From contig JAQBYC010000027.1 in NCBI GenBank assembly GCA_027623205.1, positions 1 through 46,879 of the forward strand: DNA of 46,879 bases, written 5' to 3'. This DNA comes from Pseudomonadota bacterium. GTDB lineage: Bacteria > Pseudomonadota > Alphaproteobacteria > GCA-2731375. The position numbers and the translations under genes are program-made. Of this stretch, positions 1-46,879 are shown one piece after another. The notes below the pieces were generated by a model, which worked only from the letters and a program-made list of their open reading frames with translations, did not search any database and had not been told where the DNA came from. Position 1 is the first letter of the stretch; each line of letters opens with the position of its first letter.

Positions 1-17
1 GGCCTAGCAAATAAAAG

Positions 18-49
18 CGGACATTTAATGTGCTACAAAAACCGGACAT
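18..49. mobile_element. Probable insertion-sequence terminus (left edge)
   Basis: The order of boxes is CGGACAT (18-24), six bases, TGCTACAAAA (31-40), one base, CCGGACAT (42-49). The same boxes with the same 6-nt and 1-nt spacings occur inverted at the right edge (46833-46865). Paired boxes at the ends of a segment are typical of insertion-sequence termini, and multi-box ends are known for example in the IS21 family. No transposase is inside the window, so the family is unassigned. The element body would lie to the left of base 1. Confidence 0.5.
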
Positions 50-330
50 CTGTATGTGTCATTGACATCCGCCGACCGCCGGAATTGTCGAGCGGACTGC
101 GTTTGCGGCGCTGGACCCCGGCCCGGGCACGTGGCATCTTGACCCAAGTGTCCCGCCCGGAAAATTCATACCATGACTTTCCCGGAACGGCGGGCCGCTA
201 GCTATTTGAATCCAGTGTGAGTCATATGCTGAATTTGGGCGCGCATAATGCGCCGGATTTCAGAGCTACCACACTAGCCTGTAACGAGAGGGTTTCGACC
301 CCAAAAGCCGCGTCGGATGGTTTGCTTCGA
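50..330. other. Leader region upstream of ftsE, no gene seen
   Basis: About 280 bases lie between the probable IS end and the preferred ftsE start. The ftsE frame stays open back to a GTG at 217 and an ATG at 226. Those would add about 35 residues unlike any FtsE N-terminus I know, and I see no good ribosome binding site for them. A TTGACC at 139-144 could be a -35 box, but no convincing -10 follows at the right distance. The IS insertion probably lies just upstream of the native ftsEX promoter region. Confidence 0.3.
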
Positions 331-1038
331 ATGGTTCGCTTCGAAAATGTCGGTGTTCGTTATGGCATGGGGCCGGAAGTGCTGCGCGATATCAACTTGC
401 ATATTCCGCCCGGCAGTTTTCATTTTTTGACTGGCGCCTCGGGTGCCGGTAAGTCCACGCTGCTAAAGCTGATGTATCTGGGCCAGCGCCCGTCGCGGGG
501 CTTCATGCAGGTGTTCGGCCACGACTTCGCCAAGACCCACCGAAACGATCTGCCCGCCCTGCGGAGGCGGATTGGTGTCGTATTCCAGGATTTTCGCCTG
601 CTGAAGAATCTGAGCGTTTTCGACAATGTCGCCCTGCCCCTGCGCATCGCCGGCGAGGATGAAAAGCGCACCCGCAACAATGTCTCGGAGTTGTTGGATT
701 GGGTTGGCCTCGGGAGCCGCCTGCATGAAAATCCCGACACCTTGTCCGGTGGCGAGCAGCAACGGGTGGCGATTGCCCGTGCCGTAATCTCGAAACCCAG
801 TTTGCTGCTTGCCGATGAACCCACCGGCAATGTTGACGACCGCATCGCCTATCGTCTGGTGCGTCTGTTCGAGGAATTGCACCGCTCCGGCACGGCGGTC
901 GTCGTGGCCACCCACAACGACGCTCTGGTGCGGCGCTTTTCCCAACCGGTGTTGGTTTTGGCTGATTGCGTCTTGCGACCTGGCCCGGGCCAGGACGGCG
1001 GCAAGGGCGATGCCGGTCCCGGGCACAAAACCAGATAG
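331..1038 (+). CDS. ftsE: Cell division ATP-binding protein FtsE
   Basis: This is the ATPase of the FtsEX complex, an ABC-type system at the division site that controls peptidoglycan hydrolases rather than transporting a solute. From the chosen ATG the protein has 235 residues, normal for FtsE. It begins [12 protein letters not shown], the family's usual N-terminus. The Walker A motif GASGAGKS is at 35-42, the signature LSGGE near 137, and Walker B with [10 protein letters not shown] near 160, followed by the switch histidine in ATHN. The sequence FHFLTG before Walker A is typical of FtsE. ftsX starts six bases after its stop, so the two are co-transcribed. An upstream GTG at 217 in the same frame is possible but would add an unlike extension. 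Confidence 0.93.
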
Positions 1039-1044
1039 GATGCC

Positions 1045-1935
1045 ATGGCACGACCAGACCTAATACCCGATTCGGAAGGCGCGGGGCGCTTTTTGCCCTG
1101 GGTGGTGGCGGTAATGGTTTTCTTCGCCGCTCTGGCCGGGGCAGCCGGTCTGGCCCTGCATCAGGCTACCGGCGCCTGGCGCAATGACCTTGCCAACACG
1201 ATCACCGTTGAAATTCCGCCGCTCAAAGGCAACCCAGCGGGTCACGCCGAGCCAAACCTCGCCCGCGTCGCCGTCGTGACCAAGGCGCTGCGCGCTACCG
1301 CCGGTGTTGCGGAAGCGCGACCGTTGGAGCCGGCGGAGATCGCCAAATTATTGCAGCCCTGGCTGGGTGGCGGCGGCTTGATCGGAGATCTACCGCTGCC
1401 CTATTTGATTGATGTACGTTTGTCGCGCTCACAGCCGGCGGACTTGACTATGCTGGCAAAACAGCTGGCCAGGATTGGCCCGGATATTCGCATTGATGAT
1501 CACCAACTTTGGCTTGGCAAACTGATCCGGTTAAGCCAGTCGTTGCAGTGGATGATGCTGGCCTGTCTGGCGATGATCTGCTTTGCGACCTGTGCGGTGG
1601 TAATTTTTGGTACGCGGGCGGCGTTCGCCGCCCATCTGGAAGTAGTCAGTCTGCTTCATGTCATGGGCGCGCGCGATGGCTATATTGCCCGGCTGTTCCT
1701 ATGGCGCGCCATGGCCATGGGTTTAAAAGGCGGCTTCATTGGACTGGCGGTTACCGCCGCCGCGCTTTTTGCCCTGTCGCGTCTGGCCGCTGATCTGGAC
1801 GGGCCGCTGCTGGGCAATTTTGCCCTCACGCCCCTTGCCTTGATGTCTCTGGCCGTCCTGCCGTTCCTGGCAGCGACATTGACGGCGTTCACGGCGCGGC
1901 GCACGGTGCTGCGTGAACTGACCCGGATGCCTTGA
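1045..1935 (+). CDS. ftsX: Cell division protein FtsX (permease-like subunit)
   Basis: This is the membrane partner of FtsE. It passes ATP-driven conformational change across the inner membrane to periplasmic cell-wall hydrolase regulators. The 296-residue protein has the FtsX plan: a short cytoplasmic N-terminus, a first membrane helix at about 18-40, a periplasmic domain of about 115 residues, and three further hydrophobic segments at roughly 160-183, 212-240 and 262-283. It ends in a basic tail (ARRTVLRELTRMP). It follows ftsE by six bases in the order common in bacteria. Alphaproteobacterial FtsX is poorly conserved, so the call rests on topology plus linkage to ftsE. Both lines agree. 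Confidence 0.9.
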   Translation: MARPDLIPDSEGAGRFLPWVVAVMVFFAALAGAAGLALHQATGAWRNDLANTITVEIPPLKGNPAGHAEPNLARVAVVTKALRATAGVAEARPLEPAEIAKLLQPWLGGGGLIGDLPLPYLIDVRLSRSQPADLTMLAKQLARIGPDIRIDDHQLWLGKLIRLSQSLQWMMLACLAMICFATCAVVIFGTRAAFAAHLEVVSLLHVMGARDGYIARLFLWRAMAMGLKGGFIGLAVTAAALFALSRLAADLDGPLLGNFALTPLALMSLAVLPFLAATLTAFTARRTVLRELTRMP

Positions 1936-1968
1936 AGATGGGGCGTCATGGAAGATGGAGCGCCACTG

Positions 1969-2601
1969 ATGGCGGCACTTAGAATTCGACGCCGGACGCG
2001 GCTGCGCCATGGCCTGGTTTTGGTCATAGCCGCCATAATCCTGCTTTGGCTGGGCGGTTTCTTGTTATTCACAGCCCAATTGCCCCGGCAGATGACCGCA
2101 CAGCCCGGTATCAGCGATGCCATCGTGGTCCTGACGGGCGGTACAGGCAGGCTGCAGGTCGGCCTGCAGATGCTGTCGGCGGGGATGGGCAAAATCATGT
2201 TGATTTCCGGAGTCGAACCAGGCACCACGGCGGCAGAATTGCAGGCTGGCCAGAGCGTCGGCGCGGATAAATTCGAATGCTGCGTTGAGCTTGGTTATCG
2301 AGCCCGAGACACCCAGGGCAATGCCATAGAGACGGCTCTGTGGATAGAGCGGCACGGTTATCGCAGTCTGCATCTGGTTACGGCGTCCTATCACATGCCG
2401 CGCAGCCTCTTGCTGTTTCAACGGGCCATGCCGACGGTCACGCTGCGGGCCAACCCGGTGTTCCCAGAACATGTAAAATTGGCCGATTGGTGGCATTTTC
2501 CTGGCACCATGAAACTGTTGGCGGTGGAGTACAGCAAATATTTGATCAGTCTTCTCAACGTGCGTCTGAGCCGGCAGAATGGTAATATCAATGGTTCTTA
2601 A
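1969..2601 (+). CDS. YdcF family (DUF218) membrane-anchored protein
   Basis: A basic N-terminus (RIRRRTRLRHG) leads into one membrane helix at about 14-36. A DUF218/YdcF domain follows, with the family hallmarks DAIVVLTGGTGR, an internal ETALW segment and VTASYHMPRS. Related proteins include SanA and ElyC, which are linked to envelope integrity and peptidoglycan or lipid-carrier metabolism. The exact reaction is unknown. It sits 33 bases after ftsX and overlaps plsC, suggesting one transcript of envelope genes. I chose ATG 1969 because GGAG lies eight bases upstream. ATG 1948 in the same frame is an alternative that adds seven residues. Confidence 0.8.
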   Translation: MAALRIRRRTRLRHGLVLVIAAIILLWLGGFLLFTAQLPRQMTAQPGISDAIVVLTGGTGRLQVGLQMLSAGMGKIMLISGVEPGTTAAELQAGQSVGADKFECCVELGYRARDTQGNAIETALWIERHGYRSLHLVTASYHMPRSLLLFQRAMPTVTLRANPVFPEHVKLADWWHFPGTMKLLAVEYSKYLISLLNVRLSRQNGNINGS

Positions 2602-3349
2602 GACCAATCAGGCAATTCGGTCCAATCTGTTCAACCTGCTGTTTTACGCATGGTCGACCTTCATGGTGATCGCGTTTTTGCCCGCTTTGGTGTTGCCCTA
2701 TCAAGTGACCGTCTGGGGTCAGCGGCAATGGGCCAGAGGCGTCAATTATCTGATGCGATGGAGCGTCGGCATCCATATAGAATATCGTGGCCTGGAACAG
2801 CGCCCGCATAGCGGCGCGATTGTGGCTGCCAAGCACCAATCCGCATGGGATACCTTGATCTGGCACGTCATCCTTGACGATCCGGCAATAGTCATGAAGC
2901 AGGAGCTGTTGAGCATTCCCATCTACGGCTGGCTGTGTCGCAAGACCCGCATGATTGCGGTGGATCGCAAGGCTGGCACAAAAGCGTTGCGGGCGATGCT
3001 GGAAGATGGACGGACCGCCATAGCGCTGGGCCGGCCCATCGTGATATTCCCCCAGGGTACGCGTACGGCAACGGGCGCATCGGTCGAGGATGCGCCCTAC
3101 CAACCTGGCGTATCCGCGCTATATCGGAACTTGGATGCGCCGGTGGTGCCGGTGGCGTTGAATTCCGGTCTGTTCTGGCCGCGGCGGCAATTTATGCGCC
3201 GACCCGGCACCATCGTACTGGAGTTCCTGGAACCCATTCCGCCCGGCCTGCCACGCAAGGAGTTTGATGCCTTGTTAAAGGATCGCATCGAAACCGCCAC
3301 CGCTGCTCTTGAGGCGGAAGCTTCGCCGGAACGGGGGGGGAAATTATGA
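2579..3349 (+). CDS. plsC: 1-acyl-sn-glycerol-3-phosphate acyltransferase (PlsC family)
   Basis: It transfers an acyl group to lysophosphatidic acid to make phosphatidic acid at the inner membrane, an early phospholipid step. The 256-residue protein has a hydrophobic N-terminal segment at about 19-42. The catalytic H-x4-D motif follows (H86 and D91 in KHQSAWD), then the glycerol-phosphate binding block FPQGTRT at 157-163, a variant of the usual FPEGTR. VPVALNSG closes the conserved domain. The start overlaps the end of the YdcF-like gene by 23 bases. A second ATG at 2591 is equally possible, and neither has a strong ribosome binding site. Substrate preference among acyl acceptors cannot be read from the sequence. 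Confidence 0.88.
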   Translation: MVISMVLKTNQAIRSNLFNLLFYAWSTFMVIAFLPALVLPYQVTVWGQRQWARGVNYLMRWSVGIHIEYRGLEQRPHSGAIVAAKHQSAWDTLIWHVILDDPAIVMKQELLSIPIYGWLCRKTRMIAVDRKAGTKALRAMLEDGRTAIALGRPIVIFPQGTRTATGASVEDAPYQPGVSALYRNLDAPVVPVALNSGLFWPRRQFMRRPGTIVLEFLEPIPPGLPRKEFDALLKDRIETATAALEAEASPERGGKL

Positions 3350-3450
3350 CTCCCTTTACGGTGTCATATCGCGTATGGTACATAACAAGAACATACGCCT
3401 GCCGACCCGGCCTTCTTGCCGCCGTTCGGGGCTCATGGTAAGAGGATCAG

Positions 3451-5790
3451 ATGCCATCCGTCGCACCAATTTCCCAACAAATCTGGGACATGAAATACCG
3501 CCTGAAGGGGGCTGATGGCCAGGCGGTCGACGGTACCATTGAAGACAGCTGGCGCCGGGTGGCCCAGGCGTTGGCGGCGGCGGAAGCCGAACCCGAGGCC
3601 TGGATAGATCCATTTTTCGAGGCTCTGGATGACTTTCGATTTCTGCCGGCCGGGCGCATTCTAGCCGGCGCCGGTGCCAAACGTAACGTCACCCTGTTTA
3701 ATTGTTTCGTTATGGGAACGATCCCTGACGATATGTCAGGAATCTTCGAAAATCTGCGGGAAGCCGCCCTGACCATGCAGCAAGGCGGCGGCATTGGTTA
3801 TGACTTTTCCACTTTGCGACCCAATGGCGCACCCGTGGCGGGCGTTGGCGCCGATGCGTCCGGTCCGTTGACTTTCATGGATGTCTGGGACGCCATGTGC
3901 CGCACCATCATGTCGGCGGGCCATCGGCGCGGCGCGATGATGGCGACGCTGCGCTGTGACCATCCCGATATTGAAGCCTTTATCGCGGCCAAGCAGGACC
4001 CTGGCCGTCTGCGCATGTTCAATTTGTCTGTCTTGATCACCGATGCATTCATGCAGGCGGTGAAGGATAACACGCCGTGGGAATTGCATTTTGCCGGCCG
4101 CACCTATCGTAGCGTTCGGGCACGGGACCTGTGGGACTGCATCATGCGTGCCACTTATGCTTATGCCGAACCCGGTGTGATCTTTATTGACCGCATCAAC
4201 CAACGCAATAATCTGGCCTATTGCGAAGAAATCCATGCCACCAATCCGTGCGGTGAACAGCCGCTGCCCCCCTACGGCGCCTGTTTGCTGGGTTCAATCA
4301 ATCTAGCCCGCCTGGTGCGGGATCCCTTTGGTCCCGACCCGGAAATCGATTTGGACGAATTGCGCTGTTTGGTGAAAATGGCCGTGCGCATGCTGGACAA
4401 TGCCATCGATGTCTCCAATTTTCCCCTACAGGCACAACGGAACGAAGCGCGGGCAAAGCGGCGGATCGGATTGGGCGTAACCGGGCTGGCGGATGCCCTG
4501 ATCTTTTGCAAGGCGCGCTATGGCTCGGATCGGGCGATCGCCCTGACCGAAAGCTGGATGGCCGAGATGCGCCGGGCAGCCTATATGGCCAGTATCGATT
4601 TGGCGCGGGAAAAGGGCCCCTTTCCGTTGTTCGAGGCGGCGTCCTATTTGGCCGGCGAAAGCGTACGGGAATTGGATGCGGATGTGCGCGCGGCCATCGC
4701 CGATGTCGGCATTCGCAACGCCTTGTTGACCTCCATCGCACCGACAGGGACCATTTCGATCTTCGCGGACAATGTCTCATCGGGATTGGAGCCGGTGTTT
4801 GCCTTTACCTATCGCCGCCACGTCACCATGCCCGACGGCAACCGGCGGGAAGAACCCGTCAGTGATTATGCCTATCGCCAATTCCGGGCAATTTTTGGCG
4901 ATGCGGCGCAATTGCCCGACTATTTCGTCACCGCCACCGCCCTGAGCCCATCGGATCATGTCCATATGCAGGCCGCAGTGCAGAGATACATCGACGCCTC
5001 TATCTCGAAAACCATAAACCTGCCGGAAGATATCTCCTTTGACGCCTTCAAGGATGTCTACATGCAGGCCTATGACAGCGGCTGCAAGGGCTGTACGACA
5101 TACCGTCCGAACGACGTCACGGGGGCGGTGCTGGAGTCTGGCGAAACAGCGAGGCCAATGCTGCCCGCGGAACCGGAACTGCCCCTTGTACCGCCAGAGG
5201 CCAGACCCCGCGATGAGCTTGACGCCGGCGGGGTGGTCTATATGACCCAGCCCCTGGACCGCCCCGGCGCATTGCCGGGCCAGACCTACAAGATCAGTTG
5301 GCCCGAAAGCGACCACGGCATCTATATTACCATCAACGATATCGTTCAGGATGGCCGCCGCCGCCCGTTCGAGGTCTTCATTAATTCCAAGAACGTGGAC
5401 CATTTCGCCTGGACTGTGGCCCTGACCCGGATGATCTCGGCCGTCTTCCGCCGTGGCGGCGATGTTTCTTTCGTCGTCGATGAATTGAAGGCAGTGTTTG
5501 ATCCTCGTGGCGGCTATTGGGTGGACGGCCGCTACATTCCATCACTTTTGGCCGCTATCGGCGAGGTGATCGAGCGGCACATGATCATTATCGGCTTTAT
5601 CGTCAATCCTTACGCCGACACGGAGACCGAAGCGACCCGCATCGCCCTGGCGGCGGGTGGCAATCGCAATGGTGACGGCCATACCGACAGTCCCCGTCTG
5701 CGCGGCTGCCCCAAATGCAACACGCCGGGCCTGATCCGGCAAGAAGGCTGCGAAACCTGCATCTCCTGCGGCTATTCAAAGTGCAGTTGA
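3451..5790 (+). CDS. nrdJ: Class II (adenosylcobalamin-dependent) ribonucleotide reductase
   Basis: It reduces ribonucleotides to deoxyribonucleotides using a radical generated from coenzyme B12, without needing oxygen. The 779-residue protein carries the redox cysteine in LFNCFVM (C85). The catalytic Asn-Cys-Glu set is N265, C267 and E269 in NPCGEQ. PPYGACLLGSINL follows, typical of class II enzymes. Near 590-720 is a TSCPD-type domain, and the C-terminus is a cysteine cluster (CPKC, CETC, CGYSKC) that serves thioredoxin-linked re-reduction or metal binding. AGAGGATCAG directly before the ATG is a good ribosome binding site. No cobalamin riboswitch is visible in the 101-bp leader. No class I genes occur in this window. 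Confidence 0.95.
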   Translation: MPSVAPISQQIWDMKYRLKGADGQAVDGTIEDSWRRVAQALAAAEAEPEAWIDPFFEALDDFRFLPAGRILAGAGAKRNVTLFNCFVMGTIPDDMSGIFENLREAALTMQQGGGIGYDFSTLRPNGAPVAGVGADASGPLTFMDVWDAMCRTIMSAGHRRGAMMATLRCDHPDIEAFIAAKQDPGRLRMFNLSVLITDAFMQAVKDNTPWELHFAGRTYRSVRARDLWDCIMRATYAYAEPGVIFIDRINQRNNLAYCEEIHATNPCGEQPLPPYGACLLGSINLARLVRDPFGPDPEIDLDELRCLVKMAVRMLDNAIDVSNFPLQAQRNEARAKRRIGLGVTGLADALIFCKARYGSDRAIALTESWMAEMRRAAYMASIDLAREKGPFPLFEAASYLAGESVRELDADVRAAIADVGIRNALLTSIAPTGTISIFADNVSSGLEPVFAFTYRRHVTMPDGNRREEPVSDYAYRQFRAIFGDAAQLPDYFVTATALSPSDHVHMQAAVQRYIDASISKTINLPEDISFDAFKDVYMQAYDSGCKGCTTYRPNDVTGAVLESGETARPMLPAEPELPLVPPEARPRDELDAGGVVYMTQPLDRPGALPGQTYKISWPESDHGIYITINDIVQDGRRRPFEVFINSKNVDHFAWTVALTRMISAVFRRGGDVSFVVDELKAVFDPRGGYWVDGRYIPSLLAAIGEVIERHMIIIGFIVNPYADTETEATRIALAAGGNRNGDGHTDSPRLRGCPKCNTPGLIRQEGCETCISCGYSKCS

Positions 5791-5884
5791 TCTGACCTAA
5801 GCAGCCTTATTTTGCCCGCCGTTCTTTCCCCATACCGTGATGCCTTGTAGGTTTGGATCTTGAACAGAAGCAGGAGTAACAGGC

Positions 5885-6616
5885 ATGAGCGCAAGTTTTG
5901 ACTTTTCCGGCCAGTCGGTGCTGGTGACAGGCGGGTCCAGTGGCATCGGCCTGGCCATTGCCCGTGGCTTTCGCGACGCGGGGGCTCTGGTGAGGATTAC
6001 CGGAACCAAAGGCGGCATGGACGACTATCCCAACGACCTTTCAGCTTTTACCTATCAACAGGTGAACATGCTGGATGTGCCCGCGGTGGAAGCTTTGGCG
6101 GCCGGCATTGACCAACTGGATGTGCTGGTCAACAACGCGGGCACCACGTTTCGCGGCGCTGCCGCCTACGAGCCGGAGAATTTCGAAGCGACCATCGATA
6201 TCAATCTGAATTCGGTTTACCGCCTGTGTCACCGCCTGCATCCGAAGTTACAGCCATCAGGCGGCTCGATCATCAATATCGCTTCCATGACCTCGTATTT
6301 CGGCTCGCCAAGGGGACCGGGCTATGGCGCTTCGAAATCGGCAATCCTGCAAATGACCATGAGCCTCGGCGCCCTTTGGGCCAAAAGCGGCGTTCGCGTC
6401 AATGCCATCGCGCCCGGCTGGATCAGCACCAATTTGACGGCGCCCATCCAGGCCATGGCAGAAATTGCCGATCCGATCCTGCAGCGCACGCCCATGGGCC
6501 GCTGGGGCAAACCAGAAGAAATGATCGGCACGGCCCTGTTTCTGGCCTCGTCCGATACCGCCGGTTTTATTACCGGTGTCACCATCCCCGTGGATGGGGG
6601 CTATTGCGCGCTGTAG
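5885..6616 (+). CDS. SDR family NAD(P)-dependent oxidoreductase
   Basis: This is a classical short-chain dehydrogenase of 243 residues. It has the cofactor loop TGGSSGIG at about 15-22, VNNAG near 82-86, a serine in INIASM, and the Y-x3-K pair in YGASK near 147-151. The tail VTIPVDGGY is typical of the FabG-like branch. It would oxidise an alcohol or reduce a ketone, but the substrate is not readable. AGCAGGAG stands before the ATG. The gene opens an accessory block with a cyclase-family hydrolase and two luciferase-like monooxygenases. Joint catabolism is conceivable but the genes are not in one operon. Confidence 0.87.
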   Translation: MSASFDFSGQSVLVTGGSSGIGLAIARGFRDAGALVRITGTKGGMDDYPNDLSAFTYQQVNMLDVPAVEALAAGIDQLDVLVNNAGTTFRGAAAYEPENFEATIDINLNSVYRLCHRLHPKLQPSGGSIINIASMTSYFGSPRGPGYGASKSAILQMTMSLGALWAKSGVRVNAIAPGWISTNLTAPIQAMAEIADPILQRTPMGRWGKPEEMIGTALFLASSDTAGFITGVTIPVDGGYCAL

Positions 6617-7018
6617 AAGGCGTTCTGCGGAAGAAAGTTTCGAATATCCGCTGCCGCCAAGCCGGAAGATGCTGGGCGCAGCACTGGCCGAGGTTATCGG
6701 CTCTCCGGGCGGAAATGCCTGGGGCGGCGCAGCCGGCGCCGGCTACCGGATTAATCCGGCAGCCGATTTCAGCGAGATCTATTTGCCTTAGTCGATGCCC
6801 CCGTCGACTTCCACCAACCCGCGCCGGGAACTGATAATTCTGACCTATTCACGCGTTGATCGATTTGGCCAGGCGCCATAGTGATCGCCTGAACAAATGC
6901 GCGCCAACCCATCAAGGGCATTTTCTTTCGGTCTTTGCGCCCGCTATAGTCGTTGACATGACAGCCCGTACAATGGCGCTGTTCCTAGAAAAGATTAACC
7001 GCTTTAGGGGAGGCAAAC
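6617..7018. other. 402-bp intergenic region, no convincing gene
   Basis: No frame here has both a plausible start and a recognisable protein. One frame from about 6633 to 6791 reads like coding sequence (a glycine- and alanine-rich stretch ending in DFSEIYLP and a stop) but has no start of its own. It may be the tail of a decayed gene. An 81-codon frame at 6856-7101 runs into the cyclase gene and looks spurious. AGGGGAGG just before 7019 is the ribosome binding site of the next gene. Confidence 0.3.
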
Positions 7019-8116
7019 ATGAAAATTTTGCTGTTAAGCACCGCGGCATTGCTCGCGGTGAGTGCAATGTGGATTACGCAGGCGGCAGAGGCACAAAGTA
7101 GTCCCGATGTGGTCGCGAAATCCAAGGCCATGGTGCCCATGCCGCCGTGGCCAGCCAGCGACCAACGGGGCATGGCCAATACCATGGGTCCCGGCACTTG
7201 GATGCGTTGCGCTCAACATCTGACCAACGCCAAATCAAAAACCTATGAAATTTCCCACCTCCGCTCCAATACCATGCCGCTATCGCCCTTTGGCGTGCCG
7301 TTGCAGTATCAATACCGCCCCACCGTGGGCATTCCCGGCACCAGGCACGCCTTCAATGGTGAACAGGTAACCAGCGGCGAACCCGGCGCCCAGGGCACGC
7401 AAATGGATGCTTTAGGGCATTTCGCCTATTTCGATGACGCCTGGGACGGCAAAAGCGAATTTCCCGCCGCCCAGGCGCATTATTATGGCGGCTATGGACA
7501 AAGCGATGTCAAACCATCGGCAGGTTCGCCGCTTTTAAAATTGGGCATCGAGAATGTACCGCCCATCGTCACTTCCGCGGTGCTGCTGGACGCCAAAAGC
7601 CATCTGGGCGGCGGCCAGGCGATGAAGCCCGGCCAGTTGGTCACGACCAGGGATATCACCGCCATGCTGGCCGCGCAGGGTCTCGCCTGGCGCGGCCTAT
7701 TGCCGGGCGACGTGCTCTACATCTACACCGGCTGGAGCGATAATTGGAAAGATCCGGACAACGAGAAGATGTATTACACCAAGGGTCCTGGCCTGTCCTA
7801 CGACGCGGCGCAATATCTGCGCGAAAAGGCGGTCGTTCTGGTCGCTCTGGATAATCCGTTCACAGACCCAGTCAACGATGGTCAATTGATGGGCAAGGCC
7901 GGCCCGGCGGAAGGCGCTCCCGCCGGACTGCCCTTCGCCGTCCATCACGAAAATCTGGCCGTGTCAGGCATTCATCAGATCCAGAATGCCAATTTGGCCG
8001 ATTTGGCCAAGGATAAAGTCTGGACCTCGTGCACGATGATATTGCCGCTGCGGTCCCGTGGCGGTTCAGGCTCACCGGTCCGGCCGGTCGCCATCGGCGC
8101 GCCCAACCAATCGTAA
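7019..8116 (+). CDS. Secreted cyclase-family (kynurenine formamidase-like) hydrolase
   Basis: Proteins of this fold are metal-dependent hydrolases of amides, formamides or cyclic compounds. The 365-residue product starts with a clear signal peptide (positive MK, a hydrophobic core to about residue 18, then AEAQ), so it should act in the periplasm. The family signature H-x-G-T-H-x-D-x-P-x-H appears as AQGTQMDALGH: the Asp and last His are kept, but the two earlier histidines are Ala and Gln. A later HHENLAVSGIH segment fits the family's C-terminal half. Its substrate is unknown. It converges on the luciferase-like gene at 8216-9259. A weak hairpin (GACCCG 8179-8184, CGGGTC 8191-8196) lies between them. 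AGGGGAGG six bases before the ATG supports the start. Confidence 0.8.
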   Translation: MKILLLSTAALLAVSAMWITQAAEAQSSPDVVAKSKAMVPMPPWPASDQRGMANTMGPGTWMRCAQHLTNAKSKTYEISHLRSNTMPLSPFGVPLQYQYRPTVGIPGTRHAFNGEQVTSGEPGAQGTQMDALGHFAYFDDAWDGKSEFPAAQAHYYGGYGQSDVKPSAGSPLLKLGIENVPPIVTSAVLLDAKSHLGGGQAMKPGQLVTTRDITAMLAAQGLAWRGLLPGDVLYIYTGWSDNWKDPDNEKMYYTKGPGLSYDAAQYLREKAVVLVALDNPFTDPVNDGQLMGKAGPAEGAPAGLPFAVHHENLAVSGIHQIQNANLADLAKDKVWTSCTMILPLRSRGGSGSPVRPVAIGAPNQS

Positions 8117-8215
8117 CCGCCACTGTATTTGCCTCGAGGGGTTGGCCGATCACCGGCTGACCCCGCGACGGCCGGTCCGACCCGATCGCGCGGGTCTGTA
8201 AATTTGCCGCGGTTT

Positions 8216-9259
8216 TCAACGAATTGGGGTCGCCATCCCATTTTCAACTTTCGGGAACACCTCTTCCGCCATCAGATGGAAGGTGTCCAGCACCTGGGCC
8301 TGCGGCATGCCGACACCTTGGACGCTCATGATTATATGGTTGACGCCTAGGATCCTGTTGTAGCGGAGCATCTCTTCGGCAACCTCGTCCGGATCGCCAA
8401 CGATGAAGCGGTCCCGCGCCAGATCGTCATAGTCCATGGTGATGTCCTGATCGCCCTTCGCCATGGCCTTGTTCTGGCCCCAAGTCTGGTAAAGGTCGTA
8501 CTGGCGCTTCATGTACGGGGCGGCGATTTCCACCGCCTGGTCATGAGTACGGGCGCAGAATACCTCGCGGCGGATCGGCAACTCTTTGGGGAAGGGCTTG
8601 CCCAGCTTATCAAGCTCGGCCCGGTACAGATCCATCTGCCGCGTCAGGGTTTCCATATTCTGATGCGGATTCAAATACCAGCAATCGCCCAGACGGGCGG
8701 CGCGCTTGACCGCGTTGTCGACATTGGCGCCAATCCAGATAGGTGGACGCGGCACTTGCTGCACGGGTACGGAGACGACCGCCTCGTCCAACTCGAAGTG
8801 CGAGCCGACCATGCTGACTTTCTCTTCCGTCCAAAGCCGCTTCACCGCTTCCAGGTTCTCTTCAAACCGGGCAACGCCCTCGCCTTTCCGAACGCCAAAG
8901 CCCTTGTACTCCAAATCCCGGTAGCCGAGTGCGCAGCCGAAAATCACGCGCCCGCCCGACATCACATCCATGGCGGCAAAATTCTCGGCTACCTCGAGGG
9001 GGTTGTGTAGCGACAACAGCACGACACCGGCATTTAGCCGCATGTTGGGCGCCTCGGCCATGACCCGGCAGAGATAGGGAATCTGCATGAACTCGCGATT
9101 GGGATAGGTGGAAAAATGCGAGCCTGTGGTGAGCGAGTCATAGCCCAATTTATCGAGGATGCGGGCTTGCTCCATAAGCTCATGGAAGCGGGCCCGCATA
9201 TCCTCGTCCCAGGCGAAGACACCGCGCTGCATTACACCGAATTGGATTTTCTTGGCCAT
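8216..9259 (-). CDS. LLM class flavin-dependent oxidoreductase
   Basis: This is a bacterial-luciferase-like TIM-barrel protein of 347 residues, using FMN or F420. It shows the family's ordered blocks: FGVMQRG at the start, YDSLTTGSHF, the LSLHNPLEVAEN strand-helix, SGGRVIFGCALGYRD, RFEENLEAVKRLW and PPIWIGANVDNAVKRAARLGD. C-terminally, DRFIVGDPDEVAEEM is the usual cap before the last helix. I set the start at the ATG of MAKKIQFG because GGGAG lies about eight bases upstream. A longer frame adds 14 unlikely residues. It diverges from a second luciferase-like gene across a 271-bp gap. The substrate, and whether it is a monooxygenase or a dehydrogenase, are not visible. Confidence 0.87.
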   Translation of the reverse strand: MAKKIQFGVMQRGVFAWDEDMRARFHELMEQARILDKLGYDSLTTGSHFSTYPNREFMQIPYLCRVMAEAPNMRLNAGVVLLSLHNPLEVAENFAAMDVMSGGRVIFGCALGYRDLEYKGFGVRKGEGVARFEENLEAVKRLWTEEKVSMVGSHFELDEAVVSVPVQQVPRPPIWIGANVDNAVKRAARLGDCWYLNPHQNMETLTRQMDLYRAELDKLGKPFPKELPIRREVFCARTHDQAVEIAAPYMKRQYDLYQTWGQNKAMAKGDQDITMDYDDLARDRFIVGDPDEVAEEMLRYNRILGVNHIIMSVQGVGMPQAQVLDTFHLMAEEVFPKVENGMATPIR

Positions 9260-9385
9260 TTCCAGTTCTCCCGCGCCCCATCCGAACGTGGCTGTGTTCA
9301 TTTCAAATAGGCCGGCAAGAGTACGTCAGCCAAAGCAGTGCAGCAACGGCCTTGGTCGCGAGCCGCATCGCCATAACCATGGGAT

Positions 9386-9398
9386 CCCTGGACCAGGG
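9386..9398. promoter_or_regulatory. Perfect 6-1-6 palindrome between divergent luciferase-like genes
   Basis: CCCTGG, one A, then CCAGGG forms a perfect dyad about midway between the starts at 9259 (-) and 9531 (+). A site in this position could bind a dimeric regulator of both genes. No regulator gene is adjacent and no second copy was noticed, so this is only a candidate. Confidence 0.25.
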
Positions 9399-9530
9399 GC
9401 CAAACGTAGACTGGGCGTCTGGTTAAATTCCAGCGAACGCGGTACCTTTACGGTTGAGGTGGATGGTGGGTTGCTTTTCTGCTAACCGCATTCGTGATTT
9501 TGGCTCCAACCTGCATTGGGTGAATTTGAG

Positions 9531-10373
9531 ATGAACATCGGCACTGCAGTTCCCTTGCCCGCATACAATATTGACCCCGCCTTCATGGCCAAGAAAGCTG
9601 AAGATCTGGGCTTTGATTCCATCTGGTACGCCGAGCACCCGGCGGTTCCAGTGCATTCGGAAAGCCCATTTCCGTCTACTGGCGGCGAAATCCCTTGGAA
9701 TTACTCTCATTTCACCGAACCCTATATCGCCCTGGCACGGGCCTCGGCGGTAACCACGACCATCAAGCTGGCGACGGGGATAACTCTGGTGCCGGAGCGG
9801 AACCCGCTGCTGCTGGCAAAGGAAGTCGCCGCCCTGGATCTGTACAGCGGAGGTAGGTTTTTGTTTGGCGTGGGGACGGGATGGCTCAAGGAGGAAACAG
9901 AGCTCATGGGCGGCGACTTTGCTCATAGATGGAGCCAAACCCGCGAAGCTTTGGAGGTCATGAAAAAGCTTTGGACCCAGGATGAGGCGGAGCATCACGG
10001 TAAGTATTTCGATTTCCCCCCCGTGCGTTCCTATCCCAAGCCAATGCAGAAACCCTATCCGCCAATTCTGCTTGGCGGCATGGCGAAGAACGTATTGCAG
10101 CGCGTCGTGGATCATGCGGATGGCTGGATGCCCAACCGGATCACCCCGGCGGTGCTGGAAGAAAGCCGGCGGCAGCTAGACACCATGGCTGCGGCGGCGG
10201 GCCGTGATCCGAAATCCATCACCATTACCGTTTACGGCCAGGAACCTGATCGGGTCAAGTTGAGATCCCTGCTCGATGCCGGGGCGGAAAGGGTCGTGGT
10301 ACGGCCCGATTTCGTCGAAACAGAAGCCGAAATGGGTGCGCAGCTGGAACGTATCGCCGAAGCGGTGTTTTAA
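9531..10373 (+). CDS. LLM class (TIGR03619-type) flavin/F420-dependent oxidoreductase
   Basis: This is a second luciferase-like protein, 280 residues, of a different subfamily from its neighbour. It begins MNIGTAVPLP and has DSIWYAEHP, ATGITLVPERNPLLLAKE, SGGRFLFGVGTGW and PPILLGGMAKNVLQRVVDHADGW. These match the family often annotated as TIGR03619 and often, though not always, F420-dependent. The Asp-rich C-terminus follows LRSLLDAGAERVV. The ATG at 9531 is preferred over an upstream in-frame start at 9516 because it begins the conserved first strand. Its substrate is unknown. Its divergent arrangement with the luciferase-like gene at 8216-9259 suggests shared control. Confidence 0.85.
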   Translation: MNIGTAVPLPAYNIDPAFMAKKAEDLGFDSIWYAEHPAVPVHSESPFPSTGGEIPWNYSHFTEPYIALARASAVTTTIKLATGITLVPERNPLLLAKEVAALDLYSGGRFLFGVGTGWLKEETELMGGDFAHRWSQTREALEVMKKLWTQDEAEHHGKYFDFPPVRSYPKPMQKPYPPILLGGMAKNVLQRVVDHADGWMPNRITPAVLEESRRQLDTMAAAAGRDPKSITITVYGQEPDRVKLRSLLDAGAERVVVRPDFVETEAEMGAQLERIAEAVF

Positions 10374-10419
10374 CCGGCAGCAGCGCCGCAAGGGTCTCCA
10401 ACGGCGTGGTTCGGTTATA

Positions 10420-11385
10420 TTAGGTCTTTAATTCCGGAATAATCCAAAGCGGCGCATCGCCCCGGCTCACCCGCTGGACATTGTCAAAGGCGTTGCGGAC
10501 ACGGACTTTGTTGCTTTCGAAGGTCGGTCCGGCCATGTGTGCCGTCAAAATGACGTTATCCAGACGAAGCAAAGGGTTGTCAGCCGCTGGCGGTTCCTGG
10601 TCGAAAACATCCAGACCCGCGGCGGCGATGCCGCCCGATGTCAGGCTGTCGTACAGGGCCGCCTCGTCGATGACTGGACCACGGCTGGTATTGATCAGCA
10701 TCGCAGCGGGTTTCATTTCGGCAAGTGCCGCAGCACCGATCATGTGCCGGGTCGAGCTATTCAGCGGCACATGCAGGCTGATCAAATCAGACTCACGCAG
10801 GATCTCACGCAATAGGCGAAAACGCACGCCGAGGGCATCTTCCTCACCTTCGCTCAAGCGGGCGATGTCGAAATAGATGACCTCCATGCCGAACGCCAAC
10901 GCCAACCGCGCCGTCTTCCTGCCGATGGTGCCCAGACCGATAATGCCAAGGGTCTTGTTCCGCAATTCATGCAATTTTGGCGTCTCATTGCCACGCCAGC
11001 GACCGGCCGCCACGTCCGCGTGCTGGCGAACGAGTTTGCGGGACACCGCCAGCATCAACAGCAATGCGTGTTCCGAAACCGCGACCGAATTTGCGCCGCC
11101 ATTGTTCGAAACCGGCACGCCCGCCTTGCGCGCGGCGGCAATGTCAGCATTGTCATAGCCCGCACTCAGCAATTGTACCAGCCGCAGATTTGGGCCGCGG
11201 GCAAACAACTCGTCATTGACCAGCATGTCAACGAAACCAACAAGATACTCCGCATCGGCAAGTGCTGTCTTGTATGCCGGACTTGCCGCCTCGGCGATGA
11301 CCAGATCATAACCGGCCGGCACTAGTTCCCGCGCGAATTCCGCAGCGGCGGGAAACTGTGTAACGAAGACGATTTTGGAACCCAT
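10420..11385 (-). CDS. D-isomer specific 2-hydroxyacid dehydrogenase
   Basis: It interconverts a 2-hydroxyacid and a 2-oxoacid with NAD(P). The 321-residue protein has the two-domain plan of the family: a catalytic domain with LLSAGYDN, the Rossmann loop GLGTIGRK in the middle, and then the catalytic triad. The Arg is in NTSRGPVID, the Glu in DVFDQEPP and the His in LTAHMAGPT. AGGGGAAAG stands about eight bases before the ATG. Members include D-glycerate, hydroxypyruvate and phosphoglycerate dehydrogenases. At this length, and without an ACT domain, it is not a full SerA. The exact substrate cannot be assigned. It lies just beyond the tRNA-Ala terminator on the same strand. Confidence 0.88.
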   Translation of the reverse strand: MGSKIVFVTQFPAAAEFARELVPAGYDLVIAEAASPAYKTALADAEYLVGFVDMLVNDELFARGPNLRLVQLLSAGYDNADIAAARKAGVPVSNNGGANSVAVSEHALLLMLAVSRKLVRQHADVAAGRWRGNETPKLHELRNKTLGIIGLGTIGRKTARLALAFGMEVIYFDIARLSEGEEDALGVRFRLLREILRESDLISLHVPLNSSTRHMIGAAALAEMKPAAMLINTSRGPVIDEAALYDSLTSGGIAAAGLDVFDQEPPAADNPLLRLDNVILTAHMAGPTFESNKVRVRNAFDNVQRVSRGDAPLWIIPELKT

Positions 11386-11451
11386 TTCAGATCTTTCCCC
11401 TGTTTACTCAGCGTTGATCCACGCGGTCGCGCATTACCCACTGTAAAGAAA

Positions 11452-11482
11452 AAGGGGCTAGCCAGTTAAGAGCTAACCCCTT
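11452..11482 (-). terminator. Intrinsic terminator of tRNA-Ala
   Basis: Read on the minus strand, an 11-bp stem (arms 11472-11482 and 11452-11462, AAGGGG at the base, one mismatch) with a 9-nt loop is followed by TTTCTTT. It begins eight bases past the tRNA 3' end, so it fits termination of the tRNA transcript. Confidence 0.75.
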
Positions 11483-11489
11483 GGAATTT

Positions 11490-11565
<76 letters not shown>

Positions 11566-11724
11566 ATTTTAGCGTGCCCGGCGAAGCGGGGACGCGACGG
11601 GCGGAAACTAGGGTGCGGGGGCAGTCAATTCAAGGCCAAACTGCCCCACAATAACATTTTCTGACAATCCTCCACACACCCCCCCGCAGGGAACCGTCAA
11701 CCGATTTCGATCATCCGCATTCGC

Positions 11725-12108
11725 TCAGTCGTCGGAAATCTTGCCCTTGCTCTTGCTCAGGTCCGCTTCAGCCAACACATCATCGTCATCGTCATCATCG
11801 CTCGCCAGCGCAACAAGGGCATCGTCTTCATCGTCGTCATCGTCGTCGATCAAATCATCTAGCCCATCGGCCAGGGACACGTCGTCGTCGTCGTCATCGT
11901 CAGAAGCTTCCTTGTCATCCGCCACAGTCGCTACCGCGATCTGCACCACCTTTGCCTCGGCCTTGCGGGCGCGCCGCGGACGCCCTGGCGCCGCAAGGGC
12001 AAAAGGCGCCGCACAGGCTGGGCAGGTGATTGGGTTACGGCCCATGTCATAAAACTTGGCGCCACAGCTCAAGCACGTGTGCTTGGCGCCCCATTCCGCC
12101 TTGGCCAC
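11725..12108 (-). CDS. TIGR02300 family acidic zinc-finger protein
   Basis: This small protein (127 residues) of unknown function is conserved in alphaproteobacteria. Two CxxC pairs (C12/C15 and C29/C32) flank the family hallmark KFYDMGRNPITCP and probably bind zinc. The rest is a basic patch (GRPRRARKAE) and then an extremely acidic tail with several runs of six to seven aspartates, encoded by long GAC/GAT repeats. The start is GTG 12108: the family begins MAKxExGxK, and GGGAG (12118-12122) lies nine bases upstream. The ATG at 12117 touches that ribosome binding site and is unlikely. It neighbours tRNA-Ala and diverges from aroA, a common arrangement in this class. Confidence 0.85.
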   Translation of the reverse strand: MAKAEWGAKHTCLSCGAKFYDMGRNPITCPACAAPFALAAPGRPRRARKAEAKVVQIAVATVADDKEASDDDDDDDVSLADGLDDLIDDDDDDEDDALVALASDDDDDDDVLAEADLSKSKGKISDD

Positions 12109-12349
12109 TGATATCATCTCCCAAACTTTCTGCCGCTCGGATTTATCGGCGCACCCCAATAGAGAACATGCGCCGCGCCTGTCAACAGGGATTCTGCCGC
12201 CATTTAAAAATGGAACTTCACCCAACTTGATTGGCCCATGGAATTTGGGTTTGTCCGTCTAGCGATGCTCATGGCTTTATGCTAGGCAAGTCACCCTTCC
12301 CCGGCGCCTCCTATAAGGCCGCCGCCAATGATTTAGGTAACTGCCGACA

Positions 12350-13696
12350 GTGTCCGTCAAGATCGCCCATCCCGCCGCATCCCATGGCATCAGCCTGCAA
12401 GGCAGGATCACCGTGCCCGGAGACAAATCGATCTCGCACCGATCCTTGATCCTGGGCGCGTTGAGCGTTGGCGAAAGCACCATACACGGCCTGCTGGAAG
12501 GCGCCGATGTGCTGGCCACGGCCCGGGCCCTGCGCGCCTTTGGCGCCGAAATAAGCCGCGGTATCAACGGCGTCTGGCATATTAACGGCGTAGGCGTTGG
12601 CGGTCTGATGGCGCCGTCCGATATTCTGGATCTGGGCAATTCAGGCACCGGGGCGCGGTTGTTGCTGGGGCTTGCGGCAACCCATGGGATCACCTCTGTT
12701 TTTACCGGTGATGCCTCGCTGCGGCAGCGCCCCATGGAACGCGTCATCACGCCGCTGCAACAAATGGGCGCCCGCTTCGAGGCGTCAGGCGGCGGCCGTT
12801 TACCGATTACGGTCATCGGCACCAATCGGGCATTGCCAATCGAGTACCGTCTGCCGGTAGCGTCAGCGCAGATCAAATCGGCCGTGCTGCTTGCCGGCCT
12901 GAACGCGCCCGGTTGCACGGCGGTGATCGAACCGCGTCCAAGCCGTGATCATACGGAACATTTGCTGCGCCATTTCGGGGCCGAGGTAACGATCGGTAAC
13001 GATGGCGATGGCGCCCGCCGCATTACCCTGACCGGACGACCGGAGTTACAGCCGCAAACCGTGCGGGTACCGGGAGATCCATCCTCCGCCGCATTCCCGA
13101 TCGCAGCCGCCCTGCTGGTGCCTGGTTCGGAGGTCGCGGTCACCGGGGTTGGTTTGAATCCCCTGCGCGCGGCCCTTCTGGATACCTTGCGCGATATGGG
13201 AGCCCAGATCACGGAACACAACCGCCGCCAGGATCAAGGCGAGCCGATTGCCGATCTGATCGTCCGCGCCGGCCCTTTGCGCGGCATCGAAGTGCCTAGT
13301 GAACGGGCGCCGGCGATGATCGATGAATATCCCATCCTGGCTGCCGTCGCTGCCTTTGCTTCCGGACGTACCGTGATGCGGGGCATCAGCGAACTGCGGG
13401 TCAAGGAAAGTGATCGTATTTCGGCGATGGCCAATGGCCTGGGCGCACTGGGTGTGCAGGTGGAAGAGCTAGCCGATGGTCTGATCGTGCATGGCCACGA
13501 TGGCGCCGCCCCAATCCGGAACTGTGTCAGTATCAACACAGAAATGGACCACCGCATCGCCATGTCGTTTTTGGTGTATGGCCTGGCAGCGCAAGGCCCG
13601 GTGCGGGTCACCGGTTGCGAAATGATCGATACCTCGTTTCCGGGCTTTGTCGAATTGATGACAGGGTTGGGCGCGCGCATAGAAGATGCACCTTGA
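12350..13696 (+). CDS. aroA: 3-phosphoshikimate 1-carboxyvinyltransferase (EPSP synthase, class II type)
   Basis: It joins phosphoenolpyruvate to shikimate-3-phosphate, the sixth step of the shikimate pathway, in the cytoplasm. The 448-residue protein carries [10 protein letters not shown] near 23-32, LGNSGTGAR at 95-103, [32 protein letters not shown], the catalytic Asp and Glu in [14 protein letters not shown] and LDHRIAM-like MDHRIAM. The overall sequence resembles class II enzymes such as that of Agrobacterium CP4 more than E. coli AroA. The position equal to CP4 Ala100 is Gly99 here. Translation starts at GTG 12350. cmk follows immediately, forming the usual aroA-cmk-rpsA order. Confidence 0.95.
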
Positions 13697-13716
13697 ATAA
13701 TTTTTCGGATCGTTCC

Positions 13717-14367
13717 ATGAAAGATCGTCTCATTATTGCGGTGGACGGACCCGTGGCGGCGGGCAAAGGCACCCTTGGCCGGCGGCTGGCAGCGCATTTC
13801 GGCCTGGCCTACCTGGACACTGGCGCGTTGTATCGGGCAGTCGCCTTGCGTTTGTTGCGAGACGGGCAGGCGCTGGACGATATCCCGGCCATGGTGGCCC
13901 AGGCCCAGGCCGTCAGCCTCGGCGATCTGGACGACCCTGCCCTGCGCGGGGAACAGGTGGGGGAGGCGGCCAGCATGATTTCGCCCCAGCCGGCTTTGCG
14001 CGCCGCGCTGTTGCAATATCAGCGAAATTTTGCCGCGCGCCCTCCCGAAGATGCCGCCGGCGCAGTGCTTGATGGCCGTGACATTGGCACTGTTGTCTGC
14101 CCGGAGGCGGCGGTAAAATTATTCGTGACCGCCAGCATGGAAGCGCGGGCGAGGCGCCGTCATGCCGAATTACTGAGCCGTGGCGAGGATATCAGTCTGG
14201 CCACGGTACAGGCGGACCTGGCCAAACGCGACGCCCGCGATACCGAGCGGTCAGCATCTCCCCTGGCGCCGGCCGCCGATGCGCACTTGCTCGACACCAC
14301 AAAAATGGATATAGAGGCCGCTGTTCAGGCAGCGCTGAAGATCGTGGCCGTCTGTATCAAGGAGTAG
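13717..14367 (+). CDS. cmk: Cytidylate kinase
   Basis: It phosphorylates CMP and dCMP with ATP in pyrimidine nucleotide recycling. The product has 216 residues from ATG 13717. It begins MKDRLIIAVDGP followed by the P-loop GPVAAGKGTLG, then the CMP-binding LDTGALYRAVA, LDGRDIGTVVCPEA, and the lid with RRHAEL and KRDARDTERSASPL. All are characteristic of Cmk. An in-frame TTG at 13693 overlaps the aroA stop and has AGAAGA upstream, so translational coupling from there is possible. It would add eight residues. The gene lies between aroA and rpsA as in most alphaproteobacteria and enterobacteria. Confidence 0.93.
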   Translation: MKDRLIIAVDGPVAAGKGTLGRRLAAHFGLAYLDTGALYRAVALRLLRDGQALDDIPAMVAQAQAVSLGDLDDPALRGEQVGEAASMISPQPALRAALLQYQRNFAARPPEDAAGAVLDGRDIGTVVCPEAAVKLFVTASMEARARRRHAELLSRGEDISLATVQADLAKRDARDTERSASPLAPAADAHLLDTTKMDIEAAVQAALKIVAVCIKE

Positions 14368-14571
14368 TATGAATTTCTTGACGCCACCGGGCTGCATTCC
14401 GGGGCCGTCATAATTGATTTCCTGACGTAACCATCGCTGCCGCCGTCCCAGGATTATTATTCTTCCGGGACAATGTATTGAAATTGCGGTGCGCCCTTAG
14501 GAAATTCCTTTTGGCTCAAGACCGCCGGATACAACCGGTTGGCCGACAACGATAGTGGAAAGAGACATTTG

Positions 14572-16485
14572 ATGACTGACCTAGACAGCGGCGCCGGCAT
14601 GGATGAAGACTTCGAAGCACTTCTGGCGGATAGCTTTATTTCCCAGGAGCAACTGGAAGGCCGCGTGGTGCACGGCACCGTGGTGGCGATCGAAAACGAC
14701 AATGTCGTCATCGACGTTGGCCTGAAGACCGAAGGCCGGATTTCCGTGCGTGAATTTTCCAAGTCGAACGAGGAAGTAGCCGTCGGCGACGCGATCGAGG
14801 TTTTTCTGGAGCGCATCGAAAACGCTCTGGGTGAGGCGGTCATCAGCCGCGAAAAAGCCCGCCGGGAAGAAGCCTGGAACCATCTTGAAGTCGCCCATGA
14901 AAAGGGCGAGCAGGTCGAAGGCTCGATCGTCGGCCGGGTCAAAGGCGGTTTTACAGTGGATCTTTCGGGCGCCGTAGCCTTTCTGCCTGGTAGCCAAGTC
15001 GACATCCGCCCGGTGCGCGACATTACCCCATTGATGAGCATACTGCAGCCATTTCAAATTCTGAAGATGGATCGTCGCCGCGGCAATATCGTGGTCTCAC
15101 GCCGGTCGGTTTTGGAAGTGTCCAGGGCCGTTCAACGGACCGAATTGGTCTCAAACCTGGCCGAAGGCCAGATACTGGACGGCGTGGTCAAGAATATCAC
15201 CGATTATGGTGCTTTTGTTGATTTGGGCGGCATTGACGGCCTGCTGCATGTCACCGACATGGCCTGGCGGCGTATCAACCATCCTTCGGAAGCGCTGACC
15301 ATCGGCGAAACCGTCAAAGTGCAGGTCATCAAGGTCAATGCGGAGACCCAGCGCATCAGCCTTGGCATGAAACAATTGCTGGAAGATCCCTGGGATGGCA
15401 TCAAGGTAAAATACCCGCTGGGGGCGAAATTTACCGGGCGGGTCACCAACATTACCGATTATGGTGCCTTCGTGGAACTGGAGGCTGGCGTCGAAGGTCT
15501 GGTGCATGTCTCGGAAATGAGCTGGACCAAGAAGAACGTCCACCCGGGCAAGATCGTTTCGACATCGCAACAAGTGGAAGTGATGGTGCTGGATGTGGAT
15601 CCGGAACGGCGCCGGGTCAGTCTCGGCCTGAAGCAATGCATGGAAAATCCATGGGAAGCATTCATCGCGGCCCATCCGGTTGGCGACGTCGTCGAGGGAG
15701 AAATCAAAAACATCACCGAATTTGGTCTGTTTGTCGGCCTGAGCTTCGATTTGGACGGTATGGTCCATATGTCAGACATCGACTGGGACAAGAGCGGCGA
15801 AGAGGCGATGCAGGGCTACAACAAAGGTGACATGGTCAAGGCCAAAGTGCTGGACATTGATATCGGCAAGGAACGCATCAGCCTAGGCATCAAGCAAATG
15901 GGCAGCGATCCTTTCGCCGAGGCCAACACACTTAAGCGGGGCAATGTCGTCACTTGCACCGTCGCTGCGATTTTGGATCGCGGTATCGAGGTCGAAGTAG
16001 GCGATGGCTTGCGTGGCTTTATCCGCCGCGCCGATTTGTCCCGCGAACGTTCGGAACAAAAACCCGAGCGCTTTGCGATCGGCGACAAGCTGGATGCGCA
16101 GATCACCTCGATCGAAAAAAACACCCGCCGCCTGGCCCTTTCAATCAAGGCGCGGGAGATTAAGGAAGAGAAAGAAGCCGTACAGCAATATGGCTCTTCG
16201 GACTCCGGCGCCAGCCTCGGCGATATTCTTGGCCCTGCCATGGGTCGGGCGCGGGAGTTGGCCGACGCTGATGACGAGGACGACGACGGTGAGCCCGATT
16301 ACGGCGATACCGAAGTTCCGGTCATTGAAGCTGCAGAAGACGCTGCACCGGAAGCAAAAAAGTCTGCCGTCGCCGAGGTCGCGCCTGAAGCAGCACCCGA
16401 GTCCGATGCCGATGTTGGCGTTGATGCCGAGGCAACCGAGGGCAGCGGTGACGGCGAGGATGACAAGGGCAAGGCGAAAAGTTAA
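14572..16485 (+). CDS. rpsA: 30S ribosomal protein S1
   Basis: This RNA-binding protein of the small subunit helps recruit and unfold mRNA. It has six S1 (OB-fold) repeats. Clear examples are the blocks VVKNITDYGAFVDLGG, RVTNITDYGAFVELEA and EIKNITEFGLFVGLSF, each followed by LLHVTDM, LVHVSEMSW or MVHMSDIDW. The length of 637 residues exceeds the 557 of E. coli and the roughly 570 usual in alphaproteobacteria. The excess is an acidic, alanine- and glutamate-rich C-terminal tail of about 75 residues starting near ADADDEDDD. The ATG is preferred over an in-frame TTG at 14539 because GGAAAGAGA lies nine bases upstream. A 204-bp leader separates it from cmk, which fits a separate promoter or autoregulation. 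Confidence 0.95.
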   Translation: MTDLDSGAGMDEDFEALLADSFISQEQLEGRVVHGTVVAIENDNVVIDVGLKTEGRISVREFSKSNEEVAVGDAIEVFLERIENALGEAVISREKARREEAWNHLEVAHEKGEQVEGSIVGRVKGGFTVDLSGAVAFLPGSQVDIRPVRDITPLMSILQPFQILKMDRRRGNIVVSRRSVLEVSRAVQRTELVSNLAEGQILDGVVKNITDYGAFVDLGGIDGLLHVTDMAWRRINHPSEALTIGETVKVQVIKVNAETQRISLGMKQLLEDPWDGIKVKYPLGAKFTGRVTNITDYGAFVELEAGVEGLVHVSEMSWTKKNVHPGKIVSTSQQVEVMVLDVDPERRRVSLGLKQCMENPWEAFIAAHPVGDVVEGEIKNITEFGLFVGLSFDLDGMVHMSDIDWDKSGEEAMQGYNKGDMVKAKVLDIDIGKERISLGIKQMGSDPFAEANTLKRGNVVTCTVAAILDRGIEVEVGDGLRGFIRRADLSRERSEQKPERFAIGDKLDAQITSIEKNTRRLALSIKAREIKEEKEAVQQYGSSDSGASLGDILGPAMGRARELADADDEDDDGEPDYGDTEVPVIEAAEDAAPEAKKSAVAEVAPEAAPESDADVGVDAEATEGSGDGEDDKGKAKS

Positions 16486-16548
16486 AGGCGTCAACCCCGC
16501 ACCGCGCCGAGTCATGCCCTTCCGGATCATTAATGTGGTGGTAGCCCC

Positions 16549-17442
16549 ATGGACGCCGATGCCATTTTAGATCGCCGGCGCCTGAAGCGGCGGTTGATTT
16601 TCTGGCGGGTCGCTGCCGCTCTGGCGGTGATGGCTTTGATTGCCGTCGGCATTGGAAACTACCATGTCCGCGGCAAGTCCCATGTTGCGCGACTGTCCAT
16701 CACCGGCGTCATCACAGAAGATATCGAGCGTGCCGAGGCGATTGACCATTTGGTCGCGCAAGACAAGGTGCGCGCGGTCATTGTCCGCATCAACAGTCCT
16801 GGCGGCACCACCGCCGGTTCGGAGCAGGTTTATCATGCCTTGCGTCGGGTGGCGGCAAAAAAGCCGATCGTTGCGGTGATCGGTACCATCGGCACGTCGG
16901 GTGGCTATATCGTTGCCATTGCCGCGGACCATATAGTGGCCATGGAGACCTCATTGACCGGTTCCATCGGCGTGTTGTTCCAGACCGCTGAATTTACCGG
17001 CTTGCTGGAAAAATTGGGCATTAAGCCGTTTTCTCTGAAAAGCTCGCCCTTGAAGGGACAACCCTCGCCGGTCGAACCCGTCACGGAGGAGGTGCGAAAT
17101 GCCCTGCGTATGCTGCTGGAAGATAGCTATGATTGGTTTGCTGGACTGGTGCAAGAACGGCGCAAATTTGACGCCGAGGAACTGAAGCAGGTAGCCGATG
17201 GCCGGGTCTACAGTGGCCGGCAAGCGATCAAGGTGCGCCTGATCGATGCCCTGGGCGGCGAAAGGGTCGCCCGACGCTGGCTGGAGGATCGTCATGGGGT
17301 TTCCATGGATTTGCCGACAATTGAAGTCCGCTGGGGCGAACGTTCGAGCCTGCTTGCGCGAACGCTTGACACGGTAGGCGGAAAACTGTTTAAGAATGAA
17401 CGACTTACCCTTGACGGGCTGCTGTCGGTTTGGCAACCTTGA
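16549..17442 (+). CDS. sppA: Signal peptide peptidase SppA (short form)
   Basis: This inner-membrane serine protease degrades cleaved signal peptides. The 297-residue protein is the short bacterial form with a single S49 domain. An N-terminal anchor lies at about 17-37. The dyad is the nucleophile Ser117 in GTIGTSGGY and the general base Lys169 in SSPLKGQPSP. INSPGGT near 82-87 forms the oxyanion region. It follows rpsA by 63 bases and precedes ihfB, the order seen in many alphaproteobacteria. The end of the gene is followed by a repeat-rich 204-bp gap. Confidence 0.93.
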   Translation: MDADAILDRRRLKRRLIFWRVAAALAVMALIAVGIGNYHVRGKSHVARLSITGVITEDIERAEAIDHLVAQDKVRAVIVRINSPGGTTAGSEQVYHALRRVAAKKPIVAVIGTIGTSGGYIVAIAADHIVAMETSLTGSIGVLFQTAEFTGLLEKLGIKPFSLKSSPLKGQPSPVEPVTEEVRNALRMLLEDSYDWFAGLVQERRKFDAEELKQVADGRVYSGRQAIKVRLIDALGGERVARRWLEDRHGVSMDLPTIEVRWGERSSLLARTLDTVGGKLFKNERLTLDGLLSVWQP

Positions 17443-17475
17443 AGGGTTGGCCGCTGTTGATTTGTATCGGTCGCG

Positions 17476-17559
17476 TTTGAATGCGGTCATTTGAATACGG
17501 TCATTTGAATACGGTCATTTGAATACGGTCATTTGAATACGGTCATTTGAATACGGTCA
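17476..17559. repeat. Six tandem copies of a 14-bp repeat upstream of ihfB
   Basis: The unit TTTGAATACGGTCA is repeated six times without spacers. Only the first copy differs (G for A at position 8), and a partial CGGTC follows. Each unit contains TGA-N6-TCA, a short dyad. The array ends 87 bases before the ihfB ATG, inside the probable leader or promoter region. It could be a variable-number repeat or a set of protein-binding sites. Confidence 0.97.
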
Positions 17560-17646
17560 CGGTCTTGGTTTCTTGGGGACATGCGCCTAAACCTTCGACC
17601 GGTTAGTTGAGTGGGCAACCCGGAACGCAGGAAAGTTGAGCTGAAG

Positions 17647-17979
17647 ATGATTAAGTCTGAATTGATCGCCCGTCTTGCAGAGCAGAACCCGCACCTCTAC
17701 CAACGCGATGTGGAACGTATCGTGACCACGGTATTCAACGAAATTACGGATGCCCTGCAGCGTGGCGACCGCGTGGAGTTGCGCGGATTTGGTGCCTTTT
17801 CGGTGAAACGGCGTCCGGCCCGTATTGGCCGCAATCCGCGCACCGGAGACTCCGTATCGGTCGCGGAAAAATTCGTCCCCTTCTTCAAAACCGGCAAGGA
17901 ATTACGGGAACGCCTGAATGCATCTGGCGGAGGATCGGCCGGAACCGACCCGAACGCCGTTCCCGAGATCAGCGACTAA
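17647..17979 (+). CDS. ihfB: Integration host factor subunit beta
   Basis: This is the beta half of the DNA-bending IHF heterodimer used in recombination, replication and promoter architecture. From ATG 17647 the protein has 110 residues. It begins [15 protein letters not shown] and has the HU/IHF signature (G-F-G-A-F-S near 46-51, then [14 protein letters not shown] with the intercalating proline, and [15 protein letters not shown]). It is longer than E. coli IhfB (94) because of a glycine/serine-rich tail after residue 92, common in alphaproteobacteria. A longer frame from GTG 17611 lacks family support. lapA starts 15 bases after the stop. Confidence 0.94.
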
Positions 17980-17994
17980 GCGGGCAGGTGCCGG

Positions 17995-18342
17995 GTGAAA
18001 TTTCTACTTTGGCTGTTGCTGTTACCGCTGACCTTGATATTTGTGGCCTTTGCCATTGCGAATCGCCACGCGGTTACCCTGTCCCTTGATCCCACGCCAT
18101 TGAGTGTTGACGCTCCGTTATACAGCCTGGTTTTCGCCGGTATCTTTGCCGGTCTGATCGCCGGCAGCCTGATCGCCTGGCTGCGGGGCGGGCGTTGCCG
18201 CCGGCGGTTGCGCGAGGAACAACGGACCGTCCGCCGCCTGGAAGGGGAACTGCAGGCGGTGGCAAACCCGGACAGCGCGTCAAGTACGAATACCGGCACC
18301 GCGCCGAAAAGCGATGTGACGGCGGTGGTTGAGGCTGCCTGA
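17995..18342 (+). CDS. lapA: LapA domain (DUF1049) inner-membrane protein
   Basis: This small membrane protein of 115 residues has two hydrophobic segments (about 3-24 and 40-62). A short loop with NRHAVTLSLDP joins them, and an arginine-rich cytoplasmic part follows. This matches the LapA/YciS domain, which in E. coli works with LapB in assembling and controlling lipopolysaccharide synthesis. No lapB is adjacent here, so the functional link is by family only. It starts with GTG, shortly after ihfB, the common alphaproteobacterial arrangement. Confidence 0.82.
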   Translation: MKFLLWLLLLPLTLIFVAFAIANRHAVTLSLDPTPLSVDAPLYSLVFAGIFAGLIAGSLIAWLRGGRCRRRLREEQRTVRRLEGELQAVANPDSASSTNTGTAPKSDVTAVVEAA

Positions 18343-18364
18343 TTGCGCCAATAGGGGTCCCGAT

Positions 18365-19330
18365 ATGGCAAGCAGCATGCGTTTGGTAAGCGCCGAAGAC
18401 GTCAACAATGCGCTTGATGATCAAGCCCTGGTCGAAGCATTACGCGAGATGTTTCGCAGCGGCTGCGATGTTCCCTTGCGCCACCATCACAATATTCCCG
18501 TCCCTGGTGGTGCCGATGGTACATTATTGCTGATGCCCGCATGGCGGATCGATGGCCAACGCGGCGGGCAGATCGGCATCAAGCTGGTTACCGTGTTTCC
18601 CGACAACAGCCGGGTTGGTCTGGCGTCCATATTGGGGCAATATTTATTGCTCGATGGGACCACCGGGCAACCGCAAGCCTTGATCGACGGCGTGCAATTG
18701 ACCTTGCGGCGTACCGCCTGCGCCTCGGCCCTGGCGGCGGACTATCTGGCCCGCCAGGACGCCTCCAGGCTTGTCATGGTTGGCGCCGGCGCCCTGGCGC
18801 CCTATCTGATCCGGGCTCATGCGGCGATGCGGCCGATCCGGTCCGTGGTGATATGGAACCATAATACCGAAAAGGCAGATGCCCTGGCGGCCGGGATGCA
18901 AGTCGAGGGGGTCGAAATAACGGCCAGCGCGGATCTGGAAGCCGCCGTGGGCGCGGCCGATATTATCAGCTGCGCCACTCTTTCATCCCATCCCCTGGTC
19001 ATGGGGGCATGGTTGCCGGCGGGCTGCCATTTGGATCTGGTCGGAGCCTTTCGTCCCGACATGCGGGAATGCGACGACACGGCGGTCACACGGGCCCGGA
19101 TCTATGTGGATAACCGCGAAGGCGCGATGATTGAAGGCGGCGATATCGCGATCCCCCTCGCCAACGGCAGCATCAAGAAAAGTGACGTGCAAGGGGATTT
19201 ATTCGATTTGACCCGTGGACTGGTCCAGGGACGGACAAGCGGCCAAGACGCCGACATCACGCTGTTCAAATCCGTGGGCACCGCCCTGGAAGATCTGGCG
19301 GCGGCACAGCTGGTGATGCGAAATCTTTGA
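18365..19330 (+). CDS. Ornithine cyclodeaminase / mu-crystallin family protein
   Basis: Members of this family are NAD(P)-dependent enzymes that deaminate or reduce imino and amino acids, such as ornithine cyclodeaminase and ketimine reductase. The 321-residue protein has the N-terminal substrate domain with IKLVTVFPDNSR and LLDGTTGQPQALIDG. A Rossmann loop VGAGALAPY follows near 139-147, with VIWNHNTEKA (NADP-type region) and GAFRPDMRE. The usual second-domain Asp region is VYVDN-like IYVDNREGA. I chose ATG 18365. The longer frame overlaps lapA and adds 12 unlikely residues. The actual substrate is unknown. The next gene, trpF, begins just beyond the stop. Confidence 0.83.
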   Translation: MASSMRLVSAEDVNNALDDQALVEALREMFRSGCDVPLRHHHNIPVPGGADGTLLLMPAWRIDGQRGGQIGIKLVTVFPDNSRVGLASILGQYLLLDGTTGQPQALIDGVQLTLRRTACASALAADYLARQDASRLVMVGAGALAPYLIRAHAAMRPIRSVVIWNHNTEKADALAAGMQVEGVEITASADLEAAVGAADIISCATLSSHPLVMGAWLPAGCHLDLVGAFRPDMRECDDTAVTRARIYVDNREGAMIEGGDIAIPLANGSIKKSDVQGDLFDLTRGLVQGRTSGQDADITLFKSVGTALEDLAAAQLVMRNL

Positions 19331-19401
19331 CGCGGACAGGGACAAAGACAGCCGCCCTTGCTATAAACCGCGCCATGGAAAAGTCATCCAAAATTGTGCC
19401 A

Positions 19402-20055
19402 ATGGCAGCCAAAATTTGCGGTCTGAAAGACCCAGTGGCGATAGACGCGGCGGTCAGGGGCGGTGCGTCTTATGTGGGTCTGGTATTTTATCCGCAATCC
19501 CCACGGGCCGTGACGCCGGCACAGGCGCGGGAGTTGGCCGCCCTTGTCCCTGCAACCGTGAGAAAAGTTGGCCTGTTCGTTGATCCCGATGATGCTCTGC
19601 TCGAAACGGTCCTGACCCAAGTCCCGTTGGATCTGATCCAATTACATGGCGGGGAAAGTCCCGGTCGCGTAGCCCGGATAAAGGCCCAGACAGCGGCGCC
19701 GGCCAATCTGACAATAATGAAGGCTATCAAAATCGCCAAACGCTCCGATTTGGACGTGGCTGACGATTTTGACGAAGTGGCCGACATGCTGCTGTTCGAT
19801 GCCAAGGCGCCAACGGATATGGCGGATGCCCTGCCGGGCGGCAATGGCCTGATGTTCGATTGGACACTATTGACAGGCCGGCAATGGCGGCGGCCCTGGA
19901 TGTTGTCGGGCGGCCTGACCGCCGGCAACGTTGCCCAGGCGGTGCGCATTTCCGGGGCCAGGGCGGTGGATGTTTCCTCGGGCGTGGAGTCTGCGCCGGG
20001 CGTAAAAGACCCCGCCGCCATCAAAGCTTTTCTTGACGTCGTGAAGACCCTCTGA
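19402..20055 (+). CDS. trpF: Phosphoribosylanthranilate isomerase
   Basis: It converts phosphoribosylanthranilate to the carboxyphenylamino-deoxyribulose phosphate in tryptophan synthesis. The 217-residue TIM barrel begins MAAKICGLKDP, where the cysteine is the family's catalytic base. Typical blocks are GLVFYPQSPRAV, VGLFVDPDDA (catalytic Asp), LIQLHGGESP and DVSSGVESAPGVKD. An in-frame ATG at 19375 would add nine residues. Just upstream, CTTGCTATAAACC (19358-19370) resembles a -10 element, so a promoter for trpFBA may overlap the end of the preceding gene. trpB begins 17 bases after the stop. Confidence 0.93.
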   Translation: MAAKICGLKDPVAIDAAVRGGASYVGLVFYPQSPRAVTPAQARELAALVPATVRKVGLFVDPDDALLETVLTQVPLDLIQLHGGESPGRVARIKAQTAAPANLTIMKAIKIAKRSDLDVADDFDEVADMLLFDAKAPTDMADALPGGNGLMFDWTLLTGRQWRRPWMLSGGLTAGNVAQAVRISGARAVDVSSGVESAPGVKDPAAIKAFLDVVKTL

Positions 20056-20072
20056 CATAGCATCGAGTGGAT

Positions 20073-21284
20073 ATGTTGAAGCCAAATTCCTATAGAACCG
20101 GGCCTGATATGGCCGGCCGTTTCGGCAGCCATGGCGGTCGCTTTGCCGCCGAAACTCTGATGCCTTTGATATTGGAACTGGAAGCCGCGTACCGGGCGGC
20201 CCAGGCCGACCCGGGTTTTCGCGACGAATTGAATTATTATCTGGCGCAATATGCCGGCCGGCCCAGTCCGTTGTTTTTCGCCGAACGGCTGACGGCCCAT
20301 TTCGGTGGCGCCAAGATTTATTTGAAGCGTGACGAACTGAACCACACAGGCAGTCACAAGATCAACAACTGCCTGGGTCAGATCCTGTTGGCGCGGCGCA
20401 TGGGCAAGACCCGCATTATCGCCGAGACCGGCGCCGGCCAGCATGGCGTGGCCTCGGCCACCGTATCGGCCCTGTTTGGCCTGCCCTGCACGGTCTATAT
20501 GGGCGAAGTGGATGTACAGCGGCAACAGCCGAACGTTTTTCGCATGAAACTGTTGGGAGCCGAGGTGATACCCGTCAGTTCCGGCTCCCGCACCTTGAAA
20601 GACGCCTTGAACGAAGCCATGCGCGATTGGGTCACCAACGTGAATGATACCTTCTATATTATCGGCACCGTGGCCGGGCCGCACCCCTATCCGGAACTGG
20701 TGCGCGATTTTCAGTCGGTGATCGGCGAGGAAGCCAGGCAACAAATGCTGCTGGCGGAAGGCCGCCTGCCCGACACTCTGGTCGCCTGCATCGGCGGCGG
20801 CTCCAACGCCATGGGACTGTTTCATCCTTTTCTGGATGACGAGGGCATTGAGATATTCGGGGTCGAGGCGGCGGGTGATGGCATCGAAACGGGGCGTCAT
20901 GCGGCCTCGATCACCGGTGGGCGCCCTGGCGTCCTGCATGGCAACCGCACCTATTTGTTGCAGGACGACGACGGCCAAATTATCGAGGCCCATTCCATTT
21001 CAGCCGGCCTGGACTATCCCGGCATCGGTCCCGAGCATGCCTGGCTGCACGACGTGGGCCGGGTGAACTATGTCTCGGCCACGGACGCGGAAGCCTTGGC
21101 CGCCTTTCAATTATGCAGCAAGCTGGAAGGGATCATTCCAGCCCTGGAACCAGCCCACGCCCTGGCCTATGTGGCCAAGATCGCGCCAGATCTGCCCAAG
21201 GACCATATCATCGTGATGAATATGTGCGGCCGGGGTGACAAGGATATCTTTACCGTGGCCGGGATGCTGGGGGTAGAGGTATGA
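20073..21284 (+). CDS. trpB: Tryptophan synthase beta chain
   Basis: This PLP enzyme condenses indole with serine to form tryptophan. The 403-residue protein shows [16 protein letters not shown] at the N-terminus, the PLP lysine in [20 protein letters not shown], the glycine-rich phosphate loop GGGSNAMG, and YPGIGPEHA, all diagnostic. ATG 20073 was chosen. A GTG six bases upstream is an alternative. Its stop overlaps the trpA start by four bases (ATGA), so alpha and beta subunits are made in a coupled way and assemble as an alpha2beta2 complex. Confidence 0.96.
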
Positions 21285-22132
21285 CGGCGATGATCGACGG
21301 TCGGGCGCGGATCGAGGCGCGGTTCGCCAAACTTCAGGCAGAAGGGCGCGCCGCCCTCGTGACCTATGTGATGTCCGGCGACCCCGATTTGGAAACTTCG
21401 GCCAGGATCATGGCGGGCCTGCCCGCCGCCGGGGCCGATATAATTGAACTCGGCATGGCCTTCACCGACCCCATGGCCGATGGCCCTTCCATTCAGGTAG
21501 CCGGTCTGCGCGCCTTGAAGGCCGGCATCACGTTGGCGAAAACCCTGGCCATGGCGGCGGATTTTCGGCGTCAGGATACGGAAACACCCATCGTCCTCAT
21601 GGGTTACTACAATCCCATTCACGCCTTTGGCGTACCGGAATTTCTGGCCGCGGCCCGGGCCGCGGGCATTGATGGCCTGATCATCGTCGATCTGCCGCCC
21701 GAGGAGGATGCGGAACTGTGCCTGCCCGCCTTGGCAGCAGGTCTTAGTTTTATTCGCCTGGCGACGCCGACCACCGACGATAATCGTCTGCCGGCTGTTT
21801 TGGCCAATACTTCGGGCTTTGTCTATTACGTTTCTTATTCCGGCATCACGGGGGCGGGGTCGGCGGATGCCGACACGGTGGCAAGCGCCGTGGCCCGTAT
21901 TCGCCGACAGACCGATTTGCCTATTGCGGTTGGCTTTGGTATCCGGACGCCGGAACAGGCGCGCGACATGGCTGCCGTCGCCGATGGCGCGGTCGTGGGC
22001 ACCGCATTTACCGATGCCGTGCGCAACAGCTTGGACGCAGACGGCAAGGCCACGGCGGCAACGGTGGCCGCGGTGCTGGATCTGACCCAGGCTCTGGCGG
22101 CAGGCGTGGCCGCATCCGCGCGAGAGGGATAA
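21281..22132 (+). CDS. trpA: Tryptophan synthase alpha chain
   Basis: It cleaves indole-3-glycerol phosphate to indole, which is channelled to TrpB. The protein has 283 residues. The catalytic Glu and Asp are seen in [15 protein letters not shown], and [36 protein letters not shown] and [11 protein letters not shown] mark the barrel. The ATG overlaps the end of trpB. accD follows after four bases, giving the trpFBA-accD-folC cluster of alphaproteobacteria. The C-terminus is alanine-rich. Confidence 0.96.
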
Positions 22133-22136
22133 CGCC

Positions 22137-23090
22137 TTGAATTGGCTTAGCAATTTTGTTCGGCCTAAGATCCAGGCACTGGTACGCAAGCGCGAGGTGC
22201 CCGATAATCTTTGGATCAAGTGCCCCAGCTGCGGTCAGATGATCCATCACAAGGAAATCAAGCTGCGCCAGTTCGTCTGCCAGCATTGCGACCATCATCT
22301 GCGTATCGGCCCTGAGGAGCGCTTCCCCAATCTGTTTGATGAGGGTGACTTCTCAACCATCGAATTGCCGGCGGTTTTGATCGACCCCCTGAAATTCCGT
22401 GACGAGAAACGCTATGTGGATCGCCTGAAGGAGTCCCAGAACAAGACCGCGCAACAGGATGCCATCGTTGTCGCCCATGGCAAATTGGGCGGGCATGGCG
22501 CGGTTATCGCCGTGCAAAATTTCTCCTTCATGGGCGGCTCCCTGGGTCTCGGTGCGGCCGAGGCCATTATTACGGCGGCCAAATTGGCAGTCCTGCAGCA
22601 TGCGCCACTGATCATTTTCGCCGCTGCCGGCGGCGCCCGCATGCAGGAGGGTATTTTGTCCTTGATGCAATTGCCCCGAACCACCATCGCGGTGCAATTG
22701 GTGCAGGAAGCTGGACTGCCTTACATTTCGGTCCTGACCGACCCCACCACGGGAGGCGTTACCGCCAGCTATGCCATGCTGGGTGACGTCGCGATCTCGG
22801 AACCGGGTGCGTTGATCGGCTTTGCGGGTCCAAGGGTGATCGAAAATACCATTCGCGAGCGCCTGCCCGAAGGGTTCCAAAGGGCGGAATATCTGCTGGA
22901 GCATGGCATGCTGGATATGGTGGTGCATCGCCATGCCATGCGCGAGACCCTGATCAGGGTGGTTGAATTGCTGGGCAACCGGCCGCCATCGGCTGAAGTG
23001 ATCAGCTTGCCGCAACCGGATTTGGAAATTCCCGCGTTGACGGACACGCGGCAGGAAGGCGAGACCGGTGACTCTGGCAGCGCGCCCTGA
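22137..23090 (+). CDS. accD: Acetyl-CoA carboxylase carboxyltransferase subunit beta
   Basis: This is the beta subunit of the carboxyltransferase that makes malonyl-CoA, the committed step of fatty acid synthesis. It has 317 residues. A four-cysteine zinc ribbon (CPSC and CQHC, about residues 29-51) precedes the crotonase-like domain with [26 protein letters not shown] and [10 protein letters not shown]. It starts at TTG 22137: the sequence [12 protein letters not shown] is exactly the family N-terminus, and GAGAGG lies upstream. The C-terminal tail overlaps the start of folC by 23 bases. Confidence 0.95.
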
Positions 23091-24504
23091 AGTGTCCGGC
23101 GCGGCGGCTGGTTCGTCATTGAGCACGGCGCAATGCGAGGCCGTCCTGGCGCGGTTGATTCGACTGCATCCAAAGCTGATTGATCTTTCTTTGGGACGTT
23201 TGCAGCTTCTGTTGAAAAAGCTGGACCACCCCGAACGCCATCTGCCGCCCGTGGTGCATGTGGCGGGAACCAATGGCAAGGGTTCGACCATCGCCTATCT
23301 GCGGGCAGCTTTGGAAGCATCGGGACAGCGCGTTCATGTCCTGACCTCGCCCCATCTGGTACGCTTCAACGAACGCATCCGCCTCGGTGGCCGCTTGATA
23401 TCCGATGAATATCTGGTCGCGGTTCTACGCGCCTGCGAAGACGCCAACGGCAATGACCCAATCACCTATTTCGAGGTCACGACGGCGGCCGCTTTCCTGG
23501 CCTTCCGGGACAGCCCGGCGGATATTCTGCTGCTGGAAACCGGTCTGGGCGGGCGCCTGGATGCCACCAATGTAATCGACAAGCCGCTGTTGACGGCGAT
23601 TACCACAATATCCTTGGATCATCAGCATTTCCTGGGCGACACCCTGGCCGAAATTGCCAGTGAAAAAGCCGGAATTCTGAAGCCGGGGGTAACCGGCATC
23701 ATCGGCCAACAGACGCCCGATGCGGCGCGGGCAATCGAGGCCAAAGCGGCCCAGATCGGCGGCAAGCTGTTGCGCCAAGGCCATGACTGGCAGGTACAAG
23801 CAAGCGACGGCCGGCTGCAGTTCCAGTCGGCGATGGGGGCATTGAACCTGCCCCTGCCGGGCCTGAATGGCGTGCATCAACTGCAAAACGCCGGCGTCGC
23901 CCTGGCCTGCCTGCAGAATTTGGAGGGTTTCTCCGTTTCCGCGCAGGACATGGCCGCCGGCCTTACCACCGCAGAATGGCCCGGCCGTCTGCAACGCCTG
24001 CGGCGGGGGCCCCTCTACGACCAGCTACATGACCGGTTTGGCTCCGCGGGGGAATTATGGCTGGACGGCGGCCACAACCCGGGGGCTGGCGCCGCTTTGG
24101 CCCAGACCCTGGCTGATTGGCAGGCACGGGATGACGGTCCAATGCCCCTGCACCTGATCGTGGGGATGTTAAACCACAAGGATATAGCCAATTTTCTGGC
24201 ACCGTTTCGTGCCTTGGCCCCTAAACTGCAGGCCGTTGCCATCCCCCATGAAGATGCGACCATGGCGCCGACGCAAATCGTCCAGGCGGCCGAGGCTCAT
24301 GGCCTGGACGCAGCGCCGGCGGAGAATGTGGCGCAAGCGCTGGATCGTATCGCACGGACGCACGCGGCAGGTCGGGCACCAAGAGTTCTGATTTGCGGCA
24401 CACTTTATCTTGCCGGCAGTGTTCTTGCCACCAATCCACAAGACGAGATTGACGAACCCAACAACGCTGGCCATCCTCGAGGACATTCAATCGAAGATAT
24501 CTGA
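23068..24504 (+). CDS. folC: Folylpolyglutamate synthase / dihydrofolate synthase
   Basis: It adds glutamate to dihydropteroate and to folates in the cytoplasm, using ATP. The protein has 478 residues, a little longer than usual because of an N-terminal lead and a C-terminal tail. The P-loop is [52 protein letters not shown] and the SLDHQHFLG segment follow, with [12 protein letters not shown] in the C-terminal domain. GTG 23068 lies inside accD and has GAAGGCGAG upstream. A start further in is possible but would cut toward conserved sequence. It ends convergently with trxA. Confidence 0.93.
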
Positions 24505-24585
24505 ATATGCTCAGAATCTTTGAAACAGGGCAATCGAACCAATCGCCTAAGTCGCGTTACCAACTCAAATTAAAGTAAAATAGCG

Positions 24586-24906
24586 CTAAATCGATTCCTC
24601 AATCCATTCCCTAATTTTGCCCTTGGGCAGGGCGCCGACTTTCATGGACGCGACTTCACCGTCCTTGAACAGCATCAAGGTAGGGATACCGCGCACCCCA
24701 TACTTCGCCGGGATAGACGGGTTGTCGTCGATGTTCACTTTGGCGATTGTCACCCTGTCGCCCATTTCGTTTGCAATATCTTCGAGCGCCGGAGCGATCT
24801 GTTTGCAGGGGCCGCACCATTCGGCCCAGAAATCCACCACCACAGGACCCTCGGCGTTAAGTACGTCCTTATCGAAGGAGTCGTCGGATACGGCCTTTGT
24901 GGTCAT
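24586..24906 (-). CDS. trxA: Thioredoxin
   Basis: This small dithiol oxidoreductase reduces protein disulfides, and thioredoxin is the usual reductant for class II ribonucleotide reductases such as NrdJ in this window. It has 106 residues with the active site WCGPC (C31 and C34), VDFWAEW before it, the cis-proline in RGIPTLMLF, and the final helix. The start is ATG 24906 (MTTKAVSD), typical of the family. An in-frame TTG upstream adds four residues. It has its own likely promoter overlapping the end of addA. The addA-trxA-folC neighbourhood is conserved in alphaproteobacteria. Confidence 0.96.
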
Positions 24907-24999
24907 GGTCTTTTCCAATTCATTGTTGCAGCGTAACTTAGAAAGGCGGATTTATCGCAGCCGCCCCTTTGCTGCGTCGATTATTCACCTGAACTTAAA

Positions 25000-25028
25000 A
25001 AGTTAGGTAGACAAAGGGTGCGCGTCAA
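25000..25028 (-). promoter_or_regulatory. Candidate sigma-70 promoter of trxA
   Basis: On the minus strand, TTGACG (25028-25023) and TAACTT (25005-25000) are separated by exactly 17 bases, about 95 bases before the trxA start. The -35 box overlaps the addA stop codon, so trxA can be transcribed independently of addBA. It was recognised from the sequence alone. Confidence 0.45.
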
Positions 25029-28000
25029 GGCGAATAAGCAGATAAAATCGCCTCGTCAATAACCATCAAACTTGGCCCATCTGTCCATAAAAGCGCGCAA
25101 CGCACTGTATTTTGCGGGTATATTTCCGCCAATGCGGCGCGATAACTTGCCAATTGCCGCAAGTAAGCCGGCTCCACATCCGCCACCTGTAAGGGTGGTG
25201 GGCGGTTGGTTTTATAATCAACCACCAGAATTTCCGAATCAGTAATCAGTATCCGATCGACCTGGCCGCTGATCACACGCCCGGACAACAGCGCCGTCAA
25301 TGCCACCTCGGCCCGGGAACCCCGACCAAAGATCGGGGCAAAATCCTGATGCCGCAGTACCGCCATCGTCTCGGCCAGAATCTCCCGCTGTTGCGGCGGA
25401 TCGATGACGTGTGCCGGCATGGCCAGATAGCGCGCGGCGGCGCCCTCGCGCTGCGCTTCTTCCAGGTCGGGAAGGGTCTGCAACAGACGGTGAATAAGAT
25501 TGCCCCGCCGAAAACGGATCTGGCCGCCGTCGGCGAGGGGGCTGGCCACGCTGGGTTCCGCCTCTTCCGGGCGCGAAGGGACCAGGGGCCGGGGTGGAAC
25601 CGGTTCCATGGGCGCCGGCCGGTTGGCCCAATCCGGTAGACTTTGACGTTCCGGCATCACGGCGGCCGCCCCTACGGGCGGCTCCTTGGCCTGGGCGCTG
25701 GACAGGCGCAGACCGCCACCCAGTTCCGCCGGTTGCGTGATTTCAGGCAGGACGGCCAGGGCGCGCCAGGCCATGTCGTACCAGCAATGCGGCTGGCGTC
25801 CTCTCTTGCCTTCAAAACCGCAGATGTAAAGCCGGTCCGCCGCCCGGGTCAGGGCAACATAAAACAGACGTCGGTATTCCCGGTCCCGGACCTGTTCCGC
25901 ATCGGCGCGGGCCTGCTGCAGCACCCCTTCTTCCATGGCGCGAAGGGGCGCCCAAAGGGGCGTTGCCCGCCCAACAGGGGTGGCATCGTTGCTACCGGCG
26001 CTGACCGCGGGCCACAGCAGCGGCGATATTTTATCCGGCACCCGGACTGTATCGGCCAGAAAGACGATGGGCGCTTCCAGGCCCTTGGCCCCATGTACGG
26101 TCATCACCCGGACTTGGTTCTGGGCCTGTTCCAGGTCCCGCTTGATCTCAATCTCACCCCTTTCCAGCCAATGCAGAAAACCCTCCAGGCTGGGGGCGTG
26201 ATCCCGTTCGTAGGACAACGCCAGATCAAGAAACTCGTTGATCGGATCATTGGCGTCCTGGCCCAGACGCGCCAGAATTCGACGCCGCCCACGACCGGCC
26301 CCCAGCAGTTCGGCGTAAAGCTCAAACGGCGGCTTGAAATCAACCTGACCCAACAAAGCAGCCAGCTCCCGATAGGCGGCGCTGTCCGACTGTTCCCTCA
26401 GCGCAGCCCAAAGGCTGGCCCGGCGGCCATGGGCCAAGGCAAACAGTCGATCATCGTCCCAGCCAATCAGCGGCCCCTTCAGAACCACGGCCAGATTCAA
26501 GTCATCCTCCGGCAGTAACAGAAAGCGGCCCAGGGCGATCAAGTCCATCACCGCCAATTGGTCGGTCAGAACCATCCGGTCGACGCCGGCCACGGGAATG
26601 CCGCGGCCCTTCAAGGCCCGCACCATGGTTTCAACAAAGGTAGCGCGGCGTTGTACCAGGATCAGGATATCGCCCGGCCCGATCAACCGGCCTTTCGCCA
26701 CCAGCATTTCGCCACATTGCAGCCATTGCTCGATCTGATCCGCGATACGATCGGCCAGACGGGCCACGGGGCTATCCGCATATAGTTGTTTGATCGGCAA
26801 AGCCCAGGCGGGTTGCTCCTCTGCCTCGGTGGGTTTTTCGGTCGGCCAGATTTCCACCAGTCCGGCCTCGTTGGCGCGGTTCGGGATATGGCGGACAGCC
26901 TCATGAGCACCGAAAACCAAGCCATCGCTGGCCATTGGATCGGCAAAGATGGCATTGACCGCCTCCAGTACCGCTGGGGTGGAGCGGAAGGACAAAGCCA
27001 ACTCCACCGGTTGCCAGCGCCGTTTGGCGGCCCCAATACGGGCCGCGAAATGATTGCGCATGGCCTGAAATGCGGCGGGGTCGGCGCGCTGGAAACTATA
27101 AATCGATTGCTTCACGTCGCCAACCGCGAACAGGGTCCGGCCCGTGGCCATGGGGCTGCGATCACCATCTTCGTAAGCCCCCTCGCCGGTGAAGAATTCA
27201 TCTGCCAGGGTCTGTATCACCTGCCATTGTTCGGGATTGGTGTCCTGTGCCTCGTCTATCAAAATGTGGTCCAGGCCACCATCCAGTTTATAGAGCACCC
27301 ATTCGGTACTGGCCCCTTCGGACAACAGGAAGCCCGCCTTTAGCACCAGATCGTCATAGTCCAACAGCGCCTGGCGTTGTTTTTCCCTGGCGTAGGCCGC
27401 TAACAGCCGTGCCCCCAGGCGCAATAACAATTCGGTCGCAGCGGCGACGCGCGCTGCGTTTCGCCGCTGGCGGACCGCTTCCAGGCGGGCGCATTCCCTT
27501 TCCAGGATTTCCTCGCCCACCGCCATCGCGGCCATGGTCTTCCTGGTCAGTGGCTTCGCATAGGCTTCGCCCTGGCCATTCTCGGTGAAAAAGGCCGCCA
27601 AATAGCGATCGAATTGGCTTACCCTGTTCTCGGGTGCGGCGTGCCAATCGGCAATGATCTGGCCATGGCGGCTTTCAACCTTGCCGCCCCGAAGCATTAA
27701 CGCGGCGATCCGGCGCAGGCCCGGGCTGTCAAATTGGTCGGCCTGCCCCGCCGCGGCCAGGATGGCGGCCTCGGTCTCCCCGTCAGCCAAAGCAAGCGCC
27801 CGACGCACATCGCGCAGCAGGCCATCAATACCGCCCGGGCGGTCCAACAGCCGTTGCAAACGCCCGCGATCCGCCGACAAGGCGGCCATTAGACCGCCAA
27901 ATGTCTGTTGGTCGACCAGGGCTGTCAGTTCCGCGACCAGTGGCGCCGGCGCCCCGGCGTCCTGTTCCAGCACCTGCTCCAGCGCCGCCTGCAGCACCTG

Positions 28001-28447
28001 GCCTGCCTCGCGGGCTTCCATAACCTTGAAATGAGGCGCCAGCCGGGCTTCCAATGGAAAGCGCCGCAACAGGGCTTCACAAAAGGAATGGATGGTCTGT
28101 ACCTTCAAGCCGCCGGGGGTATCCAGCACCCGGGCGAACAGGCGCCGGGCCAGTTTCATCTCCCCGGGGCTGGACGACGACCCGGTCAGATCCGCCAAGG
28201 CTTGGCTCAGTTCGCCGTCGCCGGCAACGGCCCAGGCGCCGAGGCGTCCATGCAGGCGATTGGCCATTTCCGCCGCCGCCGCTTTGGTGAACGTCAGGCA
28301 AAGGATGCGTTCAGGCGGGCAGTCCAATAGCAGCATGCGCAGCACGCGGTCGGTCAGGACATGGGTCTTGCCGGTTCCCGCCGAGGCCGTTACCCAGGCG
28401 GATAAATGAGGGTCGGCGGCCAGGCGTTGGTGGTCGGTCGCACGCAT
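25025..28447 (-). CDS. addA: Double-strand break repair helicase-nuclease AddA
   Basis: This is the UvrD-like helicase subunit of AddAB, the alphaproteobacterial counterpart of RecBCD that processes broken DNA ends for RecA. It has 1,140 residues. Helicase motif I is ASAGTGKTHVL near 21-31. The Walker B region is ILIDEAQDTNPEQW, motif III includes GDVKQSIYSFQRADP, and later motifs include VMTVHGAKGLEAPIVFL and RLFYVALTRA. The C-terminal RecB-type nuclease has LVVDYKTNRPP. The start is ATG 28447 (MRATDHQRLAADP). The longer frame would overlap addB. It follows addB by eight bases. Confidence 0.95.
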   Translation of the reverse strand: MRATDHQRLAADPHLSAWVTASAGTGKTHVLTDRVLRMLLLDCPPERILCLTFTKAAAAEMANRLHGRLGAWAVAGDGELSQALADLTGSSSSPGEMKLARRLFARVLDTPGGLKVQTIHSFCEALLRRFPLEARLAPHFKVMEAREAGQVLQAALEQVLEQDAGAPAPLVAELTALVDQQTFGGLMAALSADRGRLQRLLDRPGGIDGLLRDVRRALALADGETEAAILAAAGQADQFDSPGLRRIAALMLRGGKVESRHGQIIADWHAAPENRVSQFDRYLAAFFTENGQGEAYAKPLTRKTMAAMAVGEEILERECARLEAVRQRRNAARVAAATELLLRLGARLLAAYAREKQRQALLDYDDLVLKAGFLLSEGASTEWVLYKLDGGLDHILIDEAQDTNPEQWQVIQTLADEFFTGEGAYEDGDRSPMATGRTLFAVGDVKQSIYSFQRADPAAFQAMRNHFAARIGAAKRRWQPVELALSFRSTPAVLEAVNAIFADPMASDGLVFGAHEAVRHIPNRANEAGLVEIWPTEKPTEAEEQPAWALPIKQLYADSPVARLADRIADQIEQWLQCGEMLVAKGRLIGPGDILILVQRRATFVETMVRALKGRGIPVAGVDRMVLTDQLAVMDLIALGRFLLLPEDDLNLAVVLKGPLIGWDDDRLFALAHGRRASLWAALREQSDSAAYRELAALLGQVDFKPPFELYAELLGAGRGRRRILARLGQDANDPINEFLDLALSYERDHAPSLEGFLHWLERGEIEIKRDLEQAQNQVRVMTVHGAKGLEAPIVFLADTVRVPDKISPLLWPAVSAGSNDATPVGRATPLWAPLRAMEEGVLQQARADAEQVRDREYRRLFYVALTRAADRLYICGFEGKRGRQPHCWYDMAWRALAVLPEITQPAELGGGLRLSSAQAKEPPVGAAAVMPERQSLPDWANRPAPMEPVPPRPLVPSRPEEAEPSVASPLADGGQIRFRRGNLIHRLLQTLPDLEEAQREGAAARYLAMPAHVIDPPQQREILAETMAVLRHQDFAPIFGRGSRAEVALTALLSGRVISGQVDRILITDSEILVVDYKTNRPPPLQVADVEPAYLRQLASYRAALAEIYPQNTVRCALLWTDGPSLMVIDEAILSAYSP

Positions 28448-28455
28448 GGCCGCCT

Positions 28456-31389
28456 CTAATAGTCGCCCGGGCCACCGGCGGACCATTCCTTGATCCGGGC
28501 CAGATGGTCGTAATCGGAAAAGCGCGGCGCGATGGCCGGCCGGGGCCGCGCCAGATATGCGGTAGCCGGATCATCGAACAGCGCGATCAGATCCTGCAGG
28601 CCCTCTTGTGCGGCTCGAGCCAGGGCGTTGCCGTCGGCTTTGATATCCTTGATCTCGCCAGCTTCGCGGCCGCCCGATATTCGCCAATAGCTCAGTAGGA
28701 ACACGGCCCCGCCCGGTACGCCAGGAAAGCCACCGGCGAACGCGATCGCGGCTTCCAGGGGCAATTGGGGTGCTTGACCTTGTTTCAATTCGGTCCCGGC
28801 GGGAAGCACGCCGGTCTTGTAGTCGATGATGTTCACACTGCCATCCGCCAGACGGTCAATGCGGTCGGCAATGGCGGTCAAGGTAAATGGCCCTCCCGGT
28901 CCCTGTAGCACGAGGCTGCCCCTGGCCTCGGTCGCCAAAGGCAGTATGGCGGGGCGGCGTTGCGTCTCCTGAGCCAGGAACCATGCCGCGATGCGCTGGA
29001 AACGCGGCCACCAAAATGCGCGGACACCGGGGCGGGTCAGCAGTTCGCCAAAGGCCTGACGGCCCATCTCCAACAGTGCCGCCTCGGCCTCGCTGCTGGT
29101 GGGAATTTGCTCCGGATAAGTAGCCGCGAATTGTTCCAAGGCGTGATGTACCGCATTGCCATAGTCAGCCGCGCCAGGGTCCGCGGCGATGGGGTCCAGG
29201 GCGCGCAAGCCGAGAATTCGGCGGGCATAGACCCCATAGGGGTCACGGATCCAGGTCTCGACCTGGGTGACGGACATTTGCCGGGGACGGGCCGCGAGGG
29301 GCGGCCGGCATTGGGGCGCTTCCACGGGTTGGGGTGGACCGGCATCATCCAATTGCTCACACCAGGCGCGCAGCGCCTCTGGTGACTTTTGATCCAGCGC
29401 CAGACCGGTGGCCTGCAAGACCTGCTCCAACCGCAGCAGCCAGCGCGAGGGCACGGTCGGCGTGCCGTCGACTTTTGCCGCGCGGGTCAAAATAACTTCC
29501 GCGGCGCAGACGGCCTGGGCAAAATCATGGGCCGCCAGACCAATCCGCCGTTCCGGCGCGGGCAAGCCCAACCGGGCCGCCATGGGCCGGCTCAACCAGG
29601 CATCGGCATCGGCGGCGGCCGGCCAGGTACCTTCGTTCAGGCCGCCCAGCAGCACCAGATCGGACTGTTGCAGGCGGGCTTCCAACGGGCCCCAGATATG
29701 CAGGCGGGGATGCAGACCAAAGGCTGGCCGGACCACCTGACCCACCATCAGACCGCTCAACAGGGTGGCATAACCGGATCCCGCCATGGCCGGCAGGCCG
29801 GCCGCGGCAGCCAACAGATCGGCGACGAAGCCCATGGCGGCCTCGCCCGCTTCGCCGGCCCATAGCTGACACTGGCCATCCTGATCCGTCGCCAACCATT
29901 CCGCAAAACGCACATGGGCGGACAGCAATTCCACCAGGTGGACATCGGGCCGCGCGCACAAGGACAACACTTCCCCGACCTGACCGGCGAAATCGGTCAA
30001 CAAGGCCGTGGCCCTGGCCGGCATGTGCCGCGCCGCCGCTACGGCCGCGGTCAGGCCGGCAATGCCCGGCGCCGGACGCGGCCCACGCAGGGCGTTGCGG
30101 TCCATATCGCGCGCGGCGGCTTTCAGCGCCCCCGGATCCCGCCCGGCCCGTGCCAGGGGATGTTTCAGGGCGGCCAGCAAATCAACCGGGTCCAGACCAC
30201 TGCCCAACATCTCCGCCGTCAGGCGCAGGAATGACCCAGGCGGTGTGGCGGCCAGGGGCAGGCCGGCGGAATCATCCACCATGATCCGCCAACGTTTCAA
30301 CTCGGCGGTCACGCGGCGGGCCAAGCCGCGATCCGGCGTGATCAGCGCGGCGGTGCGCCCTGGTGTCTCCAAGGCCCGGCGCAGGCACAATGCGATTACA
30401 ACAGCCTCTTCGATGGGATTGGCGCAATCTACCCGAGACAGGCCCGTTGCCGCCGCCGCCGGCAGGCTGGGCAATCGACGCCAATGATCGGTTGTTTCCG
30501 TCGGCCGCAGGGCCTCGCGCATCAGGCGATGGCGCGGGCTTTCCGCGTCATCAGGCCGCCAGGGCTCGACCTCGGCCCTGTCCACGCCGATCCGCTGCAA
30601 CAACTGCCTGAGACCAAATTGCGCATGGCTTTGATCCACGGCAGCCCAGGTCTCCTCGTCCGCAAAACGATCCAGACCGGGCAACACCACGGCGCCCTGG
30701 GGCAATTGCGCGACAACGGCGATCAGGGCGGCGGTCGCAGGAATAGAACCGGTAGAGCCGGCGACGATAATGGGGTCCCGGGGCGGCGAATGGCGCCACC
30801 GCTCCGCCTGGGCCCGCAGCAAAACATTGCGTCGTGCCGCTGGGTCCATGCAGCCCTCCACCGCCAGTAATTCCTGCCAGGGATCGGCCAACAGAGTCAG
30901 AAATTCCAGGGTTTCCTGCCAATGGGCGGCCAGGTCGGCGGGAACCAGATCTTCCAGAGCCGATAAAGGCACGTCCTCGGTCTGCAGCCGGTCCAGTAGA
31001 TCCGCCAGTTCGCGCGCCAGGGGTGCGGCCAGGGCCGGATCAATGCCGCGGCGGCGGGCGATCAGATGCAGCAACAAAAGCTGCCGGCGCAAGGCCGTGA
31101 TCGCAGGGGGCAGGCTTAACAGGTCATCCCCATGCAGAGTATCCAGCAACAATTCTTCCTCATCCACGTCGCCAATGGCGTACATACGTGGCAGCAGCAT
31201 GGCGCGGCCACCAGTCTGGCGCAAAAAGCCGTCCCGTACCGCCCGCATGCCGCGCCGGGTCGGCAATAACAGGGTGACATCGTTCAAGACCAGGGGGTCG
31301 CCGCCAAAGCGTTCCAGCAAACCCTCCACCAGACGGTCGGAAAAGCTTTCGCCGGCGGCAATGGTAAAAACCTTGGGTTCTGCCGACAT
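28456..31389 (-). CDS. addB: Double-strand break repair protein AddB
   Basis: This is the second subunit of the AddAB helicase-nuclease. It has 977 residues in the alphaproteobacterial (TIGR02786-like) form. The degenerate N-terminal helicase domain has LLLPTRRGMRAVRDGF and VAGSTGSIPATAALI. The middle shows VLLGGLNEGTWPA. The C-terminal nuclease carries SVTQVETWIRDPYGVYARRIL and the active site INIIDYKTGVLPAG. The start is ATG 31389 (MSAEPKVFTIAAG), four bases after the upstream nucleotidyltransferase gene, so the genes are co-transcribed. A longer frame overlaps that gene and lacks support. Confidence 0.95.
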   Translation of the reverse strand: MSAEPKVFTIAAGESFSDRLVEGLLERFGGDPLVLNDVTLLLPTRRGMRAVRDGFLRQTGGRAMLLPRMYAIGDVDEEELLLDTLHGDDLLSLPPAITALRRQLLLLHLIARRRGIDPALAAPLARELADLLDRLQTEDVPLSALEDLVPADLAAHWQETLEFLTLLADPWQELLAVEGCMDPAARRNVLLRAQAERWRHSPPRDPIIVAGSTGSIPATAALIAVVAQLPQGAVVLPGLDRFADEETWAAVDQSHAQFGLRQLLQRIGVDRAEVEPWRPDDAESPRHRLMREALRPTETTDHWRRLPSLPAAAATGLSRVDCANPIEEAVVIALCLRRALETPGRTAALITPDRGLARRVTAELKRWRIMVDDSAGLPLAATPPGSFLRLTAEMLGSGLDPVDLLAALKHPLARAGRDPGALKAAARDMDRNALRGPRPAPGIAGLTAAVAAARHMPARATALLTDFAGQVGEVLSLCARPDVHLVELLSAHVRFAEWLATDQDGQCQLWAGEAGEAAMGFVADLLAAAAGLPAMAGSGYATLLSGLMVGQVVRPAFGLHPRLHIWGPLEARLQQSDLVLLGGLNEGTWPAAADADAWLSRPMAARLGLPAPERRIGLAAHDFAQAVCAAEVILTRAAKVDGTPTVPSRWLLRLEQVLQATGLALDQKSPEALRAWCEQLDDAGPPQPVEAPQCRPPLAARPRQMSVTQVETWIRDPYGVYARRILGLRALDPIAADPGAADYGNAVHHALEQFAATYPEQIPTSSEAEAALLEMGRQAFGELLTRPGVRAFWWPRFQRIAAWFLAQETQRRPAILPLATEARGSLVLQGPGGPFTLTAIADRIDRLADGSVNIIDYKTGVLPAGTELKQGQAPQLPLEAAIAFAGGFPGVPGGAVFLLSYWRISGGREAGEIKDIKADGNALARAAQEGLQDLIALFDDPATAYLARPRPAIAPRFSDYDHLARIKEWSAGGPGDY

Positions 31390-31393
31390 GCCC

Positions 31394-32104
31394 TTAGTCC
31401 AGCAAGGCGCGCTCGGCGGCGGCCAGGCCATCCGGGCGGTTCAGTTCCATCCATTCGCCCTCGTGGCGCAGGCCGAATAGGCGCTCCAGGGCGGCCGCCC
31501 GGTCATAAATGTGATTGAGCGAAAACGGCGCCTTGGGACAATCCTTAAAAAGTTCGGCCCGCAAAATCTGCACCCCAGTATGGATAAAAGGCGCCACCTC
31601 CCGCTCAGGCCGGCGGGATAATCGCCCGTCGGCCCCCATGAGAAAATCGCCAACCCCGCCATAGCCGATGGCGCCGACGGTCGGTTGCAGCAACAGCAGG
31701 GCGTCCATCCGCGCCCGTGAGAACCGCGCCGCCAGGGCATGTAGGGCATTGCCCATGCGGTCAAACCAGAGCACATCGCCGTTGATGACATAGAACGGCC
31801 GTTCTCCCAGCAGCGGCATGGCATGGGCAATGCCGCCTCCGGTATCCAGCAGGCTGGCGCTTTCGTCGGAGAATTGAAGGACCAGATCGTCGCGGCCCGA
31901 CAGGTGTTCGCGCAACATGGCCGCGCCGTGATGTAGATTGATCACGGCCCGGTTGATCCCAGCGTCGACCAGGCGGTCCAGCACCCGGTCGATGATGGCG
32001 CGTCCGCCTACTTGTAGCAGCGGTTTCGGCAACGCCTGGGTCAGCGCGCCCATGCGGCGACCCAACCCGGCGGCCAGGATCATCGCGGTATCTGGTATCT
32101 CCAC
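31394..32104 (-). CDS. Nucleotidyltransferase family protein (MurU-like)
   Basis: This is a sugar-1-phosphate nucleotidyltransferase of 236 residues. AMILAAGLGRRMGALT (nucleotide loop), LPKPLLQVGGRAIID, VINLHHGAAMLREHL, FYVINGDVLW (metal-binding Asp) and the closing LNRPDGLAAAERAL match the group that includes MurU, the N-acetylmuramate-1-phosphate uridylyltransferase of cell-wall recycling. In alphaproteobacteria this gene usually follows the kinase amgK and tsaE and precedes addB. Here addB follows as expected, but amgK and tsaE are not adjacent, so the MurU role is inferred. GTG 32104 gives the usual residues before the loop. An internal ATG seven codons later is less likely. Confidence 0.82.
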   Translation of the reverse strand: MEIPDTAMILAAGLGRRMGALTQALPKPLLQVGGRAIIDRVLDRLVDAGINRAVINLHHGAAMLREHLSGRDDLVLQFSDESASLLDTGGGIAHAMPLLGERPFYVINGDVLWFDRMGNALHALAARFSRARMDALLLLQPTVGAIGYGGVGDFLMGADGRLSRRPEREVAPFIHTGVQILRAELFKDCPKAPFSLNHIYDRAAALERLFGLRHEGEWMELNRPDGLAAAERALLD

Positions 32105-32430
32105 TGAACGTGCCGTCCAATAGCAAAAGGAATCGGGAGCACAATAGTGCGGCTTGGGGTGCCCGAGAACAAGGCGCGAATGAGATCGAAGAATAACCGG
32201 CGCGGACGCCCTGAACGCGTGTTGCTTATAATTGTCGCTGGGAACGCTAAAAGGTCTTTATGCTGGTGGAAACAGGCAGTGCCAGAGGCGCCATGAAAAG
32301 CAAATGGCGCTTCGGCATTCTTTGGGCAATGCGAGACTGGAAAATCCCGGTAAAACGTCAGCGATTGTCATGACCGCGCGCCGCTGCCGCTACTGGAGAT
32401 CGTTAGGAAAAAGCAGCAAGGACATTCGAT
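32105..32430. other. 326-bp gap where tsaE/amgK would be expected
   Basis: The region separates the divergent MurU-like gene (-) and the SDR (+). Translating both strands gave no recognisable TsaE or AmgK remnant. A plus-strand frame at 32232-32447 is rich in Arg, Lys and Asn, has no known features and overlaps the SDR start. A hairpin GCGCCAT/ATGGCGC (32288-32294 and 32304-32310) is present without a T-tract. AAGGA at 32418-32422 is the SDR ribosome binding site. Confidence 0.4.
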
Positions 32431-33198
32431 TTGAACACGGAAATTGAAGCGCAAAACCGCAACATTCTGATTACCGGCGCCGCCAGCGGCATCGGCGCGG
32501 CCCTGTGCCTGCGGCTGGCGCGGCCGGGCACCAGTTTGTTCATTCATACCCGGGCCAACCGGGCCGGCGCGGAAGCGGTGGCCGAAGCGGTGGTTGCGGC
32601 AGGTGGTCGCAGCCAGATCCTGCTTGGTGATCTGGCCGACGCGCCCGTGGCGGACCAATTGATCGCGGCCGTGGCGGCCCATGGTCGTTTGGACGGGCTG
32701 GTCGCCAACGCCGGTTTCGCTGACAAAACGCCGTTGGCGGATCTGGACGATGCCGGTCTGGCCCGCAGCCTGGCGGCCATGCCTGCAGCATTTCATCGTC
32801 TTTGCCGGGCCGCCATGCCCCTGTTGCAGGCTGCACCAGCGGGCCGGGTGATTGCCGTTTCGTCCTTTGTCGCCCACCGCTTCCAGTTGGATGGAGTATC
32901 CATGCCAGCAAGCGCGGCGGCGAAGGCGGGACTGGAGGCCTTGGCCCGCGCCCTGGCCGTGGATTTGGCGCCGCATGGGGTGACGGTGAATTGCGTCGCG
33001 CCTGGTTATATCCAGAAACAGCCGGGCGCCCATGCCGCCCTGGATGCCGAGAATTGGCGCCGGGCCAGCGCCCGCATCCCCCTCGGCCGCCTGGGACAAC
33101 CGGACGAAATTGCTGCCTTGATTGAATTTTTACTATCGCCGGGCGCCGCCTATATCACCGGTCAGATCATTCATGCGGACGGCGGCATGAGCCTTTAG
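32431..33198 (+). CDS. SDR family protein lacking the usual catalytic tyrosine
   Basis: This is a short-chain dehydrogenase fold of 255 residues: TGAASGIGAAL near 15-25, DGLVANAG at 88-95, the strand VIAVSSF and the C-terminal GAAYITGQIIHADGG. The active site is unusual. Where SDRs have Y-x3-K, this one reads S161-A-A-A-K165, and the usual helix-4 Asn is replaced by Ala. It may be inactive as a standard dehydrogenase, may use a different residue, or may be regulatory. It starts at TTG 32431, the only start before the nucleotide loop, with AAGGA eight bases upstream. No operon partner is evident. Confidence 0.8.
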   Translation: MNTEIEAQNRNILITGAASGIGAALCLRLARPGTSLFIHTRANRAGAEAVAEAVVAAGGRSQILLGDLADAPVADQLIAAVAAHGRLDGLVANAGFADKTPLADLDDAGLARSLAAMPAAFHRLCRAAMPLLQAAPAGRVIAVSSFVAHRFQLDGVSMPASAAAKAGLEALARALAVDLAPHGVTVNCVAPGYIQKQPGAHAALDAENWRRASARIPLGRLGQPDEIAALIEFLLSPGAAYITGQIIHADGGMSL

Positions 33199-33354
33199 GA
33201 AGCATCAAAATTGCGGTGTTTTCGCCCGCCCGGCGGGCAGCCGTCCGCGGTCCGTGTTCAAGCGCTCGTGATCGCATTTGATTGGATTTGCGCCATGGAT
33301 GTGGTCAGATGGCAGATACAAGATGACAACAATCCTGACTTGGAGGCCCAATCT

Positions 33355-33606
33355 ATGAAGAACCCGACCGCGAAAATTAAGACCATCCTAGGCTCCGTGG
33401 CCATTGCCGCCATGACCGCCACCGCCACCCTGCCAAGCGCCCTGGCGGCCTGCGGGGCGGCCAAAAAAAGCAATGCCTGCAACCCCTGTGCCGCGAAAAA
33501 GGGATGCAGCCCCAGCAATCCTTGCGCCGCGAAAAAGGGTTGCAACCCCTGCGGTGCGAAGAAGGCCTGCAGCCCCTGCAATCCCTGCGCCGCGAAAAAG
33601 AAATAA
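33355..33606 (+). CDS. Small exported cysteine-repeat protein (possible lipoprotein)
   Basis: I do not recognise a functional family. The 83-residue product has a signal peptide (basic start, hydrophobic core at 11-26, then PSALAAC). LAAC at 30-33 fits a lipobox with Cys33, although ordinary signal peptidase cleavage is also possible. The mature part is only about 51 residues with ten cysteines and a repeat of the type C-[NS]-P-C-[AG]-A-K-K. CxxC pairs are at 42/45, 63/66, 72/75 and 75/78, and every unit has a double lysine. Such sequences suit metal binding or disulfide networks in the envelope. GGAGG (33342-33346) lies eight bases before the ATG, and a strong terminator follows, so it is a single-gene unit. 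A longer frame from 33211 is unlikely. Confidence 0.82.
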   Translation: MKNPTAKIKTILGSVAIAAMTATATLPSALAACGAAKKSNACNPCAAKKGCSPSNPCAAKKGCNPCGAKKACSPCNPCAAKKK

Positions 33607-33645
33607 ACCGCGAAAAAGACGCACAGCGTCCCGGACATCCCTGAA

Positions 33646-33681
33646 CCCGCCGCGCCTTATGGCGCGGCGGGCTTCGTTTTA
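33646..33681 (+). terminator. Intrinsic terminator of the cysteine-repeat gene
   Basis: A perfect 11-bp GC-rich stem (CCCGCCGCGCC 33646-33656 with GGCGCGGCGGG 33661-33671) with a TTAT loop is followed by CTTCGTTTTA. It lies 40 bases after the stop and close to the end of the convergent aminotransferase gene. Confidence 0.85.
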
Positions 33682-33715
33682 GGCGCCCGGGGACCGAAAT
33701 CAGCGCCGGTTGGTA

Positions 33716-35110
33716 TTATTGCGCCGCTGTCGCGCCCTGCTGCTTCAACTGCATGGCAGCCTCATCCAGCGCCCGGGTGAAACGGTCAAACATTTCGTCA
33801 ATCTCGCTGGCCGAAATGATCAGCGGCGGGCAAAAGCCCAGAATGTCGCCGGGCATGGCGCGGGTAATCAGACCATGTTCCTGGGCCGCATTCTGGATCA
33901 GAGCGCCAACCTTGGCGGCTGGATCATAGGCACGCTTGGTCTCCTTGTCGGCGGCGATTTCCACGGCACCGATCAGACCCACGCCACGGGCGTTGCCGAC
34001 CATGTCATGCGCCCCCAGGGCCGCGATTCTTTTCTGGAATTGCGGCGCCACGGTGCGTACGTGGCCGATTATGTCCCGCTCCTGCATCAATTGTTGTGTC
34101 CGCAAGGCCACCGCCGCACAGGCGGGATGGGCGGAATAGGTATAACCATGGCCAAACAGGCCCAGTTTCTCCGAATTGCCGCGCAGACCCTGGTAAATTT
34201 CCTCGCTGATCATCACCGCTGAAATCGGCAGATAGGCCGATGACAGCGCCTTGGCGCAAGTCAGAATGTCGGGCTGAATGCCATAGGTCTGACTGCCCCA
34301 CATGTTGCCGGTCCGGCCAAAGCCGCAAATTACCTCGTCGGCGATCATCAGGACGTCATATTTTTTCAGGACCGCCTGAATTTTCTCGAAATAGGTTTTT
34401 GGCGGCAAGATGACGCCACCGGCGCCCATTACCGGTTCGGCAATGAAGGCCGCCACGGTTTCCGGCCCCTCTTCGAGGATCATGTCTTCCAGGGCTTGTG
34501 CGCAGCGCGAGGCGAAATCCTCTTCCGATTCGCCTACCTCCCCACCCCGGTAATAATCCGGGGTCATGGTGTGGCGCACGAAATCCAGCGGCAGGTCAAA
34601 ATCCGCCTGGGCATAGGGCAGGCCGGTCAGGCTGCCCGCAGCCACGGTTACGCCATGATAGCCGCGCAGACGGGAGATGAATTTCTTCTTTTTCGGTGTG
34701 CCGCGGGCATTGTTGAAGTACCAGACCATTTTCACGGCCGAATCGTTGGCTTCCGAACCGGAATTGGCAAAGAAAACCTTGGAAAATTCAACTGGCGCGA
34801 TCTCTTTAAGTTTCTCCGCCAGATCAATGGCGGGATGCACGGATTTGCCGGCAAAACCGTGATAATAAGGCAAGGTACGCAATTGTTCCGTGGCGGCTTT
34901 GACCAGTTCTTCCTCCTCAAAGCCAAACGAGGCGCACCAAAGGCCGGCCAGACCTTCAATATATTCCTTGCCGCTTTCATCCGTGACATAAACGCCCCGG
35001 CCCTTGGCCACGATATGCGGCCCGTTAATTTCGTGGGCCGCCAGGTTTGTAAAGGGATGCAGATAATGGGCGATGTCCCGGCTGGCGGGTGAATTGCCGC
35101 GATCATTCAT
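33716..35110 (-). CDS. Class III PLP-dependent aminotransferase
   Basis: It transfers an amino group from an omega-amino acid or amine to an oxoacid such as pyruvate. The 464-residue protein has NSGSEAND near 116-123 (PLP phosphate), YHG at 151-153, the cofactor Asp258 in LMIADEVICGFGRTG, the PLP Lys287 in LTCAKALSS and GHGYTYSAHP. These match the omega-amino acid:pyruvate or taurine/beta-alanine type. The donor is not readable from the sequence. ATG 35110 is preferred: AGGAAG lies upstream, and a longer frame adds 11 unlike residues. It diverges from the acyl-CoA dehydrogenase gene at 35327 across 216 bases and converges on the cysteine-repeat gene. Confidence 0.9.
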   Translation of the reverse strand: MNDRGNSPASRDIAHYLHPFTNLAAHEINGPHIVAKGRGVYVTDESGKEYIEGLAGLWCASFGFEEEELVKAATEQLRTLPYYHGFAGKSVHPAIDLAEKLKEIAPVEFSKVFFANSGSEANDSAVKMVWYFNNARGTPKKKKFISRLRGYHGVTVAAGSLTGLPYAQADFDLPLDFVRHTMTPDYYRGGEVGESEEDFASRCAQALEDMILEEGPETVAAFIAEPVMGAGGVILPPKTYFEKIQAVLKKYDVLMIADEVICGFGRTGNMWGSQTYGIQPDILTCAKALSSAYLPISAVMISEEIYQGLRGNSEKLGLFGHGYTYSAHPACAAVALRTQQLMQERDIIGHVRTVAPQFQKRIAALGAHDMVGNARGVGLIGAVEIAADKETKRAYDPAAKVGALIQNAAQEHGLITRAMPGDILGFCPPLIISASEIDEMFDRFTRALDEAAMQLKQQGATAAQ

Positions 35111-35214
35111 GGGATAGCTTCCTTTCCTGGCATCGGACCCCACTATTTTGGGACGGGGCCCCTAAACGCCAACCATATTGAAATTGGATTGGCGCCATTT
35201 CACGCTTTCTTGCC

Positions 35215-35236
35215 GTCCGAGTCAAAGCCTTCGGAC
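35215..35236. promoter_or_regulatory. Inverted repeat between aminotransferase and acyl-CoA dehydrogenase
   Basis: GTCCGA (35215-35220) and TCGGAC (35231-35236) form a perfect 6-bp dyad with a 10-nt spacer in the divergent intergenic region. An AT-rich stretch (AGAATATATTTGC) follows at once. This could be an operator next to a promoter, but no regulator gene is close. Confidence 0.3.
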
Positions 35237-35326
35237 AGAATATATTTGCATTTTTTCCGTCTACCGATACGACCGAGGGACGCGTAGACTGAGAGCCGCG
35301 GCGAATTTTGGGAGATCGGAGCAGCA

Positions 35327-36511
35327 ATGCACCTTGAGGCACAAGCTGATGATCAAGCGTTTCGGGTCGAGGTTCAGGATTTCCTGGCAGATCATTTAAC
35401 GCCGGACCTGCGCCAGGCGGGCCAGCGAACCATGGGCATCTGCAGCCCTCACGCGGCCAGCCAGGCCTGGCAGAAAACCCTTCATGCCAAGGGCTGGGCC
35501 GCGCCCAGTTGGCCGGTTGAACATGGCGGCACGGGGTGGAGCGCCATGCAGCGTCATATCTTCGCCACGGAATGCAATTTGGCCGATGCCCCCATGCTGG
35601 CGCCCATGGGTCTGGATATGGTTGGCCCCGCGATCATGGGACATGGCAGCGCCGCTCAACAGGCCGGCTATTTGCCACGCATTCTGTCGGCGCAGGATAG
35701 TTGGTGCCAGGGCTATTCCGAGCCGGGCTCCGGCTCCGACCTGGCCTCGCTGCAATGCCGGGCCCTGCGGGATGGCGACGACTACATCATCAACGGCAGC
35801 AAAATCTGGACCACCCACGCACAGTACGCCAATCGCATGTTTTGCCTGGTCCGCACCAGCAGCCTGGGAAAACCACAACAGGGCATCACATTTTTGTTGC
35901 TGGACATGGCAAGCCCCGGCGTCAGGGTCGAACCGATCATTACCATGGCCGGCAATCACGAAGTCAATCAGGTGTTCTTTGAGGATCTTCGGGTGCCGCG
36001 CGAAAACCGCGTGGGTGCGGAGAACGATGGCTGGACAGTGGCCAAGTACCTGTTGGAATTCGAGCGCGGTGGCCGGGCCTGGGGCGCGCGCCTGCGCGGC
36101 GCCTTGGCCAACCTGCGCCGGCTGGCGGACGCGCGCGGGATCGCCAATGGAAGCCTCGCCCAACGTCTGGCCGCCCTGGCGGTCGATGTCAGGTCGGTGG
36201 AATTCACGGAACAGCGCGTAATCGCGGAACTCACCAAGACGGGCCGCATAGGCCCGGCATCATCGTTGCTAAAGACCCGCGCCTGCGCCGTGTTGCAGGC
36301 CATCAGCGAATGCAGCGTGGAAGCCATAGGCAACTACGCCGCCCCCTATCAACCCAAGGCCAGCCAATGGGGCAGCAACATTGACGCCATTGGCCAGTTG
36401 GACGAATTGGCCGTGGTGGGACGATATCTGGATCAACGGGCCCGCTCCATAGCTGGCGGTTCCAACGAGGTTCAGCGTAATATCATGGCAAAACTGGTTT
36501 TGGGCATGTAA
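35327..36511 (+). CDS. Acyl-CoA dehydrogenase family protein (first of a tandem pair)
   Basis: This is an FAD-dependent flavoprotein that introduces a 2,3-double bond into an acyl-CoA and passes electrons to ETF. It has 394 residues. WCQGYSEPGSGSDLASLQ covers FAD and substrate contacts. IINGSKIWTTHAQYA, NHEVNQVFFEDLRVP and NDGWTVAKYLLEFERGG follow. The C-terminal loop reads IAGGSNEVQRN, with Gly where medium-chain enzymes have the catalytic Glu. The Glu in FERGG is a candidate base in the location used by long-chain and isovaleryl enzymes. It is followed after 31 bases by a close paralogue in the same direction and then by the ebo genes. The acyl group is unknown. Confidence 0.87.
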   Translation: MHLEAQADDQAFRVEVQDFLADHLTPDLRQAGQRTMGICSPHAASQAWQKTLHAKGWAAPSWPVEHGGTGWSAMQRHIFATECNLADAPMLAPMGLDMVGPAIMGHGSAAQQAGYLPRILSAQDSWCQGYSEPGSGSDLASLQCRALRDGDDYIINGSKIWTTHAQYANRMFCLVRTSSLGKPQQGITFLLLDMASPGVRVEPIITMAGNHEVNQVFFEDLRVPRENRVGAENDGWTVAKYLLEFERGGRAWGARLRGALANLRRLADARGIANGSLAQRLAALAVDVRSVEFTEQRVIAELTKTGRIGPASSLLKTRACAVLQAISECSVEAIGNYAAPYQPKASQWGSNIDAIGQLDELAVVGRYLDQRARSIAGGSNEVQRNIMAKLVLGM

Positions 36512-36542
36512 GCCTATTTTGCGGAAACAGGGAGTTGCGGAT

Positions 36543-37745
36543 ATGGAAATGGGCATGACGGCGGCGGATGCGGCCTTTCGCAACGATGTGCGGGCTTTTT
36601 TTGACGAAAAATTGACGGACGATATGCGCGAGGCAAGCAATTTGACCTCGGGCGTATTTGCGGAGATGGAGATTGGCCGCCGTTGGCACAAGGTCTTGTA
36701 CCAACAGGGCTGGATCGCGCCATCCTGGCCGGCGGAACATGGCGGCGCCGATTGGACCCCCATGCAGCGCTATATCTACGATTCCGAAGCCGGGGCCGCC
36801 GGTGCGCCGCGGTTGTTTTCCATGGGTCTGCGCATGGTCGGCCCGGTGGTGATGAAGTTCGGCGACGACGAACAGAAAGAATTCTATCTGCCCCGTATCC
36901 GCTCCGGCGAGGATGTCTGGTGCCAGGGTTATTCCGAACCGGGCTCCGGCTCCGATTTGGCCTCGCTGCAGACCAGGGCGATTGTCGACGGCGACGACTA
37001 TGTTGTGAACGGCACCAAAATCTGGACCACCGGGGCGCAATATGCCTCCCGTATGTTCTGTCTGGTTCGTACCTCGACCGAAGGCAAGCCGCAGGAAGGT
37101 ATCTCCTTCATCCTGATTGACATGGATACGCCGGGCATTACGATCGAGCCGATCCTTACCCTGGCCGGCGATCACGAGGTCAACCAGGTCTTTTTGGACG
37201 ATGTCCGGGTGCCGATCAAGAACCGGGTCGGCCCGGAAAATGACGGCTGGACCGTGGCCAAGTACCTGCTGGAATTTGAACGCGGCGGGGCCGCCTACGC
37301 GACCACCTTGGCGGCCGGGCTGGAGAAATTGCGCGCCATCGCCGAGGCGGAGCGAACCGGTGGCGGCCGCCTGATCGACGACAACGCCTTCGCCGCGAAA
37401 CTGGCCGCGGTCGAGGTGCGGCAACGGGCCGTGCAAGCCACGGAGCATCGTATTATGTCCGATATCGCCCAACGCGGCCCGCCCGGCCCCGCCAGTTCGA
37501 TCATGAAGGTGCTGGGTTCGGAAACCAATCAATGGATATCCGAGCTGGCGGTCGAGGCAACACAATACTACGCCGCGCCTTATCAGCCGGAAGCCCGGGT
37601 GCCCGGCAACAATGTGGAACCGATCGGCCCGGCCGCCACCGTCCCGGTGATGCCGAAATATCTCAACTTCCGCGCCGCCACTATCTATGCCGGCTCTTCC
37701 GAAGTGCAACGCAACATCATGGCAAAGCTGGTTTTGGGCCTTTGA
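36543..37745 (+). CDS. Acyl-CoA dehydrogenase family protein (second of a tandem pair)
   Basis: This close paralogue of the preceding gene has 400 residues. It shares WCQGYSEPGSGSDLASLQ, HEVNQVF, NDGWTVAKYLLEFERGG and the ending EVQRNIMAKLVLG. The loop here is IYAGSSEVQRN, again without Glu at the medium-chain catalytic position. Neighbouring acyl-CoA dehydrogenases sometimes form mixed alpha2beta2 enzymes, as in steroid degradation, so the two may assemble together. This is inference. ATG 36543 was chosen, with GGGAG about ten bases upstream. A longer frame from 36519 adds eight residues. eboD starts 65 bases beyond the stop on the same strand. Confidence 0.87.
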   Translation: MEMGMTAADAAFRNDVRAFFDEKLTDDMREASNLTSGVFAEMEIGRRWHKVLYQQGWIAPSWPAEHGGADWTPMQRYIYDSEAGAAGAPRLFSMGLRMVGPVVMKFGDDEQKEFYLPRIRSGEDVWCQGYSEPGSGSDLASLQTRAIVDGDDYVVNGTKIWTTGAQYASRMFCLVRTSTEGKPQEGISFILIDMDTPGITIEPILTLAGDHEVNQVFLDDVRVPIKNRVGPENDGWTVAKYLLEFERGGAAYATTLAAGLEKLRAIAEAERTGGGRLIDDNAFAAKLAAVEVRQRAVQATEHRIMSDIAQRGPPGPASSIMKVLGSETNQWISELAVEATQYYAAPYQPEARVPGNNVEPIGPAATVPVMPKYLNFRAATIYAGSSEVQRNIMAKLVLGL

Positions 37746-37810
37746 TAGCGGTGGCCCGCCGCCCATAAACCGTGCCATAGTGTCTCAACCAAAAAGACCT
37801 ATGGGGCAGC

Positions 37811-39094
37811 ATGAAACAAGACGTGGATTTCGGCGACCGGACGGATCCGGAGCCTGACATTTGGCGAGACCTTGCGCATAACATGACTGAGGCCAGCTCG
37901 ACAGAGACCTATGTTCAACGCTTTACCATGGCGGTGGAATATCCGGTGGTCTTTACCGAAGGTTTGTTCGAGCCGGGCAACCCGGCGCTGGCAGATACCG
38001 TGTCGCGCCACGAGCCGGGCAAGCGCCATCGTTTGTTTGTTATTCTGGATGGCGGCGTGGCCAGGGCTCAGCCGGACCTGACGGCGCGCCTGGCGGCCTA
38101 TACGGACCATCACAAGGCCCGCCTGGAGTTGCTGGCTGTAGAGTTGGTGCAGGGCGGCGAAGGGGTCAAGAACCAACCTGATATCGTCGATGGCTTGTTG
38201 CGGCGAATGCAGGAGTTGGCCATTGACCGCCATTCCTATGTAGTGGCGATTGGCGGCGGCGCGGTTCTGGATCTGGTCGGGTACGCCGCGGCCATCTGCC
38301 ATCGCGGCGTGCGCCTGTTGCGGGTGCCGACAACGGTGCTGGCGCAAAACGATTCCGGTGTCGGTGTGAAGAACGGCGTCAATGCCCTGGGCATCAAGAA
38401 TTTCGCCGGCACCTTCGCGCCGCCCTTCGCGGTGCTGAACGATTTCGCCTTTATCGAGACCCTGGAACGCCGGGACAAGATCGCCGGCATGGCCGAGGCG
38501 GCAAAGGTCGCCCTGATCCGCGACGACGCCTTTTTCAACTGGCTGGAGGCCAACGCCTCTGCCCTTGCCCGGTTTGATCCCCCGGCCATGCGCTATATGA
38601 TCCGCCGCTGCGCCGAGCTGCATCTGCGGCATATCGCATCGGGGGGTGATCCGTTCGAGCAGGGCAGCGCCCGGCCCCTGGATTACGGCCATTGGTCCGC
38701 CCACAAGCTGGAAGGGTTGAGCGGCCACAAGCTACGGCATGGCGAGGCGGTGGCCATCGGCATGGCCATGGATGCGCGTTATGCCGTGTTGGCGGGGATG
38801 CTTCCGGCCGCAGCGGGGGAGCGCATTTGCCACCTGTTGGAACGGTTGGGATTTGAGCTCTGGCACGACAGCCTCGGGATCGCGGCTGCCGATGGCCAAC
38901 CGGCCATGCTGGATGGCCTGCGGGAATTCCAGGAACACCTGGGCGGTGAATTGACCATCACCTTGATAGAGGCCATTGGCCGCGGCGTCGAAGTGCATCG
39001 CATCGATCGCACGCACATGCTGGCCGCCCGCGATTGGCTGCGGCACAGGGCGGCGCGAAATGGGGCATCGCGGAATGAGGCGCCGGGGGCATGA
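37811..39094 (+). CDS. eboD: EboD: 3-dehydroquinate synthase-like protein
   Basis: This is a member of the sugar-phosphate cyclase superfamily and part of the ebo cluster. The 427-residue protein has an NAD loop in VVAIGGGAVLD, PTTVLAQNDSGVG, and the metal-site residues expected for 3-dehydroquinate synthase: Glu in MAEAAKVAL, His in DYGHWSAH and His in LRHGEAVAIGM. The catalytic machinery therefore looks intact. The N-terminal 35 residues and alanine/arginine-rich tail are extra compared with AroB. Because it sits with ebo genes and not aro genes, a role on a specialised substrate is more likely than in aromatic amino acid synthesis. Its stop overlaps the eboE start (ATGA). Confidence 0.85.
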   Translation: MKQDVDFGDRTDPEPDIWRDLAHNMTEASSTETYVQRFTMAVEYPVVFTEGLFEPGNPALADTVSRHEPGKRHRLFVILDGGVARAQPDLTARLAAYTDHHKARLELLAVELVQGGEGVKNQPDIVDGLLRRMQELAIDRHSYVVAIGGGAVLDLVGYAAAICHRGVRLLRVPTTVLAQNDSGVGVKNGVNALGIKNFAGTFAPPFAVLNDFAFIETLERRDKIAGMAEAAKVALIRDDAFFNWLEANASALARFDPPAMRYMIRRCAELHLRHIASGGDPFEQGSARPLDYGHWSAHKLEGLSGHKLRHGEAVAIGMAMDARYAVLAGMLPAAAGERICHLLERLGFELWHDSLGIAAADGQPAMLDGLREFQEHLGGELTITLIEAIGRGVEVHRIDRTHMLAARDWLRHRAARNGASRNEAPGA

Positions 39095-40299
39095 AACTTG
39101 GCCCGGACAGGGGTGATGCCCACCTGACCTATTGCACCAATATCCATCCGGGAGAGACCTGGGGCGAAGTCGGCCATGCCCTGCGCGTCCATCTGCCGGC
39201 GGTAAAGGCGCGGCTATGTCCGGCGCAGGATTTCGGCGTCGGTCTGCGTCTTTCAGCTGTCGCCGCGCGGGACCTGACCGCGCCCGACGCGTTCGCCGAG
39301 TTACAGGATATTCTGGCCAGCGGCGGATTGTACGTTTTCACCATCAACGGGTTTCCCTATGGCACCTTTCATGGGGCCCGCGTCAAAGAGGCGGTCTATC
39401 AACCGGATTGGCGTACAGCGGACCGGTTGGCCTATTCCAATCGGTTGGCCGACCTGCTGGCCCGCCTGTTGCCCGAGGACGACAGTATTGAAGGCAGTAT
39501 CTCCACGGTGCCGGGGGGCTTCAAGCCGGATGTGGACGGACCCGATGTCAGCCGGGCCATGGCCGATAATATGCTGCGCCACGCGGCGCATTTGGTGGCT
39601 TTGCGACGGGACACGGGCCGGACCATCGCCCTGGCGTTGGAGCCGGAACCTTGCTGCCTGCTGGAAACCACGCAGGAAGCCGTAGATTTTTTCAAGACCC
39701 ATTTGCACAACGCCGCGGCTGTCGAGCGATTGGCCACCCTCACGGGCGCTTCCCTGGCCGAGGCAGAAGCGGATTTGCACCGCCATTTGGGTGTTTGCCT
39801 GGATCTTTGCCATGCCGCCGTGGAGTTCGAAGACCCCGAAGAGGCGGTCGCCGCCTTGCAGGCGGACGGTATCGCTGTTCCCAAAGTGCAGATCAGCGCC
39901 GGTATCCGTCTGCCCCAGGTCAGTAGGGCGGATATTGAACGCATCCGTCCGTTCGACGATGCGGTCTATTTGCACCAGGTGGTAGCCAAGACCGCGCGCG
40001 GCCTGGATCGCTACCTGGACCTGGGCGATGCGTTCGCCGCGTTCAAAGAGGCCGAGCGGCCGGAATGGCGGGTGCATTTCCATGTGCCGATTTTCCTGGC
40101 CGCGCTGGACGGTTTCGCCACCACGCGCCCGGCCGTGGAAAGCTTTCTGGCCCGGCAGCGCCGGGACCCGGTAACCCGGCATCTGGAGGTGGAGACATAT
40201 ACCTGGGATGTATTGCCCGAGGAACACCGGCGCGACGATGTGGTATCGAACATCGTCAAGGAAATGCAGTGGGCGCAAAATCAATTGGGGACTTTCTAG
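39091..40299 (+). CDS. eboE: EboE: xylose isomerase-like TIM barrel protein
   Basis: It is recognised as EboE by the opening LTYCTNIHPGETW and by its place between eboD and eboC. The 402-residue protein belongs to the sugar phosphate isomerase/epimerase fold. Putative metal and substrate residues appear in YVFTINGFPYGTFH, ALALEPEPCC, GVCLDLCHAAVEFE, QISAGIRLP and VHFHVPIF, and the protein closes with LEVETYTWDVLP. The reaction is not known for any EboE. The cluster has been linked in cyanobacteria to delivery of scytonemin precursors to the periplasm. Translation is coupled to eboD by a four-base overlap. Confidence 0.88.
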   Translation: MKLGPDRGDAHLTYCTNIHPGETWGEVGHALRVHLPAVKARLCPAQDFGVGLRLSAVAARDLTAPDAFAELQDILASGGLYVFTINGFPYGTFHGARVKEAVYQPDWRTADRLAYSNRLADLLARLLPEDDSIEGSISTVPGGFKPDVDGPDVSRAMADNMLRHAAHLVALRRDTGRTIALALEPEPCCLLETTQEAVDFFKTHLHNAAAVERLATLTGASLAEAEADLHRHLGVCLDLCHAAVEFEDPEEAVAALQADGIAVPKVQISAGIRLPQVSRADIERIRPFDDAVYLHQVVAKTARGLDRYLDLGDAFAAFKEAERPEWRVHFHVPIFLAALDGFATTRPAVESFLARQRRDPVTRHLEVETYTWDVLPEEHRRDDVVSNIVKEMQWAQNQLGTF

Positions 40300-40303
40300 G
40301 CTC

Positions 40304-41161
40304 ATGAACTGGCGGGTCGCCTTGCGCCTGGGCCGGGTATCGAACCTGCCGACGGTCTGGTCCAACAGCCTGGCCGGACTGGTTCTGGCCGGCGGCGGCG
40401 TCGCGCTGGATACGAGCATCGGATTGATGCTGATCATGTCGTTGTTCTACGTCGGCGGGATGTATCTCAACGACGCCTTTGATCAACGCATTGATGCGGT
40501 CGAGCGCCCCGAACGGCCCATTCCATCCGGCCAGATCAGCGCCCAAACCGTATACATCTGCGGCTACGGCATGTTGGCCCTGGGCATCGCCGCCCTGTTC
40601 TGGTGGGGCGCGGGCTGGCGGCCGGGTTTGACCGGGATCGCCCTGGCCGGGGCCATCGTCTATTACGACTGGCGGCACAAGGCGGATCCCTTCGGCCCGG
40701 CCTGGATGGGCCTGTGCCGGGTTCTGATCTATCTTGCCGCCGCGTTTCTGGTCACGGCGCAGCCGCCGACCGTCCTGTATCTGGGCGCCCTGGGGTTGTT
40801 TTGCTATCTGATCGGCCTGACCTATATCGCCAAGCAGGAAAACCTGGGCCGGGTCGCCAATCTTTGGCCCCTGCTGTTTCTGGCCGTGCCGGTGCTGGCG
40901 GCGGGCTGTCTGGCGGCACAAACTGGCGGCCTGACCCTGCTCCTGGCCGCGGTCTTTGTGCTGTGGATGGTCAACGCCCTGCGTTATTTGTGGCGGCGGG
41001 GACCCGGCGACATTCCGCGCGCCGTGGTCAGCCTGATCGCCGGCATGTCCCTGCTGGATGCGGTATTCATCGCCTATCTGGGGGCCGGGCAAATGGCCAT
41101 CGCCGCCGTTGCCTGTTTTGCCCTGACCCTGACCTTCCAGCGCTTTATCCCCGGCACGTAG
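40304..41161 (+). CDS. eboC: EboC: UbiA-family prenyltransferase-like membrane protein
   Basis: This 285-residue membrane protein has about eight to nine hydrophobic segments and the UbiA signature. The first Asp-rich motif is YLNDAFDQRIDAVERPERP near 47-65, which binds the diphosphate of a prenyl donor through magnesium. The second region contains YYDWRHK. Family members attach isoprenoid chains to acceptors within the membrane. ATG 40304 is five bases after the eboE stop and starts the conserved RVSNLPTVWSN region. A longer frame would overlap eboE by about 90 bases. The nearby idi gene could provide the isoprenoid precursor. The acceptor is unknown. Confidence 0.9.
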   Translation: MNWRVALRLGRVSNLPTVWSNSLAGLVLAGGGVALDTSIGLMLIMSLFYVGGMYLNDAFDQRIDAVERPERPIPSGQISAQTVYICGYGMLALGIAALFWWGAGWRPGLTGIALAGAIVYYDWRHKADPFGPAWMGLCRVLIYLAAAFLVTAQPPTVLYLGALGLFCYLIGLTYIAKQENLGRVANLWPLLFLAVPVLAAGCLAAQTGGLTLLLAAVFVLWMVNALRYLWRRGPGDIPRAVVSLIAGMSLLDAVFIAYLGAGQMAIAAVACFALTLTFQRFIPGT

Positions 41162-41190
41162 GCCGTTTTAAGGGTCGGACGGGCCGGAGA

Positions 41191-42567
41191 TCACGGTCCA
41201 AAAATGTGCTTCAGGACAATCTGCTTCACGTCCGTGGCCCGCACTTCGCCATCGGGCAGCAGGGCCGCTTCCGAACTGATGATCAGGGGGCCGTCTTCGG
41301 GCCGGTCGGTAATTCTGCCGTGGGAACCCTTGACCAGGCTGGCATCCAGGGGGATGACATCCATCAGGGTGCGAAAACCCAGGGCTTTCTTTGCCAGCCG
41401 CCAGGCGATGGCCAGTTTCGGGCTGGCGATGGCCGGGTCCATGAACAGTTCCACCGGGTCAAAGCCCGGTTTCCGGTGAATTTCCACGGTTCGGGCGAAA
41501 TCCGGCGCCTTGGCGTCATCCAACCAGTAGTAATAGGTGAACCATCGGTCGGCCCGGCTGATCGCCACCAGTTCGCCCGAACGGTCATGGGCCAGGCCAT
41601 AGGCCCGCTTGCCCGCATCATCCAGCACCGTCTCGACGCCATCCAGTCCCTCGATCAAGGCTTTGACCTCGCCCTGGCGCGCGGGATCCCGGACATAGAT
41701 ATGGGCCAATTGATGATCGGAAATTGCAAAGGCATCCGAGGCGCCGGGGTCCAGCAATTCCAGGCCCACTTCCTCGCGCACCCGCAACAGGCCGGCCTGG
41801 CGCAGGGCCCGGTTGATATGCACCGGGCCGCTGACATTGGTAATGCCATATTCCGACAACACGATGATGCGGGTGCCGTCCGCGTCCGCCTGCTCGATCA
41901 ACCGGCCGCACAAGGCATCCACCGACCTCACCTCGGGGCCGACCTCGGGGCCATCGGGGCCGAACTTTTGCAGGCAATAATCCAGGTGCGGCAGGTAGAC
42001 CATGGTCAGGGTCGGATCCCGGGTCTCGCGTACGTGCAGCGCTGAACGGGTAATCCAGTCGGAAGCAATAAGATCGGCGCCTGGTCCCCAAAAGCGGAAC
42101 AGCGGGAATTGTCCCAATTTATTTTTTAATTCGCCGCGTAATGCTTCCGGCGCGGCATGAATATCGGGTAGTTTGCGGCCGTCGGCGGGATACATGGGCC
42201 GGGGCGTCACGGCCCAATCCACATCCGCATACATATTATACCACCAGAACAGCTTGGCGCAGGTGAAGTCCGGGTCGCGGGCCCTGGCCGCATCCCAGAT
42301 TTTTTCGCCCGACACCAGCTTGTTGGACTGGCGCCAGAACCAGATCTCGGACAGATCGCGAAAATACCAGCCGTTGCCCACGATGCCGGTTTGATCAGGT
42401 GGCAGGCCGGTAACAAAAGTGGATTGCACCGCGCAGGTCACCGCTGGCGTCACGGTGCGCAGGGGTCGCAGCACGCCGCGCCCGGCCAAACGGGAAAGGT
42501 TCGGCGTATTCGGCCCCATCAACGATGGCGTCAGACCAACCACCAGAACAACAATGGTACGCTGCAA
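41191..42567 (-). CDS. eboF: EboF: alkaline phosphatase / nucleotide pyrophosphatase-like protein
   Basis: This is a phosphodiesterase-fold member of the ebo cluster, 458 residues. The threonine expected as nucleophile is present (T44 in PAVTCAVQST), as are D196 in LPHLDYCLQKFGPD and a histidine in KGSHG near 420. Other metal ligands of nucleotide pyrophosphatases are changed. The first Asp is missing (VVGLTP), the His before GP is Gln200, and the usual D-H-G is E239-Y240-G241. I recall such changes as typical of this subfamily, so it may have a different mechanism or act as a binding protein. It is convergent with eboC, whose stop is 29 bases away, and 33 bases downstream of eboB. Confidence 0.85.
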   Translation of the reverse strand: MQRTIVVLVVGLTPSLMGPNTPNLSRLAGRGVLRPLRTVTPAVTCAVQSTFVTGLPPDQTGIVGNGWYFRDLSEIWFWRQSNKLVSGEKIWDAARARDPDFTCAKLFWWYNMYADVDWAVTPRPMYPADGRKLPDIHAAPEALRGELKNKLGQFPLFRFWGPGADLIASDWITRSALHVRETRDPTLTMVYLPHLDYCLQKFGPDGPEVGPEVRSVDALCGRLIEQADADGTRIIVLSEYGITNVSGPVHINRALRQAGLLRVREEVGLELLDPGASDAFAISDHQLAHIYVRDPARQGEVKALIEGLDGVETVLDDAGKRAYGLAHDRSGELVAISRADRWFTYYYWLDDAKAPDFARTVEIHRKPGFDPVELFMDPAIASPKLAIAWRLAKKALGFRTLMDVIPLDASLVKGSHGRITDRPEDGPLIISSEAALLPDGEVRATDVKQIVLKHIFGP

Positions 42568-42600
42568 AACCTATGCCCCCCGTCAGCCCGCCGGCCCGAT

Positions 42601-43491
42601 CTATTCCGCCGGCTCGACCACGGCTTCCTGGCCGCGCAGGACCGAATTGCCTTCCCACAGTTCCGATTGGTCAATGCGCGGGCGCTCGCCCTCCCGGCCC
42701 AGATTCAGGCGGCCGCTTTGGCCAAAGAACCGCACCGGATTATGCCAGACCACGGTTTCGATATCGGCCTCGGAAATGCCCGCCTGGCGCATGGCGGCGA
42801 CGGTTTTCGGCACCTTCAAGGGATCGGAAACACCCCAATCGGCGGCGCTGTTGATGGTAATCCGCTCGGTGCCGTATTGCTGCACCAGGGTGGCCATGCG
42901 GGCCTCGTCCATCTTGGTATTGGGATAGATCGAATGGCCGGCCCAGCAGCCGCTGTCCAGGGTCAGGGGCAGGGTTTCTTCGTTGTTATGATCGATCAGC
43001 ACCCGCCCCGGTGCAATACCCGAGGCCTTGACCAGATCGATGGTGCGTTCGGTGCCGGCCTTTTTATCCCGATGCGGGGTATGGATCAGCACGGGCAGAT
43101 CAAAATCGATGGCCAGCTGCATCTGGGCCTCGAAATGGCTGGTCTCCGCCGCCGTTTGATCATCGAAACCAATCTCGCCGACGCCGACGCAACTTTCCTT
43201 TTCCAGATAAATCGGCAACAGCTCCATCACCCCCTCGGCGACATCCGGGTTGTTGTCCTCCTTGGGGTTCAGGCCGATGGTGCAAAAATGGTGGATGCCG
43301 AACTGCTTGGCGCGAAACCGCTCCCACCCGACCAGGGACAGAAAATAGTCCTCGAAGGCGCCCACGTGGGTGCGCGGCTGACCCACCCAGAAGGCCGGCT
43401 CGATGATCGCAACGATACCCGCATCGGCCATCGCCTGGTAATCGTCGGTGGTGCGCGAGGTCATGTGTATATGGTGGTCAAACATTTTCAT
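42601..43491 (-). CDS. eboB: EboB: TatD-like metal-dependent hydrolase
   Basis: This 296-residue amidohydrolase-fold protein has a full set of metal-site residues: FDHHIHM (H-x-H) at the N-terminus, Glu in GVGEIGFDD, His in VLIHTPHRD, His in VLIDHNNEET and Asp in NSAADWG. TatD relatives include nucleases and phosphotriesterase-like hydrolases. The substrate in the ebo pathway is unknown. It lies between eboA (32 bases upstream) and eboF (33 bases downstream) on the minus strand, so the three are one transcription unit. AGGAAC precedes the ATG. Confidence 0.9.
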   Translation of the reverse strand: MKMFDHHIHMTSRTTDDYQAMADAGIVAIIEPAFWVGQPRTHVGAFEDYFLSLVGWERFRAKQFGIHHFCTIGLNPKEDNNPDVAEGVMELLPIYLEKESCVGVGEIGFDDQTAAETSHFEAQMQLAIDFDLPVLIHTPHRDKKAGTERTIDLVKASGIAPGRVLIDHNNEETLPLTLDSGCWAGHSIYPNTKMDEARMATLVQQYGTERITINSAADWGVSDPLKVPKTVAAMRQAGISEADIETVVWHNPVRFFGQSGRLNLGREGERPRIDQSELWEGNSVLRGQEAVVEPAE

Positions 43492-43523
43492 GGGCTGTTC
43501 CTAACGTTGCTGCACCCGGACGC

Positions 43524-44189
43524 CTAGGCGGCATCCAGGTTGACGATCAAATCTACATCGTCCGGTACGGCGCGCCCCGCGGCCCGGCGTTCCGAGGCAA
43601 AGGCGACGGCCATACGCTTCAATTCCGGGGTGGCCCGGCTGGCCAAATTTGCAATACGGCCCACCAGCACGGCCATGAAGATGGCTTTCAGGACCATCTG
43701 GTTGAAGTTCGCCTCCGGGAACCAGGCCGCCGGATAGGCGTTTTCGCAGGCGATCGCCTCGAACACGTCCAGCACATTGGTGCGGCAGGCATCAATGGCC
43801 AATTCCAGATACTGTTCCGGCCGCGGCAGGAAAGACAGGCTGTGCAATACCGCCGCCTGCTCCCGGTAATCGCCGCGCAAATAGACCTGACGGACGAACG
43901 CCGCATGCTCGACCCCTGGCAAAACAGCCAGGGCGCGCAGCAAAAGCGCCGTGCGGGCCACATTGTCAATTTGCCAGGCCCCGGCGCCGATCACGCCGGC
44001 GGCGGTCATGGCCTCCACGTCCGCCGCCACCAATCGGCAATCGCGCAGGCGCCTTGCAGCGCCGGCAAAGGCGGCGCGAAACCGGACGATTGCCGAGGCT
44101 TCATCGGCGCTGGGCCAGGCCCCTTCAAGCCAGATACGGGCCGGACCTTCAATGCGGGCCCAAAGTATGTCGCTGAAACAATCACTCAT
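43524..44189 (-). CDS. eboA: EboA domain protein
   Basis: This helical, alanine-rich protein of 221 residues has no known enzymatic motif. It matches the EboA family by its overall pattern, including DNVARTALLLRALA, EQAAVLHSLSFLP, ENAYPAAWFPEANFNQMVLKAIFM and the C-terminal RIANLASRATPELKRMAVAFASERRAAGR region, and by position before eboB. The repeated helices suggest a scaffold or partner protein rather than an enzyme. The start is taken at ATG 44189 (MSDCFSDILW). An ATG seven codons upstream is possible. A long frame reaching into idi is clearly not the start. Confidence 0.84.
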   Translation of the reverse strand: MSDCFSDILWARIEGPARIWLEGAWPSADEASAIVRFRAAFAGAARRLRDCRLVAADVEAMTAAGVIGAGAWQIDNVARTALLLRALAVLPGVEHAAFVRQVYLRGDYREQAAVLHSLSFLPRPEQYLELAIDACRTNVLDVFEAIACENAYPAAWFPEANFNQMVLKAIFMAVLVGRIANLASRATPELKRMAVAFASERRAAGRAVPDDVDLIVNLDAA

Positions 44190-44259
44190 CGTGCCGCCGC
44201 CGGCTCCCATTCCAAACGCACCGTCTATCGCCAACCTTATACCCAAAGCGCCGCCGCTT

Positions 44260-44835
44260 CTACGGGTCTGGCGCCCAGGCGATGATCTCATTGCCAAAAT
44301 GGTGCAGATAATCGCGAATCCAGGCGCTGTAACGGTTCGGGTCGGCTGCCACGTCCGCCAGCAGGGCATCGGGCGTCCACCAGCGATAGTCAGCCGCTTC
44401 CGCCGGGTTCGGCGCAACGGCGCCCTCGAAGCGGCCAAAGAAGACATGCACGAACTCGTTCTCGGTCAAGCCGCCGCCCACATCGGCGCAATAGCTATGC
44501 TGCCTGACCGGATAGATGTCGCAGACGAAACCCATTTCCTCGGTCAAGCGCCGCTGCGCGGCCGCTCTTACGTCCTCACCCGCGCCCGGATGGCCGCAGC
44601 AGGCATTGGCCCACAGGCCCGGTGAATGATACTTTTCAGCCGCCCGTTGCTGCAGCAGGATGTGCCCGGCGGCGTTTTTGATAATCACGGAAAACGCCCG
44701 GTGCCGCAGGCCGCGGCGGTGGGTTTCCAGTTTCTCGCACACACCGGTCTGTTGATCCGCTGCATCCACCAGCACCATTGTCTGGGGTCGCGCCGGATCG
44801 TTTTCGCCCGCCAAGATGACCTTGCCCGTTTTCAC
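44260..44835 (-). CDS. idi: Isopentenyl-diphosphate delta-isomerase, type I
   Basis: It interconverts isopentenyl and dimethylallyl diphosphate, providing the allylic starter for prenyl chains. The 191-residue Nudix-fold protein has the catalytic Cys in WANACCGHP, the Nudix-like block GAGEDVRAAAQRRLTEEMGF, the catalytic Glu in ENEFVHVF, and metal-binding histidines in ETHRRGLRHRAFS. It is read from GTG 44835. An internal ATG at MVLVDAADQQ would also give a plausible enzyme. Its place between a cytochrome c gene (25 bases) and eboA (70 bases) puts it in the ebo transcription unit next to a cluster that encodes a UbiA-type prenyltransferase. Confidence 0.93.
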   Translation of the reverse strand: MKTGKVILAGENDPARPQTMVLVDAADQQTGVCEKLETHRRGLRHRAFSVIIKNAAGHILLQQRAAEKYHSPGLWANACCGHPGAGEDVRAAAQRRLTEEMGFVCDIYPVRQHSYCADVGGGLTENEFVHVFFGRFEGAVAPNPAEAADYRWWTPDALLADVAADPNRYSAWIRDYLHHFGNEIIAWAPDP

Positions 44836-44860
44836 AATACCAATACCTTTGCCTGCCGCC

Positions 44861-45217
44861 CTAGTTGGTGAAATCCTTGCTCACCACATAGGCCGTAATG
44901 CTTTTGCGTTGCTCCTCGTTGTAACGATTCTTCCACGAGGGCATGCCGCGGAAGCCCTTGGTAATGCGTTTATAGACGAATTCCGGTTTGTAGATTTTCT
45001 CTTTCAGCTTTGGCGCCTTGCCGGGATAGGCCTTGCTGCCGTGGCAGCGCGCGCATTGTTTTCCAAACAGCTGCCTGCCAGCGGCGATGTTGTCGGGATT
45101 GTTCAGGAAGTCATCGGTCAACTCGACCTCGGCGGCGGCAGCCGCGCTGCCGGAAACGGCCACCGCCGATCCGGCCAGGATCACCGCAAACGTCCCTATC
45201 ATGACAAAACGCAACAA
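44861..45217 (-). CDS. Small periplasmic monohaem cytochrome c
   Basis: This is an electron carrier of 118 residues including a signal peptide (residues 1 to about 28, ending in AAAAAE). One haem site, CARCH, lies near residue 55, and the distal ligand Met is in RGMPSW near 92. This is a class I plan of about 90 mature residues. The start is TTG 45217: GGGGAG is ten bases upstream, and MLRFVM gives the positive charge a signal peptide needs. The ATG at 45202 would lack both. It heads the idi-eboA-eboB-eboF unit and follows the PQQ-type dehydrogenase, for which it is a likely electron acceptor. Confidence 0.88.
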   Translation of the reverse strand: MLRFVMIGTFAVILAGSAVAVSGSAAAAAEVELTDDFLNNPDNIAAGRQLFGKQCARCHGSKAYPGKAPKLKEKIYKPEFVYKRITKGFRGMPSWKNRYNEEQRKSITAYVVSKDFTN

Positions 45218-45244
45218 ACGCCGTCTCCCCAGTACAATAATAAA

Positions 45245-45278
45245 CCAGCCCTTTCCCCACTGCTGGGAAAAGGGCTGG
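45245..45278 (-). terminator. Intrinsic terminator after the PQQ-type dehydrogenase gene
   Basis: On the minus strand a long stem (arms 45278-45265 and 45257-45245, CCAGCCCTTT with AAAGGGCTGG, one bulged base) is followed by TTTATTATTG. It starts 28 bases after the dehydrogenase stop, separating that gene from the cytochrome c gene, which may be read by leak-through or from its own promoter. Confidence 0.75.
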
Positions 45279-45305
45279 GATCACATCGTTATTCCCGATG
45301 ATTTA

Positions 45306-46598
45306 TCAGGGAACGATTTTATAGACCTTGTCGAGGCCGCCGGCCGGGCCGCCCGGAACCGGGCCGGTCAGATCGGTCGCCATGACATAGATTTCACCCT
45401 TGCTGTCCTGGCCAAAAGACAGAACATAGGAATTCCAGCCAGGCATGTTGGTGACGTTGACTTTTTCCATGCTCCACTTCATGCCGGTCATTTTCGCGAC
45501 AAAAAGCTGGCCATCCTTGAAGACAAAGTTCTTCGACCAGTCACCGAAGAAATACATGCCGTCCCAGGCCTTGTTGGCGCCACGATAGACGTAGCCGCCC
45601 GTGATCGAAATACCTTTACAGCCCTCGGCATTGCCCGAGCAGTTGTTGTACTCGATCACCGGGTTGATCATGTCCTTGTCGTTACAGGATTTCGGATGCT
45701 CATTGGGCGCCTGATAGTTGAAGCAATGAGTGCCTTCCTTGACGCGCCAGCCGTAGTTGCCGCCTTTCTTGACGACATCAACTTCCTCATAGCTGTTCTG
45801 GCCGACGTCGGCGCAAATCAGCTCGTGGTTGCCGCCCATATCAAAGGAACAACGCCATGGATTGCGGAAACCATAGGCCCAGATCTCATCCAGGGCGTCA
45901 TCCTTGCCGACAAACGGGTTGTCCTTTGGAATGGCGTAACCTTCGGCGCTATTGACATCGATGCGCAGGATTTTGCCATACTTTACGGTCAAATCCTGGC
46001 CGTTGCCGGTGATTGGATTGTGGCCAAGGCCATAATCATTGGCGTAACCGCCATCACCCATTGAGGCATAAAGCATGCCGTCCGGCCCGAAACCGATCCA
46101 GTGGCCGTTATGGTTGAACTGCGGCCAGTCGATGGTGGAAATGACGCGGCTGTATCCCGCATCGGCCTTGTTCGGGTCGGACTTGGATACCCGATGCTCG
46201 GCAATCACGTTCTTATGATTGAAAAACAGCAGATTGCCCAAATTCTGTGTACCCAGCAGGGTCACGGAATAGGAAATATAGAACAAGCCGTTGTTCTTGT
46301 AGTCCGGATGGAAGGCCAGACCCAGCAGGCCGCGCTCGTCGAACTCGGGCACCAGCGGCAGGATTTTCTCCTTGATATCGAGGAACAAAGACATCTTTCC
46401 ATCCGGTTGCAGAACCTTGATGGTGCCGATCTGCTCGATAATAAAGCGGCGGTCATCGCCGGCCGGTGCGGTCAGCAGCAACGGATGCTGCAGACCCGAG
46501 GCAACTTCCTCGAGTTTTACATCCAACGCCGACGCGGGGCCAGCGAATGTTGCGGTCATAGCGGCTGTCACGACAGCCAGCGCCAATTTTCTAAACAT
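45306..46598 (-). CDS. Secreted PQQ-dependent sugar dehydrogenase family protein
   Basis: This beta-propeller protein of 430 residues belongs to the soluble glucose/aldose dehydrogenase (GSDH) family and would oxidise a sugar or alcohol with PQQ in the periplasm. It has a signal peptide ending in PASALD near 25. Family marks are GLQHPLLLTAP, DERGLLGLAFHPDY, FNHNGHWIGFGPDG with the likely catalytic His, GKILRIDV, YGFRNPWR (PQQ-binding Arg), ADVGQNSYEEVD and GNYGWRVKEG. Extra cysteines in HCFNYQ, KSCND, YNNCSG and EGCKG could form disulfides. AAGGAGAGGG precedes the ATG. The substrate is unknown. Whether this genome makes PQQ cannot be told from the window. Confidence 0.9.
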   Translation of the reverse strand: MFRKLALAVVTAAMTATFAGPASALDVKLEEVASGLQHPLLLTAPAGDDRRFIIEQIGTIKVLQPDGKMSLFLDIKEKILPLVPEFDERGLLGLAFHPDYKNNGLFYISYSVTLLGTQNLGNLLFFNHKNVIAEHRVSKSDPNKADAGYSRVISTIDWPQFNHNGHWIGFGPDGMLYASMGDGGYANDYGLGHNPITGNGQDLTVKYGKILRIDVNSAEGYAIPKDNPFVGKDDALDEIWAYGFRNPWRCSFDMGGNHELICADVGQNSYEEVDVVKKGGNYGWRVKEGTHCFNYQAPNEHPKSCNDKDMINPVIEYNNCSGNAEGCKGISITGGYVYRGANKAWDGMYFFGDWSKNFVFKDGQLFVAKMTGMKWSMEKVNVTNMPGWNSYVLSFGQDSKGEIYVMATDLTGPVPGGPAGGLDKVYKIVP

Positions 46599-46832
46599 AA
46601 AGCCCTCTCCTTGATCCGATATGCCGATTATTCGTTTCTGATTGCCTGGACTTTAGCAACGCAACTAAACGCAACTAACTGTACGGCTCAATCAACTATG
46701 CCATTAGATATTAACGCCAGTGGGCGGCAGGAACGGCAACCCCAAGCCTATACTCGCCATGGCTGCTTATTGTCGTATTGTCATTGCCCCTGGGTCAACC
46801 GCAATCTTTCCTCCCTGTCAGTAGCGAATGAT
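46599..46832. other. Upstream region of the PQQ-type dehydrogenase, no gene
   Basis: This 234-bp stretch lies between the dehydrogenase start and the right-edge IS-like boxes. It holds the ribosome binding site (minus strand AAGGAGAGGG) and a short repeat ACGCAACTA (46662-46680 area, two copies). I see no open frame with protein character and no clear -35/-10 pair. Confidence 0.3.
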
Positions 46833-46865
46833 ATGTCCGGATTTTGTAGCAGACGATATGTCCGG
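46833..46865. mobile_element. Probable insertion-sequence terminus (right edge)
   Basis: ATGTCCGG (46833-46840), one base, TTTTGTAGCA (46842-46851), six bases, ATGTCCGG (46858-46865). This is the inverted equivalent of the module at 18-49, with identical internal spacing. The element body would extend to the right beyond the window. No transposase coding sequence is present to name the family. Confidence 0.5.
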
Positions 46866-46879
46866 TCTTTGGAAGCGTT

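Follow-up and report, generated by a model that had tools for sequence, protein, structure and literature searches.

A short exported CNPC-repeat protein of alphaproteobacteria shares a promoter with its cytochrome P460 fusions and is a candidate soft-metal buffer

We describe an alphaproteobacterial family of short, cysteine- and lysine-rich repeat proteins, whose repeat also forms the N-terminal arm of larger proteins with a cytochrome P460 domain, and whose genes share a promoter with those of the larger proteins. The best explanation for the short protein, which we hold tentatively and at slightly less than even chance, is a Sec-exported, disordered, metallothionein-like thiolate buffer, most likely for Cu(I). 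The family has no Pfam or NCBIfam model, and its function can be approached via the promoter; the significance of the case rests on this family-wide promoter and on the fusion to a haem enzyme. Hereafter, the window is the whole stretch of DNA that was analysed, 46,879 nucleotides of one contig (JAQBYC010000027.1).

The gene and its flanks

The gene in the window forms a single-gene unit, as the original prediction had proposed, with a promoter-like site of its own (described below), a terminator and two flanking genes:

33355 to 33606, plus strand: gene of the short CNPC-repeat protein, 83 aa with 10 Cys (ATG at 33355, stop codon ending at 33606)
33342 to 33346, plus strand: GGAGG ribosome-binding site, 8 nt before the ATG
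33646 to 33679, plus strand: intrinsic-type terminator, 11-bp G/C stem and T-rich tail
Ending at 33198, same strand as the short gene: SDR-type gene, named by eye
33716 to 35143, minus strand, convergent: aminotransferase-type gene, named by eye

The ribosome-binding site that had been noted is present, and GGAGGC is kept in all 11 aligned upstream regions of the genus. The terminator had been called perfect. Its hairpin has a stem of 11 bp, all G/C, and a 4-nt loop (33646-33671), followed by CTTCGTTTTA; the run of T is interrupted, so that the word perfect goes slightly too far. Shuffles of the region are expected to yield 1.8 terminator-like matches. Nonetheless, the window's terminator is unlikely to be a chance match, because a G/C-rich hairpin follows the stop codon in 9/9 same-genus genes inspected, seven found by script as an uninterrupted stem of at least 11 pairs and two (L006 and L009) seen by eye alone and interrupted or shorter.

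The order SDR-type gene, short gene, aminotransferase-type gene is retained in several genomes of the genus. Both are housekeeping-type genes and reveal nothing about function. An Rfam scan of the window returned tRNA as its sole match. Elsewhere in the window, between 37811 and 43491, lie consecutive DHQ-synthase, unassigned, UbiA, phosphodiesterase and TatD genes, a run which we take to resemble an ebo-type cluster.

The protein and its export

The protein consists of a signal-like N terminus and a repeat:

33355 to 33447, plus strand: signal peptide, residues 1-31, ending in SALA and followed by A, assigned by visual inspection and a comparison across 74 relatives
33448 to 33603, plus strand: mature repeat region of C[NS]P[CS] and (A/G)AKK units, read from the sequence

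Ten cysteines in about 51 residues, arranged in a repeat of CxxC and Ala-Lys-Lys units, had been noticed before, and both count and repeat are confirmed: the 51 residues from Cys33 to Lys83 include 10 Cys. The mature part is free of His, Phe, Trp and Tyr, a composition that suits a metal buffer, as originally suggested. AlphaFold2 predicted disorder for 13 relatives (mean pLDDT 43), and the 83-aa protein had no family match in Pfam or NCBIfam up to E 10.

The protein had also been read as a possible lipoprotein on account of the tetrapeptide LAAC (residues 30-33). The motif does stand at the signal end; lipidation is doubtful. Directly before the first cysteine, 27/32 short relatives carry a tetrapeptide of the form [LVIM][ASTVIG][GAS]C. 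In 15 of the 32, which are the window's subfamily and include the window protein, it lies at the signal end (LAAC, LASC, MAAC, VAAC, VASC or VAGC) and fits a lipobox-like pattern. However, an AxA site for signal peptidase I fits the same place equally well in this subfamily, and three further short relatives carry AYAGC. In the other 12 short relatives the tetrapeptide caps the repeat 12-39 residues past the hydrophobic core, and a LAAC-type tetrapeptide is found 15-49 residues past it in 9/42 long relatives. So far from the core the motif cannot be a lipobox, which makes lipidation of the window protein doubtful as well; its LAAC may be a lipobox or a coincidence with the AxA cleavage site. 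We clearly favour cleavage by signal peptidase I on this comparison of N termini. A lipoprotein form, with Cys33 lipidated, the repeat anchored to a membrane and nine cysteines left free, is therefore unlikely, at perhaps one chance in five; it is a separate question, which could be combined with either of the two leading functions discussed below.

Conservation and spread

Among 40 relatives searched, the short gene was matched in 10/10 genomes of the same genus, of which seven hold a complete copy; the incomplete ones are a short copy in G004 (47 aa), one cut at a contig end (G006) and one in which N hides everything beyond residue 21 (G008). Over codons 1-32, the signal region, pN/pS is 0.127 (nine sequences, one of them partly masked). 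Given these matches and this ratio, the gene is real and its reading frame is under selection. The frame is thus conserved in relatives, and the number of repeats is not. Nine copies counted carry from 3 to 12 Cys: G001 (L012) has 72 aa and 9 Cys, G004 (L013) 47 aa and 3 Cys, and the other complete copies have 10 to 12 Cys. Variable repeat number speaks against a fixed stoichiometry, bearing in mind that the genus copies come from draft assemblies, where repeats can collapse.

Beyond the genus, the family profile matched 25/289 genomes and 19/223 genera at E 1e-6 in a sample drawn from the class. A scan of named genomes gave 147 confirmed relatives, and the analyses below cover the best 80 of these 147 (77 loci). 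Wherever the title goes to class or lower, these best 77 loci are all alphaproteobacterial (a few are titled Proteobacteria or Pseudomonadota alone), and they include Sneathiella, Denitrobaculum, Hyphomicrobium, Kiloniellaceae, Minwuiaceae and many MAGs. A tblastn search of PLSDB plasmids at E 1e-5 found no family match. In the open-access literature searched, we found no description of the CNPC-repeat family or of cysteine-rich P460 fusions.

Fusions with cytochrome P460

Cytochrome P460 is a haem enzyme that acts in the chemistry of hydroxylamine and nitric oxide. In 45 of the best 77 loci the repeat is the N-terminal part of a larger protein that ends in a CxxCH haem domain, and all five fusions tested pass the gathering score of PF16694 (Cytochrome_P460). 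The P460 fusions, like the shared promoter, were absent from the earlier reading and came to light through homologue searches of the kind originally suggested, without which they could not have been seen. The genome of the window has a fusion of its own:

L004, 7445 to 8581, minus strand: P460 fusion, PF16694 match above the gathering score

By eye, one of the 45 loci (L072, a Hyphomicrobium MAG) joins the repeat to a different cytochrome-c-like domain.

The P460 domain of a fusion is predicted with high confidence (pLDDT 93.6), and the predicted fold matches 7ead, 6hiu and 2je2. The cytochrome c'-beta (7ead) and cytochrome P460 (6hiu) match about equally, so the fold comparison, itself made on a model, does not separate the two. 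K82 of the domain is invariant (34/34) and lines up with the Lys in the stretch VTVKELVSV of 2je2, the P460 of N. europaea, in a profile match that is weak (E 0.13). In that protein Lys70 forms the haem cross-link, according to a 2025 review (PMC11928373). The cross-link lysine would therefore be kept in the fusions; equating the residue aligned with K82 with Lys70 presumes a numbering offset of one residue.

Next to the own-genome fusion lie genes of FGE-sulfatase type and of DUF6969 type, the second of which owes its name to its likeness to a tested relative. Further on lie ApbE, Fer4_5 and cytochrome-cd1 (PF02239) genes, which we take to be nir/nos genes; those for cytochrome cd1 and ApbE are about 6 kb away.

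A shared promoter

The aligned upstream regions of the genus share a block whose length is constant and which lies some 100 nt ahead of the ATG. Comparison of this block with distant relatives gave the template of a tripartite site, which in the window is followed by a weak -10-like hexamer:

33258 to 33283, plus strand: putative activator site TCAAGCGCTCGTGATCGCATTTGATT, TCA[AC]-N6-[GT]TGA-N6-[GT]TGA[CT]T, 14/14 match, 97 nt before the ATG
33306 to 33311, plus strand: -10-like hexamer CAGATG, at constant spacing from the site, with the conserved A present and the final T absent

With these elements in place, transcription would start at about 33318.

At a threshold of 12/14 or better, the site stands upstream of 47/74 usable family genes; dinucleotide shuffles give an expectation of 0.45, a value that is post-hoc because the template was read from sequences later counted. 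Three checks are independent of this. In a spacing scan on the core letters (11/12), 44 loci fall at gaps of 6 and 6, and at most seven at any other pair of gaps. The -10-like hexamer, 48-53 nt after the start of the site, lies outside the template and has its A in 23/33 and its T in 26/33 non-redundant sites (p of about 1e-7 and 7e-12, respectively). Finally, 11 whole genomes of the genus hold 23 exact sites, and none of the reversed pattern. Eleven of these 23 precede the short gene, one per genome, five a P460 fusion and six a third secreted protein; one falls in none of these places. In several named families, too, the site precedes genes of both architectures; the promoter is thus shared between the short genes and the fusions.

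Control by the site is not universal, since 27 of the 74 regions fall below 12/14, among them a second type of P460 paralogue (L069, L080, L087, L102). One of the misses (L116) was counted as such owing to a wrong start, and by eye the full pattern lies before the true start. The 74 regions are what is left of 82 inputs after eight were set aside because the start was not found or a contig ended (L020, L059, L076, L091, L092, L095, L097, L101).

Three earlier candidates were abandoned. A first form of the site with a second gap of N7 reached at least 10/12 in 28/74 regions against about 3.8 expected, and had three exact own-genome matches against one in the control, none of them at family genes; the N6 form replaced it. 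A leader RNA hairpin or riboswitch, suggested by an apparently covarying TTGGC...GCCAA in the genus block, was rejected because the -10 columns place the start of transcription downstream of the hairpin, and a conserved upstream ORF (GTG ATC GCA ...) because orthologue L006 has a TAG within it.

With one mismatch allowed, the own genome holds 11 sites against one in the control; apart from those of the short and third genes and of the fusion, most lie inside other genes and look like chance. One of them (L165, own genome, C198:14498-14523, minus strand) precedes a gene that by eye resembles a PrkA stress kinase. An exact site precedes the third gene in 6/11 genus genomes. The product is secreted, about 112 aa long and of the form MPDxMDxSCLAxDTL...GxWTLVE...CVHA, and neither Pfam nor NCBIfam gave a match over the cut-off:

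L167, 7224 to 7571, minus strand: third secreted gene, site at 7661; also in L137, L140, L143, L149 and L157

As for a regulator, a mixed cluster of signalling proteins occurs near 22 of the best 77 loci; the seven tested are five histidine kinases, one response regulator and one chemotaxis receptor. The own genome encodes a homologue of the Sneathiella-type kinase (48% identity), beside which no response regulator gene was recognised by eye.

Neighbouring genes of the relatives

Neighbours were taken as clusters of called genes within the fetched flanks, with Pfam run on one or a few members per cluster; three of the 77 loci (L062, L078, L096) have no called neighbour. The commonest neighbour is DUF6969 (PF22308), at 28 of the best 77 loci (for example L070, 2691-3434, minus strand), on which no paper was found in the open-access literature searched. 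A secreted FGE-sulfatase-type protein (PF03781) is encoded near 14/77. The own-genome copy lies beside the fusion:

L004, 8777 to 9646, plus strand: FGE-sulfatase-type gene, PF03781 tested

In 14/15 of these FGE-type proteins, when aligned, KGGSWDD.GCG[VI]CR recurs and its two cysteines are invariant (L121 ends before that point). Those beside CNPC/P460 genes thus carry CGxC, whereas true FGEs carry C-x4-C.

A gene for a pyridine-nucleotide-disulphide oxidoreductase precedes seven short genes, and one for a VTT-domain protein five. Sulf_transp (PF04143) is found near seven of the best 77 loci and DUF302 near four. Directly downstream of five P460 fusions of the second type lies a plastocyanin-type cupredoxin gene (one tested, PF00127); in L069 this cupredoxin gene is at 2950-3300, plus strand, and the other four loci are L080, L087, L101 and L102. 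At L069, a chemotaxis receptor gene follows the cupredoxin gene. Small secreted proteins with RLTQ.GCQF.EPEG...FSCPLN.TP.Y are encoded near three short genes (L063 1932-2438, plus strand; L103; L116 5266-5763, plus strand), and one of them has a sub-threshold match to Cupredoxin_1. A curated search with NCBIfam models on seven related proteins gave none over the cut-off.

Possible functions

We favour an exported soft-metal buffer because of the composition, the export signal, the lack of a predicted fold and the cupredoxin and FGE-type neighbours of relatives. The short protein would be produced when needed: an activator acting at the tripartite site, together with the -10 element, would switch on the gene's own promoter, and the same activator site would also drive the repeat-P460 paralogues. 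After cleavage by signal peptidase I, its ten cysteines, mostly in CxPC pairs, would hold a soft metal outside the inner membrane, most likely Cu(I), and the charges of the Ala-Lys-Lys spacers would balance the metal-thiolate clusters. The cupredoxin, FGE-sulfatase-type and disulphide oxidoreductase genes of relatives provide a copper or soft-metal context. Several findings count against this: no copper gene lies beside the short gene of the window, which across the genus is flanked by genes of housekeeping type; proteins with an FGE domain vary widely, and those near family loci keep CGxC; one relative (G004) has 3 Cys only; DUF6969 says nothing about copper; and the link to P460 points to nitrogen oxides as much as to copper.

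That last point leads to the main rival, to which we give about one chance in four. Here, the exported CxPC dithiols would be a sacrificial or redox-active thiol sink that reacts with NO or with nitrosating or oxidising agents, acting in the same response as the P460 haem enzyme. The common promoter argues for it, as do the putative cross-link lysine that, by alignment, the P460 domain keeps, the cytochrome-cd1 and ApbE genes near the own-genome fusion, and the resemblance of CxPC to thioredoxin-type motifs. However, thiols arrayed on a protein in the oxidising periplasm would have to be kept reduced, and no reductant is linked to the gene in the window; the genes near other relatives suggest copper proteins; and the fold fits cytochrome c'-beta, which has no cross-link, as well as it fits P460. 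With the promoter shared with P460 and the cytochrome-cd1 gene, a nitrogen-oxide or general thiol role is plausible beside the soft-metal buffer.

Improbable, at about one chance in ten, is a structural or surface coat, in which disulfides would join the Lys-rich protein into a matrix adhering to lipopolysaccharide or DNA, with no role for metal: very low complexity, high Lys and Cys content and a variable repeat number would suit it, whereas a coat would hardly share its promoter with a haem enzyme or form part of that enzyme, and would not need a CxPC pattern kept so strictly.

The weakest reading is that of a precursor of a modified peptide. The composition had originally been thought to suit one made by a DUF692-type (MNIO) enzyme, with the reservation that no such partner lay nearby. 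The reservation holds for the whole genome: PF05114 (MNIO/DUF692) has no match in the own genome (97% complete) and matches 1/11 genus genomes, all 11 of which carry the short gene (2/14 control genomes match). An MNIO-made RiPP is therefore very unlikely. Also quite improbable is modification by another enzyme, such as a secreted FGE-type protein acting on C-x-P-x repeats. FGE substrates have a C-x-P-x core, which CNPC and CSPC fit, and PF03781 proteins occur at the loci given above; yet the own-genome FGE gene adjoins the fusion and not the short gene, the FGE-type proteins have CGxC in place of C-x4-C, and no Arg follows the C-x-P-x motif.

Wider meaning

Since the short protein appears to be turned on through the same kind of site as a haem enzyme bearing the repeat, it probably belongs to a hitherto undescribed system that deals with copper or reactive nitrogen outside the inner membrane. 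A more elaborate proposal, which we regard as a long shot, is that the tripartite activator site marks out an alphaproteobacterial stress regulon not described before, whose members have the CNPC array in common. The polythiol would occur free and as the N-terminal arm of P460, and the secreted FGE-type protein encoded beside many members would modify the C-x-P-x repeats after export. If true, this would be a new extracytoplasmic system of cysteine modification or of defence against metals or nitrogen oxides. If the protein is a metal buffer, an exported metallothionein-like protein would exist in a lineage without MNIO enzymes, and a function like that of the bufferins would have arisen in a second way. 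The shared promoter links the short protein to cytochrome P460 in abundant marine bacteria, and the activator site offers a readable handle by which the regulator and further regulon members could be found.

Comparison with known systems

Classical metallothioneins are cytosolic. The CNPC protein resembles them in its high cysteine content, its CxxC pairs with Lys beside the clusters, the lack of His and aromatic residues and the lack of a stable metal-free fold predicted for it. It differs in its export signal and in having no match to a curated metallothionein model (Pfam, NCBIfam to E 10).

The long paralogues end in a domain of the cytochrome P460 / cytochrome c'-beta superfamily (PF16694), whereas the window protein itself has no P460 domain. 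The long Cys-repeat N terminus of the fusions has no counterpart in the main text of the 2025 P460 review, which contains none of the words 'fusion', 'cysteine-rich' and 'copper' (PMC11928373).

A further comparison is with bufferins, exported Cu-binding Cys-rich peptides that need MNIO enzymes, as described in a paper on them (PMC12452194). Like the bufferins (Buf1/DUF2282, Buf2) and oxazolins of that text, the CNPC protein has a Sec-type signal followed by a small Cys-rich domain; some bufferins are likewise single-gene units, about 16% of Buf2 are predicted lipoproteins, and fusions between bufferins, cytochrome c and FGE-sulfatase domains are reported there, with FGEs called cuproenzymes (PMC12452194). 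Unlike bufferins, the CNPC protein matches neither DUF2282 nor any other curated bufferin domain (Pfam, NCBIfam to E 10), occurs without MNIO in its own genome as in 10/11 genomes of the genus, varies in the length of its CNPC/CAAKK repeat, and is fused to P460 rather than to cytochrome c or FGE. By analogy, the CNPC protein may do the work of a bufferin while not belonging to the bufferins.
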